Shown here: positions 1 to 64,000 of the stretch, piece after piece
How positions within the stretch are numbered: position 1 is the stretch's first letter
How the letters are laid out: every line of letters begins with the position of its first letter
NCBI RefSeq assembly: GCF_900450765.1
Contig: NZ_UGGU01000003.1
Span: 1,178,001-1,242,000 of the forward strand
Source of the DNA: Fusobacterium necrogenes
GTDB taxonomy: Bacteria > Fusobacteriota > Fusobacteriia > Fusobacteriales > Fusobacteriaceae
Direction: 5' to 3'
DNA length: 64,000 nucleotides
Notes under the pieces: model-generated
Told to the model about the DNA's origin: nothing
The model's database searches: none
What the model saw: the letters and a program-made list of their open reading frames with translations, nothing else
Program-made: the position numbers and the translations under genes

Positions 1-1732
1 TAAGTCTGATTATCCCCTTAGCTACAAAATATCCTGGGGCAGCCTTAGCTCCAAATATATAAGTAACTGGTGTAAAATTCATATTAGGGTTCATTTTTAA
101 TTTATGATATAATCCTATTATCTGGAAAATATTTAATAATTGTCTTTTATATTCATGTAATCTTTTTATTTGTATATCAAATATAGAATCTGGATTTATC
201 TCTACTCCTTGTGTTCTCTTTAAAAATTCTGCAAGTTCTACTTTCTTTTCATGTTTTACATCTAAAATTTTTTTTAAAACCTTTTCATCGTCTAAATAAG
301 CCTCTAATTTCTTCAATTCACTTAAATCAGTTATCCAAGTATCTCCAATTAATTCAGTAATCAAATTAGCTAATTGTGGATTTGATTGTAGTAACCACCT
401 TCTTTGAGTTATTCCATTTGTTTTATTTAAAAATCTTTCTGGATATAGTTCATACCAATCTTTTAATTCTTTATTTTTTAGTATCTCTGTATGTAAAGCT
501 GCAACTCCATTCACTTTATGACTTCCATAGATAGCAAGCCAAGCCATATGAATCATATTCCCATTTATTATTCTCATCCTATCTTGTCTAACTTTATCTC
601 CAGGGAATTTTTGCTCTAATAACTCTCTTAATTGGTTATCTATTCCTTGAGTTATTTGATAAACTCTAGGTACAACTTGCTCATATAGTCCTACCCACCA
701 TTTTTCAAGAGCTTCTGCTAATATTGTATGGTTAGTATAAGCAAAAGTTTTTTCTACTATACTCCAAGCTTTTTCCCAAGATATTCCTTCAATATCTATA
801 AATATTCTCATCAATTCTGGAATAGCTATAACTGGGTGTGTATCATTTAATTGAATAGCTGTAAACTCTGCAAATTTATCAAAATCATTTCCATGAACTT
901 TTTTATATCTTTTCACTATATCTTGTAATGATGCTGATACGAAGAAATATTGTTGTTTTAATCTCAGTTTTTTACCTTCATCAGTTGAATCATTTGGATA
1001 TAGCACTCTTGAGATATCCTCAGATAAAGTTTTTTGCTGTGTAGCATGCAAATAATCTTGTTGATTAAATTTTTCTAAATCTAAATCCAGTATAGAATGT
1101 GCTTCCCATAATCTTAAAGTATTTATATTATTAGTTCCATAACCTATAATGGGCATATCATAAGGAACAGCTCTTACATTTCCATCTCCAAATGTAACTA
1201 TTACTTCATCATCAGGTCTCATTACAGACCACACATCTCCATATTTCAACCAAGTTTCTGGCTTTTCTATTTGATATCCATCTCTAAACTCCTGATTAAA
1301 TATTCCATTTCTATACCTTATACCATATCCTTTTCCTGGTAGATTAAGTGTTGCTAACGAATCTAGAAAACATGCTGCAAGTCTTCCTAAACCACCATTT
1401 CCTAATGCTGAATCTTCTTCTGCATCCTCTACCTTATTATAATCTATTCCTAATTCATCAAACAATTCTTTTACTTCACTTAACATTCCTAAATTGATTA
1501 AATTGTTTCCTAATGCTCTTCCCATTAAAAACTCTGCAGATAGATAAAAAGCTTGCTTTTGCTTTTCATAAAGCTTTCCCGTATTATACCAGTTATCTGC
1601 AATATTTTCCATTACAGCTTGTCCTAAAGCTCTATATATTTCAAACTCTTTAGCCTCTTTAAGTTCTTTCCCAAAACTTACTTTTAAATTTTTTTCAATC
1701 TGTTTTCTTAATACCTCTTTTTCTACTTTCAT
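1..1732 (-). CDS. glgP: Glycogen/maltodextrin phosphorylase, 3' end outside window
   Basis: Releases glucose-1-phosphate from alpha-1,4-glucans using phosphate and PLP in the cytoplasm. I translated 577 codons from the ATG at 1732, which is preceded by GAGG. Family landmarks seen are YLSAEFLMGRALGNNL, ALGNGGLGRLAACFLDS, AIQLNDTHP, FLNKTNGITQRRW and the RLHEYKRQLLN block ending in GAKAAPGYFVAKGI. Family members are about 790-820 residues, so roughly the last 30%, including the PLP-binding lysine, lies before base 1. It follows malQ by 22 bp and is third in a trmB-malQ-glgP operon. MalP and GlgP cannot be separated from sequence alone; the function is secure. Confidence 0.96.
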   Translation of the reverse strand, partial: MKVEKEVLRKQIEKNLKVSFGKELKEAKEFEIYRALGQAVMENIADNWYNTGKLYEKQKQAFYLSAEFLMGRALGNNLINLGMLSEVKELFDELGIDYNKVEDAEEDSALGNGGLGRLAACFLDSLATLNLPGKGYGIRYRNGIFNQEFRDGYQIEKPETWLKYGDVWSVMRPDDEVIVTFGDGNVRAVPYDMPIIGYGTNNINTLRLWEAHSILDLDLEKFNQQDYLHATQQKTLSEDISRVLYPNDSTDEGKKLRLKQQYFFVSASLQDIVKRYKKVHGNDFDKFAEFTAIQLNDTHPVIAIPELMRIFIDIEGISWEKAWSIVEKTFAYTNHTILAEALEKWWVGLYEQVVPRVYQITQGIDNQLRELLEQKFPGDKVRQDRMRIINGNMIHMAWLAIYGSHKVNGVAALHTEILKNKELKDWYELYPERFLNKTNGITQRRWLLQSNPQLANLITELIGDTWITDLSELKKLEAYLDDEKVLKKILDVKHEKKVELAEFLKRTQGVEINPDSIFDIQIKRLHEYKRQLLNIFQIIGLYHKLKMNPNMNFTPVTYIFGAKAAPGYFVAKGIIRL

Positions 1733-1754
1733 TTTTCTTACCTCATTATATTTT

Positions 1755-3269
1755 TTATCTATTGAATATTATAGTTACTTCCTTTAATTTCTTTTTGACT
1801 TCAAATGTTAAATCTTTTTCTTTCATTCTCCACTTCCAGTTAACACCTACTGTAGATGGGATGTTCATTCTTGCAAAACTTCCAAGCCCCAATAAGTCTT
1901 GCATCTGTATTATTACTATTTGAGATGCTGAACTCCAAAGAGTCTCTATACATCTCCATTCTATCGGACTCCAATAATTTCTTTCTAATTTTAGTAACCA
2001 ATCCTTTAAATATTCATCACATCTACTTTTAGCAATAAAATCTAAACTCTCATACCAACCTACAACTGTATCATTATCATGTGTTCCTATATAAGATACA
2101 GAGTTTTCTTCATAATTATGTGGTAAATACTCATTTTTTTCATTTCCATCAAAAGCAAATTCCAATATTTTCATACCAGGATAATCTGTTCTTTTTAAAA
2201 GTTTCTTAACTTGTGGGGTCAAAAGTCCTAAATCCTCAGCTATTATAGGCAATTTCCCAAGTTTTTTTTCAATCGTTCTAAAAAAATCCATTCCAGGTCC
2301 TTTCTCCCAATGTCCTTTAATAGCAGTTTTATCCCCATATCTTATACTCCAATATGATTCAAAACCTCTAAAATGATCTATTCTCAATATATCATAAATT
2401 TTTAGTGAAAACTCAATTCTATCTATCCACCATTTATATTTTTGCTTTTTTAATTTTTTCCAATTATAAAGTATATTCCCCCATAATTGCCCAGTTTTAC
2501 TAAAATAATCTGGTGGACATCCAGCTACATTTTTAGGAACTTTTGATTTTGTAAATTGAAATATCTCTGGATGACTCCAAGTATCAGAACTATCAGTAGC
2601 TACAAATATAGGAATATCTCCTAAAATTTTTATTCCTTTATCATTAGCATATTTTTTTAAATCTTTCCATTGCCTGTAGAATATATATTGTACAAATTTG
2701 TGATATTCAACCCTTTTTTTATCTACAATGTCTTTTTCAAATTTATGCTTTATCTTATTTTTATAAATTTTCCCCCACTTTTGCCATTCTAAATCAGCAA
2801 ATTTTTTTTTTAAAACCATATACAATGAATAATCTTCTAACCAAAAATTATTTTCTTCCTTAAATTTTTCATATTCAGTTTTTAATACAATATTATTCTC
2901 TAAATCATTAGAAAAAACTTCAAATATTTCTTCTAAAATTTTTTCTTTTTCTTCTTTTATCTGTTCATAATTGAGGGTATCTAGTTGATTCATATTTTTT
3001 AATTGTAATAATTTTGTCTGTTCTATATAACCTATCTTTACGAATTGCTCCATATCAATAAAGATATAATTACCAGCAAAAGCTGAATAAGATTGATAAG
3101 GTGAATCTCCATAGCCTGTTGGTCCCAAAGGAAGTATTTGCCATAACTTTTGTCCTGTTTCGTTTAGAAAATCTATAAACTCATATGCTTTTCTACCAAA
3201 ATCTCCTATTCCATACTCACTAGGCAATGAAAATATAGGCATTAATATTCCACTACTTCTTTTAAACAT
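1755..3269 (-). CDS. malQ: 4-alpha-glucanotransferase (amylomaltase)
   Basis: Transfers maltodextrin segments between glucans, a GH77 enzyme that feeds phosphorylase. With the start at 3269 the protein has 504 residues, normal for the family. The catalytic triad is visible: D298 in RIDHFRG, E345 in IIAEDLG and D398 in GTHDNDT, close to the numbering of Thermus amylomaltase. An in-frame ATG lies four codons upstream (3281), but AGGAG abuts it directly. The ATG at 3269 has GGAGG five bases ahead, so I prefer it. The start overlaps the trmB stop (ATGTTTAA), which suggests translational coupling. Confidence 0.96.
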   Translation of the reverse strand: MFKRSSGILMPIFSLPSEYGIGDFGRKAYEFIDFLNETGQKLWQILPLGPTGYGDSPYQSYSAFAGNYIFIDMEQFVKIGYIEQTKLLQLKNMNQLDTLNYEQIKEEKEKILEEIFEVFSNDLENNIVLKTEYEKFKEENNFWLEDYSLYMVLKKKFADLEWQKWGKIYKNKIKHKFEKDIVDKKRVEYHKFVQYIFYRQWKDLKKYANDKGIKILGDIPIFVATDSSDTWSHPEIFQFTKSKVPKNVAGCPPDYFSKTGQLWGNILYNWKKLKKQKYKWWIDRIEFSLKIYDILRIDHFRGFESYWSIRYGDKTAIKGHWEKGPGMDFFRTIEKKLGKLPIIAEDLGLLTPQVKKLLKRTDYPGMKILEFAFDGNEKNEYLPHNYEENSVSYIGTHDNDTVVGWYESLDFIAKSRCDEYLKDWLLKLERNYWSPIEWRCIETLWSSASQIVIIQMQDLLGLGSFARMNIPSTVGVNWKWRMKEKDLTFEVKKKLKEVTIIFNR

Positions 3270-4080
3270 CTTTTCCTCCATCTCCTATGAAGTTTCTTTT
3301 TTCATGAAGAGTATCTATCTTGATATTTTCATTAAAAATCTCCTCATATATTTTTGCTAATTTTGCCATATATATATCACTATGAATATGCTCAGAAATT
3401 ATATTTATAAATACTTGGTTATCCGTGTATATACCGCTAGTTTTATCTCCCACTTTAGTAACAACGAAACTTTTATTTAAATCAACTACCAACATTATTC
3501 TACTTGGTTTTTTAAAATTTTCTACTTTATTACTTTTATGATATATTTCCATTCGAAGGCCCATATTATCCAATTTATTAAAACAAAAAGCAATTACTCT
3601 AACGCCTCTATCTATAGCTTTTTTCAAATTTTCTCTCAACTCTATCAAATTGAAATCAGTATTTATATATATCTCTTTCTTAGCACTATCTATTACATTA
3701 ATAAGCGTGGCTTTAATACTATCTTCTCCTTCAATTTTATAAAAATATTCTTCTTTTAAATAATTTGTCATCTTTTTTAAATCTCTTTTTAAACTTAAAG
3801 AATTATTAATAAATCGTTTCTCTATTTCTTCAAAAAGTAACTCTGGATTTTTGGCTTCATATTCCTTACTTCCGTTTGGTATCAATAAAATGTATCCTAC
3901 TTTATACATACTATCTAAAGTTTGATAAATTGTCGATTTTGATAAATCTAACTCCTTTGCTAATTTATATCCATTTGCTTTCCCAAGCTTTAAAAGAGTC
4001 ATATATATCATAGCCTCTGTTTTTGAAAAACCTACTTCTATTAGTCTATTCACTATATTTCTCAATTTTATTGCCCCCAC
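3262..4080 (-). CDS. TrmB-family sugar-responsive transcriptional regulator
   Basis: Likely local regulator of the alpha-glucan operon. Residues about 5-75 form a winged helix-turn-helix (FSKTEAMIYMTLLKLGKANG, then LDLSKSTIYQTLDSMYKVGY). The remainder resembles the TrmB effector domain, which in archaeal and bacterial relatives binds maltose or other sugars. The start is uncertain: GTG at 4080 has no good ribosome site, whereas TTG at 4065 has AAGGTG-GGGG 8-12 bases ahead and would give 267 residues. It is first gene of the trmB-malQ-glgP operon and has a consensus promoter and a dyad upstream (separate entries), which suggests autoregulation. The inducing sugar cannot be read from the sequence. 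Confidence 0.88.
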   Translation of the reverse strand: MGAIKLRNIVNRLIEVGFSKTEAMIYMTLLKLGKANGYKLAKELDLSKSTIYQTLDSMYKVGYILLIPNGSKEYEAKNPELLFEEIEKRFINNSLSLKRDLKKMTNYLKEEYFYKIEGEDSIKATLINVIDSAKKEIYINTDFNLIELRENLKKAIDRGVRVIAFCFNKLDNMGLRMEIYHKSNKVENFKKPSRIMLVVDLNKSFVVTKVGDKTSGIYTDNQVFINIISEHIHSDIYMAKLAKIYEEIFNENIKIDTLHEKRNFIGDGGKDV

Positions 4081-4083
4081 CTT

Positions 4084-4105
4084 AGTAGTTTTATTTCGAA
4101 CTACT
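4084..4105. promoter_or_regulatory. Candidate TrmB operator (inverted repeat)
   Basis: Perfect 7-bp arms AGTAGTT and AACTACT separated by 8 bp lie between the -10 element and the trmB start. A regulator bound here would block the trmB-malQ-glgP transcript. The link to TrmB is inferred from position. Confidence 0.5.
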
Positions 4106-4119
4106 ATTCCTCTAGTTCA

Positions 4120-4148
4120 ATTATACTATTTTCTTCGTTTATTTTCAA
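4120..4148 (-). promoter_or_regulatory. Promoter of trmB-malQ-glgP
   Basis: Minus-strand -35 TTGAAA (4143-4148), 17-bp spacer, -10 TATAAT (4120-4125). Transcription would start near 4113, just upstream of the dyad. Confidence 0.7.
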
Positions 4149-4201
4149 GTAAAAATATATAAATTACATACATTTTTTATTAATATTATTCAAAAAATAA
4201 A

Positions 4202-4237
4202 AATACACTTTAATTTTTTATAAAACTAAAGTGTATT
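4202..4237 (-). terminator. Rho-independent terminator
   Basis: An 11-bp stem (AATACACTTTA / TAAAGTGTATT) is followed on the minus strand by TTTTTATTTTTT. It lies directly after the 67-residue membrane protein gene and ends the truB-typA transcript. Confidence 0.75.
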
Positions 4238-4244
4238 AATAATC

Positions 4245-4448
4245 TTAACCTAATTTTTTTAGTAATAATTCTGCTACTTTATAGAGAATAAAAATTCCTA
4301 TTCCACAATAAGAAACTAATAATAAAATCATTCCTGCTCTATTATCATATTCATACTTATCTTCTAACTCTCTATTTTCCTTCACATTAAATTTCTTATT
4401 TATTTTCTCTAACTCATCTAATTCTAATCTCTCTTTCAATGTTAACAT
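4245..4448 (-). CDS. Small membrane protein, function unknown
   Basis: 67 residues. The first 37 are highly charged with a likely amphipathic or coiled region (LKERLELDELEKINKKFNVK). Residues about 39-60 form one hydrophobic segment (GMILLLVSYCGIGIFILYKV), and the end is LLKKLG. GGAGG lies 7 bases before the ATG, so the frame is probably translated. The ribosome site is partly inside a 13-bp hairpin (see findings). It is last in the truB-typA direction, just before a terminator. I do not recognise the family. Confidence 0.72.
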   Translation of the reverse strand: MLTLKERLELDELEKINKKFNVKENRELEDKYEYDNRAGMILLLVSYCGIGIFILYKVAELLLKKLG

Positions 4449-4457
4449 AATATTTCC

Positions 4458-4490
4458 TCCATTAATTATATTTATTTTATAATTAATGGA
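4458..4490. other. 13-bp perfect hairpin overlapping a ribosome site
   Basis: Arms TCCATTAATTATA (4458-4470) and TATAATTAATGGA (4478-4490) with a 7-nt loop. On the minus strand the distal arm takes in three bases of the GGAGG of the 67-residue gene, and the proximal arm begins just after the stop of the preceding gene. On the plus strand the hairpin is followed by T6 and could act as a terminator for antisense transcripts. Confidence 0.6.
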
Positions 4491-4494
4491 TTTT

Positions 4495-4848
4495 TTAATT
4501 CCGTAAAACCCTTTTTCTATCCCAAAATATTATTCCTGTTAAACCTCTTTCCTTCCTGTATCGAAAAAATTTTTTCTTTTTTAAGTACAAACTTGCACCC
4601 GCTACAATAGCTATAATAAGTGCAAAAATAAAATTCTTTGAATAATCTAGTACACATTTATTACTATCATCTATTGTAAATTGAATTGGTAGTATTTCTT
4701 GAGAGTTAGAATTAATATCTGCTAAAATAATTATATTTTGACTATTCTTATACTCAAATAAAGGTGGTTTACTATAGAAATTAAAAAAATTATTTAAAAC
4801 TAGTGATAATATAAAAACCAGTAACAATAAAAACTTTTTTGTTCTCAT
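4495..4848 (-). CDS. Hypothetical membrane-anchored protein
   Basis: 117 residues with an N-terminal hydrophobic segment (FLLLLVFILSLVLNNFF), a polar stretch of about 45 residues, a second hydrophobic segment (FIFALIIAIVAGASLYL) and a basic tail. This suggests two membrane passes with a short extracytoplasmic domain. AGGAGGTGGGAA precedes the ATG, strong support for expression. It lies 62 bp after the ankyrin lipoprotein gene, same strand. I recognise no family. Confidence 0.68.
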   Translation of the reverse strand: MRTKKFLLLLVFILSLVLNNFFNFYSKPPLFEYKNSQNIIILADINSNSQEILPIQFTIDDSNKCVLDYSKNFIFALIIAIVAGASLYLKKKKFFRYRKERGLTGIIFWDRKRVLRN

Positions 4849-4910
4849 TTCCCACCTCCTATACTTTATTATTATAAATTGTACACTTTTTTTGAGTTTT
4901 AGAAAAATAA

Positions 4911-5783
4911 CTATTTTATATCATTATCATTTAAAAATTTTATCATTTTTACATTTTCATTATCTTTTGCTATCTTAATTGCATTTTCACCATAAGAAGT
5001 ATAATAAGGATTAACTCCCATTTCTAATAGTTTTTTTACAACATCTATATATCCATTTGCCACAGCTCTTAAATAAACTTCTCCCATTATCAATTCATTA
5101 TTTAAATTTTTCTTTTTAAAATCATAACCTTTTATTGATAACATTTCTAATAGTATATCTTGATCATAAACATAATATATAGGATAATTTCCTTTATTAT
5201 CAATTTCTAAAAAATTTACTTTTTCCTGAATCATCTTTCTTATTAAATTTGAATTTCCACTTACTCCACTCCAAAATAAACTATTCCAGCCATTTTTATC
5301 CTGCATTTGAAAATTTATTTTTTGAGTAGTAAGATACTCAGAATATAAAAGTGGTTTATTCTTTACAAAATTTATAAAGAGAGGATCTTTTTGATTATCA
5401 ACTACATTTAAATCAACATTGTTCTCACACAATAACTTCAACGCTTCTAAACTTCTTACATAAAAAATTGGAGCTGTCATTGAATTATCAACCTTATCTA
5501 AATCAATATTTCTATTTAAAAGTAAAGTTATCGAATTCAAACTATTATTCTCTAAAGCAGTTATAAGCAAACTCTTACCATTTGAATCTTGATAATCAAG
5601 TGGAAACCCTCCCATCAAATACCTATTTAGCCTATATTTATCATCTAATAAAATACTATTATATACCTCTTCAACGCTAGGAATACTATCTTTTTTTTGA
5701 AAAAAACTACATCCTCCTAATAGTATAATAAAAATTAAATAACATATGCTTGTTAAAATTCTATTCCTCATTTTTCTTTTCAT
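4911..5783 (-). CDS. Ankyrin-repeat lipoprotein
   Basis: 290 residues with a basic start, a hydrophobic segment and a lipobox (LLGGC, Cys near residue 25), so probably an envelope lipoprotein. The body carries degenerate ankyrin-type repeats: DSNGKSLLITALENNSLNSI, a DKNGWNSLFWSGVSGNSNLI unit and a final GYIDVVKKLLEMGVNP unit. Ankyrin domains bind proteins; the partner is unknown. The start overlaps the typA stop by 23 bp, so it is probably coupled to typA. GGGAGAGAGAAG precedes the ATG, and another in-frame ATG occurs four codons later. Confidence 0.82.
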   Translation of the reverse strand: MKRKMRNRILTSICYLIFIILLGGCSFFQKKDSIPSVEEVYNSILLDDKYRLNRYLMGGFPLDYQDSNGKSLLITALENNSLNSITLLLNRNIDLDKVDNSMTAPIFYVRSLEALKLLCENNVDLNVVDNQKDPLFINFVKNKPLLYSEYLTTQKINFQMQDKNGWNSLFWSGVSGNSNLIRKMIQEKVNFLEIDNKGNYPIYYVYDQDILLEMLSIKGYDFKKKNLNNELIMGEVYLRAVANGYIDVVKKLLEMGVNPYYTSYGENAIKIAKDNENVKMIKFLNDNDIK

Positions 5784-7578
5784 ATTTTCTTCTCTCTCCC
5801 TCTTTCAGATATTTCTTTCTTAATCTGATATTCTCAGGAGTTACTTCAACAAGCTCATCATCTGCTATATAATCGAGTGCTTGCTCTAGAGTAAATCTTC
5901 TAGGTGGAGCTAATTTTACAGCATCATCACTTCCTGCAGCTCTCATATTTGTAAGTTTTTTAGTCTTACACACATTTACTACTAGGTCATTTTCTCTACT
6001 GTGTTCTCCAACTATCATTCCTTCATACACAGGTATTCCTGGATCTAAAAACAATGTTCCTCTATCTTGGATATTATTTAGTGCATAAGCTACAGTTACT
6101 CCTGGCTCTGTTGCAATTAAAACCCCTCTACTTCTTGTTGGAATTTCACCTTTATGAGGTTCATAATCATAGAATGAGTGGTTTAATATTCCCGTTCCTT
6201 TAGTATCTGTTAAGAATTCATTTCTAAATCCTATAAGTCCTCTTGCTGGAACCTTAAACTCTAAGCGAGTATATCCATCAGTACCTGGTATCATAGATAC
6301 CATTTCTCCCTTTCTAATACCCATTTTTTCAATAACTACACCTGTATAACTATCGTCAACATCTATTAAAGCCATTTCAATTGGTTCAAATTTCTTTCCA
6401 TCTTCCTCTTTCATAAGAACTCTTGGTTTTGAAACTTGAATTTCAAATCCTTCTCTTCTCATATTTTCAAGTAATATAGAAAGTTGAAGTTCTCCTCTTC
6501 CTTTTACAACAAAGGCATCTGGAGTATCTGTTGCTTCTACCTTCATACTTACGTTTGTTTGTAACTCTTTTTGAAGTCTTTCCCAGATATGTCTAGATGT
6601 TACAAATTTTCCCTCTTTTCCTGCAAATGGAGAATCATTTACCATAAACGTCATAGCTAGTGTTGGTTCATCAATATCTATCAGTGGAAGAGCTATTGGT
6701 TCATTTACATCTGCTAATGTTTCTCCAATATCTATATCTTCTATTCCTGCTATACATACTATATCTCCAGCATATGCCTCTTGAATCTCTACTCTTTTTA
6801 ATCCTTCATATCCATAAAGTACAGAGATCTTTCCTTTTATCATTTTTCCATCTCTCTTTATAAGCATAACTTCTTGGTTTCTTTTAACTATACCGTTATG
6901 AATTCTCCCAACAGCTAATTTACCAACATAGTTATCATATGCAATACTTGTTATTAAGAATTGCATAGGTTTGTTGGCGTCTCCTTCTGGATCCTCAACA
7001 TGCTCAAGAATAGCTTCAAATAGTGGAGTCATATCATTGCTTTCCTCTTCTAGACTTCTCTTAGCAAATCCACCTTTTCCTGAAGCATATACAACTGGGA
7101 ATTCAAGTTGTAGATCATTTGCATTTAACTCAATAAATAACTCATAAACCATATATAATACATCTTCTGGCCTTGCATTTGATTTATCTACTTTATTTAC
7201 AACTACTATTGGTCTATGACCTTGTTCTAAAGCTTTCTTCAAAACGTATTTAGTTTGGGGCATTGGTCCTTCAAAAGCATCTACTAAAAGTACAACAGAG
7301 TCAACCATTTTCATAATTCTTTGTACTTCACCTCCAAAGTCAGCATGTCCTGGAGTATCTACAATATTAATTTTATAATCTTTGTATCTAACAGATGCAT
7401 TTTTAGAGAATATAGTTATTCCTCTCTCTCTTTCAATGTCATTAGAGTCCATTACTCTTTCTTCGACTTTTTCTAATTCATGAGAAGCAAAAGCTCCTCC
7501 TTGTCTTAAAAGACAATCCACTAATGTTGTTTTACCGTGGTCAACATGGGCAATAATTGCTATGTTTTTTATTTTCAT
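5761..7578 (-). CDS. typA: Ribosome-associated GTPase TypA/BipA
   Basis: Translation-factor GTPase that binds the ribosome and assists 50S assembly and stress adaptation. Its 605 residues match the family. The G domain shows [29 protein letters not shown] and NKVDK; EF-G-like domains follow, then the TypA-specific C-terminus ([31 protein letters not shown]). Start ATG with AGGAAGAG upstream. It lies 20 bp after truB in the same operon. Identification is very secure. Confidence 0.98.
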
Positions 7579-7598
7579 TACTCTTCCTTTCTTCAGGG

Positions 7599-8456
7599 CT
7601 AAAAATATTTATACCCTTTTAATAAATTATTATTTACGTTTGCTAAACCTAAAAATTTATTTTTATAATAAGCTCTATATCTACCATCTGAACTTTTATA
7701 TCTGATGGTATTTCCATTTAAAAATAGAGTTAGATTTCTTTCTTCTTCAATTTCTAATTTAGGATAATCAAAAAAATTTTCTACACTTTGAAGGAAACTA
7801 ACATTTCCTTTACTATATAATCTTTCTATCTCTTCAAGAGTAAAAGCTTCACTTATACTAGAATTCCCAACTTTTTCTCTAATTAATGAACTCATTATAG
7901 CTAAACTTCCTAACTCTTTCCCTATATCATCTATTAGAGATCGAATATATGTTCCTTTAGAAACATTACATCTAATTCTTCCCCTTATTCCATCAAACTC
8001 TAAAACTTCAATGAAATCAATATATATATCCCTAGCCTTTCTTTCTATTTCTATACCTTTTCTTGCTAAATTATAGAGCTTTTGTCCATCTATTTTAAGT
8101 GCTGAATACATAGGAGGTATTTGTTTTATATTCCCTGTAAACTTTTTTAAAACTCCATCCAATTCATCTCTAGTAGCATTTTTCTTCTCTGACTCCTCTA
8201 TGATTTTTCCCTCTATATCATAAGTATCAGTTCTATATCCTAACTGAAATCCTGCGGTATATATCTTAGAATATCCCTCTATATCTTGAACAAGTTTAGT
8301 AGCTCTTCCTAAACAAATTACTAAGACTCCTTCAGCTAACGGATCTAGAGTTCCTGTATGCCCTATCCTTTTTTCTTTTAATATTTTTCTCAATGCTCTT
8401 ATCACATCAAAAGATGTAATTCCACTAGGCTTATTTATATTGATTATTCCTTCCAA
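7599..8456 (-). CDS. truB: tRNA pseudouridine-55 synthase
   Basis: Makes pseudouridine 55 in the tRNA T-loop. The frame is open from an ATG at 8498, but that has no ribosome site and would add 14 atypical residues. TTG at 8456 has AGGAG 8 bases ahead and gives the normal family N-terminus (MEGIININKPSG), so I place the start there (285 residues). Motifs: KPSGITSFDVIRALR, RIGHTGTLDPLAEGVL with the catalytic Asp, IPPMYSALKIDGQ and SKGTYIRSLIDDIG. A TACAAT with a weak -35 (TTTCCA) lies just upstream, consistent with the TTG start. First gene of truB-typA. Confidence 0.95.
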   Translation of the reverse strand: MEGIININKPSGITSFDVIRALRKILKEKRIGHTGTLDPLAEGVLVICLGRATKLVQDIEGYSKIYTAGFQLGYRTDTYDIEGKIIEESEKKNATRDELDGVLKKFTGNIKQIPPMYSALKIDGQKLYNLARKGIEIERKARDIYIDFIEVLEFDGIRGRIRCNVSKGTYIRSLIDDIGKELGSLAIMSSLIREKVGNSSISEAFTLEEIERLYSKGNVSFLQSVENFFDYPKLEIEEERNLTLFLNGNTIRYKSSDGRYRAYYKNKFLGLANVNNNLLKGYKYF

Positions 8457-8579
8457 AATCTCAACTCCTATATTCAGAACTATTTTGTATTGTACCATAT
8501 AAAACTAATTTTGGAAATAGTTTTTTATAGAAAACTAAGAGCTATTTTATTGAAAAAAATTAATTTTTGAAACTACTCT

Positions 8580-10127
8580 TTATTTCTCAACTATACCATA
8601 TCTATTACTTGGATTCCACAACATATATTGCTTTATTCCTAAATCATTAAGAGCTTTTATCTGTGCTTCTATTTCTTCTTTTCCATAAAGGATATGTCCT
8701 TTTACCCATTTAGCTGTAAAAGCTTGTAACCAAGGTCTAATCTGTGATGGATATTCTATATTATAATTTCTATTTATTCCATCTAAAATTGTATAATAAA
8801 TAGTTTTATATGGCTCAGCATCAGGAACAGATATCCCATATACCCCTCTTCCATAATGACTAGGATATGCCATAGGTGAAATTATATCTACTTCATTACT
8901 TATCACTTCCCAATGTTGTCCAAGTCCCATATCATCATTTGAACTTGGTACTTGTCCATAAATATCTGCTGATACATAAACCTCAAGTGGTTCTAATTCT
9001 TTTTTAGCATATCTTAAATATTTTTGTATAGTTTCTGGTTTTGATTCCCCTGTAGTATCTCTATAATCTAATTCTTTATCAAGCTTTCCACCATTTGAAG
9101 CTGGAAATCTCACATAATCAAATTGTATTTCATTAAATCCAGCTTGAGCAGCTTCCTTTGCTACAGCTATGTTATATTCCCACAAATATCTATCATGAGG
9201 AGACACCCATATTACTCCATCACTATTTGTAAAAGGTTTCCCAGTAGCTTTTTTTATAATAGCTTTATCTGGATGTTTTGCTGCATAAGTAGGATCTTTA
9301 AACGATACTATTCTAGCTATTGTATATATGTTATTATCTTTTAATTTTTTCATAAAAGATTGTATATCATTTATAGGATATTTTTTATCATTTTTTCCTA
9401 TATACTTTAACTCTGCCTCTGTTTTAAATAGCATTTTTCCAAAATCTTCTTTTACATCTATTACAAAAGCATTTATTCCTGTTCTTTTAGCAAGTGCTAT
9501 TAATTCATCCATTCTTTTCATTGATGCAGCTGTATTTACAGTTAAATATATTCCCTTGACATCAACTCTAGGATTATTGGCATATTCTTTTTTAGGAATC
9601 GGAGTAAAATCTATATTCTTCAAATTTTCTGGGATAACTTTATGGATATCTTCAGTTAAACTTCCCGTTCTAAGCCATCCTTCTCTTATTTCATTATTTT
9701 TTCCATATCTTACTTTTTTCCAAAAGCTTTTTTCAATAGTAGTTTTTACCTCATAACTTCCGTCATCTTTTTTTACTTTTACCTCCTTTGGAATCTCTAC
9801 TACCTTATCTTCTAGAATCTCTACCCTAATAGCTTTTTTCAAACTATCTTTTTGATCTTTACCATCTGGCTCTAAATATATAGGGGTTTTATAATTTATT
9901 GTATAAGCATATATTTTTTCAACTTTTTTTTCCGGTATTTTTACTTCTTTTAATGGTAAAATCTGCTCCTTTTGTTCATTCTCTTTTAAAATATTCTTCT
10001 CCTCTTTTTTTTCTATAACTACTACTTTTTTCCCAATTTCCTTTGTCACTCCAGCAGTAGTTGTAATTGTAACTATATATAGCGATATTACTCCTATAAT
10101 ACCTACTATAATCTTATTCTCTTTCAT
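8580..10127 (-). CDS. DUF4015-type putative glycoside hydrolase with SH3-like region
   Basis: 515 residues. One N-terminal membrane segment (IIVGIIGVISLYIVTITTTA), a Lys/Glu-rich linker and an SH3-like region (about 75-160) are followed by a TIM-barrel-type DUF4015 domain from about 187. Typical motifs are VKGIYLTVNTAAS, GINAFVIDVKEDFG, AGFNEIQFDYVRFP and ISPMAYPSHYG. This layout fits a wall- or surface-acting hydrolase anchored in the inner membrane. Substrate is unknown for the family. It stands alone, with the HU terminator upstream. Confidence 0.85.
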   Translation of the reverse strand: MKENKIIVGIIGVISLYIVTITTTAGVTKEIGKKVVVIEKKEEKNILKENEQKEQILPLKEVKIPEKKVEKIYAYTINYKTPIYLEPDGKDQKDSLKKAIRVEILEDKVVEIPKEVKVKKDDGSYEVKTTIEKSFWKKVRYGKNNEIREGWLRTGSLTEDIHKVIPENLKNIDFTPIPKKEYANNPRVDVKGIYLTVNTAASMKRMDELIALAKRTGINAFVIDVKEDFGKMLFKTEAELKYIGKNDKKYPINDIQSFMKKLKDNNIYTIARIVSFKDPTYAAKHPDKAIIKKATGKPFTNSDGVIWVSPHDRYLWEYNIAVAKEAAQAGFNEIQFDYVRFPASNGGKLDKELDYRDTTGESKPETIQKYLRYAKKELEPLEVYVSADIYGQVPSSNDDMGLGQHWEVISNEVDIISPMAYPSHYGRGVYGISVPDAEPYKTIYYTILDGINRNYNIEYPSQIRPWLQAFTAKWVKGHILYGKEEIEAQIKALNDLGIKQYMLWNPSNRYGIVEK

Positions 10128-10208
10128 AATCCCTCCATTATCTATAATATACTTAGATATTTTATAATATTTTTTCTAAAATATCTAGCTTGAATTTTTT
10201 CTTAATAT

Positions 10209-10246
10209 AAAAAGGTGTTAAAAGTTTAAGCTTTTAACACCTTTTT
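10209..10246 (-). terminator. Terminator after the HU gene
   Basis: A perfect 16-bp stem (AAAAAGGTGTTAAAAG / CTTTTAACACCTTTTT) with a 6-nt loop, so the minus-strand copy ends in U-rich sequence. It lies 25 bp after the HU stop. Confidence 0.88.
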
Positions 10247-10270
10247 ATATTTATATTCTATTTGCTTTTT

Positions 10271-10591
10271 TTATTTTGTTTTTTTCTTTCTTTTACTTGA
10301 TCTCGCTTCAACAATTGGATTCATTTTTTCCAATAAATTTTTTGCTGGCTTAAACTTAGCAACTTTTCTAACACCTACTTTCATAGGTTTTTTAGTTTGT
10401 GGATTGATATAAGTTCTCTCTGCTCTCTCTATAGTTTCAAATTTTCCAAATCCTATAAAAGTTACATTTTCTTCTTTTATAAAGACTTCTTCAAGTGTTT
10501 CTAAAAATATTTTTGTTAGTTTTTGAGCCTCTACTTTTGTTTTTAAATTTGCTTTAGAGGCGAATAACTCTACAAATTCCTTTTTTGTCAT
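10271..10591 (-). CDS. HU/IHF-family DNA-binding protein
   Basis: Nucleoid protein of 106 residues. It shows the HU fold (MTKKEFVELFASKANL, ETLEEVFIKEENVTFIGFGKFETIERAERTYINPQTKK) and the beta-arm region (NPQTKKPMKVGVRKVAKFKPAKNL). It is about 15 residues longer than typical HU because of a basic tail (SSKRKKKTK). It is flanked by its own promoter and strong terminator, so it is transcribed alone. HU or a specialised paralog cannot be decided here. Confidence 0.94.
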   Translation of the reverse strand: MTKKEFVELFASKANLKTKVEAQKLTKIFLETLEEVFIKEENVTFIGFGKFETIERAERTYINPQTKKPMKVGVRKVAKFKPAKNLLEKMNPIVEARSSKRKKKTK

Positions 10592-10631
10592 TTGAAATCA
10601 CTCCCAATCCTTTATTTATTACCTTACTATT

Positions 10632-10660
10632 AAAATAGCATTTTTTTCTAAGAAAAACAA
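10632..10660 (-). promoter_or_regulatory. Promoter of the HU gene
   Basis: Minus strand: TTGTTT (10655-10660), 17-bp spacer, TATTTT (10632-10637), about 40 bp before the HU start. Confidence 0.45.
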
Positions 10661-10677
10661 TAGTTTTCTCAATATTT

Positions 10678-11127
10678 TTATTTTTTCTTTTTAATAAAAA
10701 GCTGTACCCAATAATTTTTTCCATTCTTGTCTTTAGCGAGTCCTATTCCTGTCTCATCATAATCTGGATTTAATATATTTTTTCTATGTCCCTTTGAATT
10801 TAGCCATCTTTTTGCTACGAACTCTGGAGTATCGTGCCATCTAGCTATATTTTCAGCAGCAGCACTATATCTTATTCCCTCTTTTTTTATCAAATTAAAT
10901 GTCATTCCAAATTTTTTACTATTATGAGAAAGCTTCTCGTCTTTAGCCATATCTTTAGCTTTTACTATTGCTATTTTATTTAACTCTTCATTTATTTTAA
11001 GTGGCTTTAATCCTTTTTCTCTTCTTGCAATATTAACTTTTTTTAAAATTATCTCCTGATAACTCACTGCATTTATAGATAAAATAGTCACAAAAAATAA
11101 TATCCCTGCTATTAAAATTTTTTTCAT
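10678..11127 (-). CDS. CAP-domain (YkwD/SCP) secreted protein
   Basis: 149 residues with a signal peptide (MKKILIAGILFFVTILSINA) and a CAP domain: EIILKKVNIARREKGLKPL, AENIARWH, VAKRWLNSKGHRKNILNP, ETGIGLA. The His/Glu set of the CAP cavity is present (AENIA, GHRKNIL). Role in bacteria is unclear; relatives are secreted or envelope proteins. The frame extends to a GTG at 11136, but the ATG at 11127 has AGGTG six bases ahead and begins the signal peptide. Confidence 0.9.
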   Translation of the reverse strand: MKKILIAGILFFVTILSINAVSYQEIILKKVNIARREKGLKPLKINEELNKIAIVKAKDMAKDEKLSHNSKKFGMTFNLIKKEGIRYSAAAENIARWHDTPEFVAKRWLNSKGHRKNILNPDYDETGIGLAKDKNGKNYWVQLFIKKKK

Positions 11128-11197
11128 TATATACACCTCTCAATTTTTATTAATATTATACCACTTTTTTGCCAAATTTTATATGTTTTTTCTTCGT

Positions 11198-11226
11198 TTG
11201 ACTTTTAGTTTTCTACATTATATAAT
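11198..11226 (+). promoter_or_regulatory. Promoter of glgX
   Basis: TTGACT (11198-11203), 17-bp spacer, TATAAT (11221-11226); transcription would start near 11233. The -10 lies inside a 30-bp dyad. Confidence 0.8.
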
Positions 11227-11242
11227 CTATTATGTAATGTAG
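11213..11242. promoter_or_regulatory. Candidate operator of glgX (30-bp dyad)
   Basis: CTACATTA (11213-11220) and TAATGTAG (11235-11242) flank inner arms ATAAT and ATTAT. The dyad covers the -10 and the predicted start site, the usual place for a repressor site. It differs from the trmB dyad. Confidence 0.55.
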
Positions 11243-11273
11243 ATATAAATAGTACTTAAATAAAGGAGAACTT

Positions 11274-13256
11274 ATGTATAGTGTTGATTTTGGATTGCCC
11301 ATATTAGGAGCTACAGTACTTGAAACAGGTGTTAATTTTGGTATATACTGTAAAAATAAGAAAAATGTTACTTTAAATGTATATAATTTTATGCATAGTA
11401 TAGAACCAATATTTTCCCTAAAATTAGATGAAAAGTTTAATAAAACTGGAGATATTTGGCATATTTTTCTAAAAGAGGCTAAGGAAGGCCTAATCTATTC
11501 ATGGAAAATAGATGATTCTCCTGAACTTTTGGACCCATATGCACTCTCTTATACAAACCACAAAGAATGTAAAATGAAAAAATCTATTGTCGTAAAAAGA
11601 GCTCCATTTAACGAAAGACATCTTCATATTCCAATGAATGAAACCATAATATATGAAGTTCATATAAAATTTTTTACTCAAAACCCTAATTCTCTTGTTA
11701 AATTTCCTGGAATGTACAAAGGTTTTATAGAAAAAATTCCTTATTTGAAAGACCTAGGAGTGACAACTGTAGAATTTTTACCTGTGTATGAATGGGATGA
11801 ATATACTGGTAGATATAATTCACATAATGAAATTTTAGAAAATATCTGGGGATATAATCCTATCAGTTTTTTTGCTCCTACAAAAAAATTCTCAAGCAAT
11901 AAAGAGCTATATAATTCTGATGAAATTATCGAATTAAAAGAACTTATAAAAGAGCTACATAAAAATAAAATAGAAGTTATATTAGATGTAGTTTATAATC
12001 ATACTGCTGAGGGAGGAATTGGTGGTTTTTTATATAATTTTAAAGCCATGAATAAAAATGAGTTTTATATCATGGAAAAAAACAAAGAGAATTATACTAA
12101 TTACTCCGGTTGTGGTAATACCTTCAATTGTAATAGCGTTATGAGTAAAGATATAATCCTTAACTCTTTAAAATACTGGTATCTTGAAATAGGTGTAGAT
12201 GGTTTTAGATTCGATTTAGCACCTATACTTGGAAGAGATGTAAATGGACAATGGGGTGGACATTCTATACTTCATGAAATAGCTCAAGATCCTATTCTTT
12301 CTCACTCTAAGCTCATTTCTGAAAGCTGGGATCTAGGTGGATATTATGTAGGAGATATGCCTTCTACTTGGAGTGAATGGAATGGAAAATACAGAGATGT
12401 TGTCAGAAAATTTATCAAAGGAGATTTTGGACAAATATCTGAACTTGTTAAAAGAATTTTAGGAAGTCCTGATATTTTTAAAAGAAGTAATCGTTCTCCA
12501 CATAATAGTATTAATTTTATTAGTTGTCATGATGGTTTTACCTTATATGATTTAGTTAGCTATAATACAAAGCACAATCTAAACAATGGTGAAAATAATA
12601 AAGATGGTGAAAATTATAATAATTCATATAATTGGGGAGAAGAAGGAGAAACTAAAAATATAGAAATTTTAAATTTAAGAAAAAGACAAATTAAAAACTT
12701 TTTTCTTATTCTTATGATCTCTCAAGGAACTCCCATGTTTTTAATGGGAGATGAATGTGGTAGAACACAATATGGAAATAATAATGCCTACTGTCAGGAT
12801 AACAAAACTACTTGGTTTGATTGGGAAAGACTAGAGAAATTTAAAGATATATATAATTTTGTTAAAAATATGATTAAACTTCGTAAAAGTTACTCTATTT
12901 TTAACAAAAATACTTATTGGGAATGTGATGATTGCAAAACTAGCGATGTTGTATTACATGGAATAAAATTAAACTCTCCAGATTTTTCTTATCATTCACT
13001 AAGTATAGCTTTTGAACTTCAAGATATAGATACAAATACAAAATTTTATATAGCTTTGAACTCTTATTATGGAGATTTAGTATTTGAACTTCCTCCCCTT
13101 GATAAAAACAAAAGTTGGCATGTGTTAGTCGATACATCAAAGAAAGATATAGAAAATTTTTCAAACTCTACTATATCTATAAAAGATAGATTTTATTCTG
13201 TTAAGTCAAGAAGTTCTGTAATTTTAATAAGCAAATTAAAATTAGATGATTTTTAG
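11274..13256 (+). CDS. glgX: GlgX-type glycogen debranching enzyme / isoamylase-pullulanase
   Basis: GH13 enzyme of 660 residues expected to hydrolyse alpha-1,6 branches left by phosphorylase. An N-terminal CBM48-like domain (about 1-110) precedes the barrel: EVHIKFFT, FLPVYEWDE, DVVYNHTAEGG, then catalytic D314 (GFRFDLAP), E350 (ISESWD) and D420 (SCHDGF). The C-terminal beta domain ends near residue 650. No signal peptide, so it acts on intracellular glucan. GGAG lies before the ATG. It is monocistronic between its own promoter and a shared terminator. Pullulanase-like specificity cannot be excluded. Confidence 0.93.
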   Translation: MYSVDFGLPILGATVLETGVNFGIYCKNKKNVTLNVYNFMHSIEPIFSLKLDEKFNKTGDIWHIFLKEAKEGLIYSWKIDDSPELLDPYALSYTNHKECKMKKSIVVKRAPFNERHLHIPMNETIIYEVHIKFFTQNPNSLVKFPGMYKGFIEKIPYLKDLGVTTVEFLPVYEWDEYTGRYNSHNEILENIWGYNPISFFAPTKKFSSNKELYNSDEIIELKELIKELHKNKIEVILDVVYNHTAEGGIGGFLYNFKAMNKNEFYIMEKNKENYTNYSGCGNTFNCNSVMSKDIILNSLKYWYLEIGVDGFRFDLAPILGRDVNGQWGGHSILHEIAQDPILSHSKLISESWDLGGYYVGDMPSTWSEWNGKYRDVVRKFIKGDFGQISELVKRILGSPDIFKRSNRSPHNSINFISCHDGFTLYDLVSYNTKHNLNNGENNKDGENYNNSYNWGEEGETKNIEILNLRKRQIKNFFLILMISQGTPMFLMGDECGRTQYGNNNAYCQDNKTTWFDWERLEKFKDIYNFVKNMIKLRKSYSIFNKNTYWECDDCKTSDVVLHGIKLNSPDFSYHSLSIAFELQDIDTNTKFYIALNSYYGDLVFELPPLDKNKSWHVLVDTSKKDIENFSNSTISIKDRFYSVKSRSSVILISKLKLDDF

Positions 13257-13280
13257 AAAATTTTAAATTATGACTTAAGT

Positions 13281-13340
13281 AAAAAAGAAAAAAGAAAGTT
13301 TATAATTTTTACTAAATAAAAACTTTCTTTTTCTTTTTTT
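13281..13340. terminator. Bidirectional terminator between glgX and rdgB
   Basis: The A/G-rich arm (AAAAAAGAAAAAAGAAAGTT, 13281-13300) pairs with the T/C-rich arm starting at 13319, with T-runs in both directions. It reaches the rdgB stop codon and serves the two convergent genes. Confidence 0.65.
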
Positions 13341-13929
13341 AATCTACAAGTATTTTACTTAACTCTTTTGCTAATTTTTTCAAAGCATTAGCTCTATGAC
13401 TAATCTTATTTTTTATCTTTGGTATCTCAGCTAAAGATTTTCCATACTCAGTTACATAGAAGTAAGGGTCATATCCAAAACCATCTTTTCCCTTTGGTTC
13501 ATATAGTAACTCTCCCTCTATCTCCCCTCTAAAAGAGTAAGCTCTTCCGTCAGGTTTCCCAAGAGTTATTACACTTACAAAGTGACACTTTCTATTTTTT
13601 TCATCTTTCATTACTTCCATAAGCTTAGCATTATTTGATTCATCAGTAGCATTCTCGCCAGAATATCTAGCTGAGTACACTCCAGGTGCTCCCCCTAGTG
13701 CATCTACACAAAGTCCAGAATCATCAGCAATAGTTATCATCCCTGTAAACTTTGCTATCTCCAAAGCTTTTTTTGCAGAATTTGCCTCAAAAGTATCCCC
13801 ATCTTCTACTACCTCAGGTATATCTATACCATCTTTTATAGATAGTATCTCCACATCTTTTACGTTGGCAAATATTGCTTTTATCTCATCTATTTTATGT
13901 TTATTTCCAGTAGCTAAAAATATTTTCAT
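13339..13929 (-). CDS. rdgB: XTP/dITP pyrophosphatase
   Basis: Housecleaning enzyme (RdgB/HAM1) hydrolysing ITP, dITP and XTP to the monophosphates. 196 residues, standard length. Motifs: FLATGNKHKIDEIK at the N-terminus, DDSGLCVDALGGAPGVYSARYSG, GKDGFGYDPYF and SHRANALKKL at the C-terminus. It follows rph by 9 bp and is the last gene of the lpxC-to-rdgB run. Confidence 0.97.
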   Translation of the reverse strand: MKIFLATGNKHKIDEIKAIFANVKDVEILSIKDGIDIPEVVEDGDTFEANSAKKALEIAKFTGMITIADDSGLCVDALGGAPGVYSARYSGENATDESNNAKLMEVMKDEKNRKCHFVSVITLGKPDGRAYSFRGEIEGELLYEPKGKDGFGYDPYFYVTEYGKSLAEIPKIKNKISHRANALKKLAKELSKILVD

Positions 13930-13938
13930 ATTTCTCTC

Positions 13939-14706
13939 CTATTTTTCTATTATTCTGTTTTGTAACTCCATTATCTTCTTTAATCCTTTTTCAGCTAAAT
14001 CTAACATCTCATTTAAATCTTTTCTAGTATAGGTAGCCTCTTCTCCAGTACCTTGTAACTCTACAAATTTTCCTTCTCCATTCATAACAATATTCATATC
14101 TACCTCTGCTATCGAATCTTCTGTATACTTAAGATCTAACATAGGTGTTCCATTTACAATACCCACACTAATAGCTGCCACATTAGAGATGATAGGATTT
14201 TCTGTTAACACTCCCTCTGTTACAAGTTTTTTCATAGCAAGAGCTAGAGCTATATATCCTCCGGTAATAGAAGTAGTTCTTGTCCCTCCATCAGCTTGTA
14301 TTACATCACAGTCGATAGTTACGGTTCTTTCTCCTAATTTTTCTAAATTTATAGCAGTTCTAAGAGCTCTCCCTATAAGTCTTTGTATTTCCATAGTTCT
14401 ACCTGTTAACTTTCCCTTAGCTGACTCTCTTTGATTTCTCTCTCCAGTAGCTCTAGGTATCATAGAGTACTCAGCTGTAAGCCAACCTTTACCTTGATTT
14501 TTTAAAAATGGTGGTACTTTATCACTTACAGTAGCTGTACATATTACCTTTGTATTCCCACATTCCATAAGTACAGAGCCTTCAGCATATAGATTAAAAT
14601 CCTTAGTAGCCTTTAATACTCTTAATTCATCTAAATCTCTTCCATCTTCTCTAAGTTTTTTGTTTTTCATATCGACTTCAATCATCATCTCTTTTATTTT
14701 ATTCAT
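13939..14706 (-). CDS. rph: Ribonuclease PH
   Basis: Phosphorolytic 3'-5' exonuclease that trims tRNA 3' ends. 255 residues. Motifs: [75 protein letters not shown] and [17 protein letters not shown] lies five bases before the first ATG, which I keep although it gives about 12 residues more than many relatives. The close pairing with rdgB is common in bacteria. Confidence 0.97.
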
Positions 14707-14714
14707 ACTATCTC

Positions 14715-16490
14715 CTATATTTTCATTTCATCTCTTTGTTTTACTTCTTTTCCAAATTGTATATCATAAAAATGTTTATAAATTCCATTTTTATCTAATA
14801 AATCTTGGTGTCTTCCCACCTCTTTTATTCTACCATTTTCCATTACCACTATCTTATCAGCATTGATAATAGTAGAAAGTCTATGAGCTATTACAAATGT
14901 CGTTCTATTTACCATAAGTCTATCTAAGGCATCCTGTACAAGTCTTTCTGATTCAGTGTCTAGAGCAGATGTTGCCTCATCTAGTATAAGTATCTCAGGA
15001 TTTTGAATTAGGGCTCTAGCTATTGCTATTCTTTGCTTTTGTCCTCCAGATAGCATCACTCCTCTCTCTCCTACTTCGGTTTCAAATCCTTCAGGTAAAT
15101 CCATTATAAATTCATAGGCATTTGCCATCTTAGCTGCTTTTATTATCTCTTCTTGAGACACATTTTCCTTACCAAAGGAAATATTTTCAGATATTGTCCC
15201 AGAGAATAGAAAACTCTCTTGAGGAACTATCCCTATTAAATCTCTATATTTTTTCAAAGAGATATTTTTTATATCCTGTCCATTAATAAGTAATCTTCCT
15301 GCAGTAGTTTCAAAAAATCTAGGGAGTAAATTTACCATAGTAGTTTTTCCGCTTCCACTCTTACCTACAAAAGCTATAACATCTCCAGCTTTTATCTCTA
15401 AATTTATATTTTTTAGTGCATTACTTTTGGCATCATCATAAGCAAAAAATACATTTTCAAACTTTATATCTTGTATTTTTCCTTTTAACTCTATCTCTTC
15501 TCCATAGTAGTCTGTTTCAATAGGTATATCCAATATTTCTATTACTCTATCAGCTGACGGTATAGCTTCTTGTACATCATTATTTTTAGATATTAACCTT
15601 TTTAATGGCTGACTCATAAGTCCCATAGCTGTAACAAAAGATATTAAATCTCCTGGAGACATAGTTTTAGTAATAACTATTTGATATCCCCCATAAGCAG
15701 CTACCAAAACAACCATAAAAGTTGTTATAACTTCGTTGATTGGAGATACTTTTGCCTTTATCTTAGTACTCTTATATGATTTTTGAAACTCATCCATACT
15801 TATCTCTTTAAATCTATCAATAATCATATCACTGTTATTGAAAGCTTTGATTACAAATATTCCAGATAAGCTTTCTTGAATGAAAGCTGCAACAGCTCCC
15901 GATGTATCTTGTCTAATTCTTCCAGATTTTCTAATTTTCTTAGTATATTTTTTTACAGTACTAATTATAAACGGCATAACTGTAAGTGATACTAAAGCTA
16001 ATATCCAATCTACTTGGAACATTCTAAATACTAAAGCTACAACTGTTATAAACTCCTTTAGCATATCAAAAAGTATAAATCCTATTCTTCCTAATGTAGA
16101 AGAATCTCCAGTTAATCTTGCCATTATATCTCCTAATTTATTTTTTCTAAAGTAAGAAATAGGAAGCTTCTGTAAATGATTAAAAACATCTATTTTTATA
16201 TCTCTTTTAATAGTTTCAGTTACATAATTTGATGAAATACTAGCATAATAAGCTGATACTACTTTTATAACTGTCGATACAAAAATTGCAGATATTACAA
16301 TTACCATCATCTTAGGATCTTTTTTTACTAATACATCATCTATTAGATATTTACTAAGCCATGCTGGTACAGCTCCCATTGATGAAGTCAATATAGACAT
16401 GAGTATTACAGCTACCATTGCCCATTTATATTTAAAACTGTATCTTAAGAATGTATTTAACGATTTATTTTGAAATAAATTTAGTCTCAT
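14715..16490 (-). CDS. msbA: MsbA-type lipid A exporter (ABC half-transporter)
   Basis: Flips lipid A-core across the inner membrane. 591 residues: a six-helix exporter domain (about 20-310) followed by the ATPase domain with [16 protein letters not shown] (Walker A), the Q-loop in [28 protein letters not shown] (signature), [12 protein letters not shown] (Walker B) and AHRLST (H-loop). The start overlaps the lpxB stop by four bases. Its position after lpxB supports MsbA over a drug exporter, since sequence alone does not always separate them. Confidence 0.9.
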
Positions 16491-17560
16491 CTTTCTCCCT
16501 TCACCAGAAAATTTGTATAATTTTCTATTACACTTCTTCCTGAAAGTTTTTCTCTTACCTCTTTTATGTCTTCTTGTATTTTTTCTTTATTATCTTCTAT
16601 TTTTTTTAAATACTTTTCTATCTCTTCTACAGTACATCTCTCTTGTAAAAGCTCTGGAAATACCTCTCTACCTAAAGCAAGATTTGGTAGAGAAACAAAG
16701 GCAATTTTTAAAATATGTCTAGCTATAAATGCGTTAATAAATCCTGTCTTATACACCACTATTGTAGGTAGTCCCATAAGAGCAAGCTCCAAAGTTACAG
16801 TTCCAGAGGCAGCTATAGCCATCTTAGATTTTTTTACACACTCTGAAAGTTTTTTCTCAAATTCAAGGGTAAGATTTGGATATTTTGTCAAATCCTCATC
16901 TATCCATTTTAGATGCTCTCTACTTGAAAGCTTTAGTAAAAATTTTCTACTCTCGTCTCTTTTTACTATCTCCAACATAGTAGGTAAAAGAGTCTTTATC
17001 TCCTGCTTTCTACTTCCTGGTAAAAGAAGGATATACTCCTCACTTCTTTTTTCCACTATGTATTTATCTACAAAAGGATTTCCATAATATATAGCATCTA
17101 CCCCGTGCTTTTTATAGAAATCTACCTCCCAAGGAAAGATTACCATAATATGGTCAGCTTTTATAAGTTTTTTTATTCTCTTTTCTCCCCATATCCAAAG
17201 CTTTGGTGGAATATAGTAGTACACCTCTATATCCTCTATCTCCTGCTTTAATAGCTCCAAAAATTTTAGGTTAAATCCTCCATAATCTACTAGGATAACC
17301 TTTTTTATATTCTCTTTTTTTATAAAATCTATATACTCATTAGCTTTTCTCTTCAAAAAGCTATATTTTTTCAACACCTCAGTAAATCCCATTATTGCAA
17401 GCTCATCTATATCTTGGATAACCTCTACTCCAACATTTCTACTATGTCTACCTGCAACTCCATAAAACTCTACATCTCTATATTTTTTCTTGATAGCTTT
17501 CACTAAATATGAAAGATGTAAGTCCCCAGAAACTTCCCCAGTTGATACAAAAAATTTCAT
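16487..17560 (-). CDS. lpxB: Lipid-A-disaccharide synthase
   Basis: GT19 glycosyltransferase joining UDP-2,3-diacylglucosamine and lipid X. 357 residues. Motifs: STGEVSGDLHLSYLVKAIK, GVAGRHSRNVGVEV, YYIPPKLWIWGEKR, LLPGSRKQEIKTLLP and AASGTVTLELALMGLPTIVVY. It lies 12 bp after lpxI and overlaps msbA, giving tight coupling of late lipid A steps and export. Confidence 0.97.
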   Translation of the reverse strand: MKFFVSTGEVSGDLHLSYLVKAIKKKYRDVEFYGVAGRHSRNVGVEVIQDIDELAIMGFTEVLKKYSFLKRKANEYIDFIKKENIKKVILVDYGGFNLKFLELLKQEIEDIEVYYYIPPKLWIWGEKRIKKLIKADHIMVIFPWEVDFYKKHGVDAIYYGNPFVDKYIVEKRSEEYILLLPGSRKQEIKTLLPTMLEIVKRDESRKFLLKLSSREHLKWIDEDLTKYPNLTLEFEKKLSECVKKSKMAIAASGTVTLELALMGLPTIVVYKTGFINAFIARHILKIAFVSLPNLALGREVFPELLQERCTVEEIEKYLKKIEDNKEKIQEDIKEVREKLSGRSVIENYTNFLVKGER

Positions 17561-17572
17561 AACTATCTCCTA

Positions 17573-18376
17573 TCAAACTTTTATTCCGAGGATAAATAGA
17601 GAGTTTTCCTCTGCTAATCTTATAGCCTCATCTCTATTTAAAAAAAGCATTCTCCCTGCTTCTCCAACAATTCCTCTAGCTCCTATCTCTATAGCCCTTT
17701 TTATTGTCTCTATTCCTACAGCTGGTATATCTACCCTCATATCCTGTTGAGGTCTTGACATCTTCACAATAATACACCCACTACCAGCTAGCTCTCCAGC
17801 TCTTTTTATTGTCTTATCTGTTCCCTCTATCCCCTCTAATGCCACTACTGATGAATCTTTACACACCACAGTCTGTCCAGCATCCACTTCACTTAGAGCC
17901 TTAGCTGCCTCTATTCCTATCTTTATGGTTTTTCTATCCTCATCACTAGGTACTATCTTAGTATAACACTCATCTCTAAACATAAAGTTTTCCAAAAGAT
18001 GATTTTGAGGTAACACCTTTATTCCATTTAATCTAAAAAATCCTATAACTGCAAAAAGGAGAGTTTCATCTTTTCTATCTGGCAATCTCTTCAGAAGTTC
18101 CTCTCCAAATCTATCTAATTTTATATCTTTAAATATTATATCTTTTTCAACTTTCCCCAACATAACTATCTCATCAATATCATTTAGTAGGAAGTACTTT
18201 ACAATACTTCCCACTTCTCCAATATTAAAAGACACAAAATTTTTATGAGCCTTTATTCTATCATCTATGGTATCAAATAGCCCTAGGGGAAAAACATCAA
18301 TATTCTGTTTTTCAGCCTCTTTAAGAAAATAGATAGGTAATTTCCCATTGCCAACTATTATTCCAATTTTTTTCAT
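17573..18376 (-). CDS. lpxI: UDP-2,3-diacylglucosamine pyrophosphatase LpxI
   Basis: Cleaves UDP-2,3-diacylglucosamine to lipid X and UMP. 267 residues of the LpxI (formerly DUF1009) family: GIIVGNGKLPIYFLKEAEKQ at the N-terminus, the GEVGSIVKYF segment, DAGQTVVCKDSSVVALEGIE and MRVDIPAVGIETIKRA. LpxI replaces LpxH in many bacteria; no LpxH is seen here. It shares one base with the lpxA stop and lies between lpxA and lpxB, confirming its role. Confidence 0.96.
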   Translation of the reverse strand: MKKIGIIVGNGKLPIYFLKEAEKQNIDVFPLGLFDTIDDRIKAHKNFVSFNIGEVGSIVKYFLLNDIDEIVMLGKVEKDIIFKDIKLDRFGEELLKRLPDRKDETLLFAVIGFFRLNGIKVLPQNHLLENFMFRDECYTKIVPSDEDRKTIKIGIEAAKALSEVDAGQTVVCKDSSVVALEGIEGTDKTIKRAGELAGSGCIIVKMSRPQQDMRVDIPAVGIETIKRAIEIGARGIVGEAGRMLFLNRDEAIRLAEENSLFILGIKV

Positions 18377-19149
18377 TATTTAGCTATACCTCTATTACTA
18401 TTTTTTATAAAATTTACAAAGTATGTTATATTTCTATCTTGTTCTATCTCTGCCTCTATTTGAGCAAGAGCATCTTTTAGAGGAAGTCCACTTCTGAACA
18501 CTATCTTATAAGCTTTTTTAAGTCTACTTATTTCCTCATCTGTAAATCCTCTTCTTCTAAGTCCTACACTATTTAACCCTCTAGGTATAGCTTTGTTACC
18601 TTCTGCTAATATAAATGGACATATATCTTGGTTTACAGCACTAGCTCCCCCTGTCATAGAGTAAGAACCTATTCTACAAAATTGGTGTATTGGTGTAAGT
18701 CCTCCTACTATTGCGTAGCTATCTACTACCACATGCCCTGCTAGTGTAGCATTGTTAGAGAATATACAACCATCTCCTATAATAACATCATGTGCCACAT
18801 GGACATATGCCATAATAAGATTTCCATTTCCTATTCTAGTTTCCCATCTATCATCTGTTCCTCTATGAATAGTTACAAACTCTCTGATAGTATTGTTGTT
18901 TCCAATTATAGTTTTAGTAGGTTCTCCTTTATATTTTAAGTCTTGAGATGCTTTTCCTATAGAAACAAAAGAATAGATAGTATTATTTTCTCCTATCTCT
19001 GTTATTCCTTCTATTACAACATGAGATTGAATTGTAGTATTTTTACCAATTTTTACATCTTTACCGATTATACAATATGGTCCTATCTGTACTCCATCTT
19101 CTATTATGGCACCCTCTTCAATTATAGCAGTATTATGAATATCTATCAT
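18376..19149 (-). CDS. lpxA: UDP-N-acetylglucosamine acyltransferase
   Basis: First lipid A step, 3-O-acylation of UDP-GlcNAc. 257 residues forming a left-handed beta helix of hexapeptide repeats (AIIEEGAIIEDGVQIGPYCI, IIGDGCIFSNNATLAGHVVV). The catalytic His is in HVAHDV. The C-terminal helical part starts near GLNSVGLRRRGF. It lies 16 bp after fabZ in the usual fabZ-lpxA order. Confidence 0.97.
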   Translation of the reverse strand: MIDIHNTAIIEEGAIIEDGVQIGPYCIIGKDVKIGKNTTIQSHVVIEGITEIGENNTIYSFVSIGKASQDLKYKGEPTKTIIGNNNTIREFVTIHRGTDDRWETRIGNGNLIMAYVHVAHDVIIGDGCIFSNNATLAGHVVVDSYAIVGGLTPIHQFCRIGSYSMTGGASAVNQDICPFILAEGNKAIPRGLNSVGLRRRGFTDEEISRLKKAYKIVFRSGLPLKDALAQIEAEIEQDRNITYFVNFIKNSNRGIAK

Positions 19150-19165
19150 AATTGCCTCCCGTCTA

Positions 19166-19591
19166 TTATTTATCTGCTATACAAAAAGTAAAGCTTGCTT
19201 CACAAGCAATATTTCCATCTACTAAAGCTTTTCCGTGAGCTTTTACGAAGTTTCTTTTGATTTTTTCTACTTCTACTTCATAAATAATTTGATCTCCAGG
19301 TCTAATTGGAGATTTAAATTTTGCACTCTCCACACCTACGAAGTAAGGAACTTTTCCCTCTATTCCTTCCATTACAAGTACTCCTAAACATTGAGCCATT
19401 CCCTCTACTATTAGTACTCCTGGCATAATAGGGTGTCCTGGAAAGTGTCCATTGAAGAACTCCTCATTGATAGTTACATTTTTAAGTCCTTTTATTTTTT
19501 GCTCCTCTTTGTTTACATCAATGATTCTATCCACTAATAGGAATGGATATCTATGTGGTATTCTTTCCATTATTTCTAAAGTATTTAACAT
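19166..19591 (-). CDS. fabZ: (3R)-hydroxyacyl-ACP dehydratase
   Basis: Dehydrates 3-hydroxyacyl-ACP in fatty-acid elongation and competes with LpxA for the same substrate. 141 residues, hot-dog fold. IPHRYPFLLVDRI and FFNGHFPGHPIMPGVLIVEG carry catalytic H49 and E63. Its place between lpxC and lpxA balances membrane and lipid A supply. Confidence 0.98.
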   Translation of the reverse strand: MLNTLEIMERIPHRYPFLLVDRIIDVNKEEQKIKGLKNVTINEEFFNGHFPGHPIMPGVLIVEGMAQCLGVLVMEGIEGKVPYFVGVESAKFKSPIRPGDQIIYEVEVEKIKRNFVKAHGKALVDGNIACEASFTFCIADK

Positions 19592-19625
19592 ATTTTTTTC
19601 CTCCTCTAGTTATCTTATTTATATT

Positions 19626-20450
19626 TTACATGTTTTTTAGTAATTTTGCAAACTCTATATCTAAAGCGTGTCCAGCTTTTATAGCTATGATATGTGCTCT
19701 TATTGGTCTATTCAGTATTTTTAAATCTCCAATAATATCCAACATCTTATGTCTTACAAACTCATCTTCAAATCTAAGTCCACTTGGATTTAATACCCCA
19801 TCTTTTTTTATAACAATAGCATTATCTAGTGTTCCACCTAGTGCTAGATTATTTTTCTTTAGATACTCTATCTCATAATCAAAACCAAAAGTTCTAGCTG
19901 GTGCTATCTCTTTTTTGTAGTTTTCTAAATTTACTTCAAACTCTGCCAATTGAGATTTTAAAAATGTGTGCTCAAATCTAATAGCATAAGTTAGCTTATA
20001 TCCATCATATGGCAAAGCTATTACATTTTTATCTTCAACTGTTAAATAGATAGGCTCTTTTACTACTAATGGCTCTACTTCTGAGTCTAACTCCTTTAGT
20101 CCAACCTCTTCAAATATCTCTATAAATACTTTTGCACTTCCATCACAGATAGGTAGCTCATTTCCATCTAATTCCACCACTAAGTCTGTAATATCCAATG
20201 CATAAAGAGCTGATAGAAAATGCTCTATTGTATGTACCTTTGCTCCATATTCATTTTGTAGATTTGTTCCACGAGTTAAATCAAAGGTATTAGCTATATC
20301 TAAAGTTATCTCATTTTTTCCCTCTTCTAAATCCACTCTTTTAAAGATTATTCCATTTTCACTTGGAAGTAATCTCATCTTTATATTCTCTCCTTTGTGG
20401 AGTCCAATACCGATATACTCTATCTCTTTAGCTATTGTTTTTCTTTTCAT
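19626..20450 (-). CDS. lpxC: UDP-3-O-acyl-N-acetylglucosamine deacetylase
   Basis: Zinc deacetylase, the committed lipid A step. 274 residues from the ATG at 20450. The frame is open to 20492, but GGGAGGGAG lies just ahead of the 20450 ATG and MKRKTIAKEIEYIGIGLHKG is the family N-terminus. Zinc ligands are H77 (HTIEHFLSALYAL), H234 and D238 (VRHKMLDIIGDL); E76 and H261 match the catalytic residues. It is the first gene of the lpx-msbA-rph-rdgB run. The 228-bp palindrome ends 30 bp before the start, so its transcript must begin in, or read through, that element. Confidence 0.97.
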   Translation of the reverse strand: MKRKTIAKEIEYIGIGLHKGENIKMRLLPSENGIIFKRVDLEEGKNEITLDIANTFDLTRGTNLQNEYGAKVHTIEHFLSALYALDITDLVVELDGNELPICDGSAKVFIEIFEEVGLKELDSEVEPLVVKEPIYLTVEDKNVIALPYDGYKLTYAIRFEHTFLKSQLAEFEVNLENYKKEIAPARTFGFDYEIEYLKKNNLALGGTLDNAIVIKKDGVLNPSGLRFEDEFVRHKMLDIIGDLKILNRPIRAHIIAIKAGHALDIEFAKLLKNM

Positions 20451-20479
20451 TGCTCCCTCCCTTTTGTATTGAAATTCAT

Positions 20480-20707
20480 GAAAGAAAACCAATAAAAAAT
20501 CTAAATATTCTAATTGAAATTATAGAATAACGGAGATTGAAAAGAATAATTAGAGTAGCTTAGCGAGAACGAACACTAAAAAACGCAACTGTTTGAACGA
20601 AGTGAGTTTTGCGTTTTTAGTGAGTACAGCTCTAGCTACTCTTTATTCTTTGAACGAGAGTTATTCATAATTTCTAATCAATTTAATATAATAATTGGTT
20701 TTCTTTC
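20480..20707. repeat. 228-bp imperfect palindromic element, copy 1
   Basis: Perfect 14-bp terminal arms (20480-20493 and 20694-20707, GAAAGAAAACCAAT and its complement) enclose a second pair around 20511-20531 and 20660-20685. These enclose an inner hairpin (AGAGTAGCT..AGCTACTCT, then CACTAAAAA..TTTTTAGTG) centred near 20598. No ORF is present. A related sequence in reverse orientation is at 61086-61311. It lies between pcrA and lpxC, both on the minus strand, and could act as terminator, attenuator or non-autonomous mobile element. Confidence 0.75.
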
Positions 20708-20719
20708 TAACGAAGTGTT

Positions 20720-22900
20720 TTAACACTTAGTTAAGAATTTTTCAGCTACTGCCATAGCAATCTCTCTTTTTCCATCTACAAAGTTTATCTCAACCTTTTT
20801 GTCATTTACAGATTTAACTACTCCTAGACCAAATTTTTTATGCATAACCTTCTCTCCTATAGAATATGGGAAGTTTTTAGCTGTTTTGTTTAAATCCTCA
20901 ATAGTTATCATCTTTTTGAAAGCTCTCTCTGTAATAAAGTTTCCTTTCTCAGTTTTAGGTACATACTCAGTAACTACTGGAGTTGCTCTCTCTATTAGCT
21001 CCTTAGGTATCTCATCTAAAAATCTTGATGGCTCTCTACTCCAGTCCTCATTTCCATACATCATTCTACTCTTAGCATATGTCATATAGAGTTTATCCTC
21101 TGCTCTAGTGATAGCCACATAGCAAAGTCTTCTTTCTTCCTCTAGCTCATTGCTATCAAAGTCTGCTCTACTTCCAGGGAACAGTCCTTCCTCTACTCCA
21201 ACTACAAATACAGTAGGAAACTCAAGTCCTTTAGAGTTGTGTATAGTCATAAGTTTTACATAATCTTTTTCATCTTCAAGGTTATCTGTTGCACTGACTA
21301 GTGAAATATTTTCAAGGTACTCTCTCAAAGTAAGATTTTCTACTACCTTCTCCAATTCTACTATTGAATTTTTCAACTCCTCTATATTCTCTTTTCTAGC
21401 TTCATAGTCCTCATAGTTAGCTATTAGATAATCATTATATTTTATTTCTCTCACTATTGTATCAAATAGCTCAGAAACATTTATCCCTTCACTTAACTCA
21501 ATAAACTCTCTCATCATATTGTAAAAATCTAAAAGAGTTATCTTTAGGTTAGCACTTAGTCCAGCTATCTCGTTAGCTCTTCCCAATGCACTGAATAGTG
21601 AAAGGTTTTGTTCTTTAGCAAAATCTTCTATCTTCTCTACTGTCTTATCTCCTATCTTTCTTTTTGGTACATTTAAGATTCTTACTAGGTTTAAGTTATC
21701 AGTAGTATTATTAATTACTGCTAGATAAGCTACAATATCTTTTATCTCTGCTCTTTGATAGAATTGCATTCCACCAAAAATCTTATAAGGGATATTTTCA
21801 CGAAGTAGTTTTTCCTCAAACATTCTCGATTGAGCATTGGTTCTATACAGGATTGTAAAATCTTTGTACTTAGCTCCCTTAGCTTTTCCTTTGATTATCT
21901 CTCCAACTACAAATCCAGCTTCCTCTCTTCCATCATAACAACCTTCCACAGTGATTTTTTCTCCCACTGTCTTCTTAGTCCATAGCTTTTTATCTCTAGC
22001 ACTTAAGTTGTTTCTGATTACAGAGTTCGCAGCATCTAGTATTACAGAGGTAGAACGATAGTTCTCTTCTAACTTTACCACTGTTGTATTTGGATAATCC
22101 TTTTCAAAATCTAGGATATTTTGGATATTTGCTCCTCTAAATCCATAAATACTTTGGTTTTCATCACCTACTACACAGATATTCCCATATTTTTTAGCTA
22201 TCTTATTCACTATCTTATACTGAATATTATTTGTATCTTGGTACTCATCTACCATTACATATCTAAATTTCTCCTGTACCTTATCTAGTACATCTGGAAT
22301 ATCTAATAACCTATCTGTATTTACTAAGATATCTGAAAAGTCCATTGCATTATTATTTTTAAGTACAGAGTTATATCTTCTATATACCTCTGCTACTATC
22401 TTTCCATTGTCATTATACTTTTCAGTTGTCTCATACTCATTAGGGGATATTCCATTCTCTTTTAATTTTGAGATAATAGAGGCTACCAATCCCTCTTTTA
22501 AACTTTTATCCTTTACTACTAAATCTTTCATTATATTTTTAGCTACTCTCTTTTGGTCATCTGTATCATAGATAGTAAAGTTAGCATTGTATCCTAATCT
22601 ATCTCCATACACTCTTAGCAGTCTAAGTCCAAATGAGTGGAATGTAGATATCATAACTCTTTTAGCGTCCTCTCCTACTAGAGATTCCACTCTCTCCTTC
22701 ATCTCCTTAGCTGCCTTATTAGTAAATGTTACAGCTAGGATTTTATAAGGAGATATCCCTATCTCATCTATCATATGAGCTATCCTATAGGTAATAGTTC
22801 TAGTCTTTCCAGAACCTGCACCTGCTAATATAAGAAGAGCTCCCTCTATCTTAGCAGCAGCCTCCCTCTGCTTATCATTTAATTTATCTAATACGCTCAT
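20720..22900 (-). CDS. pcrA: UvrD/PcrA-type DNA helicase
   Basis: Superfamily 1A 3'-5' helicase for repair and replication restart. 726 residues from the ATG at 22900; the frame runs to a TTG at 22921 that contains the AAGGAG ribosome site. Motifs: LNDKQREA (Q motif), ILAGAGSGKTRTITYRIAHM (motif I), VMVDEYQDTNNIQY (II), GDENQSIYGFRGA (III), LEENYRSTSVILDAAN (IV), LMTIHNSKGLEFPTVFVVGV (V) and EERRLCYVAITRAEDKLYMT (VI). The C-terminus carries a tudor-like segment (GEKVMHKKFGLGVVKSV). It has its own promoter. PcrA and UvrD names are interchangeable here. Confidence 0.96.
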   Translation of the reverse strand: MSVLDKLNDKQREAAAKIEGALLILAGAGSGKTRTITYRIAHMIDEIGISPYKILAVTFTNKAAKEMKERVESLVGEDAKRVMISTFHSFGLRLLRVYGDRLGYNANFTIYDTDDQKRVAKNIMKDLVVKDKSLKEGLVASIISKLKENGISPNEYETTEKYNDNGKIVAEVYRRYNSVLKNNNAMDFSDILVNTDRLLDIPDVLDKVQEKFRYVMVDEYQDTNNIQYKIVNKIAKKYGNICVVGDENQSIYGFRGANIQNILDFEKDYPNTTVVKLEENYRSTSVILDAANSVIRNNLSARDKKLWTKKTVGEKITVEGCYDGREEAGFVVGEIIKGKAKGAKYKDFTILYRTNAQSRMFEEKLLRENIPYKIFGGMQFYQRAEIKDIVAYLAVINNTTDNLNLVRILNVPKRKIGDKTVEKIEDFAKEQNLSLFSALGRANEIAGLSANLKITLLDFYNMMREFIELSEGINVSELFDTIVREIKYNDYLIANYEDYEARKENIEELKNSIVELEKVVENLTLREYLENISLVSATDNLEDEKDYVKLMTIHNSKGLEFPTVFVVGVEEGLFPGSRADFDSNELEEERRLCYVAITRAEDKLYMTYAKSRMMYGNEDWSREPSRFLDEIPKELIERATPVVTEYVPKTEKGNFITERAFKKMITIEDLNKTAKNFPYSIGEKVMHKKFGLGVVKSVNDKKVEINFVDGKREIAMAVAEKFLTKC

Positions 22901-22927
22901 TAATTTTCCACTCCTTTTCAATTATCA

Positions 22928-22957
22928 ATTATACCATAACAACCGTTATCATGTCTA
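22928..22957 (-). promoter_or_regulatory. Promoter of pcrA with dyad in the spacer
   Basis: Minus strand TAGACA (22952-22957), 18-bp spacer, TATAAT (22928-22933). The spacer holds ATAAC-N4-GTTAT (22936-22949), a possible repressor site. Confidence 0.5.
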
Positions 22958-22993
22958 TTTTAATAAATTTGAAAAAATTTTAAAGTAATTATT

Positions 22994-24220
22994 CTAATGT
23001 AAATAATCAACATGTATCATTACATCCTTTACATTTTCAAAGTCTAAAACTATCCCATCTCTTATACTATCTATTATATTATGAGCTTCATATACTGACA
23101 TCTCCTTTGGAACTCTTATATGCATAGATAAAAATATTTTATCTCCTGATTTTCTCATAAATATATCATGTACATTTTCTATACTTTCATTTTCATTTAA
23201 ATATCTCTCTATTTCCTTTATAAACTCTTTATCTTGTTTATCAAGAATTAAATTAGATGTTTCAAATATAATAGATATTCCTTCCTTAAAAATTAAGATA
23301 GCTACTATTAAACTTACAATAACATCAAATATTGGAGATATCCATATAGACATACAGATTCCAAAAATAACTCCAGCAGATGAATAAACATCACTTTTAC
23401 TGTCTTTAGCATCAGCTATTAAAGCACTGTTATCTGTTGCTTTTCCAACCTTTAGCTTATACCTATACATAAAAAACTTTACTATCATAGAAATAAATGC
23501 CCAAATAATTGTTACGTAACTTGGAATAAATAAATCTTCTCCCTTTATTAAAAATTCTATACTTCCTTTGCCCAATTCAAAAGCAGTGAGAAGTAAAAAT
23601 ACTCCTAACATATTTCCTATTATACTTTCTATTTTTTCATGACCATAAGGGTGCTCTTCATCTGCAGGTTTATTACTAAAATATATCCCTAAAAGGATCG
23701 CAATTGAACTTCCAACATCTGAAAGAGAGTTTATTCCATCTGATACTAAGGCTCTAGAATTTCCATATATTCCCCCTAGAATTTTTATAACTGCAAGAAA
23801 AATATTTTGAAATATTGAAGAAATTACTACTTTTTTTCCCTCTTTCATTCTTAAGATTTCTCTCTGAATATTATCAAGTTCCAAAATATCTCCATTTTCT
23901 TTAAATCCACTCTTTTTAAAAAAATCTTTTTTTGTTAAATCACTGCATATTATTTTTTCTTTTTTCTCACTGATCCCATGATTAATCAAAAACTTTATAA
24001 GCTTCATTCCATAAGATTTATATCTCATTCCAGCTCTTACAAAAATTCTCTTTATATTATAGTTTTTTCCATCTTCTTCAACTAAAATATATCCAATAAA
24101 TTTTTCATGCAACTGGATTACAAAGTAGCTTCCATCCAGTTTTTCAATAAATTCACTATCTATTTCTTTAATATCATTCACATTCTTTTTCAACTCTTTT
24201 AGATCATATATCTTATACAC
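22994..24220 (-). CDS. GNAT acetyltransferase-CDF cation efflux fusion
   Basis: 408 residues in two parts. Residues 1-105 look like a small GNAT domain (FVIQLHEKFIGYILVEEDGK, IKRIFVRAGMRYKSYGMKLI, DFFKKSGFKENG). From about 125 a complete CDF (cation diffusion facilitator) transporter follows, with SDGINSLSDVGSSIAIL, HPYGHEKIESI, ADAKDSKSDVYSSAGV and a C-terminal cytoplasmic ferredoxin-like domain (IENVHDIFMRKSGDKIFLSM). The metal could be Zn, Mn, Fe or Co; the DAKDSKSD second-site variant is unlike typical zinc exporters (HxxxD). The coupling of an acetyltransferase to an exporter is unusual. It lies directly downstream of ffs. Confidence 0.87.
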   Translation of the reverse strand: MYKIYDLKELKKNVNDIKEIDSEFIEKLDGSYFVIQLHEKFIGYILVEEDGKNYNIKRIFVRAGMRYKSYGMKLIKFLINHGISEKKEKIICSDLTKKDFFKKSGFKENGDILELDNIQREILRMKEGKKVVISSIFQNIFLAVIKILGGIYGNSRALVSDGINSLSDVGSSIAILLGIYFSNKPADEEHPYGHEKIESIIGNMLGVFLLLTAFELGKGSIEFLIKGEDLFIPSYVTIIWAFISMIVKFFMYRYKLKVGKATDNSALIADAKDSKSDVYSSAGVIFGICMSIWISPIFDVIVSLIVAILIFKEGISIIFETSNLILDKQDKEFIKEIERYLNENESIENVHDIFMRKSGDKIFLSMHIRVPKEMSVYEAHNIIDSIRDGIVLDFENVKDVMIHVDYLH

Positions 24221-24245
24221 AAAAATCCCCCTTACTTATAAAAAA

Positions 24246-24365
24246 AGCCATGAAAATCAGAGAAGCAATTCCTATACCCACAATAAATACCTTAGTGCTG
24301 CTTCCTTCCGGATCTGACACGGTTCGATACTATTATGCCACAAGATTCCTCTTTGATTTCCATGA
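24246..24365 (-). ncRNA. ffs: Signal recognition particle RNA (4.5S-type)
   Basis: Minus-strand RNA of about 120 nt. The apical core is unmistakable: GTCAGATCCGGAAGGAAGC followed by AGCACTAAGG, with the GGAA tetraloop and the Ffh-binding internal loops. The ends pair (CATGGAAATCA with TGATTTTCATGG), and the 3' side runs into T7, so the RNA is also its own terminator. It forms SRP with Ffh for co-translational targeting. A near-perfect promoter lies immediately upstream. Confidence 0.96.
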
Positions 24366-24371
24366 CAACTC

Positions 24372-24400
24372 ATTATATCAACAATTTTAAATTACGTCAA
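24372..24400 (-). promoter_or_regulatory. Promoter of ffs
   Basis: TTGACG (24395-24400), 17-bp spacer, TATAAT (24372-24377) on the minus strand. The predicted start, about 24365, coincides with the 5' end of the SRP RNA. Confidence 0.85.
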
Positions 24401-24409
24401 TGATTTTTT

Positions 24410-26104
24410 CTAAATATTTCTTAATACTCCACCTATATTAAATTTATCTAAAGCTTCTTGTACTTTATCTAAATATTTTAATTTTTCATTTAATTTTCCT
24501 TCTAATTCTTTTAAACTATTTTGATTTCCATTATTTAAAGTATTGTTATAATCTTCAATCTCTTCTTTTCCCTCTTTTATCATATCTTTTATTATTTTTT
24601 TCTTTACGCTTCCATCCTTATCATTTAATATATTCATTATCTCCTGAGATAAATCACTTTTTATCACTAATTTCCCATCTAAAGAGTTATAGCTATAGCC
24701 TATATTTCCACTTTTTAAATCCTTTAATAACGGCTTTATCATAGCTTTTAACAGTGGACTAGCAATATTTAATTTTCCTGTTATCTCATCACTATTTAAG
24801 GACATATCCTGTATCTCTACATTTCCAATAATATCTATATTATCTCTACTAAGAACTATCTCTTTTTCTAAAGATGCTTCTCCAGCTTCTACATATCTAT
24901 GTAAGATCTCCATCTCTTTTAAATCCTTAAAATTGAAATTAGATATTTTTGTATTTATCTTTCCTTGGATTTTATTTAAATCAACATATCCATAAATTTC
25001 TCCATGACTTGTATCTGAATCAGCTGTTAAGTAAATTTCAATATTTGTCTTATTTTTTGAAAGCCTACTTGAGATATTCTTTACTTCACCTTTCAACTCT
25101 ATTCCGTAGACTTTAGAGCTCACTGTAACCTCTTCAATAAATACTTCCCATATATCTTGAAGTTTTACATCTTCATCCTTTCTTAACTCTATCTCCCTCA
25201 TGACATTTCTATATTTTACTACTATATCCTTTATCTCATCTCCATAAATTTCATTTAAGTAATAATTAATAATGGAATCTAAATCATTTATCACAAACTC
25301 GCCTCTTCCTACTAATTCATTTACAGTAGTTTCAAGCTTTTTATTCATCTCATTAACATTTATAATCGTTTTAAAATCCTCTTCCATAGCATTTCTATTT
25401 TTTAAAAATTCTTTACTTAGAGTTTTAAAAGCTGTTACCATATTTTTTATTTCATTTTCCATTCTAATTATCTTTAGTGGATTTTTTTCTTGAGATATTT
25501 TTTCATAATTTTGCTTGAGTATCATGTATTCTGGAGTTGTTTCTAATTTCTCTATTTTATTATTCCAATATTCTCTTTTCTCCCTCACTTTTTCCTCTAT
25601 ATCCTCATATTGAAGTTTTAACGTATTTTGAAGAGTAGTTTTATTTACCTTGGCTCTAGCCCTTATAAGCTCTTCTAAATCTTGTACTTGACTATCTTTT
25701 TTTTCTTCTATTCCAGATTTATCAACTACTACATTATTTTTCTCTTCCAACTGATATCCTAAGCTTCCATCACTAGACCTCTGCGTCATAAACTCTATCC
25801 CACTAAAGTTAGCTCTACTTACTAAAAATTTTTTTTCTTTAAAATAAATATCGTAATCTGCTTCAAATTTTCCTATAGAAGCAAAATTTTTCTTTCCATC
25901 TTTTCTACTTGTAATATCTATATTTTCTATAACTATCTTTTTACTAAGTGGAAAAAATCTTACTCTCTTTATATCTACCTTTCCTTTATTTACTTCTGTT
26001 AATTTACTTTCTAAAAATTTTTTTATTATATAATTTTTTGAAAAATATAGTCCTCCTAATAAAATTACAATTACTCCAATTACTATCCCTATCTTTCTTT
26101 TCAT
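24410..26104 (-). CDS. AsmA-like envelope protein, TIGR03545 family
   Basis: 564 residues with one N-terminal membrane anchor (IGIVIGVIVILLGGLYFSKNY), then a beta-rich segment (LTEVNKGKVDIKRVRFFPLS, IVIENIDIT) typical of AsmA/TamB-like proteins. A long charged alpha-helical middle follows (about 140-290), then more beta repeats (IEIYLTADSD, INTKISNFNFKDLKEM) and a helical end. It fits the TIGR03545 family of unknown role in the envelope. By analogy with AsmA-like proteins it may act in lipid transport, an inference only. It lies 19 bp after ylmH. Confidence 0.72.
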   Translation of the reverse strand: MKRKIGIVIGVIVILLGGLYFSKNYIIKKFLESKLTEVNKGKVDIKRVRFFPLSKKIVIENIDITSRKDGKKNFASIGKFEADYDIYFKEKKFLVSRANFSGIEFMTQRSSDGSLGYQLEEKNNVVVDKSGIEEKKDSQVQDLEELIRARAKVNKTTLQNTLKLQYEDIEEKVREKREYWNNKIEKLETTPEYMILKQNYEKISQEKNPLKIIRMENEIKNMVTAFKTLSKEFLKNRNAMEEDFKTIINVNEMNKKLETTVNELVGRGEFVINDLDSIINYYLNEIYGDEIKDIVVKYRNVMREIELRKDEDVKLQDIWEVFIEEVTVSSKVYGIELKGEVKNISSRLSKNKTNIEIYLTADSDTSHGEIYGYVDLNKIQGKINTKISNFNFKDLKEMEILHRYVEAGEASLEKEIVLSRDNIDIIGNVEIQDMSLNSDEITGKLNIASPLLKAMIKPLLKDLKSGNIGYSYNSLDGKLVIKSDLSQEIMNILNDKDGSVKKKIIKDMIKEGKEEIEDYNNTLNNGNQNSLKELEGKLNEKLKYLDKVQEALDKFNIGGVLRNI

Positions 26105-26123
26105 AATATCACCTCGTCTTATT

Positions 26124-26897
26124 CTAGATAAACTTTTTTATTAGTATCCTAATTTTCCCTTTTTTATTCTCACCTAATATCTTTTTAAATACAAATTTTC
26201 CTTTTTTTCTTATAGTGACTATATCTCCCTCTTTTAAATTATTATTTTTCTCCTTATCTACTACATAATTTATACATACATCTCCTGCTTCTATCAATTC
26301 TTGTCCTTTAGTCCGTGAACTATTGGTCATTACAGAAACAATATTATCTAATCTTACAGAACTTATACTCTCTATTAGCTCTTTAAACTTCAAACCAGGA
26401 ACTTCACTTTTATTAATTTCTTCTACTATTACAGGATTTTTACCTATCTCTTTTAAATTCTCAACTAAAAAATCAAAAATTTCATCACTAACTATTCCAT
26501 AACAAAAACCATCTTCCACTATCAAATCTCCCATCAATTCCCTTTTTATTCCGAGAGACATTATTGTACCAAGGTAGTGTTTATGCTCTAACTCTTTAAA
26601 TTTTGATTTGTTAATTATCTTAAAATATTTCACCGGAAAATATAGTTCATCATGAGGAAAGCTTTTTGGTTTTATAGCTATCATATTTTTTTCACAATCT
26701 TCATTGATCCCACACAAAGAAAATTCTATACTTCCTATATTCAACTGAGAAAGCTTTTTACATACCAGAGGTGGATAAAAATATTTACTATATACGGGAT
26801 ACTCTATTTCTTCACATAACTCTATATCATCACAAATAGCTCCTAATAAAAATTCATCAATACCTGGAAACATATTTTGAAATTTTTTTCTATCCAA
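26124..26897 (-). CDS. ylmH: S4-domain RNA-binding protein, YlmH family
   Basis: 257 residues. The N-terminal two-thirds matches the YlmH layout (MFPGIDEFLLGAICDDIE, HKHYLGTIMSLGIKRELMGD, VEDGFCYGIVSDEI). An S4 domain occupies about 177-240 (SSVRLDNIVSVMTNSSRTKG then GDVCINYVVDKEKN). In Bacillus YlmH is a 50S-binding factor in ribosome-associated quality control. The start is a TTG with AGGAG nine bases ahead. Upstream intergenic DNA is shared with divergent pssA. Confidence 0.88.
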   Translation of the reverse strand: MDRKKFQNMFPGIDEFLLGAICDDIELCEEIEYPVYSKYFYPPLVCKKLSQLNIGSIEFSLCGINEDCEKNMIAIKPKSFPHDELYFPVKYFKIINKSKFKELEHKHYLGTIMSLGIKRELMGDLIVEDGFCYGIVSDEIFDFLVENLKEIGKNPVIVEEINKSEVPGLKFKELIESISSVRLDNIVSVMTNSSRTKGQELIEAGDVCINYVVDKEKNNNLKEGDIVTIRKKGKFVFKKILGENKKGKIRILIKKFI

Positions 26898-26989
26898 ATT
26901 ATTTCTCTCCTCTCATTTATAACATAAATTGATTTTATACAATTTTTTTCAAAATAGCAAACTATTTTTTACTTATTCCTTTTGATATA

Positions 26990-27018
26990 TTGAAAAATTT
27001 AGATTTTTATGTTAAAAT
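26990..27018 (+). promoter_or_regulatory. Promoter of pssA
   Basis: TTGAAA (26990-26995), 17-bp spacer, TAAAAT (27013-27018), about 35 bp before the pssA start. Confidence 0.6.
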
Positions 27019-27053
27019 TTAACAACAATAGTTATTAAGGAGATGAAATTAAA

Positions 27054-27830
27054 ATGGTAAAAAGAAAGTATATTGCGCCCAATGCAATTACAGCTGCTAA
27101 TATGTTTTTAGGATATCTTAGTATTACAGCATCAATTAAAGGAAACTTTATTCAAGCTATTTGGTTTATAATACTGGCTATGGTTTGTGATGGACTAGAT
27201 GGAAAAACAGCAAGAAAATTAGATGCTTTTAGTGAATTTGGTAAGGAATTCGATTCATTTTGTGACGCTATATCTTTTGGATTAGCTCCAAGTATTTTAG
27301 TATATTCTATCCTTATACAATACGCTTCTGCTAGTGCTTTTATAGTTCCAGTTTCATTTATATATGCTCTTTGTGGTGTAATGAGACTTGTTAAATTTAA
27401 TATTATTACGATAGCTTCTAATGAAAAAGGAGACTTCAGTGGCATGCCTATTCCTAATGCTGCTGCTATGGTATGTTCTTATTACTTAATATGTTATTAC
27501 TTACAAAGAAATTTTGATATAAATTTCTTTCATTTAGATATCTTTATGGCTATAACAATTATAGCTGCTATATTAATGGTTAGTACAATAAAATTTAAAA
27601 CTCCTGATAAAGCTTTCTCATTTATTCCTAAGAAGTTTGCTGGTTTATTTATTTTAGTAATTATTGTAACATTAAAATATAGTTTATTTGTAGTTTCATT
27701 CTTCTATGTAATTATAAATCTTATGAACTTCGCTACAAAAATCTTTGATAACTCTAATGATGACAACGATAAAGAGTTAGTTGATGTTATTGAAGAGGAA
27801 AGTGAAGAGGAAGAAAAAGAGAAGAAATAA
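27054..27830 (+). CDS. pssA: CDP-diacylglycerol-serine O-phosphatidyltransferase
   Basis: Makes phosphatidylserine, precursor of phosphatidylethanolamine. 258 residues, multi-pass membrane protein of the CDP-alcohol phosphotransferase family. The signature is complete: DGLDGKTARKLDAFSEFG followed by KEFDSFCDAISFG. The N-terminus (KYIAPNAITAANMFLGYLSI) is typical of the Gram-positive/PssA-II type. It ends in an acidic tail (VIEEESEEEEKEKK). Own promoter and terminator. Confidence 0.95.
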   Translation: MVKRKYIAPNAITAANMFLGYLSITASIKGNFIQAIWFIILAMVCDGLDGKTARKLDAFSEFGKEFDSFCDAISFGLAPSILVYSILIQYASASAFIVPVSFIYALCGVMRLVKFNIITIASNEKGDFSGMPIPNAAAMVCSYYLICYYLQRNFDINFFHLDIFMAITIIAAILMVSTIKFKTPDKAFSFIPKKFAGLFILVIIVTLKYSLFVVSFFYVIINLMNFATKIFDNSNDDNDKELVDVIEEESEEEEKEKK

Positions 27831-27851
27831 TAATATATAGAAATAAGTACT

Positions 27852-27886
27852 TAGGCTATTACAAAATTTGTAATAGCCTATTTTTA
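27852..27886 (+). terminator. Terminator after pssA
   Basis: TAGGCTATTAC / GTAATAGCCTA stem around AAAATTT, followed by TTTTT. It separates pssA from rpoN. Confidence 0.85.
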
Positions 27887-27910
27887 ACTAAAATATGAGG
27901 GGGAGTTTAT

Positions 27911-29161
27911 TTGGATTTTTCTTTAAAGATTAAACAGGAAACAAAACTAATATTAACTAAAGAGATGAAAATTTCTATGAACATTTTACAAATGCCTTCG
28001 TCTCAATTAAAAGAATATCTAGAAAAAGAAGCTGTAACTAATCCAGCTATTGAAATAACATATAATAATTATAAATATAAAAACTTTAATGTTTCGTTAT
28101 CTAAAGATCAGTTTTCTCCTTTAGATTTTGTGAGTTATGAAGAAACACTTTTAGATTACTTAGAAGAACAACTTTGTTATTTAAAAATTCCATCTAAAAT
28201 TAAAAATATCTGTCTATTTATTATCAACAACCTTGATTCTAGAGGTTATCTTGCCACATCAAAATCAGAAATAAAAAATCTTTTAAATATAAATAGTCAA
28301 CAACTTAAAGAAGCCTTTGAAATTATCTATACTCTAGATCCTATAGGAATTGGAGCTGAAAATTTAAAAGATTGCTTAAAAATACAACTCACAAGTAAAA
28401 ATATCACTGATAAAATTTTATTCTTGCTTATTGATAATTATCTCGAAGATATAGCTAATCAAAACTTTTCCCTAATAGAGGCTAAATTAAATATCACTAA
28501 GGAAGATATTTTAAACTATTTGGATTTAATAAAAACCCTTTCTCCTATCCCTACTAGAGGATATACTGTTAATACCAATAATAACTACATAGTTCCAGAA
28601 GCTAAAATAGAGATTAAAAATGGCAAACTAACTTTCAAGATAAATGAAGATCTTATTCCTAAAATAAATATAAATAATTCCTATTTTAATAGCTCTTTTG
28701 CTAATAAAAATTCTATTACCACTGCTATTACTATAATGAAATGTTTAGAGAAAAGATATCAAACTCTCAGTAATATACTAGAACTACTTATCGTTAAACA
28801 AAAGGATTTTTTCTTTAAAGGGAAAAATTTCCTTCATTCTCTTGTTTTAAAAGATATTGCCAATAGTCTTAATTTACATGAATCAACTATTTCAAGAGCC
28901 ATAAAAGATAAATATTTAGATACTCCTCAAGGAATTATCTCTATAAAATCCCTTTTTATAGTAGATAGTAATTCTATAAAAATAAAAAAACTTTTAGAAG
29001 ATTTTATTAATTCTGAAGATAAAAAATCTCCTCTATCTGATGAAAAAATAACTTCTCTATTAAGAGAAAAAGGGTATTCTACAGCAAGAAGAACAGTAAC
29101 AAAATATAGAGTTGAATTAGGATTCAAATCTACTAGAGAAAGAAAAATAGGTGTTAAATAA
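27911..29161 (+). CDS. rpoN: RNA polymerase sigma-54 factor
   Basis: 416 residues with a TTG start preceded by GGGGGAG. Region I is Gln- and Leu-rich (LKIKQETKLILTKEMKISMN, ILQMPSSQLKEYLEKEA). The core-binding region follows, then the helix-turn-helix (DIANSLNLHESTISRAIKDK) and the diagnostic RpoN box ARRTVTKYR near the C-terminus. Sigma-54 directs transcription from GG/GC (-24/-12) promoters with AAA+ activators; no such activator gene is in the window. Slightly shorter than E. coli RpoN. Confidence 0.95.
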   Translation: MDFSLKIKQETKLILTKEMKISMNILQMPSSQLKEYLEKEAVTNPAIEITYNNYKYKNFNVSLSKDQFSPLDFVSYEETLLDYLEEQLCYLKIPSKIKNICLFIINNLDSRGYLATSKSEIKNLLNINSQQLKEAFEIIYTLDPIGIGAENLKDCLKIQLTSKNITDKILFLLIDNYLEDIANQNFSLIEAKLNITKEDILNYLDLIKTLSPIPTRGYTVNTNNNYIVPEAKIEIKNGKLTFKINEDLIPKININNSYFNSSFANKNSITTAITIMKCLEKRYQTLSNILELLIVKQKDFFFKGKNFLHSLVLKDIANSLNLHESTISRAIKDKYLDTPQGIISIKSLFIVDSNSIKIKKLLEDFINSEDKKSPLSDEKITSLLREKGYSTARRTVTKYRVELGFKSTRERKIGVK

Positions 29162-29172
29162 CACCTATTTTT
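29143..29172. terminator. Bidirectional terminator embedded in both stop codons
   Basis: AAAAATAGGTG / CACCTATTTTT stem with 8-nt loop. The rpoN stop (29159-29161) lies in the loop and the convergent MerR stop (29165-29167) in one arm, so one hairpin closes both genes within a 3-bp gap. Confidence 0.75.
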
Positions 29173-29986
29173 TAACTATTGGAACCTTTATGATATACAT
29201 AACATCCAATGGATTTTTTTCAAATGCTGGTCCAGACAATATATGAATAATTGTATCCCCTACTATCTTAAGATTATTATTTTCTATCCACTTTATAGTT
29301 TTTTCAATATTTTTTCCTATATCCACAAATTTAGTTTGACATACTATGCAGACATACTTCTGCTTTAAATAATGACATCTTTTATCATATCCTTCATAAT
29401 CTTTCAAAAATATTAATCTATCATAGAAATAACTTTTTTTCTTTAATTCTACTTTTTTTACTGTAAAAGCAAACATTCCAGCAGGAATAAACATCTCTTC
29501 TATAGAGATTAAATATTTATTTATTTCTTTAAAAGCTTTAGATATACCTTCACCTTTCATATTTTTATCAATATCTGAATATATCCCTCGTATTTCTTCT
29601 TCCTTAATAAAAAATTTATCTATATTATTTTCTAAATCTATGAGATATTTCATTTGAATAGCATTTTCCTTCAGCTCTTTTTCTAAATTTTGAAGTCTTA
29701 CTATTTCCAATTGAGTTTGTTCTATCATTTTATCTATCAAATTTAAAGTATGAGAATAGCTAACATTTTCTAAATAACTTTTTATTTTAGCATTACTAAA
29801 TCCTAACTTTTTTAGATGAACTATCATCTTAATAATAGGAATCTGAAAAAATCTATAATATCTATAATTGGTTTTTTCGTCTTTATAGCTTGGAGATATT
29901 ATCCCTTCATTATCGTAGTATCTCAAAGTTGAAATTGCCAATTTAGTTATCTTAGAAACCTCCCCTATTGTCAAATAATCTTCCAT
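29165..29986 (-). CDS. MerR-family regulator (BltR/BmrR-like)
   Basis: 273 residues. The MerR DNA-binding domain is clear (YLTIGEVSKITKLAISTLRY, then NYRYYRFFQIPIIKMIVHLK). A dimerisation coiled coil spans about 80-125, and a C-terminal effector domain of the GyrI-like type (about 150-273) is suited to binding hydrophobic drugs. It is the third gene of the MFP-RND-MerR operon, 15 bp after the pump, so it probably senses pump substrates. No MerR-style 19-bp promoter spacer was found upstream of the operon. Confidence 0.88.
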   Translation of the reverse strand: MEDYLTIGEVSKITKLAISTLRYYDNEGIISPSYKDEKTNYRYYRFFQIPIIKMIVHLKKLGFSNAKIKSYLENVSYSHTLNLIDKMIEQTQLEIVRLQNLEKELKENAIQMKYLIDLENNIDKFFIKEEEIRGIYSDIDKNMKGEGISKAFKEINKYLISIEEMFIPAGMFAFTVKKVELKKKSYFYDRLIFLKDYEGYDKRCHYLKQKYVCIVCQTKFVDIGKNIEKTIKWIENNNLKIVGDTIIHILSGPAFEKNPLDVMYIIKVPIVKK

Positions 29987-30001
29987 ACTACCCCTTTCTT
30001 A

Positions 30002-33000
30002 TCAGCTTTTGTTTTGAATTTTTAATTTTTTTATAAAACTTGTAAAATCATCTATTAAATAATAAAATACAGGTATTACTACTAATGTTAGTAATGTTGC
30101 AGTAGAAAGTCCAAATACCACTACAAATGACATTCCCTTATACATCTCTGAACCCTCTCCATTACTAAACATAAGTGGTAGCATTCCAAGTACAGTAGTA
30201 AGTGTTGTCATAAGTATTGGACGAAGTCTTGTTCTTCCAGAAGTTATTATAGCTTTATTTTTACTATCTCCTGCCTCTCTTCTAAGATTGATAAAATCTA
30301 TCAACACAATAGCATTATTTACAACTATACCAGCTAGCATTACAAATCCTACTGATACCATAGCATCTATACTTAGCCCAGCTCCATAGAGAGCATAGAA
30401 AGCTCCTGTAGTAGAAAGTGGAATAGAAAGTATTATTATAAATGGCATAATAAATGACTCAAATTGCCATACTAAAATAAAATAGATCAGGAATATTGCT
30501 ATTCCGAAAGTATAGATTAATTGTTCACTCATCTCTGCCATATCAGCACTCTTACCACCATATCCATAGGTTACACTGTCTGGTTTTCCCATCTCTTCTA
30601 AAGTTTCCACTATCATATTTTGTGCTGTTTTTAAATCTAGGTTATCATCAAGATTAGCATATAATACTATTTTCTTTCTCTTATCTTTTTTCTCCAATTT
30701 AGATGGTCCTTCTTCTATTTTAAAAGTAGCTACATCTGAAATCTTTATATTTTTTCCGTTAGGTAAAGTTATTCTAGAATCTAAAATATATTGAGTAGAC
30801 TCTCTGTATATTTGTTGAAGTTTTAATGTTACATCTATCTCATCATTATCACTATTTATTTTTATTGGAACTCCACCTTGTATCTGTACCTGTATCATAC
30901 GAGCTATATCACTTATTTTCAACCCATAGTACTCTGCTTTCTCTCTATCTATATAGAATTTTCCCTCTGGTTTTCCACCTTCAAAAGAGGTAGTTACATC
31001 TTTTATTCCATCTATTTTAGATACTCTATCTTTTAATTCTGAAATTATAGATTGAAGTTGTATTTCATTATCTGAATATAGCTCGAACTCTAAGTCATAT
31101 ATTCCCCTCACTCCAAATTTATATCCTGGAGTTACAGTTATCTCCACATCTGGTATATCTACATAGACTTTTCTCAGCTCTCTTAAGATATCACTCATAG
31201 ATTTATCCCTAGTAGTTTTCAATCCTCCATTAATATTTAAAATAGCTCTAGCTCCACTTCCAGAAACAGTAAAATCTTTTACAAAGTCAAAACTCTTAAC
31301 TCTCTCCTCTAAAATCTTAGCTATTCTATCTCCTTTATTTACATCAGCTCCAGATGGTAGCTTTGCCACTACAGCAAATCTTCCCTCGTCCACAGTAGGA
31401 ATAAATCTTCCTCCTAATTTACTTCCTACATATAACGAACCTAAGAAAAGTACTGTCATTATTACCACAACTATTCCTCTTCTTCTCACTGCCCACTTAA
31501 GTAGTACCACATACCATTTTCTTAAAGATTTTAAAAATTTTCCCTCTGAATTAAGATTTTTATTCTCATTCATTATCTTACTAGATATCATAGGTACAAA
31601 GGTAAGTGATATCACTAAAGAAGCTAACAATGAGTATGAGATAGCATAACACAGATTATTGAACTGCTCTTTAGCAAGCCCCTCTTGGAATACTAAAGGT
31701 AGAAAAGCTGCAACAGTAGTCAGTGTAGAAGCAAGTACAGGTAAAGCCATCTCCTCTGCTCCATCTCTAGCTGCTGCTACTCTATTTTTCCCTAACTCTG
31801 ATATATGTCTAAATATATTATCTACAACAACAACCGAGTTATCTACTAGCATTCCTATTCCTAGAGATAATCCCATTAAAGACATCAGATTTAAAGTTAT
31901 CCCTTGAGCATTTAATAGGAAAAATGTAAATATTACAGATATTGGAATTGCAGTAGCTATAATAAGTGTAGCTGATATACTTTTTAAAAATACAAAAAGT
32001 ATTCCAGAAGCTAGTAAAAGTCCCATTATTCCACTAGACTGAACATTTTTTATAGAGTTCATTATAGTTATAGATGAATCAAACTCATAGTTCATAACTG
32101 TATTGATAGGAAATGAGCCCTTAGCTTGCTCCATTACTTTTTTTACATTTTTTACTATTCCAACTGCATTTCCTTCATCTGTTTTAGAAACTATTACAAC
32201 TATATTTTCTTTTCCATTTTTTCTACTTACAGAACTTCTATCTTTAGGGGAGATTTTTATATCTGCTATATCCTTTAATTTTAAAATATGACCATCTCTA
32301 TTCAAAAGTACTATCTCTTTAATCTCATCAGCTCTCTCTATCTCAGCTTCTACTTTGATTAAGTACTCTTTCTCTCCCTCTCTAAGTATCCCTCCTGGAA
32401 TATTTACACTGGCACTAGCCATCTTGTTATATACATCCATAATACCTAGATTGTAGTTTTCTAATTTATCTGGATCTACTACTACTGCTACCTCTTGCTC
32501 TCTTCCTCCAAATACCTCTATCTCTGATACTCCCTCTATTCTCTCTAGCATAGGTTTAAGAGTGCTTTCCACATAACTTCTCATCTCTACTAAATCACCA
32601 CCGGCCATAGAAAAAGTAATAGCTGGAACATCAGAGGATGAACTTTTTCTTATTGTTGGTTCGTCCATATCCTCTGGGAATTTTTTTCTTATTTGATTTA
32701 TCTCATTTTGTATCAAAGTTATTTTTGTTTCTACATCAGTACCATATTTAAATTTTACATATATCATTGAGGTTTCAGCTGTTGATTCAGAGCTGTACTC
32801 TGTTATTCCCTCAACATTAGGTAGTACCTCTTCTATTTTTCTAGTTATCATCTTATCCATATCAGATGGAGTTGCCCCATCCCACTTTACTCTTATTCTT
32901 ACAGTAGGTCTATTTATATTTGGCATCATCTCCACTGGCATCTTTTTTAGTCCTAGATAACCAAAAAATATCATAGAGATTAGGAACATTATTGTAGTAG

Positions 33001-33037
33001 CTGGCTTTCTTATTGAAAATTCTGGTATCGATTTCAT
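30002..33037 (-). CDS. RND efflux transporter, HAE1/AcrB-like (pump 1)
   Basis: 1011 residues, proton-driven inner-membrane pump. N-terminal segment FSIRKPATTIMFLISMIF, porter domains, then GLSLGIGMLVDNSVVVVDNI with the transmembrane Asp residues used for proton relay. A second repeat (VSVGFVMLAGIVVNNAIVLI and TSGRTRLRPILMTTLTTVLG) completes the two-fold structure. The gene starts 1 bp after its membrane-fusion partner. There is no outer-membrane factor in this operon, so it may share the TolC-like protein at 38959. Confidence 0.95.
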   Translation of the reverse strand: MKSIPEFSIRKPATTIMFLISMIFFGYLGLKKMPVEMMPNINRPTVRIRVKWDGATPSDMDKMITRKIEEVLPNVEGITEYSSESTAETSMIYVKFKYGTDVETKITLIQNEINQIRKKFPEDMDEPTIRKSSSSDVPAITFSMAGGDLVEMRSYVESTLKPMLERIEGVSEIEVFGGREQEVAVVVDPDKLENYNLGIMDVYNKMASASVNIPGGILREGEKEYLIKVEAEIERADEIKEIVLLNRDGHILKLKDIADIKISPKDRSSVSRKNGKENIVVIVSKTDEGNAVGIVKNVKKVMEQAKGSFPINTVMNYEFDSSITIMNSIKNVQSSGIMGLLLASGILFVFLKSISATLIIATAIPISVIFTFFLLNAQGITLNLMSLMGLSLGIGMLVDNSVVVVDNIFRHISELGKNRVAAARDGAEEMALPVLASTLTTVAAFLPLVFQEGLAKEQFNNLCYAISYSLLASLVISLTFVPMISSKIMNENKNLNSEGKFLKSLRKWYVVLLKWAVRRRGIVVVIMTVLFLGSLYVGSKLGGRFIPTVDEGRFAVVAKLPSGADVNKGDRIAKILEERVKSFDFVKDFTVSGSGARAILNINGGLKTTRDKSMSDILRELRKVYVDIPDVEITVTPGYKFGVRGIYDLEFELYSDNEIQLQSIISELKDRVSKIDGIKDVTTSFEGGKPEGKFYIDREKAEYYGLKISDIARMIQVQIQGGVPIKINSDNDEIDVTLKLQQIYRESTQYILDSRITLPNGKNIKISDVATFKIEEGPSKLEKKDKRKKIVLYANLDDNLDLKTAQNMIVETLEEMGKPDSVTYGYGGKSADMAEMSEQLIYTFGIAIFLIYFILVWQFESFIMPFIIILSIPLSTTGAFYALYGAGLSIDAMVSVGFVMLAGIVVNNAIVLIDFINLRREAGDSKNKAIITSGRTRLRPILMTTLTTVLGMLPLMFSNGEGSEMYKGMSFVVVFGLSTATLLTLVVIPVFYYLIDDFTSFIKKLKIQNKS

Positions 33038-33038
33038 A

Positions 33039-34100
33039 CTAATTCTCCTTTACCTTATCATTATTATTTAATAGATATTGTCCCTCTACTACCACTCTAT
33101 CTCCAGCTTTGTAATCTTCAAACTCTATCAGTTGCATATCTCCAATAGTTTCTTTAGGTGTTACTCTATATATTGTAGCTTTTCCCTCTCTCACTATAGC
33201 TATATATGAGTATAAATCCTTTATCATAACAGCTTTAGTAGGAACAAAGATACCACTTACCTCTCCCTGTTCTAAATTTACCTTTGCATACATTCCCTTT
33301 AAAATTTTATTATCTCCATTATCTACTAATAATCTTAAAGAGTATTTTTTACTATTACTATCAGAGCTTAGATTTATCTCACTTATTACTCCCTCTCTAC
33401 TTATTCCAAGTTCCTCTATATATATTTCAGCCTTATTCCCTAGCTCACTATATTTTATATCTTTTCCAGAGATAGCTATATCCACTTCCATCTTAGAACT
33501 ATCTACAATAGTTACTATCTCTTTCCCACTCTCTACTCTCTCATATTTTTTTACAAACAGATCTGTTATTACTCCATCTATTTTAGATATGATTCTCAAT
33601 CTATCATAATCATCTTTAGCTTTTAAAAATTTCCCCTCTGCTATTTTTAAATCTCCCTGTGCTGTTTCATATCTATTTTTTACAGCTAAATAATCATTTT
33701 CAGATATTATCTCTTTTTCATAGAGCTTTTTATATTTCTCAAAACTAATCTTCTCAGTTGAATATGTAGATTTTGCCTTTAAAAGTTGACCCTGTGCCTC
33801 AAAAAAACTTGCTTCTACATCTGCATTAGATATTCTAGCTATTACTTCCCCTTTTTTTACTTTATCTCCATTTTTAAAATATATCTCTTCAATATCCCCA
33901 CCTGTAGTAGTAATTATTTTCATTTCCGATCGAGGTTTTAACTCTCCATTGTAATTCTTTATATTGGTTATACTTTTCTTACCTAAATTTATACTTTTAA
34001 TAATTTTTATATTTTCTTTTTTATTATTAGCCATCTGGCTCTTCTCACCACTACAACCAATAATAATAGTCAAAATTAATAACATTACTATCCCTTTCAC
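33039..34100 (-). CDS. RND periplasmic adaptor (membrane-fusion) lipoprotein, pump 1
   Basis: 353 residues from a GTG at 34100, which has GGAGG eight bases ahead; the TTG at 34115 contains that ribosome site and is rejected. Lipobox TIIIGCSG (Cys near 15) predicts an inner-membrane lipoprotein. Order: lipoyl halves (ITTTGGDIEEIYFKNGDKVK and GVITDLFVKKYERVESGKEI) around an alpha hairpin (about 100-155), beta barrel and membrane-proximal domain (FVPTKAVMIKDLYSYIAIV). First gene of the MFP-RND-MerR operon under a candidate response-regulator box. Confidence 0.92.
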   Translation of the reverse strand: MKGIVMLLILTIIIGCSGEKSQMANNKKENIKIIKSINLGKKSITNIKNYNGELKPRSEMKIITTTGGDIEEIYFKNGDKVKKGEVIARISNADVEASFFEAQGQLLKAKSTYSTEKISFEKYKKLYEKEIISENDYLAVKNRYETAQGDLKIAEGKFLKAKDDYDRLRIISKIDGVITDLFVKKYERVESGKEIVTIVDSSKMEVDIAISGKDIKYSELGNKAEIYIEELGISREGVISEINLSSDSNSKKYSLRLLVDNGDNKILKGMYAKVNLEQGEVSGIFVPTKAVMIKDLYSYIAIVREGKATIYRVTPKETIGDMQLIEFEDYKAGDRVVVEGQYLLNNNDKVKEN

Positions 34101-34125
34101 TATAATCCCCTCCAAGTATTTTCTT

Positions 34126-34160
34126 TTTATAATCTTAGCACAATCTATTCACAATGTAAA
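34126..34160 (-). promoter_or_regulatory. Promoter region of pump 1 with response-regulator box
   Basis: On the minus strand ATTGTGA (34149-34155), N4, ATTGTGC (34138-34144) forms an 11-bp-phased direct repeat. TATAAA follows at 34126-34131, 6 bp after the repeat. An alternative promoter TTTACA-N17-TAAGAT (34155-34160 / 34132-34137) overlaps. The repeat matches the one ahead of the response regulator at 43033. Confidence 0.55.
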
Positions 34161-34271
34161 TGAAAGATTTCAAATGTAATGTATTATTAGCTTATTTTTA
34201 TGTCCTCAATATGTCAAATATAAAAATTTATAAATCTTTTATTAAATATAAAAAATAATATTTTTAATAAC

Positions 34272-34317
34272 AAAAAAGGAGAAATATTTTACTTTTTAGT
34301 AAAATTTTCTCCTTTTT
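34272..34317 (-). terminator. Terminator after the pump 2 operon
   Basis: A nearly perfect stem of about 19 bp, AAAAAGGAGAAA... pairing with ...TTTCTCCTTTTT, centred on the ACTTTTTAGT loop. It lies about 40 bp past the 128-residue gene, with A/T tracts both sides. Confidence 0.8.
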
Positions 34318-34356
34318 CTTTACTAATTTTAATATAAGAAATCTGATTAGAAAATA

Positions 34357-34743
34357 TTATTTTTTCTTTTTATTTTTTAATTTTTCAAGTAGTTCTTCAT
34401 CTATTTCTACGCTACCTTCTCTAGATATATCAGGAATAGTTCTTTCCATAGGAATTACTCCTATTCCCATTACTATCTCATATGGTAATGAGACTCTAAA
34501 AGTTTTTAACATTTTTAACATATTTTCTATCTTATCTCCTGGAAGAGTAAGCAAAAATATACAATCTGTTCCTGGCCATATTTGAGTATTTTTGTGCTTT
34601 AATTTTTCACTCCAAACACTCTCTACCTTTCTTTGGACTGTATATAAATGGAAATGAATATCTTCAAAAAACTCTTCCAACATCGCTTTATGTGACTCAT
34701 TGATATAAATCATCATCATTTTATAGTTATCAAAATTATTCAT
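34357..34743 (-). CDS. PG0541-like transporter-associated small protein
   Basis: 128 residues. It resembles the PG0541-type proteins found beside RND pumps in anaerobes, possibly with a PII-like alpha/beta fold (MMIYINESHKAMLEEFFEDI, WPGTDCIFLLTLPGDKIENM). There is no signal peptide, so it is cytoplasmic. Function is unknown; close coupling to the pump (15 bp gap) suggests a regulator or assembly helper. It ends in a basic tail (KLKNKKKK) before a terminator. Confidence 0.7.
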   Translation of the reverse strand: MNNFDNYKMMMIYINESHKAMLEEFFEDIHFHLYTVQRKVESVWSEKLKHKNTQIWPGTDCIFLLTLPGDKIENMLKMLKTFRVSLPYEIVMGIGVIPMERTIPDISREGSVEIDEELLEKLKNKKKK

Positions 34744-34758
34744 ATATCATTCCCCCGT

Positions 34759-37700
34759 TTAATTATTTATTTTTTTTAGAAAAATTTTTTTTATAAACTT
34801 TCTAATTTTCTCAATAAAATCTTCAACTATTGTAAATAATATAGGTATAATAACCAAAGTCAATAAAGTTGAGAATGTTAATCCACACATTACTGTTATT
34901 GCCATCCCTCTATATATCTCTGACCCTTCCCCTATTCCTAAAGATAATGGCAACATTCCTAATACTGTTGTCATCGTTGTCATTAATATTGGTCTAAGTC
35001 TTGTTCTACAAGATTCTATGACTGCTTCTGTTCTAGTACTACCTCTTTCTATTGTAAGTTGTATAAAATCAATAAGTACGATAGCATTGTTTACAACAAC
35101 TCCAGCAAGAAGTATCATCCCTATCATAACCATTACATTAACAGCTTGTCCAAATACTATTAACCCCCAAATAATACCTACTAATGCTAAAGGGATAGAA
35201 CCAATTATGATAAATGGTAACAAAAAATTTTCAAATTGTGCTGCTAGCAATGCATAAATCAAAAATATTGATATTCCTAAAGCTAATCCTAATTGACTAA
35301 CTGAATTATTTAAATTTTCAGAGTCTCCACCCCATCTATATGACACTGAAGCAGGAGGATTTGAATTATTAAATGCTTTCACCATTTCATCTTGTATAGC
35401 TTTCGTTCCTACACCATTATCATTAGCAGAAACAGTTACACTATATATCCTATCAGTTTTATTAATCTCTGAAGATCCTTCAGCATATACTATATCAACT
35501 ATATCAGAGACCTTAATAAATTTATTATCCCCTATTTTTATATTTATATTTTGAATATCATTAATATCCCTTCTTTTATCTTTAGGAAGTCTAACTAATA
35601 CATCTATTTCTTCTGTTCCTGTTTTTACTGTAACAGTATCTCCTCTGTTTCCTCCTAATATTGAATAACTCAATATTTGTCCTACTGTTGTTGGATCTAC
35701 TCCATAGCTTTTTATTTTCTCTCTATTTAATACTATTCTTGCCTCTACGTTACCTGGATCCAATGTCGATTTTATATCTACAGCTCCAGGATATTCTTTT
35801 AATCTATTTATTACATTATTTCCAACTATTTTTAACTCTTCTAAATTTGCGCCAACTATATTAAACTCAACATCTCTAGATGGAGATCTCATTGAAAATT
35901 CTTCTGACATACTAATTCTTGTATCTGGTATTTTTTCAACTGCTGGCCTGATTTTATTCATTATTTCAAAAACAGAAATATCTCTAGTATCTTTTTTTCC
36001 TACATCTACGTTTACTGATAATTGATCATTTTGGACCACTGTAAAGAAAAATTTAGTATTCTCTTCCTTTTGAACTATATCTTCTATTTGATTAGCAATA
36101 GATATTGACTTTTCTAAATCTAAACCTTTACCTAATTCTACAGCTATTGAATATCTTCCTTTATCTTGTTTAGGAAAAAATTCCATTTTTAAGAATTTTG
36201 GGCCTATCATTATAGAAATTAAAAATAAAACAATTGAAATTCCTACAGTTTTTAATCTATTATGAAGTGCCCAATTAATAAGTTTCATATAATTATTTTT
36301 TACTGTACTAAATATTTTCCCTTCCGTAGTAATATTTACCTTATTATTTAAAAACCTACTTGCTAGCATTGGTATTAATGTCAATGAAACTAGTAATGCT
36401 GCTATATTAGAATAAATAATAGAGTATGATAAATCTCTAAATATTTCTCTAGCAATACCTGGTATAAATAATATAGGTATAAATACTACCATTGTTGTAA
36501 GTGCTGATGCTATAACTGATAGTGTTACTTCTGTAGCTCCATTTTCAGATGCTTCCATTACTGGAGAGTGCAACTCTGTCATATGACGATAAATATTATC
36601 AACAACAACAACAGAGTTATCTGTAAGCATTCCTACTCCTATCGATAATCCCATAAGAGAGATTAGATTAAGAGAAGTCCCATTTAATGCTAAAAAAGCA
36701 AATGTGAAAATTATCGCCACTGGTAAAGCTACAGAAACCAATACTGTAGCTCTAATATTTTTTAAAAATAGTAACAATACTATAGTAGCCAATATAAGCC
36801 CTTGCACAGCATTTCCACTAACACTCGATATTGAACTTTCAATATCTTCTGAAGAATCCATTAAAACTTGATATTCTGTTCCTGGAGGCATAACTGATCT
36901 CAAACTTTCTACAGCTTTACTAGCTGCTTGATTTAACTCTATTGTACTTCCATCTGCTGATTTTTCAATAGCTACTGGTATAGCTTCTTTTCCTGACAAA
37001 AATCCCTTATTAGTAAAATCTTCTGTTGTTAATACTATATTCGCTACATCTGATAATTTTAATGTATTTCCATTACTTTTAATTATCATATTTTCATATT
37101 CATCTATATAATTTAACTCTCCCATAAATCTAGCTATTATATTCTTATTTCCAGTTTGAATTGTTCCTAAAGGAAGGTTTTTACTAGACATTGAAATCAG
37201 ATTATATAACTCTACTGGTGATAAATTATATGCTGCTAATTTATCGCTATCAAACTGAATTTGTAGCTGTTTATCTGGATTTCCAAATACATTTACTTGA
37301 CCAATTCCAGTTAAACTTTCTAGTTTTGGAGTTAAATACTCTACTATAAAAGTACTAAGTTCATTTCTATTTTCTGCCGAAAACATCATTATCATGGTCA
37401 AATTTCCTGCACCTGCATCAACTTTTCTTGCTACTGGTGTTCCTGCATCATCTGGTAAATCATTCGATATTTTAGAAAGTTCCCTTTGTATTTCTGTAGT
37501 TTTTTCATCCGCATCAATTCCAAAATTAAACTCTACAACCACTGTTGATTTTTCAAATGTAGATGTTGATGATATCTTATCTATACCTTCTACATTTGGA
37601 AGTATCTCTTCTATCTTTTTAGTTATCTGTGTTTCTACGTCTTCAGCTACTGCTCCACTCCATGTAGTACTAATAGTTACCACTGGAATTTCCATATTTG

Positions 37701-37812
37701 GTAGTAACTCTGATTTCATTGAAAACATTGCCATTAAACCTATGAACATCATTGAAATCATAACCATGGTTGTAGCAACTGGTCTACGTATTGACAAACC
37801 TGCTAATGTCAT
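34759..37812 (-). CDS. RND efflux transporter, HAE1/AcrB-like (pump 2)
   Basis: 1017 residues. LSIRRPVATTMVMISMMF at the N-terminus, GLSIGVGMLTDNSVVVVDNI in the membrane proton-relay region, and GMILLAGVVVNNAIVLIDFI with ESCRTRLRPILMTTMTTVLG in the second half. Clearly a paralog of pump 1, with the same domain order. It lies 25 bp after its adaptor in the TetR-TolC-MFP-RND-PG0541 operon. Substrates are unknown; HAE1 pumps export drugs, bile salts or detergents. Confidence 0.95.
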   Translation of the reverse strand: MTLAGLSIRRPVATTMVMISMMFIGLMAMFSMKSELLPNMEIPVVTISTTWSGAVAEDVETQITKKIEEILPNVEGIDKISSTSTFEKSTVVVEFNFGIDADEKTTEIQRELSKISNDLPDDAGTPVARKVDAGAGNLTMIMMFSAENRNELSTFIVEYLTPKLESLTGIGQVNVFGNPDKQLQIQFDSDKLAAYNLSPVELYNLISMSSKNLPLGTIQTGNKNIIARFMGELNYIDEYENMIIKSNGNTLKLSDVANIVLTTEDFTNKGFLSGKEAIPVAIEKSADGSTIELNQAASKAVESLRSVMPPGTEYQVLMDSSEDIESSISSVSGNAVQGLILATIVLLLFLKNIRATVLVSVALPVAIIFTFAFLALNGTSLNLISLMGLSIGVGMLTDNSVVVVDNIYRHMTELHSPVMEASENGATEVTLSVIASALTTMVVFIPILFIPGIAREIFRDLSYSIIYSNIAALLVSLTLIPMLASRFLNNKVNITTEGKIFSTVKNNYMKLINWALHNRLKTVGISIVLFLISIMIGPKFLKMEFFPKQDKGRYSIAVELGKGLDLEKSISIANQIEDIVQKEENTKFFFTVVQNDQLSVNVDVGKKDTRDISVFEIMNKIRPAVEKIPDTRISMSEEFSMRSPSRDVEFNIVGANLEELKIVGNNVINRLKEYPGAVDIKSTLDPGNVEARIVLNREKIKSYGVDPTTVGQILSYSILGGNRGDTVTVKTGTEEIDVLVRLPKDKRRDINDIQNINIKIGDNKFIKVSDIVDIVYAEGSSEINKTDRIYSVTVSANDNGVGTKAIQDEMVKAFNNSNPPASVSYRWGGDSENLNNSVSQLGLALGISIFLIYALLAAQFENFLLPFIIIGSIPLALVGIIWGLIVFGQAVNVMVMIGMILLAGVVVNNAIVLIDFIQLTIERGSTRTEAVIESCRTRLRPILMTTMTTVLGMLPLSLGIGEGSEIYRGMAITVMCGLTFSTLLTLVIIPILFTIVEDFIEKIRKFIKKIFLKKINN

Positions 37813-37837
37813 TTATTGTCACCTCATCATTTTTTAA

Positions 37838-38911
37838 TTATTTTACTATAGAAGTTTCCTCTACTTTATCTCCTTCTTCCAAGCCAAAAATGCCTTTTAC
37901 TACTATCTTATCTCCCTCTTTTAATTCTGGCGAACTTATTTGTGTATATGGTAAATTAGTTGCACCAGTTTTTATCTCTACTCTAGTAGCTATGCCATTT
38001 TCTACCTTATATACATATGAAAGTAAATTTCTTACAAAAATTGCTTCATCACTTACAGAAAGAGACTCTATTTTTCCTGCTGGTATAGTTATGAATGAAT
38101 ACATTCCATCCTTTACGCTCTTTTCCTTATTATCAATAGACACTTTTATCATAAATTTCTTAGTATCAGAGTCGGCTATTGGATTTATCTCTACTATTTT
38201 TCCTGGTAATGTTTTATCTATATCAGGTACTTTTACCTCTACTTCTACCCCTAATTCAATTTCATTTAGCCATTCTGCTGGAAATCCTACATATGCTTCC
38301 ATAGTACTATCATCTATTACAGTAAATACTGTTTCTGCAGCTGTTATCTTATTTCCAATCTTTCCAAATAAATTACCTATCGTTCCACTAATATCAGCTT
38401 TTCTGTATAATTTATCATAATCTGATTTTGTCGATTCATAATTGGCTTTTGCTGTTTCATAAGATCCTTTTGCGTTAATATAATTATTCTCATAATTTAT
38501 ATATTCAAGATATGAAACTAATTCTTCATCATATAATTTCTTAAATTTTTCATAATTATTTTTCGCTATCTCCATAGAAGCTTTACTTGAAGCATAATTA
38601 GCTTTTGCTGTAAAATAAGCTGATTCTGTAGCACTGTCAGTTAATACCATTACTAGCTCACCTTTTTTTACTTTATCACCATTTTTCTTTAATATTTTCT
38701 CTATTGTTCCACCTTTTTCAGTTTGATGATTAATTTTATCTTTAGGTTCTAAAACAGCATCACTTCTAAAAATTTGATTTATCAGTCTTGTTTTAACCTC
38801 TTCTGTCGTAACATATTTGGTAGGTTTTTCTATCACTTCTACCTTCTTTTCTTTTCCACATCCTACAAATATTAACATTAATATAAAAACTAAATATTTA
38901 GCTTTATTCAT
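37838..38911 (-). CDS. RND periplasmic adaptor lipoprotein, pump 2
   Basis: 357 residues with a lipobox (IFVGCGK, Cys near 18). The adaptor domains are in the usual order: first lipoyl half (HQTEKGGTIEKILKKNGDKV), alpha hairpin (about 95-150, with YDEELVSYLEYINYENNYIN), second lipoyl half (AETVFTVIDDSTMEAYVGFP) and C-terminal domain (VSDEAIFVRNLLSYVYKVEN). It connects pump 2 to the TolC-like protein encoded just upstream. Confidence 0.92.
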   Translation of the reverse strand: MNKAKYLVFILMLIFVGCGKEKKVEVIEKPTKYVTTEEVKTRLINQIFRSDAVLEPKDKINHQTEKGGTIEKILKKNGDKVKKGELVMVLTDSATESAYFTAKANYASSKASMEIAKNNYEKFKKLYDEELVSYLEYINYENNYINAKGSYETAKANYESTKSDYDKLYRKADISGTIGNLFGKIGNKITAAETVFTVIDDSTMEAYVGFPAEWLNEIELGVEVEVKVPDIDKTLPGKIVEINPIADSDTKKFMIKVSIDNKEKSVKDGMYSFITIPAGKIESLSVSDEAIFVRNLLSYVYKVENGIATRVEIKTGATNLPYTQISSPELKEGDKIVVKGIFGLEEGDKVEETSIVK

Positions 38912-38958
38912 TTTTTCCTCCTAAATTACTATACGATAATTAATAATAATTAAAGTTA

Positions 38959-40260
38959 TTAGATCAACATACTTCTATATTTTTCAAATGCATATAAGTA
39001 ATCAATAACTACCTGATTATATCCGACTTTTGCTTCTCTAAGCTGTGTTTCAGAAGCTAAAAAGTCAATAGTTGAAATAAGTCCAGCTGCATACTTTTCC
39101 TTATCCATTTTATAATTTTCCATTGCTGCTTCTAAAGCTCTTCCTTTTGAATCTCTATCTTTTTCCATTCTTATTAATTCTAAATAAGCTCCAGTAACAT
39201 TTATATCTATACTATCTTTAGAAATTTTTTCTCTCAACTCTTCTTGCTCTTGAGATATTTTAGCCACTTTATAATTATCATAATTCTTTCCAAATTCAAA
39301 TACATTCCATGTTACTTGAACTCCTCCTCTCCATTCAGCATCATCCATTGTAGTATTGTACTTTCTTCTATCTGACTCCACTCCATAACTTGCAAAGGCA
39401 CTAACTTGTGGTAACATATCAGCTATAGCAACTTTTCTTTGAGCATCAGCCATATCAACATATTTTCTAGCTACTATAGCATCTATACTCTCTGTAAGAG
39501 CTTGATTTAAATCAGATTGAAAATCTATATTTCTACTCAAATACATCGGAACATCAAATTCAACTACTGTCAACTCCTCTGTTTTTGGTAATCCTAATTT
39601 TAATTTTAAGTTTTCTTTTTGTACTGTTATTTGATTTTGAGTCCCTATAATTTGAGAATCTACTTCTAATATAGAATATTCTGTTTTTAAAAGATCAGCC
39701 TTAGTAATTAACTTTAAATCCAATTGAGCTTTCTGTTTATCATAAGTAGCTTTCAACTCTTCTCTAGATGACATAAGAGCCTCTAAATCTCTCTCACTTT
39801 TTACTATATCAGAATATATTTGGATTGTTTCTAATCTTACATTTCTTTGAGAATCTAAATACATAAGATCAGCAATACTTCTATATGCTTTTGCATATTG
39901 AATTCCTCCTAAAATTGCTCCTCCTTTAAAAATAGGCTGTGATATAGTTATTTTTTGAGTATATCCACCTTTAGCTTGAACCTCTCTTTTTGTCTCATTT
40001 TCCAATCTCTGACTAGGTTTTTCTTCAACTGTAATTTTTCTATCATACTCACTTCTTGAATATGATCCATTATAAACTACACTTGGTAATGCAGTCTTAA
40101 ATGCTATGCCTAAATTTAATTTAGCCGTTTCAACATCTTTTTGTGATATTTGCATCTCCTTGCTATTATCTATTGCCATTTGAATAGCTTCCTCAAGAGT
40201 TAATTCTCTTGCAAAAACTGAACAACCTAGTAATAGAAATAATCCCAATTTTCTTTTCAT
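38959..40260 (-). CDS. TolC-family outer-membrane factor
   Basis: 433 residues from the ATG at 40260 with GGAGG seven bases ahead (a TTG two codons upstream is rejected). Signal peptide MKRKLGLFLLLGCSVFA. The two OEP repeats are visible: LTLEEAIQMAIDNSKEMQIS, and near the end KYAAGLISTIDFLASETQLR, with long alpha-helical stretches between. It forms the outer-membrane tunnel for pump 2 and, as the only such gene here, possibly pump 1. 10 bp after the TetR gene. Confidence 0.93.
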   Translation of the reverse strand: MKRKLGLFLLLGCSVFARELTLEEAIQMAIDNSKEMQISQKDVETAKLNLGIAFKTALPSVVYNGSYSRSEYDRKITVEEKPSQRLENETKREVQAKGGYTQKITISQPIFKGGAILGGIQYAKAYRSIADLMYLDSQRNVRLETIQIYSDIVKSERDLEALMSSREELKATYDKQKAQLDLKLITKADLLKTEYSILEVDSQIIGTQNQITVQKENLKLKLGLPKTEELTVVEFDVPMYLSRNIDFQSDLNQALTESIDAIVARKYVDMADAQRKVAIADMLPQVSAFASYGVESDRRKYNTTMDDAEWRGGVQVTWNVFEFGKNYDNYKVAKISQEQEELREKISKDSIDINVTGAYLELIRMEKDRDSKGRALEAAMENYKMDKEKYAAGLISTIDFLASETQLREAKVGYNQVVIDYLYAFEKYRSMLI

Positions 40261-40270
40261 AATCAACCTC

Positions 40271-40906
40271 CTAATATATTAAAATTTTTAAAATACTTTC
40301 CGATATTGCTTCTACATTTTTTTCAAATTCTTTTGATTGATATTTATTTTTAATATTATTTATATCCACTATATATCTATTATCTTTTTCAGAGAAAAAA
40401 AGAGTAAAAACTTTATAACTAAATATTATATTATTTATTATTTTAGAATAAACTCTAGCCTCTTCTCTCTTTAATTTTACAGATTCAGAATAAAATAAAA
40501 TTAGCCTCTCTAATGCATCTAAAAAGATCTTATCTATTATTTTTAATAAGTCTATAGTTTTACTTTCTAAAATACCTCCATTTCTAAAAAGATTTAGTAG
40601 AAATAAATTATCTTTTAAATCATCATCTTCTAATTTTAACCTAGAAAGCACTATTTTTTTGATACTATTTGTCAAGCTTAATCTTTTATCTAAAAAATTT
40701 CTTTTATTTAATTTTTTAATTATCTCTTCTAAAATGCAGTCAACTACTGAACTCTTATTTTTAAAATATGTATAAAAACTGCCTTTAGCAATTCCCGCAT
40801 CATTTGTAATATCTTCTACAGTTACATTATTGTACCCCTTTTCCAAAATTAGTTTTTTCATTGAATATATTATTAACTCTCTTTTTCCCACTTTATTCAA
40901 CTCCAT
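40271..40906 (-). CDS. TetR/AcrR-family regulator
   Basis: 211 residues. The N-terminal helix-turn-helix is standard (IIYSMKKLILEKGYNNVTVE, then DITNDAGIAKGSFYTYFKNK); the ligand domain is diverged. First gene of the TetR-TolC-MFP-RND-PG0541 operon, most likely a repressor relieved by pump substrates. A TGACT-N4-AGTCA dyad lies at the promoter 44-57 bp upstream. ATG with GGAG-like sequence is not obvious; an upstream alternative start was not found. Confidence 0.9.
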   Translation of the reverse strand: MELNKVGKRELIIYSMKKLILEKGYNNVTVEDITNDAGIAKGSFYTYFKNKSSVVDCILEEIIKKLNKRNFLDKRLSLTNSIKKIVLSRLKLEDDDLKDNLFLLNLFRNGGILESKTIDLLKIIDKIFLDALERLILFYSESVKLKREEARVYSKIINNIIFSYKVFTLFFSEKDNRYIVDINNIKNKYQSKEFEKNVEAISESILKILIY

Positions 40907-40933
40907 TTTAAAAGTATCTGAATTTATTTATTA

Positions 40934-40964
40934 ATTATAAACTATAAAGTGACTTAAGAGTCAA
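40934..40964 (-). promoter_or_regulatory. Promoter and candidate TetR operator of pump 2 operon
   Basis: Minus strand TTGACT (40959-40964) and TATAAT (40934-40939) with a long 19-bp spacer. The dyad TGACT-N4-AGTCA (40950-40963) overlaps the -35 element. The whole site overlaps the 3' end of the histidine kinase gene, whose stop is at 40954-40956. Confidence 0.5.
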
Positions 40965-42366
40965 TATCTTTTTTTAAATTTATTGTAAAAACTACAAATT
41001 TTCTTTTTTCATCATATACAAAACTATACTCCAATTTTAAAAACTCTAACAAATTTTTTACTATTGAAAGTCCTAATCCAGTTCCACCATATTTCCTACT
41101 CCTAGATTTATCTATTTTATAAAACGGATTAAAAATTTTCTTTAAAATTTCTTCCTCTATATATTCTGAACTATTAGAAATTCTTAAATAATTTTCATTT
41201 AGTTCTACCTCAATTTTTTTATTTTCATCAACATATGTTATAGCATTAGTTATAAGATTATTCAAAATTATCTCCATAAACTTTATATCTGTTTCAATTT
41301 GAACATCATCACAATACTTTTTTAATTTTATTCCTCTTTGATTTATATCCAAATAATATTTTTCTAATATAATATTTAAAAGAGAATTTATGTTACATTT
41401 TACTAAATTTATTTTCCCATGTTTAAATCCAAATTTTAAATAATCATTTATATCATTTACTATCTTATTAATACTCATTCCTTCTTTATAAATAATATCA
41501 TAAGTTTTTTTTATTTCATTTTCATTTATCATATCATCTTGTAAAGCCTCTATATAGCCATTTATTATAGCTATTGGTGTTTTTAATTCATGACCTATCG
41601 CCCTCATAAAAATTTTTTCTGTTTCTAAAATCTTTTCTTTTTCTAATAATTCTTCTCTTAACTTTTTATTTAAGAGACTTAATTCTTTTATATTATTCTG
41701 TAACTGCTTAGCAATTTTATTGATATTATTTCCTAAACTTCCCAATTCATTTTTAGATTTTATTTCAACTTCATCCGTAAAGTTTGAATTAGATATTTGG
41801 CTAGATACCTTTTCTAAAATTTCTATAGGTTCTGAAAACTTTTTAGAAAGTATATAGGAGACTAAAAATAATACTAGAATTATCAATAAACTATAATGTT
41901 TATAAATTTCCAACATTATTGCAGTTACAACACCTGGAACTATTGTCTCTCCCACTACTGCTATAATCTCATAATCAGATATCTTTTTTATCAAAAAAAA
42001 ATGATTACTTACAGATGAAAGATTTACTGTTTTTATAACATATTCATTTAAATTCATATTTTTTATATCAAACTTACCTTCTGATTTATTTAATATCCTT
42101 AAAAATTCTCCTCCTCTACTTTTTTTCAAAAAATTTATATATTTAACATAAATCTCATCACCATTTTTACTATATTTTTTCTCTTCTCTATCTTCTTTTT
42201 TTATTTCATCAATATTAATAGTTTCTGCTACTTCAATTAAATCTCTTTTTTTATTTTCAGTTATATACTTATCTACATAAAAAAAATTAAAAAGATATAT
42301 TAAAAGCAATGGAAGATAGGCTGCTAAACAAAAGTAAATAAATATCTTATAAAATATTTTCTTCAT
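40954..42366 (-). CDS. Sensor histidine kinase (system 1)
   Basis: 470 residues. Two membrane helices (about 6-28 and 157-175) bracket a periplasmic sensor domain of about 125 residues, followed by a HAMP-like linker (ILEKVSSQISNSNFTDEVEI). The dimerisation helix has H259 in IGHELKTPIAIINGY. The ATPase domain has NNLITNAITYV (N box), then SRSRKYGGTGLGLSIVKNLL (F and G2 boxes). It lies 10 bp after its response regulator. Signal unknown; the adjacent pumps suggest envelope stress or toxic compounds. Confidence 0.94.
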   Translation of the reverse strand: MKKIFYKIFIYFCLAAYLPLLLIYLFNFFYVDKYITENKKRDLIEVAETINIDEIKKEDREEKKYSKNGDEIYVKYINFLKKSRGGEFLRILNKSEGKFDIKNMNLNEYVIKTVNLSSVSNHFFLIKKISDYEIIAVVGETIVPGVVTAIMLEIYKHYSLLIILVLFLVSYILSKKFSEPIEILEKVSSQISNSNFTDEVEIKSKNELGSLGNNINKIAKQLQNNIKELSLLNKKLREELLEKEKILETEKIFMRAIGHELKTPIAIINGYIEALQDDMINENEIKKTYDIIYKEGMSINKIVNDINDYLKFGFKHGKINLVKCNINSLLNIILEKYYLDINQRGIKLKKYCDDVQIETDIKFMEIILNNLITNAITYVDENKKIEVELNENYLRISNSSEYIEEEILKKIFNPFYKIDKSRSRKYGGTGLGLSIVKNLLEFLKLEYSFVYDEKRKFVVFTINLKKDIDS

Positions 42367-42376
42367 GCTTTCTCCT

Positions 42377-43033
42377 TTATAAATCTAATTTATACCCTAT
42401 TCCTCTTATAGTTTTTATAGCATCCTTTCCTATTTTCTTTCTAAGATTTTTTATATGAGTATCTACTGTCCTATCATCTCCTAAAAAATCATACCCCCAT
42501 ACTTCATTTAATAACTTTTCTCTACTTAAAGCTATTTTATTATTTTTCACAAGATATATTAATAATTCATATTCCTTCGGAGCTAGCTCTATTTCTCCAT
42601 TCATATTTCTTATACTGTGAGATGTATCATTTATTATTAAATCTCCTATCTCAGTTATGGAATCAGCTATACTCCCCACTTTCTTTAAAAGCGATTTCAC
42701 TCTAGCTAATAAAATTTTATTATTAAAAGGTTTAGTAATATAATCATCTGCTCCCATCTCAAACCCAAATACTTCATCTTCACTATCATCTCTAGCAGTT
42801 AGCATAATAACTGGAATTTCTGTATACTTTTTTATTTCTCTTAAAATACTCCAACCATCTTTTTTAGGTAGCATTACATCTAATATAACTAAATCAAATG
42901 GTTTTTCATAGAAAAGTTTCAATCCCTTTTCACCATCTTCCGCTTCACTTACTTCATATCCCTCTTTAACTAGATACATTCTAAGTATATTTCTTATCTG
43001 TTCTTCATCATCTACTATCAATATTTTTCTCAA
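42377..43033 (-). CDS. OmpR-family response regulator (system 1)
   Basis: 218 residues. Receiver domain with the acidic pair DDE (8-10), phospho-acceptor D52 (DLVILDVMLP), and KPF near 102. The C-terminal winged helix has ELAPKEYELLIYLVKNNKIA and DDRTVDTHIKNLRKKIG. OmpR-type regulators bind direct repeats about 11 bp apart; such a repeat lies just upstream of this gene and again ahead of pump 1. Confidence 0.95.
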   Translation of the reverse strand: MRKILIVDDEEQIRNILRMYLVKEGYEVSEAEDGEKGLKLFYEKPFDLVILDVMLPKKDGWSILREIKKYTEIPVIMLTARDDSEDEVFGFEMGADDYITKPFNNKILLARVKSLLKKVGSIADSITEIGDLIINDTSHSIRNMNGEIELAPKEYELLIYLVKNNKIALSREKLLNEVWGYDFLGDDRTVDTHIKNLRKKIGKDAIKTIRGIGYKLDL

Positions 43034-43073
43034 TTTTTCCCTCCAAACATTTTCTCATTACATTCAATAAATT

Positions 43074-43104
43074 AGTATATATAACTATTGTGAATGAATT
43101 GTGA
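43074..43104 (-). promoter_or_regulatory. Promoter with direct-repeat box of system 1
   Basis: On the minus strand TCACAAT-N4-TCACAAT (43087-43104 as ATTGTGAATGAATTGTGA on plus) takes the place of a -35 element. TATACT (43074-43079) follows 7 bp later. This is the usual layout of an OmpR/PhoB-type activated promoter and suggests autoactivation. Confidence 0.55.
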
Positions 43105-43169
43105 TCTCTAATTGATACTATCATTTTACTATATTTTTCTCATTTTTACTCTTTTTATCTTGAAAATAT

Positions 43170-43198
43170 TTGACTTTCACTACGAAAAGTGATATCAT
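43170..43198 (+). promoter_or_regulatory. Promoter of rubrerythrin with dyad
   Basis: TTGACT (43170-43175), 17-bp spacer, TATCAT (43193-43198). The spacer contains TCACT-N6-AGTGA (43177-43192), a plausible site for an oxidative-stress repressor, though it does not match a classical PerR box. Confidence 0.65.
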
Positions 43199-43251
43199 AA
43201 TTGAAAGGATTACAATTTTATGTGATTTGAATATTAATTAGGAGGGTTATT

Positions 43252-43791
43252 ATGGAATTAAAAGGAAGTAAAACTGAAAAAAATCTTATGACAGCCTTTG
43301 CTGGAGAATCTGAAGCTAGAAATAAATATAGCTATTATTCTTCAAAAGCTAAAAAAGATGGATATGTTCAAATATCTAAAATTTTCGAAGAAACTGCAAA
43401 CAATGAAAAAGAACATGCTAAACTTTGGTTTAAATTATTAAAAGGTGGGGAAATTCCTTCTACAATAGATAATCTTTTAGATGCTGCTGAAGGAGAAAAT
43501 TATGAATGGACTGATATGTATGCTACCTTTGCAAAAGAAGCTAGAGAAGAAGGTTTCATAGATATTGCAAAAGCTTTTGAAGGTGTTGCAAAAATAGAAA
43601 AAAGGCATGAGGAAAGATATAGAAAATTATTGGAAAATATCAAAAAAGAAATGGTATTTGAAAGAGAAGAGTCAGTAGCTTGGGAATGCATGAATTGTGG
43701 ACATGTTCACTATGCTAAAAAAGCTCCTAAGGAATGTCCTGTTTGTAAGCATCCAGGTGGATACTTCATGATCGAACCTAAAAACTATTAA
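43252..43791 (+). CDS. rbr: Rubrerythrin
   Basis: Anaerobe peroxide-reducing diiron protein. 179 residues. The four-helix diiron domain carries the Glu ligands in [40 protein letters not shown] and [12 protein letters not shown]. The C-terminal rubredoxin-like domain has CMNCG and CPVCKHP with C146, C149, C162 and C165 binding iron. AGGAGGG precedes the ATG. Monocistronic, with its own promoter and terminator. Confidence 0.97.
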
Positions 43792-43838
43792 AATTATCCC
43801 TATATTCTCTAAATTAAAATAGGAATAATTTCAAAATT

Positions 43839-43874
43839 AGCTGAAGGTATCTCCTTACTCTTCAGCTTTTTTTT
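43839..43874 (+). terminator. Terminator after rubrerythrin
   Basis: AGCTGAAG / CTTCAGCT stem followed by a T8 run. Confidence 0.85.
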
Positions 43875-43890
43875 ATTATATCAATGGTTT

Positions 43891-43919
43891 TTGACAAATC
43901 TACTATAAAAACCTATATA
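43891..43919 (+). promoter_or_regulatory. Strong promoter ahead of the FliB-like gene
   Basis: TTGACA (43891-43896), 17-bp spacer, TATATA (43914-43919). Its transcript would start near 43927. Confidence 0.65.
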
Positions 43920-43926
43920 AAGCATA

Positions 43927-44202
43927 ATTCAAAAAAAATCTTAAATAGGACAAAAATAAAAAAAAAATAAGTTATAATAGGAGTAAAGTTAATTAAAATA
44001 CAACTGTTATACTTCTTCAAACTATTGTTTTTTAGTATCTCCAGAATATTTTTACTTTTTAATATTCCAATTACATACCAAAGTTTAAAATTAAAAAATT
44101 TAAAAATGTTTAAGTTTATTATTTTAGTAAAAATATAATAAATACTAAAAAATAAATATTTTGTCTTTTATAAGAAGAAATATAATTATTAAAGGAGAGA
44201 AA
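43927..44202 (+). other. Long A/T-rich 5' leader, no gene seen
   Basis: About 275 bases between the predicted start of transcription and the FliB-like start codon. I found no ORF with a ribosome site, no known riboswitch core and no convincing terminator. A small RNA or nearer secondary promoters remain possible. Confidence 0.35.
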
Positions 44203-45390
44203 ATGGATATAAAAAATTTTCAATATATCTTAGTACCAAATATTTTAAGAAATTATAAATGCTCATCTTCTGGTGAATGTTGTAAAAGTAAATGGAGAAT
44301 AGACATAGATAAAGCTTCATATGATAAAACTAAACTCTTTCTTGAAAAAGAAAAAGAAAATATAGATGATTATATGGAAAAATCTTCAAATGGTGGATAT
44401 GTTACAAAATTTGCTAATGGTTATTGTAAGCTTATAACTGAAGATAAATTATGTAGAGTTCATAGAGATTTTGGATGGGATTGTCTAAGTGATACTTGTA
44501 AAGTTTATCCTAGAATTTTAAAGCTTACTAGTAGAGGTATGGAAATGTCTCTTGTTTTTTCGTGTGCTTCATCAGCAAAATTATTATTAACAGAAGAAGA
44601 ATTTAAAATAATAAAAGTAAAAAAAGAAGATTTGTTTTTTATGAAACCCCATACTGTAAATTTTATGATTCCTGAAAATAATCTTCCTACTTCCCCTGGA
44701 TCTAGATATTTTGAATTAGAAGATTTTATGATTAAGCTTACTAATTTAAAAGGAGAATTAGGCCTTAAATTAGAGTACATGTATAAAATTTTACAAGAAT
44801 ACTATGAAAGTCAAGAAATACAAAAGTTTAATTTTGAACAAAAATTGCTTGAGTTCAAAAAATATCAAAGAAGTATAGTTGATGATGATAAAGTCAATGA
44901 TATGATTATAAAGATTGTTTTAGAAAAAGAAACAGCTGGGTATAAATCAGTAGCAAATGAATATATAAATCTTTTTAAAAATTTAAAATTAAAGAAAGAT
45001 TTAAAATCAAGTAGTGTCCATTTTAGAGAAAATTCATTTTCATTTTCATTAGAAGATCTAAGAGAGCTTAAACAAAAATGGAATCATAGGTATGAAAATG
45101 TATTAAAAAACTACTTATCTTGTTTTATTTTCAATAAAGAATTTTATAATTATATGCATTATCCTATGTTTAAAATGTTAATATTAGCTGTAATGTTAAA
45201 AACTAAAATTTTACTAAGTATTGAGTATTTAGGAAGAGATTTAACAGATGATGAATTGATCTTTGTAATAAAAACTCATGACAACGATTTCTCTCATGGA
45301 AGTAATTTTTTCTCAGATTTCTATAGTAGTGGAAAATATGAAATGAGTGTAGATGAATATATAAAAAAATTATTAACTGTATTGTATTAA
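44203..45390 (+). CDS. FliB-like lysine N-methylase / YkgJ-type Cys-cluster protein
   Basis: 395 residues from the ATG at 44203 with AAAGGAGAG ahead; an upstream in-frame TTG at 44161 is rejected. N-terminal metal-cluster motif YKCSSSGECCKSKW (C20, C26, C27), then GYCKLITEDKLCRVHRDFGW and a DCLSDTCKVYPRI segment. This pattern is that of the flagellin lysine-N-methylase FliB family, part of the CxxCxxCC/YkgJ group. FliB methylates surface lysines of flagellin in Salmonella. No flagellar gene is in this window, so another substrate is likely. It is followed 11 bp later by a gene of unknown function. Confidence 0.8.
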   Translation: MDIKNFQYILVPNILRNYKCSSSGECCKSKWRIDIDKASYDKTKLFLEKEKENIDDYMEKSSNGGYVTKFANGYCKLITEDKLCRVHRDFGWDCLSDTCKVYPRILKLTSRGMEMSLVFSCASSAKLLLTEEEFKIIKVKKEDLFFMKPHTVNFMIPENNLPTSPGSRYFELEDFMIKLTNLKGELGLKLEYMYKILQEYYESQEIQKFNFEQKLLEFKKYQRSIVDDDKVNDMIIKIVLEKETAGYKSVANEYINLFKNLKLKKDLKSSSVHFRENSFSFSLEDLRELKQKWNHRYENVLKNYLSCFIFNKEFYNYMHYPMFKMLILAVMLKTKILLSIEYLGRDLTDDELIFVIKTHDNDFSHGSNFFSDFYSSGKYEMSVDEYIKKLLTVLY

Positions 45391-45401
45391 AAGGAGAGAA
45401 T

Positions 45402-45833
45402 ATGAATATAAAAGTTAGGATATTATCTGATAAATTAGATTCATCTAGTTTATTAATTGAAACTAAAAATTTACAACTTGGGACTAAAGTATATACTTCA
45501 CAATTCCCATTTACAAAAGATGTTGGTGTTTTAACTATTATTTCTGATTTAGATGAAAAAAATAATAATTTTCAACTCGTTGTTAAAGATTCTCAAGGTA
45601 ACTTGCTAGGAAAAGGAAATAAATTTAGAGCAAAAATAAAAAGTAAGGAATCTAAAGATGGGATTTTAATATATAATATTAATAATGCTTATTTTGAAAA
45701 TGATCACTCTTCATATTTAATAGAAGTTTGGAATGAAGATAAGTTAATAGATAATTTTACTTTAGGAGCTTCTATTAGTATCTACAATATCTATGATAAT
45801 CTCGATGATAGAGGTGTTATTATTTTAGACTGA
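45402..45833 (+). CDS. Hypothetical protein, beta-rich, partner of FliB-like gene
   Basis: 143 residues, no signal peptide or membrane segment. Alternating hydrophobic residues (LGTKVYTSQFPFTKDVGVLT, NFQLVVKDSQGNLLGKG, SSYLIEVWNEDKLIDNFTLG) suggest a beta sandwich. AAAGGAGAGAAT precedes the ATG, the same ribosome-site context as the FliB-like gene 11 bp upstream, so they are co-translated. No family recognised. It could be the substrate or an accessory factor of the methylase. Confidence 0.72.
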   Translation: MNIKVRILSDKLDSSSLLIETKNLQLGTKVYTSQFPFTKDVGVLTIISDLDEKNNNFQLVVKDSQGNLLGKGNKFRAKIKSKESKDGILIYNINNAYFENDHSSYLIEVWNEDKLIDNFTLGASISIYNIYDNLDDRGVIILD

Positions 45834-45917
45834 TTTTAATATAAAAATCTTTTTCCTTCCTCAATTTAATTTCAAAAAATATGTATTAAAATTAAATACT
45901 AAATAAGTTTCAAAATT

Positions 45918-45958
45918 AAAATAGACATTTTAGCCTTATAACTTAAAATGTCTATTTT
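45918..45958. terminator. Bidirectional terminator
   Basis: A 15-bp perfect stem AAAATAGACATTTTA / TAAAATGTCTATTTT with an 11-nt loop, between the convergent 143-residue gene and the hydroxysteroid dehydrogenase gene. Confidence 0.85.
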
Positions 45959-45973
45959 ATTTCATCTTTTATC

Positions 45974-46747
45974 TTAATCTAACTCCTGAGTTCCTCCACC
46001 ATTGACATAGATTACTTGCCCACTTGTCCAAGCAGATGCAGGACTAGCAAAATATAGTACAGCCATAGAAATGTCCTCTACATCTCCAAGTCTTTTTAGA
46101 GGAGTTTTAGCAAGCATCTTAGCTTCTATCTCTGGAGTAAGAACAGTTCCTAGAGCATGAGTTTTGATAGCTCCTGGACCAATGGCATTAACTCTAATTT
46201 CTGGACCTAAATCATAGGCAGCATATTTAGTAGCTTGATTAACAGCTGCCTTAGAACTTCCATAGATAATCATATTGTGGCTAACCATATTAGCTGACAT
46301 AGAGCTGATATTGATAATTGAACCATAACCATCAGCTTTCATATGAGGAGCACAAAGTTTTGTTAAGATAAGTCCACTGAAAAGATTTAAAGTATATGTT
46401 TTAGTAATATACTCTAAAGTAAGAGATTCTATAGACTCATGTCCAGCACCTCCACCACCTGCATTATTAACTAAAATATTAACTTTTCCAAAAGTTTTTA
46501 CAGTAGTATCTACAAGATTGTTTAAATCCTCCTCCTGTAAAACATTACATTTTACTCCAATAGCTTCTACACCAAATTTTTTAGCCTCTTCAGCTGTAAG
46601 ATTAGCCTTCTCTTCATTTAAATCACTACAAACTACATAAGCTCCAGCTTCAGCAAGTTTTAATGCACTAGCTTTACCAATTCCAGCTCCAGCTCCAGTA
46701 ATAATAGCTACTTTTCCACTTAAATCGTATTTTTCCTTTATTGACAT
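45974..46747 (-). CDS. hdhA: 7-alpha-hydroxysteroid dehydrogenase-like SDR
   Basis: 257-residue short-chain dehydrogenase. Cofactor loop GAGAGIG (18-24), D42 after the second strand (favouring NAD), NNAGGGG (94-100) and the catalytic set S149, Y162, K166. The NNAGGGG stretch, PGAIKTHAL, TPEIEAKMLAKTPLKRLG and the end GGGTQELD resemble E. coli 7-alpha-HSDH by eye. That enzyme oxidises the 7-alpha hydroxyl of bile acids. Substrate is inferred; other SDR roles are possible. GGAG precedes the ATG and a TATAAT lies about 55 bp upstream. Confidence 0.82.
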   Translation of the reverse strand: MSIKEKYDLSGKVAIITGAGAGIGKASALKLAEAGAYVVCSDLNEEKANLTAEEAKKFGVEAIGVKCNVLQEEDLNNLVDTTVKTFGKVNILVNNAGGGGAGHESIESLTLEYITKTYTLNLFSGLILTKLCAPHMKADGYGSIINISSMSANMVSHNMIIYGSSKAAVNQATKYAAYDLGPEIRVNAIGPGAIKTHALGTVLTPEIEAKMLAKTPLKRLGDVEDISMAVLYFASPASAWTSGQVIYVNGGGTQELD

Positions 46748-46829
46748 AACATCAACTCCTTTTATTATCTCTTTCTCCCTAAGATAATAATATCTGATTC
46801 TATTATACTACATCAAAGTAAAATATCCT

Positions 46830-48188
46830 TTATTTTAAAATTCTTCTTTTTAGATGTTTATGAAAAACAAAATAAAAAGTTATAGTTGAAGCAATAGAAC
46901 CTATTAAATCAGCAACTGGCTGAGCAAAAAAAGCAAATCTAGCTGTAAAAAATAATGGTAATAAATATGTACTAACCATATATATAAATTTTCTAAATAC
47001 TGATAAAGAAAAAGCTGTTTTTATTCTTCCAACTGCTGTAAAACCATCTACGAAACAGTATTGGAAAGATAGAGGAATTACAGCTAGGACACTTACCTTT
47101 ATTCCCCAAAGAGAAACTTCAGAAAGAAGTACATTATCAGTAAAAAATCTAATAAATTGTGGAGCTAAAAATCTTGTAGAAAAAAACATAATTGATGTAA
47201 GGCAAAGAGCAAATATTACAATATATTTTTCAGCTTTTCTAACCCTATGAATTTTTCTTGCTCCATAGTTATAGCTTAAAATGGGTTGTGTTCCTCCAGT
47301 TAAACCTATAAGTGGTCCTGTTATAAGTAAAAGATAACTCTGAATAATAGTAGCAGAGGAGATAAGTAAATCTCCTTCAGCTATACCTCCATATTTTTGT
47401 AACATCATATTTAAAATAATCAGTATAAAACTATCAGTAGCTAGTATGAAAAATGGAGAAAATCCAAAAGTTATAATCTTTATTATAATTTGTTTTGAAT
47501 AATTTCCAAAAGTAATAGGGATAGGAATCTTATTTCCTCTTAAAAATAAGAAAGCAAATAAAAATGAAAGAAATTGAGCAATAACAGTTGCCCAAGCAGC
47601 TCCAGCAACTCCCATATTAAATCCAAAGATAAAGACTGTATCTAGAATAATATTTGTAAGAGCTCCTATGATAACAGTTAACATTCCTATAGTAGCGAAA
47701 CCTTGGCAAGTTATAAAAAAGTTTAAACCGATAGCCATAATAGCAAAGAAACTTCCTAATGTATAGATAGTAAGATAGGTATTAGCATATGGAAATGTAA
47801 TCTCACTAGCTCCAAATAACATTATTAAACTATCTTTTACAAGTAAGAAAATAATAGTAAGAGCTATACTAACAACAGAAAGAGCTAAAAAACTGTTAGA
47901 GAGGATCTGTTTAGCTTTTTCATTTTCCTTTGCTCCCATCTGTATAGACATATTGATAGACCCCCCTAGTCCTATCAGAGTACCAAAAGAGGCTAAAAAA
48001 GTAACAATAGGTCCACATACTCCAACTCCAGCTAGAGCAATAGAACCTATCTCTGGAATATTTCCAATATACATTCTATCCACTATGCTATAAAGAAGAT
48101 TAACTAACTGGGATAGCATAGCAGGTATAGCTAGTTTGAAAACTAAGCTTAAGATAGAATCTTTTCCTAAATCATTTGATAATTTCAT
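46830..48188 (-). CDS. MATE-family efflux transporter
   Basis: 452 residues from the ATG at 48188 with AGGAG seven bases ahead (the GTG at 48203 is rejected). Twelve membrane helices in two halves; typical features are PAMLSQLVNLLYSIVDRMYI, GLGGSINMSIQMGAKENEKA, and in the second half GLTGGTQPILSYNYGARKIH. Of the DinF/VmrA-like class, exporting drugs or metabolites with Na+ or H+. It lies 82 bp upstream of hdhA on the same strand; shared transcription is possible. Confidence 0.92.
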   Translation of the reverse strand: MKLSNDLGKDSILSLVFKLAIPAMLSQLVNLLYSIVDRMYIGNIPEIGSIALAGVGVCGPIVTFLASFGTLIGLGGSINMSIQMGAKENEKAKQILSNSFLALSVVSIALTIIFLLVKDSLIMLFGASEITFPYANTYLTIYTLGSFFAIMAIGLNFFITCQGFATIGMLTVIIGALTNIILDTVFIFGFNMGVAGAAWATVIAQFLSFLFAFLFLRGNKIPIPITFGNYSKQIIIKIITFGFSPFFILATDSFILIILNMMLQKYGGIAEGDLLISSATIIQSYLLLITGPLIGLTGGTQPILSYNYGARKIHRVRKAEKYIVIFALCLTSIMFFSTRFLAPQFIRFFTDNVLLSEVSLWGIKVSVLAVIPLSFQYCFVDGFTAVGRIKTAFSLSVFRKFIYMVSTYLLPLFFTARFAFFAQPVADLIGSIASTITFYFVFHKHLKRRILK

Positions 48189-48256
48189 CTTTTCTCTCCT
48201 CACAATTATAATTCCATATATTATAACATAAAATTAAAATAATCTAGCAATAAAAA

Positions 48257-48317
48257 AAGAAAATTCTACCTTTAACTACATAGAACCATATCATATTTCC
48301 TATAGTAAAATTTTCTT
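48257..48317 (-). terminator. Terminator after the UPF0237-UPF0210-DUF1904 cluster
   Basis: AAGAAAATTCTAC pairs with GTAAAATTTTCTT (one mismatch) across a 35-nt loop; the minus-strand copy ends in T7. The long loop makes this weaker than the others. Confidence 0.45.
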
Positions 48318-48369
48318 CTTTAAATATTTAATTTTATTTATATACTAATTATTAGATTTAAGGTAACTC

Positions 48370-48690
48370 CTATTTAAAATCATAATTTCTTTCTTTTGAA
48401 ATCTCTGTTATATAGACTCTAATTTTTTTATAACCTATAGAATTAAAAAGAGATTTATATGAACTAGCTAGCTTATCACAAACATCCTGTGGACGTGATA
48501 ACCATTCTACCTCTATATTAACAGTTTGATCCTTTTCTTCTTTTCCCTCTTTTATCTCTATCATTGGTATATAGAAAAGTTTGATCCTCTCTCTAGGAAC
48601 TTCAACATCAAAATTAACAATATCAACGAGTTTATCCCCTATTTCACAAAGTTTCTCTTGTGAAATACCAGATACTTTAATAAACGGCAT
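48370..48690 (-). CDS. DUF1904 family protein (tautomerase-like fold)
   Basis: 106 residues beginning MPFIKVSGISQEKLCEIGDK. It resembles the DUF1904 family, which has a MIF/tautomerase-like fold; Pro2 would be the catalytic residue in true tautomerases. VEWLSRPQDVCDKLASSYKS and the IRVYITEISKERNYDF ending are seen. It lies 17 bp after the UPF0210 gene. Function unknown. Confidence 0.75.
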   Translation of the reverse strand: MPFIKVSGISQEKLCEIGDKLVDIVNFDVEVPRERIKLFYIPMIEIKEGKEEKDQTVNIEVEWLSRPQDVCDKLASSYKSLFNSIGYKKIRVYITEISKERNYDFK

Positions 48691-48707
48691 AATTTATTTA
48701 CCCCCTT

Positions 48708-50066
48708 TTAGTTTTTAAAACTATGAATAGGAGCAGGAATTCTTCCTCCCCTTTTAATAAAGTCATCACACTTAAATTTATTTACAGCCATAATAGGAGC
48801 ATATCCAAGTAATCCACCAAACTCTACCATCTCTCCTACACCTTTTCCAATTACAGGAATAATTCTCACAGCAGTAGTCTTATTATTTACCATTCCAATA
48901 GCAGATTCATCAGCTATTATACCAGAGATAGTATAAGCAGATGTATCTCCAGGAATGGCTATCATATCAAGTCCAACTGAACATACACAAGTCATAGCCT
49001 CCAATTTTTCTAAAGTAAGTGCACCAATTTTAGCAGCCTCTATCATAGCGTGGTCTTCACTTACAGGAATGAAAGCACCACTCAATCCTCCAACATATGA
49101 TGAAGCCATTACTCCACCTTTTTTAACATTGTCATTTAATATAGCAAGAGCAGCAGTAGTTCCTGGAGCACCAGCATGTTCTAGTCCCATCTCTTGGAAA
49201 ATCTCGGCTATACTATCTCCCACAGCAGGAGTAGGAGCAAGAGATAGATCTATAATTCCAAAAGGAACATTTAATCTTTTAGCAGCCTCTTGAGCAACTA
49301 TTTGTCCAGCTCTAGTTATTTTAAAAGCAGTCTTTTTAACTACTTCACAAAGAGTTTCAAAGTCAGCACCTTTAGCTTCAACAAGAGCTCTTTTTACAAC
49401 TCCAGGTCCACTTACTCCAACATTTATTACGCAATCAGCTTCTCCAACTCCATGGAAAGCTCCAGCCATAAATGGATTATCTTCAACAGCATTACAGAAT
49501 ACTACAAGTTTTGCACAACCTAAACAATCAATATCTTTTGTAAGTTCAGCAGTTTCTACAATAATTTCTCCCATTCTTTTTACAGCATCCATATTAATTC
49601 CATTTCTTGAAGTTCCAACATTAACTGATGAACAAACTCTTTCAGTAACTTTCATAGCTTCTGGAATAGAGTCAATAAGTATCTTATCAGCAGGGGTACA
49701 TCCCTTATGAACAAGGGCAGAAAAACCACCGATAAAGTTTACACCACAATCTTTAGCCGCTCTATCTAAAGTCTTTGCTATACTTACATAAGAATCAGTT
49801 TTACAACCAGCAGCAGCAATAGCAATAGGAGTAACAGATATTCTTTTATTCACAACAGGTATCCCATATTGTCTAGCTATATCATCTCCAACTTTTACTA
49901 AATCTTTAGCATAAGTTGTGATTTTTTTATATATTTTTTCATTGAATTTATCTACATCAGGGTCAGCACAATCTAAAAGACTAATACCCATAGTTATAGT
50001 ACGTACATCTAGATTAGACTCAGCAATCATCTTATTTGTTTCTTGAATTTCTACTCTGGAAATCAT
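48708..50066 (-). CDS. UPF0210 (PFL/DUF711) family protein
   Basis: 452 residues from the ATG at 50066 with AGGAGG seven bases ahead (a TTG one codon earlier is rejected). Motifs of the DUF711 family: [79 protein letters not shown] and [20 protein letters not shown]. The fold resembles glycyl-radical enzymes, but no glycyl-radical motif is seen. Function is unknown; it is widely paired with a UPF0237 ACT protein, as here. Confidence 0.9.
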
Positions 50067-50084
50067 CAAAATTCCTCCTTAATT

Positions 50085-50354
50085 TTATATACGGTGCATG
50101 CAGTTGAATATATCTTCATGTTGAACTGTAATTTTTACTCCAAGATTATTTCCAATTTCTATTAAATCATCTGTAAAAGCTTCAAGAGATTTAAAAGCTT
50201 TATCAGCATCTACGATCATCATCATATTAAAATACCCACTTACAATAGTTTGAGATATATCAAGAATATTGATATTTACCTCTGATAGATAAGTACAAAC
50301 TTTAGCAATAATTCCAACTTTATCTGTTCCTAGAACAGTAATAATACATTTCAT
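50085..50354 (-). CDS. ACT-domain protein, UPF0237 family
   Basis: 89 residues forming one ACT domain (CIITVLGTDKVGIIAKVCTY, VNILDISQTIVSGYFNMMMI). ACT domains bind amino acids or other small ligands. The family is conserved beside UPF0210, so it is probably its sensor or regulatory partner. It starts the UPF0237-UPF0210-DUF1904 operon under its own promoter; AGGAGG precedes the ATG. Confidence 0.93.
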   Translation of the reverse strand: MKCIITVLGTDKVGIIAKVCTYLSEVNINILDISQTIVSGYFNMMMIVDADKAFKSLEAFTDDLIEIGNNLGVKITVQHEDIFNCMHRI

Positions 50355-50386
50355 AAGATCCTCCTAAAATAATCATTTATACAGAA

Positions 50387-50415
50387 ATAGTATCATAAAA
50401 TGTGACAAATATCAA
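50387..50415 (-). promoter_or_regulatory. Promoter of the UPF0237-UPF0210-DUF1904 operon
   Basis: Minus strand TTGATA (50410-50415), 17-bp spacer, TACTAT (50387-50392). Confidence 0.6.
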
Positions 50416-50558
50416 ATGTTAAAAAAATTTTATTTTATTTTTAAATAAAAAATACTTTTAATTTTAAAAAAATGATGTTATAATCATAAATAGATTTTTA
50501 AAATGCTAAAATGTATTAATATTTATATCATAAATTTTACACTATAAGGAGGGAAAAC

Positions 50559-51908
50559 ATGAGCATATCAGCAAAACAATATGTAGAAAATGTAATTGAA
50601 AAAGTAAAAAAGCAAAATAAGGGAGAAGATGAGTTTATACAAGCTGTAGAAGAAGTATTAACAAGTCTTACTCCATTTATAGAAAAAAATCCCCAATATG
50701 TAGAAGCAAATATATTAGAAAGAATAGTTGAACCAGAAAGAGTTATAATGTTCAAGGTTCCTTGGGAAGATGATAATGGAAATATTCAAGTCAATAGAGG
50801 TTATAGAGTAGAATTTAATGGAGTGATAGGTCCATATAAAGGAGGACTTAGATTTCATCCTACAGTTACTTTAGGAGCTATGAAATTTCTAGGGTTTGAA
50901 CAAACTTTTAAAAATTCTCTAACTGGGTTACCAATAGGCGGAGGAAAAGGTGGAAGTGACTTCAATTCTACTGATAAATCTGATAGAGAAATAAAAAGAT
51001 TTTGTGAAAGTTTTATGACTGAGTTATATCGCCATATAGGTCCAGATAAGGATGTTCCTGCTGGAGATATAGGAGTTTCAGGAAAAGAAATAGGCTACCT
51101 ATTTGGACATTATAGAAGAATCAAAGGTGCATATGAAAATGGGGTGCTTACAGGAAAACATCTAAACTATGGCGGAAGTAAAATTAGACCTGAAGCAACT
51201 GGATATGGACTTACTTATTTCACACAAGAAATATTAAAAGATATGGGAGAGAGTTTTGAAGGAAAAACTGTAGCTATATCAGGATATGGAAATGTTGCTT
51301 GGGGAACTGCTGAAAAAATGACAGAATTAGGTGCTAAAGTACTTACTATATCTGGTTCAAAAGGATATATATATGCTAAAAATGGTCTTACTAAAGAACA
51401 AATCAATTATATGTTAGTTCTAAGATCTAATAGAGATATAACTTTAAAAGATTTTGCTGAAAAATTTAACTTAGAATATTTCCCTGGAGAAAAGCCTTGG
51501 GGAGTGAAAGTTGATATCGCTGCTCCTTGTGCAATTCAAAATGAAATTTTAGTAGAAGATGCAAAACTATTAATATCTAATGGTGTTAAAATAGTTTGTG
51601 AAGGAGCTAATATGCCATGCTCTAATGAAGCAATAGAGCTCTTTGAAAAAAATGGAGTAAAATTTGGAGCAGCAAAAGCAGCTAATGCTGGTGGAGTAGC
51701 TGTATCGGCATTAGAAATGTCGCAAAATAGTATGAGATATCAATGGAGCGAAAAAGAAGTAGATAATAAACTGCAAGAAATAATGAAAGGTATTTATCAA
51801 AAATCTAAAGAGATGAGTATAGAGTATGGTGTAAGCTTAGCTGCTGGAGCTAATATAGCTGGATTTAAAAAAGTTGCTGACACAATGATATTACAAGGAA
51901 ATTACTAA
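50559..51908 (+). CDS. gdhA: Glutamate dehydrogenase, NADP-type
   Basis: Interconverts glutamate with 2-oxoglutarate and ammonia; in fusobacteria it can serve amino-acid fermentation. 449 residues, hexameric family I. Motifs: YKGGLRFHPTVTLGAMKFLG, GLPIGGGKGGSDFNSTDKSD with the catalytic Lys, DVPAGDIGVSGKEIGYLFGH, and the Rossmann loop VAISGYGNVAWGTAEK, where the Ser after the second strand (LTISGSKGYI) suits NADP. AGGAGGG precedes the ATG. TATAAT at 50479-50484 may be its -10, but no clear -35 was seen. Confidence 0.96.
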   Translation: MSISAKQYVENVIEKVKKQNKGEDEFIQAVEEVLTSLTPFIEKNPQYVEANILERIVEPERVIMFKVPWEDDNGNIQVNRGYRVEFNGVIGPYKGGLRFHPTVTLGAMKFLGFEQTFKNSLTGLPIGGGKGGSDFNSTDKSDREIKRFCESFMTELYRHIGPDKDVPAGDIGVSGKEIGYLFGHYRRIKGAYENGVLTGKHLNYGGSKIRPEATGYGLTYFTQEILKDMGESFEGKTVAISGYGNVAWGTAEKMTELGAKVLTISGSKGYIYAKNGLTKEQINYMLVLRSNRDITLKDFAEKFNLEYFPGEKPWGVKVDIAAPCAIQNEILVEDAKLLISNGVKIVCEGANMPCSNEAIELFEKNGVKFGAAKAANAGGVAVSALEMSQNSMRYQWSEKEVDNKLQEIMKGIYQKSKEMSIEYGVSLAAGANIAGFKKVADTMILQGNY

Positions 51909-51917
51909 AATAATTGA

Positions 51918-51951
51918 GCTGAGGCTATTTACTAATAGTTTCAGCCTTTTT
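51918..51951 (+). terminator. Terminator after gdhA
   Basis: GCTGAGGCTATT / AATAGTTTCAGC, 12-bp stem with two G-U pairs and a 4-nt loop, followed by CTTTTT. Confidence 0.85.
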
Positions 51952-52030
51952 CATTTTCTTAAGAACAAACTAGAAATTTAAAAATTCTAACTATAAAATA
52001 CACAAAACTGTTAATATTTAATCTATAATT

Positions 52031-52059
52031 TTAACTTTTAAGTATATATATGATACAAT
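52031..52059 (+). promoter_or_regulatory. Promoter of the 15-codon ORF
   Basis: TTAACT (52031-52036), 17-bp spacer, TACAAT (52054-52059), 35 bp before the small ATG. Confidence 0.5.
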
Positions 52060-52094
52060 TTGAACAAAATATTAATAAAAGGAGAAATAATAAT

Positions 52095-52142
52095 ATGGAT
52101 TATAGATTAGGGTTAGATATAGGAATAGAAAAATTTAAGTAA
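52095..52142 (+). pseudogene. Possible cas9 N-terminal remnant (15 codons)
   Basis: ATG with AAAAGGAG ahead encodes MDYRLGLDIGIEKFK and stops. The first 11 residues read like the RuvC-I start of type II-C Cas9 proteins, where the conserved Asp is catalytic, usually continuing (I/T)-S-(V/I)-GWA. Here the match ends after DIGI. Promoter and terminator frame it, giving a transcript of about 140 nt. No other cas gene, tracrRNA or CRISPR repeat is in the window. Alternatives: a chance peptide, a relic of an ASKHA-type kinase (also LGxDIG), or a small RNA. Confidence 0.35.
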
Positions 52143-52155
52143 GATAAAAAATATA

Positions 52156-52201
52156 CTCTCTTGATATTTAAGTTGATTCTTAATTATCAAGAGAGTTTTT
52201 T
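52156..52201. terminator. Bidirectional terminator
   Basis: CTCTCTTGATA / TATCAAGAGAG stem with an extended A/T inner stem, followed by T6 on plus and by TATATTTTTT on minus. It ends both the 15-codon unit and the convergent EI24 gene. Confidence 0.85.
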
Positions 52202-52205
52202 ACAT

Positions 52206-52952
52206 TTAATCACTTATTTTATAATCAGATAGTAATTCTAAAGTTATTTTTGTAGTAGCTACACAAGTTATAAGTGGAGCTATAAATATCCCAATTAGTG
52301 GTATAAAAAATAAAAAAGTAAATATTCCACCACAAAGAGCAGCATATACTCTTTGTTTTCTTAAAAATTGAAGACTTTCTCTAGAAGAAAGATTATATCT
52401 TTCCAAAGTATAATCCATAAATGAAAAGCCTGTAAAATATCCTTGAATAATAAATATTAATAGTGGAATAGAAAGATTAATAGGAAATATAAATCCTAAT
52501 AACATAACTATACAAGTTCCAATCATTTGTTTAAAAAAACTTCTTAATCCAATATCTATACCTCTTAGAAGAAATTTTATGTTATCACTCATCTTAAAAT
52601 CAAACTCTTTGCCAGTAAGATATGTTTCAACTCTCTCTGAAATATAACCTAAAATAGGTGAAATTATTACAAGTAATAAAGATTTATAAACTAAATAATA
52701 GAAAAAAATAGTACATAACCAAACTAAAATCTTTATAAATATATAAAGAATTGAGCTATACTCCCCAAGTTTAAAAAAACTTTCTAAAGAATTAGTAAGA
52801 TTAAGTGAAAGATAATCTCCCAAATAAATAAACATTCCAAAAAGAAATAAACTTATTATTCCAGGTAAAAAATAGAATTTTCTAAGCCCAGCCTCTCTAA
52901 CTATTCGAAAAGCATCAAAATAAGAATTAAAAACCAAACTAATAATTTTCAT
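52206..52952 (-). CDS. EI24/CysZ-like membrane protein
   Basis: 248 residues from the ATG at 52952 with GAGG nine bases ahead; the start overlaps the histidine phosphatase stop. The open frame to 53009 lies inside the upstream gene and is rejected. About four to six membrane segments (FYFLPGIISLFLFGMFIYLG, LVYKSLLLVIISPILGYIS, SLRFL..-type end at VYAALCGGIFTFLFFIPLIG). Family is EI24, whose member CysZ imports sulfate. Function here is not established. Confidence 0.8.
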   Translation of the reverse strand: MKIISLVFNSYFDAFRIVREAGLRKFYFLPGIISLFLFGMFIYLGDYLSLNLTNSLESFFKLGEYSSILYIFIKILVWLCTIFFYYLVYKSLLLVIISPILGYISERVETYLTGKEFDFKMSDNIKFLLRGIDIGLRSFFKQMIGTCIVMLLGFIFPINLSIPLLIFIIQGYFTGFSFMDYTLERYNLSSRESLQFLRKQRVYAALCGGIFTFLFFIPLIGIFIAPLITCVATTKITLELLSDYKISD

Positions 52953-53574
52953 ACTCATTTTCCTCAAGATGTGAAATATCAGAAAACATTTCAATAGTAT
53001 ATTTTCCATCTGTGTAATCTACTATTGAAAGGCTTGTATTTTGGGGAACCTCCAACTTCCCTAATTCATCAAAGCTTACATTTTTTATAATTTTAAATAT
53101 TCCTTTTAATGTCATTCCATGAGTTACTATTACTACTATATCATCTTTTTTATGCTTATCAGTAACTTTTTTCAATCCTTTTTCCACTCGATTTAAAAGT
53201 TCTGAAAAGGTTTCTCCACTATAAGGTGTTGGATCATAATCTTTAGGATTAAAGAAAAAATTATGAAATTGCTCTGGAAATTTAGTTTTAAACTCTTCCC
53301 TTGATACCCCTTCCATTTTTCCAACAGATATTTCCTTAAATTCATCAATTGTTTTAATTTTTATATTTTTACTACCAATTATAAGTCTAGATGTTTCAAG
53401 AGTTCTCCCTAATGGAGATGAATAAAAACTTGTAAATTCAATATTTTTTAATCTTTCTCCTAATTTTTTAGCTTGTTTTTTTCCCTTTTCTGTAAGAGGT
53501 GAATTAGAAGAACCTTGAAAAATTCGTAAAGTATTCCATACTGTTTCTCCATGCCTTATAAAATAAATTTTCAT
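52939..53574 (-). CDS. Histidine phosphatase (phosphoglycerate mutase-like)
   Basis: 211 residues. The phosphate-binding RHGET motif is at 7-11, then NSPLTEKGKKQAKKLGERL, SSPLGRTLETSRLI, the acid GKMEGVSREEF and the distal VTHGMTLKGI. The catalytic His pair is complete. Could act on small phosphorylated metabolites (CobC/GpmB-like); substrate unknown. It sits between the M48 protease and the EI24 gene on the same strand. Confidence 0.9.
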   Translation of the reverse strand: MKIYFIRHGETVWNTLRIFQGSSNSPLTEKGKKQAKKLGERLKNIEFTSFYSSPLGRTLETSRLIIGSKNIKIKTIDEFKEISVGKMEGVSREEFKTKFPEQFHNFFFNPKDYDPTPYSGETFSELLNRVEKGLKKVTDKHKKDDIVVIVTHGMTLKGIFKIIKNVSFDELGKLEVPQNTSLSIVDYTDGKYTIEMFSDISHLEENEYENY

Positions 53575-53586
53575 ACCAATTCCTTT

Positions 53587-54351
53587 CTATCTTGTAATAT
53601 TCTTAAATTTCTCGCCTTGTAAAAAATTTTTAATATTATTTATTCTAGTAGTATCACTAGGATGAGTACTTAAGAACTCTATCTGATTTCCATTAGATGA
53701 ATTTTTCATTCTTTCCCAAAAAGTTATAGCAGCATTCGGATTATAACCGGCTAACTTCATAAATATAAGTCCTAATTCATCAGCTTCCGTCTCATGCTCT
53801 CTACTATATTTCAAAAGTACAAGATTAGATGCTCCATTATATATTTGAGAAGAAACTCCAATGGAATTTACAACAGAACCTCCTAAATTTTGTATAATTG
53901 AATAGCTAGCTTGTTCTCTTCCATGCTCAGCAATAGCATGTGCTATCTCATGAGACATAACCACAGCTAAGCCCTCTTCATCTTTTGTATATGGTAAAAT
54001 TCCTGTATAAACAGCTACTTTTCCTCCTGGCATACACCAAGCATTAGGTATTTCACTTTCAATTAAATTAAATTCCCATTGATACTTAAATTGTGAATTT
54101 TTCTGTTCTGGATGTTCATTAAAATATTTTTCGACAGCTTTTGAAATTCTTTCTCCTACCTTCTTTACAAGCTTAGAATCATCATTATTCAAAACTTTAC
54201 TATTAGCTATAACCTCTTTATACTGAGAATAACTTTGAGTTATTATTTCTTCTTCAGAAACTAAAAGCAATTGTTTCCTTCCAGAAATAGGAGCATTTGT
54301 ACAAGCTATTACTAAAGCTAAAATTAGGGAAATAAAAAATATTTTTTTCAT
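53587..54351 (-). CDS. M48-family metallopeptidase lipoprotein
   Basis: 254 residues from the ATG at 54351 with GGAGG ahead; frame extension to 54387 is rejected since the signal sequence begins MKKIFFISLILALVIAC. Lipobox VIAC gives an envelope lipoprotein. The zinc site is VVMSHEIAHAIAEHGREQ, with a downstream Glu ligand in REHETEADELGLIFM. The family includes BepA/LoiP, which handle outer-membrane protein quality. Divergent from kdsB. Confidence 0.93.
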   Translation of the reverse strand: MKKIFFISLILALVIACTNAPISGRKQLLLVSEEEIITQSYSQYKEVIANSKVLNNDDSKLVKKVGERISKAVEKYFNEHPEQKNSQFKYQWEFNLIESEIPNAWCMPGGKVAVYTGILPYTKDEEGLAVVMSHEIAHAIAEHGREQASYSIIQNLGGSVVNSIGVSSQIYNGASNLVLLKYSREHETEADELGLIFMKLAGYNPNAAITFWERMKNSSNGNQIEFLSTHPSDTTRINNIKNFLQGEKFKNITR

Positions 54352-54461
54352 TTTTATAAAAACCTCCTTAAAAATTATCTTACCCAAATTATTTTAATAA
54401 TTAGATATATCTGTTATAATGTAGTATAACATATTGTACTCGATTTTAAGGAGGTTGTAAA

Positions 54462-55223
54462 ATGAAATTTTTAGGAGTAATTCCTTCAAGATATGCTTCT
54501 ACAAGGCTAGAAGGTAAACCATTAAAGGATATTTGTGGACACCCAATGATCGAATGGGTATACAAAAGAACTAAATTATCTAATTTAGATGAAGTAATAG
54601 TAGCAACAGATGATGAAAAAATCTATTTTGAGGTTGAAAAATTTGGAGGGAAAGCTATTCTCACAGATAAAAATCACGAAAATGGAACAAGTAGAATAGC
54701 TGAAGTTTGTAAAAAATATAAAGAATATGATGTGGTAGTTAATATACAAGGAGATGAGCCATTAATAGAACCAGCTATGATAAACTCCATAATTGATTCT
54801 TTTAAAAATGATCCCACTCTCCTTATGAGTACATTAAAATATAAATTAGACAATATTGAAGATATAGAAAATCCAAATTATGTAAAAGTAATAACGGATA
54901 AAGAAAATTATGCCTTATATTTCTCAAGAAGTGTAATTCCTTACCCAAGAAAATTGAACATACAAAACTATTATAAACATGTAGGAATTTATGGCTATAA
55001 GAGAGATTTTCTAATAAAATATTCTAAAATGCCTCCTACTTCACTAGAATTATCCGAATCTCTAGAGCAACTTAGAGCTTTAGAAAATGGTTTTAAAATT
55101 AAAGTACTAGAAACTCCTTATAAAATTTTAGGTGTAGATACCCAAGAAGAATTAGAAAAAGTTAGAAAATATATAAAAGAAAATAAAATAAAACTAGATC
55201 AAAATTTGAAAGGAGAAAGATGA
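54462..55223 (+). CDS. kdsB: 3-deoxy-manno-octulosonate cytidylyltransferase
   Basis: Activates KDO as CMP-KDO for the LPS inner core. 253 residues: IPSRYASTRLEGKPLKDICG, HPMIEWVYKRTKLS, ILTDKNHENGTSRIAEV, VVNIQGDEPLIEPAMI, YFSRSVIPYPR and SLEQLRALENGFKIK. AAGGAGG precedes the ATG; a TATAAT lies at 54415-54420. It overlaps the SpoIID-like gene by 4 bp (ATGA). Confidence 0.97.
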   Translation: MKFLGVIPSRYASTRLEGKPLKDICGHPMIEWVYKRTKLSNLDEVIVATDDEKIYFEVEKFGGKAILTDKNHENGTSRIAEVCKKYKEYDVVVNIQGDEPLIEPAMINSIIDSFKNDPTLLMSTLKYKLDNIEDIENPNYVKVITDKENYALYFSRSVIPYPRKLNIQNYYKHVGIYGYKRDFLIKYSKMPPTSLELSESLEQLRALENGFKIKVLETPYKILGVDTQEELEKVRKYIKENKIKLDQNLKGER

Positions 55224-56800
55224 ATATATTAAAAAAGTTACTAATAACGCTAACAACAACTGTAGTACTAATGAGTTGTACTTCCACAGAAAATTTTAGA
55301 GAAATAAATGGTGTTCCATATAAAGTAGAGAAAAGAAAAATTAAAAGTGGAGATTATAACTTAAATAATGAGTTTTTTAGAGAAAGAGGATTGCCAGTAC
55401 CAGCTAATTTTAAAGAAAAAAGTGTCGAATATCTTGTAGCTAGAAATGATACATTAAAAAAATATGACTATGATTTTTTTAATGGAGTAGATGAAAAGCA
55501 AGCCTTAAGTTTTTATAAAGATTTAGAAGTTAGGGGATATGGTGATAACTCTTTATATTGGAGATGGAAAATATCCTTAGAGAAAGACGAACTTTTTACA
55601 GCAATAAAAAATAATCTCATATCCTTATACAAAGAAAAACCAGCTGATGTACTTACTCTTTCTGGAAAAAATTGGAAATCTCTTAAAATAACAATGTCCA
55701 GTATAGGAAAAATTAAAAATGTAGAAATAGCTGGAAGAGGAAAATCAGGAGTAGTAACTTATATTTTAATCACTACAAGTACTAATAAATATTTAGTAGC
55801 CAAAGAATTAAATATAAGAAAATTATTTATCCTTACAAAACTAACAACAAAAAGTAAAAGAGATATTTTAATGTATGGAACAAAAGGAGGAGTTAAAAAA
55901 TACCAAGATAATCCAATTAGACGAAATATTACCTTACTCCCTTCTAGCTATTTTGTAATAGAATATTTAGGAGAAAAAGTTAATATCTTTGGTGGGGGAT
56001 ATGGACATGGCGTAGGTATGGGACAATATACAGCCTATGATTTATCTGCTAATCATGGCTACTCATACAAACAGATTTTATCTAGATACTATCCTCACTC
56101 ACAGTTAAAAGATATGTATTCACTAAAAGGAGTAGGGAAAATTATAAACGTTGGAATCACATCAAATGGTTCTCTCGATCATGACAAAGTTACTCTTTTT
56201 AGTAATGGAAAAATTAAAATAAATGGTGCTGGTTTTAAAATAGATGTTCCAGCTAAGCAAAAGATTATTATTATAAATAAAGGGAATAGACTATGGGTAA
56301 GTGTAAATGGAAAACATAGAGTTAAAACAGTAAATCCACTTAATATAACAGCTCATGGTTTCTATATAACTTTAGATGGCTTAAAAAAAGCACATACTAA
56401 TTCACCAAGGTACAGAGGAGATTTCACAATAAAACCATCTAAAAGTAATTCTAAAAAAATAAGAGTAATCAACAAAGTAAAAATAGAAGATTATCTAAAA
56501 CAAGTAGTTCCTAGTGAAATGCCAGAAAATTTTGGAATAGAAGCTCTTAAAGCACAATCAGTAGCTGCTAGGACCTATGCTTTAAGTGATTACTTAAAAA
56601 ACAAGTATAAAAGAGATGGTTTTCATGTAAAAGATACAACAGAAAGTCAAGTATATAATAACGCTAAAGAGAATGACAGTTCTACAAAAGCTATAGAAGC
56701 TACATCTGGTAAAGTTTTAATGAATGCTGGAAAACCTATTGATGCAAAATACTTTTCTACTTCTTCTGGATTTACAGAAGCTGCAAATTATATTTGGTAA
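55220..56800 (+). CDS. SpoIID/LytB-domain lipoprotein with permuted domain halves
   Basis: 526 residues with lipobox VVLMSC (Cys near 20). The SpoIID/LytB fold is a peptidoglycan lytic transglycosylase. What is usually its C-terminal half comes first here: WRWKISLEKDELFTAIKNN, then GGGYGHGVGMGQ (258-269) and ILSRYYP (ending 292). What is usually the N-terminal half comes last: IEDYLKQVVPSEMP with E433 as the expected catalytic Glu, AQSVAARTYA (445-454) and STSSGFTEAANYIW at the very end. The protein stops exactly where the canonical order would join the two halves, which points to a circular permutation. Coupled to kdsB by ATGA. Confidence 0.85.
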   Translation: MNILKKLLITLTTTVVLMSCTSTENFREINGVPYKVEKRKIKSGDYNLNNEFFRERGLPVPANFKEKSVEYLVARNDTLKKYDYDFFNGVDEKQALSFYKDLEVRGYGDNSLYWRWKISLEKDELFTAIKNNLISLYKEKPADVLTLSGKNWKSLKITMSSIGKIKNVEIAGRGKSGVVTYILITTSTNKYLVAKELNIRKLFILTKLTTKSKRDILMYGTKGGVKKYQDNPIRRNITLLPSSYFVIEYLGEKVNIFGGGYGHGVGMGQYTAYDLSANHGYSYKQILSRYYPHSQLKDMYSLKGVGKIINVGITSNGSLDHDKVTLFSNGKIKINGAGFKIDVPAKQKIIIINKGNRLWVSVNGKHRVKTVNPLNITAHGFYITLDGLKKAHTNSPRYRGDFTIKPSKSNSKKIRVINKVKIEDYLKQVVPSEMPENFGIEALKAQSVAARTYALSDYLKNKYKRDGFHVKDTTESQVYNNAKENDSSTKAIEATSGKVLMNAGKPIDAKYFSTSSGFTEAANYIW

Positions 56801-56870
56801 TTTAAATAAAATATATATATTTAATTAATAAAAATTATTGTTACTATAACCTCTTATTGATAATATATAT

Positions 56871-56899
56871 TTTACATTAATGAAATAATTAGTTATAAT
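56871..56899 (+). promoter_or_regulatory. Promoter of the lysine riboswitch transcript
   Basis: TTTACA (56871-56876), 17-bp spacer, TATAAT (56894-56899); start near 56906, just before the aptamer. Confidence 0.75.
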
Positions 56900-56915
56900 C
56901 ACTTTGGTAAATATA

Positions 56916-57085
56916 AAAAATAGAGGCGCAACTGACAAGAGTAATATTATTTAGCATGACAAGCAAAGAGATAATATAAAAGGGGAAGTTGCCGAAATAA
57001 AAAAGTCGTCAAACTTTTTTGTTGGTAATTCAGATAATATCTGTCTTATTGTCATTGATTATTCAATGGAGTACTATTTGTGTGG
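56916..57085 (+). ncRNA. Lysine riboswitch (L box)
   Basis: Conserved core elements are present in order: AGAGGCGCAA, AAGAGTAAT, GGGGAAGTTGCCGAAA, the TTGTTGGTAATTCAGATAAT stretch, CTGTCTTATTGTCATT, and the closing GGAGTACTATTTGTG. P1 can form from AAATAG (56918-56923) and CTATTT (57074-57079). A terminator hairpin follows before the coding region, so lysine binding should stop transcription. This makes the downstream NhaC-like protein a lysine-controlled gene. Confidence 0.93.
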
Positions 57086-57113
57086 TTATAATTTGTAATA
57101 TTTTGTAGCATTT

Positions 57114-57149
57114 ATACAGCTTAGAACTCTAAGCTGTATTTTTATTTTA
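57114..57149 (+). terminator. Riboswitch-controlled terminator
   Basis: ATACAGCTTAG / CTAAGCTGTAT, 11-bp stem and 4-nt loop followed by TTTTTATTTT, ending immediately at the AGGAGG of the transporter. Confidence 0.92.
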
Positions 57150-57160
57150 GGAGGTATGTA

Positions 57161-58609
57161 ATGTTTGAAATACTCAAATTAGCTCCAGTTGTAATATTAG
57201 CTGGACTTATGATAGGAGGATTTGATGCTTTAATAGCTGCTCCTCTTGCCACTATTGCAGCAGCTTTAGCTGCAAGCATAACCGAAAAAAGGAAATTTAA
57301 TGAAATCCTAGATGCAGCTCTTTCAAATGTTAGAGAGATAGTAATAGCACTCTTTATATTAATGTTGGCTTATGCTATGGCAGAAGTATTTATGTCAACA
57401 GGAGTTGGAGCAGCTATAATCAATTTTGCTTTAAAAATTGGAATAACAGGTAGAAGCATAGCAGTAGTAGGAGTTATTGTTACATCTATTCTATCTATTG
57501 CAACAGGTACAAGTTGGGGAACTTTTGCTGCATGTGCACCTATATTTTTATGGCTTAACTATATAGTAAATGGAAATATCTTTTTAACAATTGGTGCAAT
57601 AGCTGGTGGAGCTTGCTTTGGTGATAATATAGGTCTCATATCTGACACTACAATTGTGAGCTCCGGAATACAAGGAGTAGAGGTTATAAAAAGAGTAAGA
57701 CATCAGGGTATTTGGTCAGGATTAGTTTTATTATTAGGAGTCATAGCTTTTGGAATAGCTGGTTTCATTCTCGATCTACCTAATATAACAGGAAATGGTG
57801 CAGAAGCAATAGCTAAAATACCCTCAGATGTATGGTCTAAACTAGCTTTAGAAAGGGAATCAGCTGTTACTTTACTTAACCAAGTAAAGCAAGGTGTTCC
57901 TATTTATATGATAGTTCCATTAATTCTCGTACTAGGTGCAGCTTTTAGAGGTTATCAAACTTTCATATGTCTTTTTATAGGAATTATATCTTCATATATC
58001 TTAGGTAAGGTAGCAGGTACAGTAACTGACACAAGAAGTTTTTTAGAAAATCTAATAATGTCTGGTTTTTCTGGAGCAGGATCTTGGGTAATTGTAATGA
58101 TGATGTGGGTATCAGCTTTTGGTGGTATAATGAAATCTATTGATGCCTTCAGACCATTATCTAATTTACTCATAAAAATCTCAAAAAATGTGAGACAACT
58201 TATGTTTTGGAATGGAGTTTTGGCAATAGTAGGAAATATGACATTAGCAGATGAAATGGCACAGATTGTAACTGTTGGTCCTATTATTAGAAATTTAGTA
58301 GAAAAAAATGTAGTTGGAAGTCAAGAAGATATGGAAAAATTAAAGTTACGTAACGCTACATTTAATGATGCTATGGGAGTTTTTGGTTCTCAACTCATAC
58401 CTTGGCATGTATATATAGGATTTTATATTGGTATAGCTACTACCGTTTATCCTCTTTATGAATTTAAAGCCTTTGATATAATTAAATATAATTTTATAGC
58501 TTATATAGCTGTTATAAGTATGTTATTTCTTACTATAACAGGTTTTGATAAATTTATACCAAATTTTGGACTACCAAGAGAACCTCAAGTAACATTAAAA
58601 AAATACTAA
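57161..58609 (+). CDS. lysW: NhaC-family transporter, predicted lysine importer
   Basis: 482 residues with about 11-12 membrane helices. NhaC-like features: SILSIATGTSWGTFAACAPI, GGACFGDNIGLISDTTIVSS and NMTLADEMAQIVTVGPI. The family is annotated as Na+/H+ antiporters, but members under lysine riboswitches have been proposed to be lysine transporters (LysW), which the leader here supports. The gene follows AGGAGG and the terminator. The name is inferred from regulation. Confidence 0.88.
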   Translation: MFEILKLAPVVILAGLMIGGFDALIAAPLATIAAALAASITEKRKFNEILDAALSNVREIVIALFILMLAYAMAEVFMSTGVGAAIINFALKIGITGRSIAVVGVIVTSILSIATGTSWGTFAACAPIFLWLNYIVNGNIFLTIGAIAGGACFGDNIGLISDTTIVSSGIQGVEVIKRVRHQGIWSGLVLLLGVIAFGIAGFILDLPNITGNGAEAIAKIPSDVWSKLALERESAVTLLNQVKQGVPIYMIVPLILVLGAAFRGYQTFICLFIGIISSYILGKVAGTVTDTRSFLENLIMSGFSGAGSWVIVMMMWVSAFGGIMKSIDAFRPLSNLLIKISKNVRQLMFWNGVLAIVGNMTLADEMAQIVTVGPIIRNLVEKNVVGSQEDMEKLKLRNATFNDAMGVFGSQLIPWHVYIGFYIGIATTVYPLYEFKAFDIIKYNFIAYIAVISMLFLTITGFDKFIPNFGLPREPQVTLKKY

Positions 58610-58647
58610 ACTTATAAATATTAAATATTTTTTTTATTTTAATTTTA

Positions 58648-58656
58648 TGCTATAAT
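58648..58656 (+). promoter_or_regulatory. Extended -10 promoter of system 2
   Basis: TGCTATAAT, an extended -10; no clear -35. It lies 35 bp before the response regulator start. Confidence 0.45.
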
Positions 58657-58690
58657 TGGAAATAATCTTTTATCTTGGGGTGTATAAATT

Positions 58691-59356
58691 ATGCAAAGAA
58701 AAATTTTAATTATAGAGGATGAAAAATCACTTACGCAAGTTTTAGATGATACTCTTTCTCAAGAGGATTTTGATATAATTAAAGCCTTTGATGGAGAAAA
58801 AGGAATAAATATATTTTATAGTAATAAGCCTGATCTAATATTACTTGATATCAATCTACCTAAAAAATCAGGTTGGGAAGTATGTAAAGAGATTCGTAAG
58901 ACTTCTAACATTCCAATAATTATGATGACAGCTAGGGATTCTGATAATGATGAATATAATGGTCTAAGCCTTGGAGCTGATGATTACATTACTAAACCTT
59001 TCAATCTTAAAATTCTAGCATTAAAAGTAAAAAAACTTTTAAAACTAGATGATAACAATATTTATAAATTTGAAAATTTCTCTTTTGATATAAAGAAAGG
59101 AGAAATCACTATCAATGATAAAAATAGTGAGCTTACAAGAAGAGAAATTCAATTTTTAGAATATATGATTAAAAATAAAGGAATAATATTTTCGAGGGAT
59201 TACCTTCTAAATGAAATTTGGGGATTTGATTTTGAAGGAGATGACAGAGTAGTTGATACTTTAGTCAAAAGAATACGTAAAAAATTAGGTGACTATAGTT
59301 TTTTATTAAAAACAATAAGAGGAATGGGGTATAGTTTTGATGAAAATAAAAATTAA
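58691..59356 (+). CDS. OmpR-family response regulator (system 2)
   Basis: 221 residues. Receiver with EDE (9-11), phospho-acceptor D53 (ILLDINLP) and ITKPFN; winged helix ELTRREIQFLEYMIKNKGII then DDRVVDTLVKRIRKKLG. It overlaps the kinase by 17 bases. The CpxR-like order regulator, kinase and periplasmic Spy-like protein suggests envelope-stress sensing. The 11-bp repeat box seen at system 1 is absent here. Confidence 0.95.
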   Translation: MQRKILIIEDEKSLTQVLDDTLSQEDFDIIKAFDGEKGINIFYSNKPDLILLDINLPKKSGWEVCKEIRKTSNIPIIMMTARDSDNDEYNGLSLGADDYITKPFNLKILALKVKKLLKLDDNNIYKFENFSFDIKKGEITINDKNSELTRREIQFLEYMIKNKGIIFSRDYLLNEIWGFDFEGDDRVVDTLVKRIRKKLGDYSFLLKTIRGMGYSFDENKN

Positions 59357-60668
59357 TCTTTTTCAAAAAATATTCATTTTCTCTATATTTTTAATTGTTT
59401 TTACTGTTTTAGTTAGTTATCTTTTTAGTACTTTTTTAGCAGATTCATTTTATATTAACAGAAAAAAAAATGAAATACTAGAAATCGTAGAGAATGCTAA
59501 AAAACTCTCAATAGATGAATATATTTTTAAAGATTATGCTTCTGAATTAAAAAATAGAGAAGGAATCAACTTATATATCCTCACAGAAAATAGTACTGAT
59601 ATTTATAATAATTCTGATGATTATTACAACTACGAAGATAAATATTTCACTCAGCTCGAAAATGGATTTCATATAAAAAATCTCCCTTTTTCGAATATAA
59701 TGCTACTTATTTATAGAGAAGAACTTCCTAATGAAGGTCTACTTTTTGTTACAACCTCTCTATCTGTTATGAGCAGTCATAGGCATGAAGTATATTCACT
59801 ACATTTAATAACATTTTTCTTAACTATGATCCTAAGTATTTTCCTCTGTAGATTTTTTGCTAAAAAAATTACTAAAAATATTTTTGAACTTAACAGAATA
59901 GCTAAACAAATTACTAATCTTGATTTTTCTGAAGAAGCTAATATTGATACTACTGATGAATTAAATGAACTTGGCGAAAATATAAACATTATGTCTAAAA
60001 GTATCTCCTCTTCTATTGATAATTTAAATAGTTTTGTTTCTAATGCATCACATGAATTAAAAACTCCAATTGCAATTATAAATGCCCACGCACAAGCTCT
60101 ACTTAATGAAACTATTACAGATGAAAAATTAAAAAAAGAGTACTATAAAGTCTTATTAAAAGAAAGTAAAGAAATGTCGTCATTAGTAAGCGACTTACTC
60201 TTAATTTCTAAACTTTCATCTTTAGAAAAAAAATTACAAAAAGAAGAGTGTAGTTTTTTAAACTTATTAAATGAAAGTATTGAAAAATTTGAATTTTTAG
60301 AGCTAAAGAAGGATATTGAATGGAATATTAAAATTAAAGATTTGGATATTCATATTAATAAAAAACTCTTTAAAGTTGTTCTAGATAACCTTGTTAATAA
60401 TGCTTTAAAGTATTCTCCTGAAAACTCTATTATAAATATATATCAAAAAGATAAAAACATAATCTTTGAAAATCCTATGTATATAGCAGAAAAAGAAAAT
60501 CTTGATAAACTTTTTCAACCTTTTTATAGAGGAACAGCTGCGAATGAATTAAATATTGAAGGAAGTGGCCTAGGCTTATCACTTATTAAAAAAATCTTAG
60601 ATTTACACTCTATTAGGTATCTTATTAATATTGAAGATAACTACTTCAAATTTATTTTGACATATTGA
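59340..60668 (+). CDS. Sensor histidine kinase (system 2)
   Basis: 442 residues from the ATG at 59340 (a TTG one codon earlier is rejected). Two membrane helices (about 9-32 and 154-172) flank a periplasmic domain of roughly 120 residues. HAMP-like linker, H238 in SNASHELKTPIAIINAH, N box DNLVNNALKYSPENS, then GSGLGLSLIKKILD. The catalytic domain is short at the end. The signal is unknown; the following periplasmic protein may be its modulator. Confidence 0.93.
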   Translation: MKIKINLFQKIFIFSIFLIVFTVLVSYLFSTFLADSFYINRKKNEILEIVENAKKLSIDEYIFKDYASELKNREGINLYILTENSTDIYNNSDDYYNYEDKYFTQLENGFHIKNLPFSNIMLLIYREELPNEGLLFVTTSLSVMSSHRHEVYSLHLITFFLTMILSIFLCRFFAKKITKNIFELNRIAKQITNLDFSEEANIDTTDELNELGENINIMSKSISSSIDNLNSFVSNASHELKTPIAIINAHAQALLNETITDEKLKKEYYKVLLKESKEMSSLVSDLLLISKLSSLEKKLQKEECSFLNLLNESIEKFEFLELKKDIEWNIKIKDLDIHINKKLFKVVLDNLVNNALKYSPENSIINIYQKDKNIIFENPMYIAEKENLDKLFQPFYRGTAANELNIEGSGLGLSLIKKILDLHSIRYLINIEDNYFKFILTY

Positions 60669-60718
60669 AGTCATAATTTTCATCTATAATTCAATAAAAT
60701 AATTAAAACTAGGAAGTG

Positions 60719-61078
60719 ATGAATGTGAAAAAAATATTTGTTATAATATTCATAATTTTAGCTATCAGTTCAACTGGATTTGCTAAAATGTATAATTTTC
60801 AAAATGAATCCAAGCAATCTATTCCACTGCACATGAAAAAAATGAAAGATAAAAATTATATAATAAATCCTGAACTCGAAAAAACTAGAATTGAGATAGA
60901 AGAAAAAAGATTAGAAATTAGAAAAGAACTATTAAAGGAAGAACCTGATTGGGATAAAATAGAAAAATTGAATATTGAAATAGCAATACAAGAAGCTAAA
61001 AATAGAACCTTAACTATGAGAGAAAAATTTGAAGCTAGATTTAATTCTCAAACATCTTCTAATTTATCTAATAATTAA
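60719..61078 (+). CDS. Spy/CpxP-like periplasmic protein
   Basis: 119 residues. Signal peptide (KKIFVIIFIILAISSTGFA) then a charged helical body. EKRLEIRKELLKEEPDWDKI and REKFEARF resemble the helix-hairpin of Spy/CpxP and heavy-metal-sensor proteins. The start is ambiguous: GTG at 60716, ATG at 60719 or GTG at 60725, all near AGGA. Third gene after system 2, as cpxP accompanies cpxRA, so it may titrate unfolded proteins or feed back on the kinase. Confidence 0.72.
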   Translation: MNVKKIFVIIFIILAISSTGFAKMYNFQNESKQSIPLHMKKMKDKNYIINPELEKTRIEIEEKRLEIRKELLKEEPDWDKIEKLNIEIAIQEAKNRTLTMREKFEARFNSQTSSNLSNN

Positions 61079-61085
61079 AATTATC

Positions 61086-61311
61086 CAAGAATAACTTTTG
61101 TTTAAAGAATAAAGAGCAAGTATAGCTTCTAAAATTCTAAAAACTTCAGTTCTCTAAGAATTTTGAAATACAGAAAAGAAATTTCTGTGTCTCAATAGTA
61201 GCAGTTATACTTCTCTACTATTGAAAAACTTGCTCTACTTAAAAAATTATGTTTTTTAGTGTTTGTTTTCGCTGACTTGCTCTATTTATTCTTTTCTAAT
61301 CTTTGTTATTT
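61086..61311. repeat. Palindromic element, copy 2 (longer variant)
   Basis: Reversed relative of the element at 20480-20707. Its minus strand carries AATAAC..GATT, AAAAGAATAAATAGAGCAAG, AGCGAAAACAAACACTAAAA, and near the other end TTGCTCTTTATTCTTTAAAC then AAAAGTTATTC. The outer arms pair; the interior holds further hairpins (CAATAGTAG..CTACTATTG, AAAATTCT..AGAATTTT) not found in copy 1. No ORF. Confidence 0.7.
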
Positions 61312-61339
61312 TTATTTTTTTATATTCTTAATAAATTTT

Positions 61340-61528
61340 TTAAATTGAAAAAGGAATTTGATTTTCCATAATAACCTTAAGTCCCGCTTTTATAACTTTA
61401 TCTTTAATTTCATTTTCTATTATTTTATACTTATTAATTTCTAAATCTGCCAAAATAAAATATGGAGCTCTTCCAATCTTCTATCTGTATTTAAATCATA
61501 TATATCTTCCTCTAATGCCTATCTTCAT
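61340..61528 (-). pseudogene. Broken NifX-type iron-molybdenum cofactor-binding gene
   Basis: Reading the minus strand gives MKIGI, then in another frame EEDIYDLNTDRR, then in a third frame GRAPYFILADLEINKYKIIE and a KAGLKVIMENQIPFSI ending. This is the N-terminal pattern (FGRAPYF) of the dinitrogenase iron-molybdenum cofactor family. At least two frame changes are needed; one is explained by a lost T in TTTGG. The middle of the domain also seems missing. It lies next to an intact relative, so it is a decayed paralog or contains sequence errors. Confidence 0.6.
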
Positions 61529-61546
61529 CTCTAAATTTTGATAAAA

Positions 61547-61572
61547 TATAAAGGGAGTTTCCTCCCTTTATA
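61547..61572 (-). terminator. Terminator after the NifX-like gene
   Basis: TATAAAGGGAG / CTCCCTTTATA, 11-bp stem with 4-nt loop, followed on minus by TTTTATC, directly past the stop of the intact gene. Confidence 0.85.
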
Positions 61573-61573
61573 A

Positions 61574-61951
61574 TTAATGTTTACACTTATGTCCTTCTTC
61601 ATGATGGTGGGCACAAGCAGATCCTCTAGAGCATAAACTTCCTTGTAAATATACTTCTAATACCTCTTTTATTTCTCCACTTGCTCCCAATATAACCTGT
61701 CTACCATTAGCTTTGATTAAATCAATAGCTCTTTGTCCCATTCCACCTGTTATTACTACATTTATATTATTTTCAGCTATAAATTTTGGAAATACTCCTG
61801 GAGCATGTTTTGGAGCATCTAATACCTCTTTCTTTACTATTTCTCCCTCTTTTACTGAATATACTACAAATTTTTCACAATGTCCAAAATGCTCCTCTAC
61901 TGTTACTTCATCATTTGTTGTAAATCCTACTCTTAAAATTTCATTTGCCAT
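61574..61951 (-). CDS. Dinitrogenase iron-molybdenum cofactor-type protein (NifX/NifB C-terminal family)
   Basis: 125 residues. LRVGFTTNDEVTVEEHFGHC at the start, VVITGGMGQRAIDLIKANGR in the middle, and a Cys/His-rich tail (CSRGSACAHHHEEGHKCKH) that could bind metal. The family binds iron-molybdenum or iron-sulfur clusters in nitrogenase maturation, but many anaerobes without nitrogenase carry such stand-alone members; no nif genes are here. Coupled to DUF134 by a one-base overlap. Confidence 0.88.
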   Translation of the reverse strand: MANEILRVGFTTNDEVTVEEHFGHCEKFVVYSVKEGEIVKKEVLDAPKHAPGVFPKFIAENNINVVITGGMGQRAIDLIKANGRQVILGASGEIKEVLEVYLQGSLCSRGSACAHHHEEGHKCKH

Positions 61952-62241
61952 TACTTCTCATCTCCTGTATTTTTTAATTTTATTGCTTTTTGATGTAACA
62001 AAGCATCCAATATTTTTTTCCTTCCAGAGTTTAATATTCTTTGAACAGTTCCCCTAGATATCTGCATAAGTTCAGCAGTTTCTATTTGACTCTTTCCTTC
62101 ATAATCACAAAGTCTTATTGCTTCTAACTCATCTATTTCTATCTCTACTGTCTTTAATTCAACCATAGAAATACCAATAGGTTTAAAAATTCTTTCATTT
62201 TCTAAAATACGACAACATCTCTGTTTTTTGCATCTCGACAT
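61951..62241 (-). CDS. DUF134 DNA-binding protein
   Basis: 96 residues from the ATG at 62241 with GGAGG five bases ahead; the frame extends to 62271 through the palindrome and is rejected. CKKQRCCRILENERIFKPIG and a sigma-70-region-4-like helix-turn-helix (EAIRLCDYEGKSQIETAELM then QISRGTVQRILNSGRKKI). DUF134 proteins are commonly beside NifX-like proteins and are probably their transcriptional regulators. Confidence 0.88.
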   Translation of the reverse strand: MSRCKKQRCCRILENERIFKPIGISMVELKTVEIEIDELEAIRLCDYEGKSQIETAELMQISRGTVQRILNSGRKKILDALLHQKAIKLKNTGDEK

Positions 62242-62259
62242 AAATTCCTCCATTTTTTC

Positions 62260-62271
62260 GTGCATATGCAC
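62260..62271. promoter_or_regulatory. Candidate operator, 12-bp palindrome
   Basis: Perfect palindrome GTGCATATGCAC at the predicted transcription start of the DUF134 operon; a possible autoregulatory site. Confidence 0.5.
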
Positions 62272-62277
62272 AATTAA

Positions 62278-62306
62278 AATATACTACTAGTTTATGATTT
62301 TGTCAA
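62278..62306 (-). promoter_or_regulatory. Promoter of the DUF134-NifX operon
   Basis: Minus strand TTGACA (62301-62306), 17-bp spacer, TATATT (62278-62283). Confidence 0.8.
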
Positions 62307-62319
62307 GTTTCAAATAAAA

Positions 62320-62357
62320 AATTAGATAATAACTTTTTTAAAAATTATTATCTAATT
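62320..62357 (-). terminator. Terminator after the chromate transporter genes
   Basis: AATTAGATAATAA / TTATTATCTAATT, 13-bp stem, with T-rich sequence following on minus. Confidence 0.75.
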
Positions 62358-62460
62358 GCTTTAGAAAATCATAAAATCTCTCTTATTCATAAGGCTTTAT
62401 CTATTACTATATAAACAACTCCACCTATAAATCCGCTTCCTAACATAATTTTTATAGGAC

Positions 62461-62937
62461 TTAATCTATATTTTTCAATAAAAATGCTCCTACTATTATT
62501 AATAATAATCCAATTATATTAAAACCTTTTTCAAACACTGCTAATTTAAATATAGACACTCCTGCTGTTGTTATCAAAGCAATTATAACTGGTCTAATTC
62601 CTGAAAGTATTCCCTGTAAATAGGGCAATTTTTCATATTTAAAATACATCCATGCTAATAATGAAATTATTATACAAGCAGGGAGTATACATCCTAATGT
62701 TGCTACTATTGCTCCTAATATTCCATGGATTCTAACTCCTACAAATGTAGAAGCATTGACTGCTATAGGTCCTGGTGTCATCTCTGCTATTGTTATTAAA
62801 TCTGTAAATTCTGTTAATGATAACCAGTGATGCTTATATACTACCTGTTCTTGAATCAAGGGAATTGCTCCCATTCCCCCACCAAAACTAAATAATCCTA
62901 TCTGAAAAAAACTTAAAAATAAATCTATATATTCCAT
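62461..62937 (-). CDS. chrA: Chromate transporter half (CHR domain), C-terminus frameshifted
   Basis: 158 residues as read, one CHR domain: FFQIGLFSFGGGMGAIPLIQ, EFTDLITIAEMTPGPIAVNA, TFVGVRIHGILGAIVATLG. CHR pairs form a membrane transporter linked to chromate efflux, though the natural substrate in anaerobes is uncertain. The frame stops after LLKNID, but the next frame continues KYRLSPIKIMLGSGFIGG and on to a TGA at 62387, a normal CHR C-terminus. One A added to the A5 run near 62475 restores it. Shares one base with the other half. Confidence 0.85.
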   Translation of the reverse strand: MEYIDLFLSFFQIGLFSFGGGMGAIPLIQEQVVYKHHWLSLTEFTDLITIAEMTPGPIAVNASTFVGVRIHGILGAIVATLGCILPACIIISLLAWMYFKYEKLPYLQGILSGIRPVIIALITTAGVSIFKLAVFEKGFNIIGLLLIIVGAFLLKNID

Positions 62938-63473
62938 TATTTTTCTCTCCTTAATTTAATAAAAGTCTTTACTGCTCCTAGAATAGCACAAAGCAATATT
63001 ACAATTGTTATATTCACAGAAAAAAGATACACAGCCAAAAATACTACTATCATTATGATTAAAGCTTCTTTCCCAGACTCGCATACCATATTTTTTCCTA
63101 AATTTAAAGTTACGTCTACTATTACAGCTACAACACCAGATTGCATACCTTTTAATACAGCACTAACTATATAATTTTCACAAAAAGCCGTATAACAAAA
63201 AGATATTCCTGAAATAATTAGAAAAGGTGGTATTATAGTTCCTAGTATAGAAACTAGTGTTCCTCTTACTCCTCCAATTTTATATCCTACCAAAATAGCA
63301 GCATTTATAGCTACTGCTCCAGGTGCCGATTGAGCTATTGCAGCTAAATTTAGCATCTCTTTTTCCTCAATCCACTCCATCTCATCAGAAAATTTTTTCT
63401 TTAAAAGTGATATTATTAGACAACCTCCGCCAAAAGTAAACATACTAATTATAAAAGTAGATGTCAATAGCAT
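62937..63473 (-). CDS. chrA: Chromate transporter half (CHR domain), N-terminus frameshifted
   Basis: 178 residues as read: FIISMFTFGGGCLIISLLKK, MLNLAAIAQSAPGAVAINAA, ILVGYKIGGVRGTLVSILGT. The ATG at 63473 has no ribosome site. A perfect site (GGGAGGG) precedes another ATG at 63493, which encodes only MKKISI before a TAA that overlaps the 63473 ATG (TAATG). With one more A in the A7 run (63484-63490 complement) the two would fuse as MKKNKYLMLLTSTF. So it is frameshifted, reinitiated, or misread in sequencing. Confidence 0.82.
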   Translation of the reverse strand: MLLTSTFIISMFTFGGGCLIISLLKKKFSDEMEWIEEKEMLNLAAIAQSAPGAVAINAAILVGYKIGGVRGTLVSILGTIIPPFLIISGISFCYTAFCENYIVSAVLKGMQSGVVAVIVDVTLNLGKNMVCESGKEALIIMIVVFLAVYLFSVNITIVILLCAILGAVKTFIKLRREK

Positions 63474-63512
63474 TAGATACTTATTTTTTTCATCTTTATC
63501 CCTCCCATAAAT

Positions 63513-63541
63513 AGAGTATCACTTGAATTTTTATTTGTAAA
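63513..63541 (-). promoter_or_regulatory. Promoter of the chromate transporter pair
   Basis: Minus strand TTTACA (63536-63541), 17-bp spacer, TACTCT (63513-63518). Its -35 overlaps the divergent LysR promoter. Confidence 0.45.
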
Positions 63542-63551
63542 ATACTATAAT
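63523..63551 (+). promoter_or_regulatory. Promoter of the LysR gene
   Basis: TTGAAT (63523-63528), 17-bp spacer, TATAAT (63546-63551). The -10 lies in an inverted repeat CTATAA-N11-TTATAG (63545-63567), possibly the LysR autoregulatory site. Confidence 0.65.
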
Positions 63552-63594
63552 TTAATAAAATTTATAGTTTTTTTATTATAATATAGAAGATAAT

Positions 63595-64000
63595 ATGACA
63601 CTAAGACATTTAAAAATATTTTTATCACTTTATAAGACGAGAAGTACAACTGCTACTAGCAAAGAACTTCTCGTAGCCCAGCCTACAATAAGTATAGCTT
63701 TAAAAAAATTAGAAGAACATTATGATGTAAAGCTATTTGACCATTTCTCTCAAAGATTACATTTAACTCAAGCAAGAAAAGAACTATATCATTATGCCAA
63801 ACATATTATTAATCTTTTTGATGAAGCTGAAAACTGTATGAAAAGTATAGAGATCTTAGGAAATATTACTATAGGAAGTAGTATTACAATTGGAAATTAT
63901 TTTTTACCTAAATATATCAAAAAATTTCAAGAAAAATATCCTTATACAAAAATTAAAGTAATCATTGATAACACTAATAATATTGAAAAGTTATTACTTG
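63595..64000 (+). CDS. LysR-family regulator, 3' end outside window
   Basis: 135 codons translated from the ATG at 63595 to the window edge. The winged helix-turn-helix is complete: MTLRHLKIFLSLYKTRSTTA, TSKELLVAQPTISIALKKLE, EHYDVKLFDHFSQRLHLTQA. The effector domain begins near residue 90 (GNITIGSSITIGNYFLPKYI). Family length is about 290-300, so more than half is missing. Divergent to the chromate transporter genes, with overlapping promoters, so it probably controls them. Confidence 0.92.
   Translation, partial: MTLRHLKIFLSLYKTRSTTATSKELLVAQPTISIALKKLEEHYDVKLFDHFSQRLHLTQARKELYHYAKHIINLFDEAENCMKSIEILGNITIGSSITIGNYFLPKYIKKFQEKYPYTKIKVIIDNTNNIEKLLL

Follow-up and report, generated by a model that had tools for sequence, protein, structure and literature searches.

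SpoIID cuts glycan strands once an amidase has removed their stem peptides (PMC6221140; PMC6635528), and E101 is the catalytic residue of the C. difficile enzyme (PMC6934232; PMC6221140). Zinc-binding residues are found only in clostridial SpoIID (PMC6934232), and the SpoIID homologue of a non-sporulating, chlamydia-related bacterium is septal (PMC6635528; PMC6221140). In the SpoIID/LytB family (TIGR02669; PF08486), the motifs canonically follow one another as VPSEMP .. TSGG.TE..W .. GHGVGMSQ .. YYP. This order is found in the native fusobacterial SpoIID, a protein of 268-442 aa (mostly 367-398) that lacks the lipobox pattern in 23 of 31 cases and is encoded in the locus order mltG-(radical SAM)-spoIID-tilS-ftsH. 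It is likewise found in a Bacillota subfamily, usually within larger proteins (1895 aa in Paenibacillus guangzhouensis); other members of this subfamily are mostly ~690-790 aa long with a ~250-aa N-terminal region, and one group is ~500 aa.

Relative to these proteins, a SpoIID/LytB-type protein of Fusobacterium necrogenes is rearranged. Its gene lies in the window (the whole 64-kb stretch of DNA that was analysed), and the features are listed in Table 1. We propose that its product is a natural circular permutant of the SpoIID/LytB family, in all likelihood a periplasmic lytic transglycosylase with a lipid anchor, and that a Bacillota-type gene was acquired, was permuted and displaced the native enzyme (probability about 0.86).

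Table 1. Features of the permuted spoIID locus and its surroundings, in window positions.
Feature	Position	Strand	Details
EI24/CysZ-like, histidine phosphatase and M48 peptidase genes	52206-54387	-	divergent, beside kdsB
kdsB (CMP-KDO synthetase)	54462-55223	+	4-base overlap with the spoIID start
Permuted SpoIID/LytB-type lipoprotein gene	55220-56800	+	526 aa; open reading frame and profile matches
Lipoprotein signal peptide	55220-55279	+	lipobox LMSC (..VLMSC-TST), Cys20; Cys conserved across the permuted family
N-terminal linker	55280-55405	+	aa 21-62; weakly conserved across permuted proteins
Canonical second half, now first	55406-56119	+	aa 63-300 = canonical profile positions 230-461
GGGYGHGVGMGQ motif	55991-56026	+	aa 258-269
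Junction, ~9 aa	56120-56146	+	former C-terminus ..LKDMY joined to former domain N-terminus IINVGIT
Canonical first half, now second	56147-56797	+	aa 310-526 = canonical profile positions 6-223
Predicted catalytic Glu433 in VPSEMP	56516-56518	+	aligned with E101 of C. difficile SpoIID (5txu chain numbering)
Trp526 and stop codon, new C-terminus	56795-56800	+	conserved Trp; canonical chain continues beyond
Lysine riboswitch aptamer RF00168	56913-57084	+	114.7 bits
Na+/H+ antiporter family gene	57161-58609		

A preliminary description of this gene had reported a full set of SpoIID motifs in exchanged order, and the open reading frame, each quoted motif position and the terminal Trp were all confirmed. 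GGGYGHGVGMGQ and RYYP (aa 289-292) precede VVPSEMP (429-435), SVAARTYA (447-454) and STSSGFTEAANYIW (513-526), with W526 as the final residue of the open reading frame. PF08486 (Pfam) matches aa 411-501 with 98.8 bits (cut-off 23), and TIGR02669 (NCBIfam) reaches 177.8 bits (cut-off 83.3) in two stretches of reversed order, profile positions 2-111 falling at aa 416-526 and positions ~144-269 further upstream. Comparison with solved structures by phmmer pairs query 413-526 with chain 59-183 of B. anthracis SpoIID (4rwr) and query 234-304 with chain 257-325; C. difficile 5i1t and 5txu show the same block reversal. These Pfam, TIGR02669 and phmmer matches are significant and rule out a chance motif match. 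The sporulation SpoIID proteins of B. subtilis, C. difficile and B. anthracis (TIGR02870; 5i1t, 5txu, 4rwr) are homologous to the permuted protein over both blocks, but their order is opposite and the permuted protein lacks the clostridial zinc-binding Cys. Its TIGR02870 score, 134.8 bits, is below the curated cut-off of 234.75 for the sporulation equivalog. Fusobacteria are not known to sporulate. The 526-aa protein belongs to the SpoIID/LytB family as a permuted variant and not as a canonical member: all conserved motifs are present, including the VPSEMP context of the Glu, and the permuted proteins differ in their reversed stretches, a length of 494-535 aa, a lipobox and a C-terminus at Trp. 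Public annotation names them only as "SpoIID/LytB domain-containing protein" (e.g., WP_320949739.1).

The rearrangement was mapped onto a canonical profile of 462 positions, for which 49 Bacillota-side sequences of canonical order were used and none from Fusobacterium. The window protein matches this profile with 398.8 bits as two rotated blocks (Table 1), and nine further permuted proteins match it in the same way. In total, 450 of the 462 positions (97%) are matched, with the break at 223/230 and the join at 461/6; canonical-order relatives cover the same 450 positions. Because these positions are all present in rotated order, the SpoIID/LytB domain is, as judged from the alignments, a complete circular permutation with almost nothing lost, which agrees with the earlier suggestion of a swap rather than a loss. 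The conserved Trp is the last residue before the break, at which canonical proteins run on as W-(12-16 aa, ..FPGTPIPYL..), and in some permuted proteins the end of the linker resembles this canonical Trp-to-PYL loop (NTFGSEIPYL in genome G016 versus canonical TNQFPGTPIPYL). At the join, the canonical C-terminal end (..YYPGTELRNIY), at which many Bacillota proteins stop, leads through ~9 residues into the canonical domain start (IRVGI).

SpoIID was searched for in 61 Fusobacteriaceae and 98 Fusobacteriota genomes. As the preliminary description had advised, orthologues in other Fusobacterium genomes were compared, and the permuted order proved to be conserved, occurring in 46 of 46 proteins of the permuted family from 44 genomes and eight genera (g1-g6, g11 and g12 of family f1). 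Canonical order is found in genera g7-g10, g13 and g14 and in the other SpoIID-bearing fusobacterial families. Every one of the 46 permuted and 31 canonical fusobacterial proteins inspected fits this genus split, and each SpoIID-bearing genome has one type or the other; none of the searched Fusobacteriota genomes has both. Carriers of the permuted gene include Fusobacterium mortiferum, and tblastn matches aa 48-526 as a single piece, with the order unchanged, in records that bear the names Fusobacterium animalis and F. vincentii. Consistent open reading frames in 44 genomes rule out an assembly, frameshift or contig-join artefact, as the motif order is identical across the 46 proteins. Two outcomes had been named beforehand as tests of the permutation, a full-length profile alignment in canonical order and an artefact of this kind, and neither was found; profile coverage, orthologues in eight genera and canonical relatives over the same 450 positions bear the claim out.

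Some variation was seen at the edges of this distribution. Two genomes of g11 have an additional permuted SpoIID, which has diverged and does not adjoin kdsB (L079 in G046, 5096-6703; L082 in G048, 5312-6811), and the second copy in G046 ends ..SDQIIK rather than in the usual terminal Trp. In G050 the open reading frame (L117, 4598-6124) stops short of the final segment, with one in-frame TAG within the match, owing to a truncation of recent date or to an error in sequencing. Finally, no SpoIID of either order was detected in 19 genomes of genera g18, g19, g21, g22 and g24 of family f4.

Outside Fusobacteriota, no permuted SpoIID was seen among the matches listed for ~290 genomes of other phyla or among the above-threshold matches listed for Bacillota-side genomes (398 and 321), nor was any seen on non-Fusobacterium plasmids, phages or viral contigs. 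One Bacillota-side candidate, G1090, was rejected as a permuted homologue: its single match spanned query 227-519, and its full sequence is canonical. Within Fusobacteriota, a tree of KdsB, TilS, FtsH and MltG places all permuted genomes in a single clade of Fusobacteriaceae (100 SH-aLRT), so one permutation event on one branch suffices. The permuted proteins are themselves monophyletic, with 99 SH-aLRT in a 122-protein tree and 97/93 in a 46-protein tree.

The nearest relatives found outside Fusobacteriota are the canonical-order Bacillota proteins. For example, the plasmid-encoded P. guangzhouensis protein WP_193727025.1 (1895 aa) combines a canonical-order SpoIID domain with Big_2, GHL10 and cohesin domains and shares ~36-39% identity with the window protein across the two blocks, extra segments included. 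Profiles of the permuted proteins score 173 and 235 bits on this Paenibacillus domain and do not exceed 64 and 131 bits on any native fusobacterial protein, and the extra segments (..FYKDLxxxGYGDNSxYWRWK.., RPxxVLTL.., KGGxxxY..) are common to the permuted proteins and their Bacillota relatives and absent from the native fusobacterial ones. Subfamily members occur in 22 of 350 Paenibacillus-group genomes, with further members in genomes sampled around that group, and all sequences above the subfamily score are canonical (52 entries, two of which are overlapping copies of others). The sampled genomes are labelled "Bacillota" because they were taken from the same order and phylum as G148, a genome with a SpoIID similar to the one in Paenibacillus cellulosilyticus; the label leans also on the named P. 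guangzhouensis record. In the Paenibacillus-group genomes, the related canonical SpoIID domain sits near the N-terminal end of large proteins (L145, 4572-10259; L168-L189) whose genes lie near nagA, an anhydro-MurNAc kinase gene and a DUF1343 gene; the P. guangzhouensis large protein has an additional weak dockerin match.

In the 122-protein tree, the permuted clade lies within a permuted-plus-Bacillota group (95) separate from native fusobacterial SpoIID (96), which is of the same domain family and is found in sister lineages. The permuted-plus-Bacillota group receives 100/100 in the 46-protein bootstrap tree; the native fusobacterial group of that tree needed two changes, which left this grouping unaffected. 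A topology that unites the permuted proteins with the native fusobacterial ones is rejected by an AU test on the 46-protein set (p = 4.3e-5). The permuted clade is not nested with support among the Bacillota sequences sampled, so the proposed Bacillota donor is deduced from the wider grouping. On sequence grounds, the best reading is that the permuted family is a xenologue of the canonical-order Bacillota subfamily and not a rearranged native gene. Alternatively, a Bacillota-like subfamily could have existed beside the native gene in the fusobacterial ancestor and been lost everywhere except in the permuted clade. The tree alone cannot tell a transfer from an old duplication followed by losses, and the Bacillota subfamily is a broad, deep clade, as such an origin would lead one to expect; however, many independent losses would be required, and none of the 98 Fusobacteriota genomes yielded a subfamily member in canonical order. 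We regard this ancient paralogue as unlikely, and less likely than transfer.

A second alternative concerns the protein itself. Two independently folding modules might have been shuffled, each folding alone, with no change of topology within a single fold. The linker between the blocks is short and weakly conserved and two separable profile stretches are matched, as module shuffling would predict, but both blocks jointly make the single TIGR02669 domain, occur in one chain in 4rwr, 5i1t and 5txu, and carry conserved motifs that are invariant in the permuted family, so that a simple reversal of modules appears rather improbable. An AlphaFold2 model from a two-sequence alignment of the permuted protein had a mean pLDDT of 33.6, too low for use. 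Judged by sequence coverage and conservation, the two blocks of the circular permutant probably make up a single SpoIID fold as before. This fold, with its active site, would be kept if the old termini are near enough for a ~9-residue link.

The predicted catalytic residue is conserved throughout. E433, G-H-G-x-G, Q269, R451-T452, D472, Q477 and Y479 are invariant in 46 of 46 permuted proteins, and a Cys20-type residue closes the signal in essentially all of them, mostly followed by Ser. E433 lies in the (V)VxxEMP motif and aligns with E101 of C. difficile SpoIID. Since the catalytic Glu is invariant, the permuted protein is likely an active lytic transglycosylase. A descendant that merely binds peptidoglycan or scaffolds the divisome, cleaving nothing, would be compatible with the missing clostridial zinc-binding Cys; yet these residues are clostridial only (PMC6934232), and their absence is therefore no argument against activity, while the catalytic Glu and its surrounding motif are invariant and the gene is retained in every clade genome examined as the sole SpoIID type there. 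We consider loss of catalysis quite improbable. In the catalytic reading, Glu433 would be the catalytic acid, acting on strands stripped of stem peptides by an amidase, and the single Amidase_3 gene of the F. necrogenes genome could be the source of such denuded strands. The enzyme would be anchored in the membrane and periplasmic, most likely working during division in the role of the lost native enzyme.

That native enzyme is absent from its usual place. All 13 permuted genomes examined have the operon without spoIID, as mltG-rSAM-tilS-ftsH or mltG-tilS-ftsH, with closed-up gaps of 27-128 bp between rSAM and tilS and 16-154 bp between mltG and tilS. In F. necrogenes, this operon lies outside the 64-kb window (G000:C3:1136685-1142882). 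The permuted proteins neither share a clade with canonical fusobacterial SpoIID nor are encoded between mltG and tilS. As the native gene is gone from the operon on the same branch, its function seems to have passed to the permuted enzyme. Permutation in place, by excision of the native mltG-locus spoIID, its circularization or duplication, permutation and re-insertion behind kdsB with no transfer, would account in one step for why loss of the native gene coincides, genome for genome, with presence of the permuted one, but the AU test, the 100/100 grouping and the extra segments shared with Bacillota relatives make it most improbable; descent from the native gene was dropped after the far closer Paenibacillus match, before the AU test rejected it.

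The permuted gene itself is paired with kdsB. In the permuted genomes examined, across all genera, kdsB is directly upstream, and the two genes overlap by as much as 14 bp or lie as much as 73 bp apart; kdsB of the canonical genomes examined has no adjacent spoIID. The preliminary description had assigned the gene to an LPS operon with kdsB. The adjacency holds, but "LPS operon" was an overstatement: only kdsB is involved, and kdsB and permuted spoIID form a two-gene unit with no larger LPS operon. The neighbours of this unit are genes for an M48 peptidase, a histidine phosphatase and a Na+/H+ antiporter family protein. Phosphatase and M48 genes are also found near kdsB in some canonical genomes (G040-G042), which suggests that the kdsB neighbourhood is older than the arrival of the permuted gene. 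On the other side, a lysine riboswitch aptamer (RF00168) sits between permuted spoIID and the Na+/H+ antiporter family gene. Its placement ahead of that gene suggests that the transporter is perhaps lysine-controlled.

We propose the following history for the acquired gene. The ancestor of the clade would have gained a Bacillota-type spoIID next to kdsB, once. The simplest and most likely route to the permutation is a tandem duplication whose copies fused in frame; copy 1 would then have lost its front and copy 2 its back, and a new lipoprotein signal would have been placed ahead of the permuted gene. No duplicated intermediate was found among the sequences searched, and other routes would fit as well: excision as a circle with re-insertion, or permutation ahead of transfer. 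The permuted enzyme would then have assumed the job of the native enzyme, whose gene was subsequently lost.

Catalytic domains are seldom circularly permuted in nature, and the unpermuted ancestor, break, join and branch of such an event can usually not all be named. Here, all four are approachable: a break after the conserved Trp, a ~9-residue join, the stem branch of a fusobacterial clade, and canonical relatives that cover 97% of positions. In the literature searched, which takes in only a minority of subscription journals, no publication was found that links SpoIID to circular permutation or to Fusobacterium.

In summary, a peptidoglycan lytic transglycosylase of Fusobacterium and its close relatives is probably a natural permutant that came from Bacillota, was permuted once and fully displaced the native enzyme across eight genera. 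The SpoIID-type enzyme of this clade, human-associated Fusobacterium included, can now be named, and annotation or structure alignment that depends on linear order would miss or truncate it. If the proposed history is true, nature has carried out an experiment in this clade, with an enzyme in permuted form taking the place of its unpermuted counterpart in living cells.
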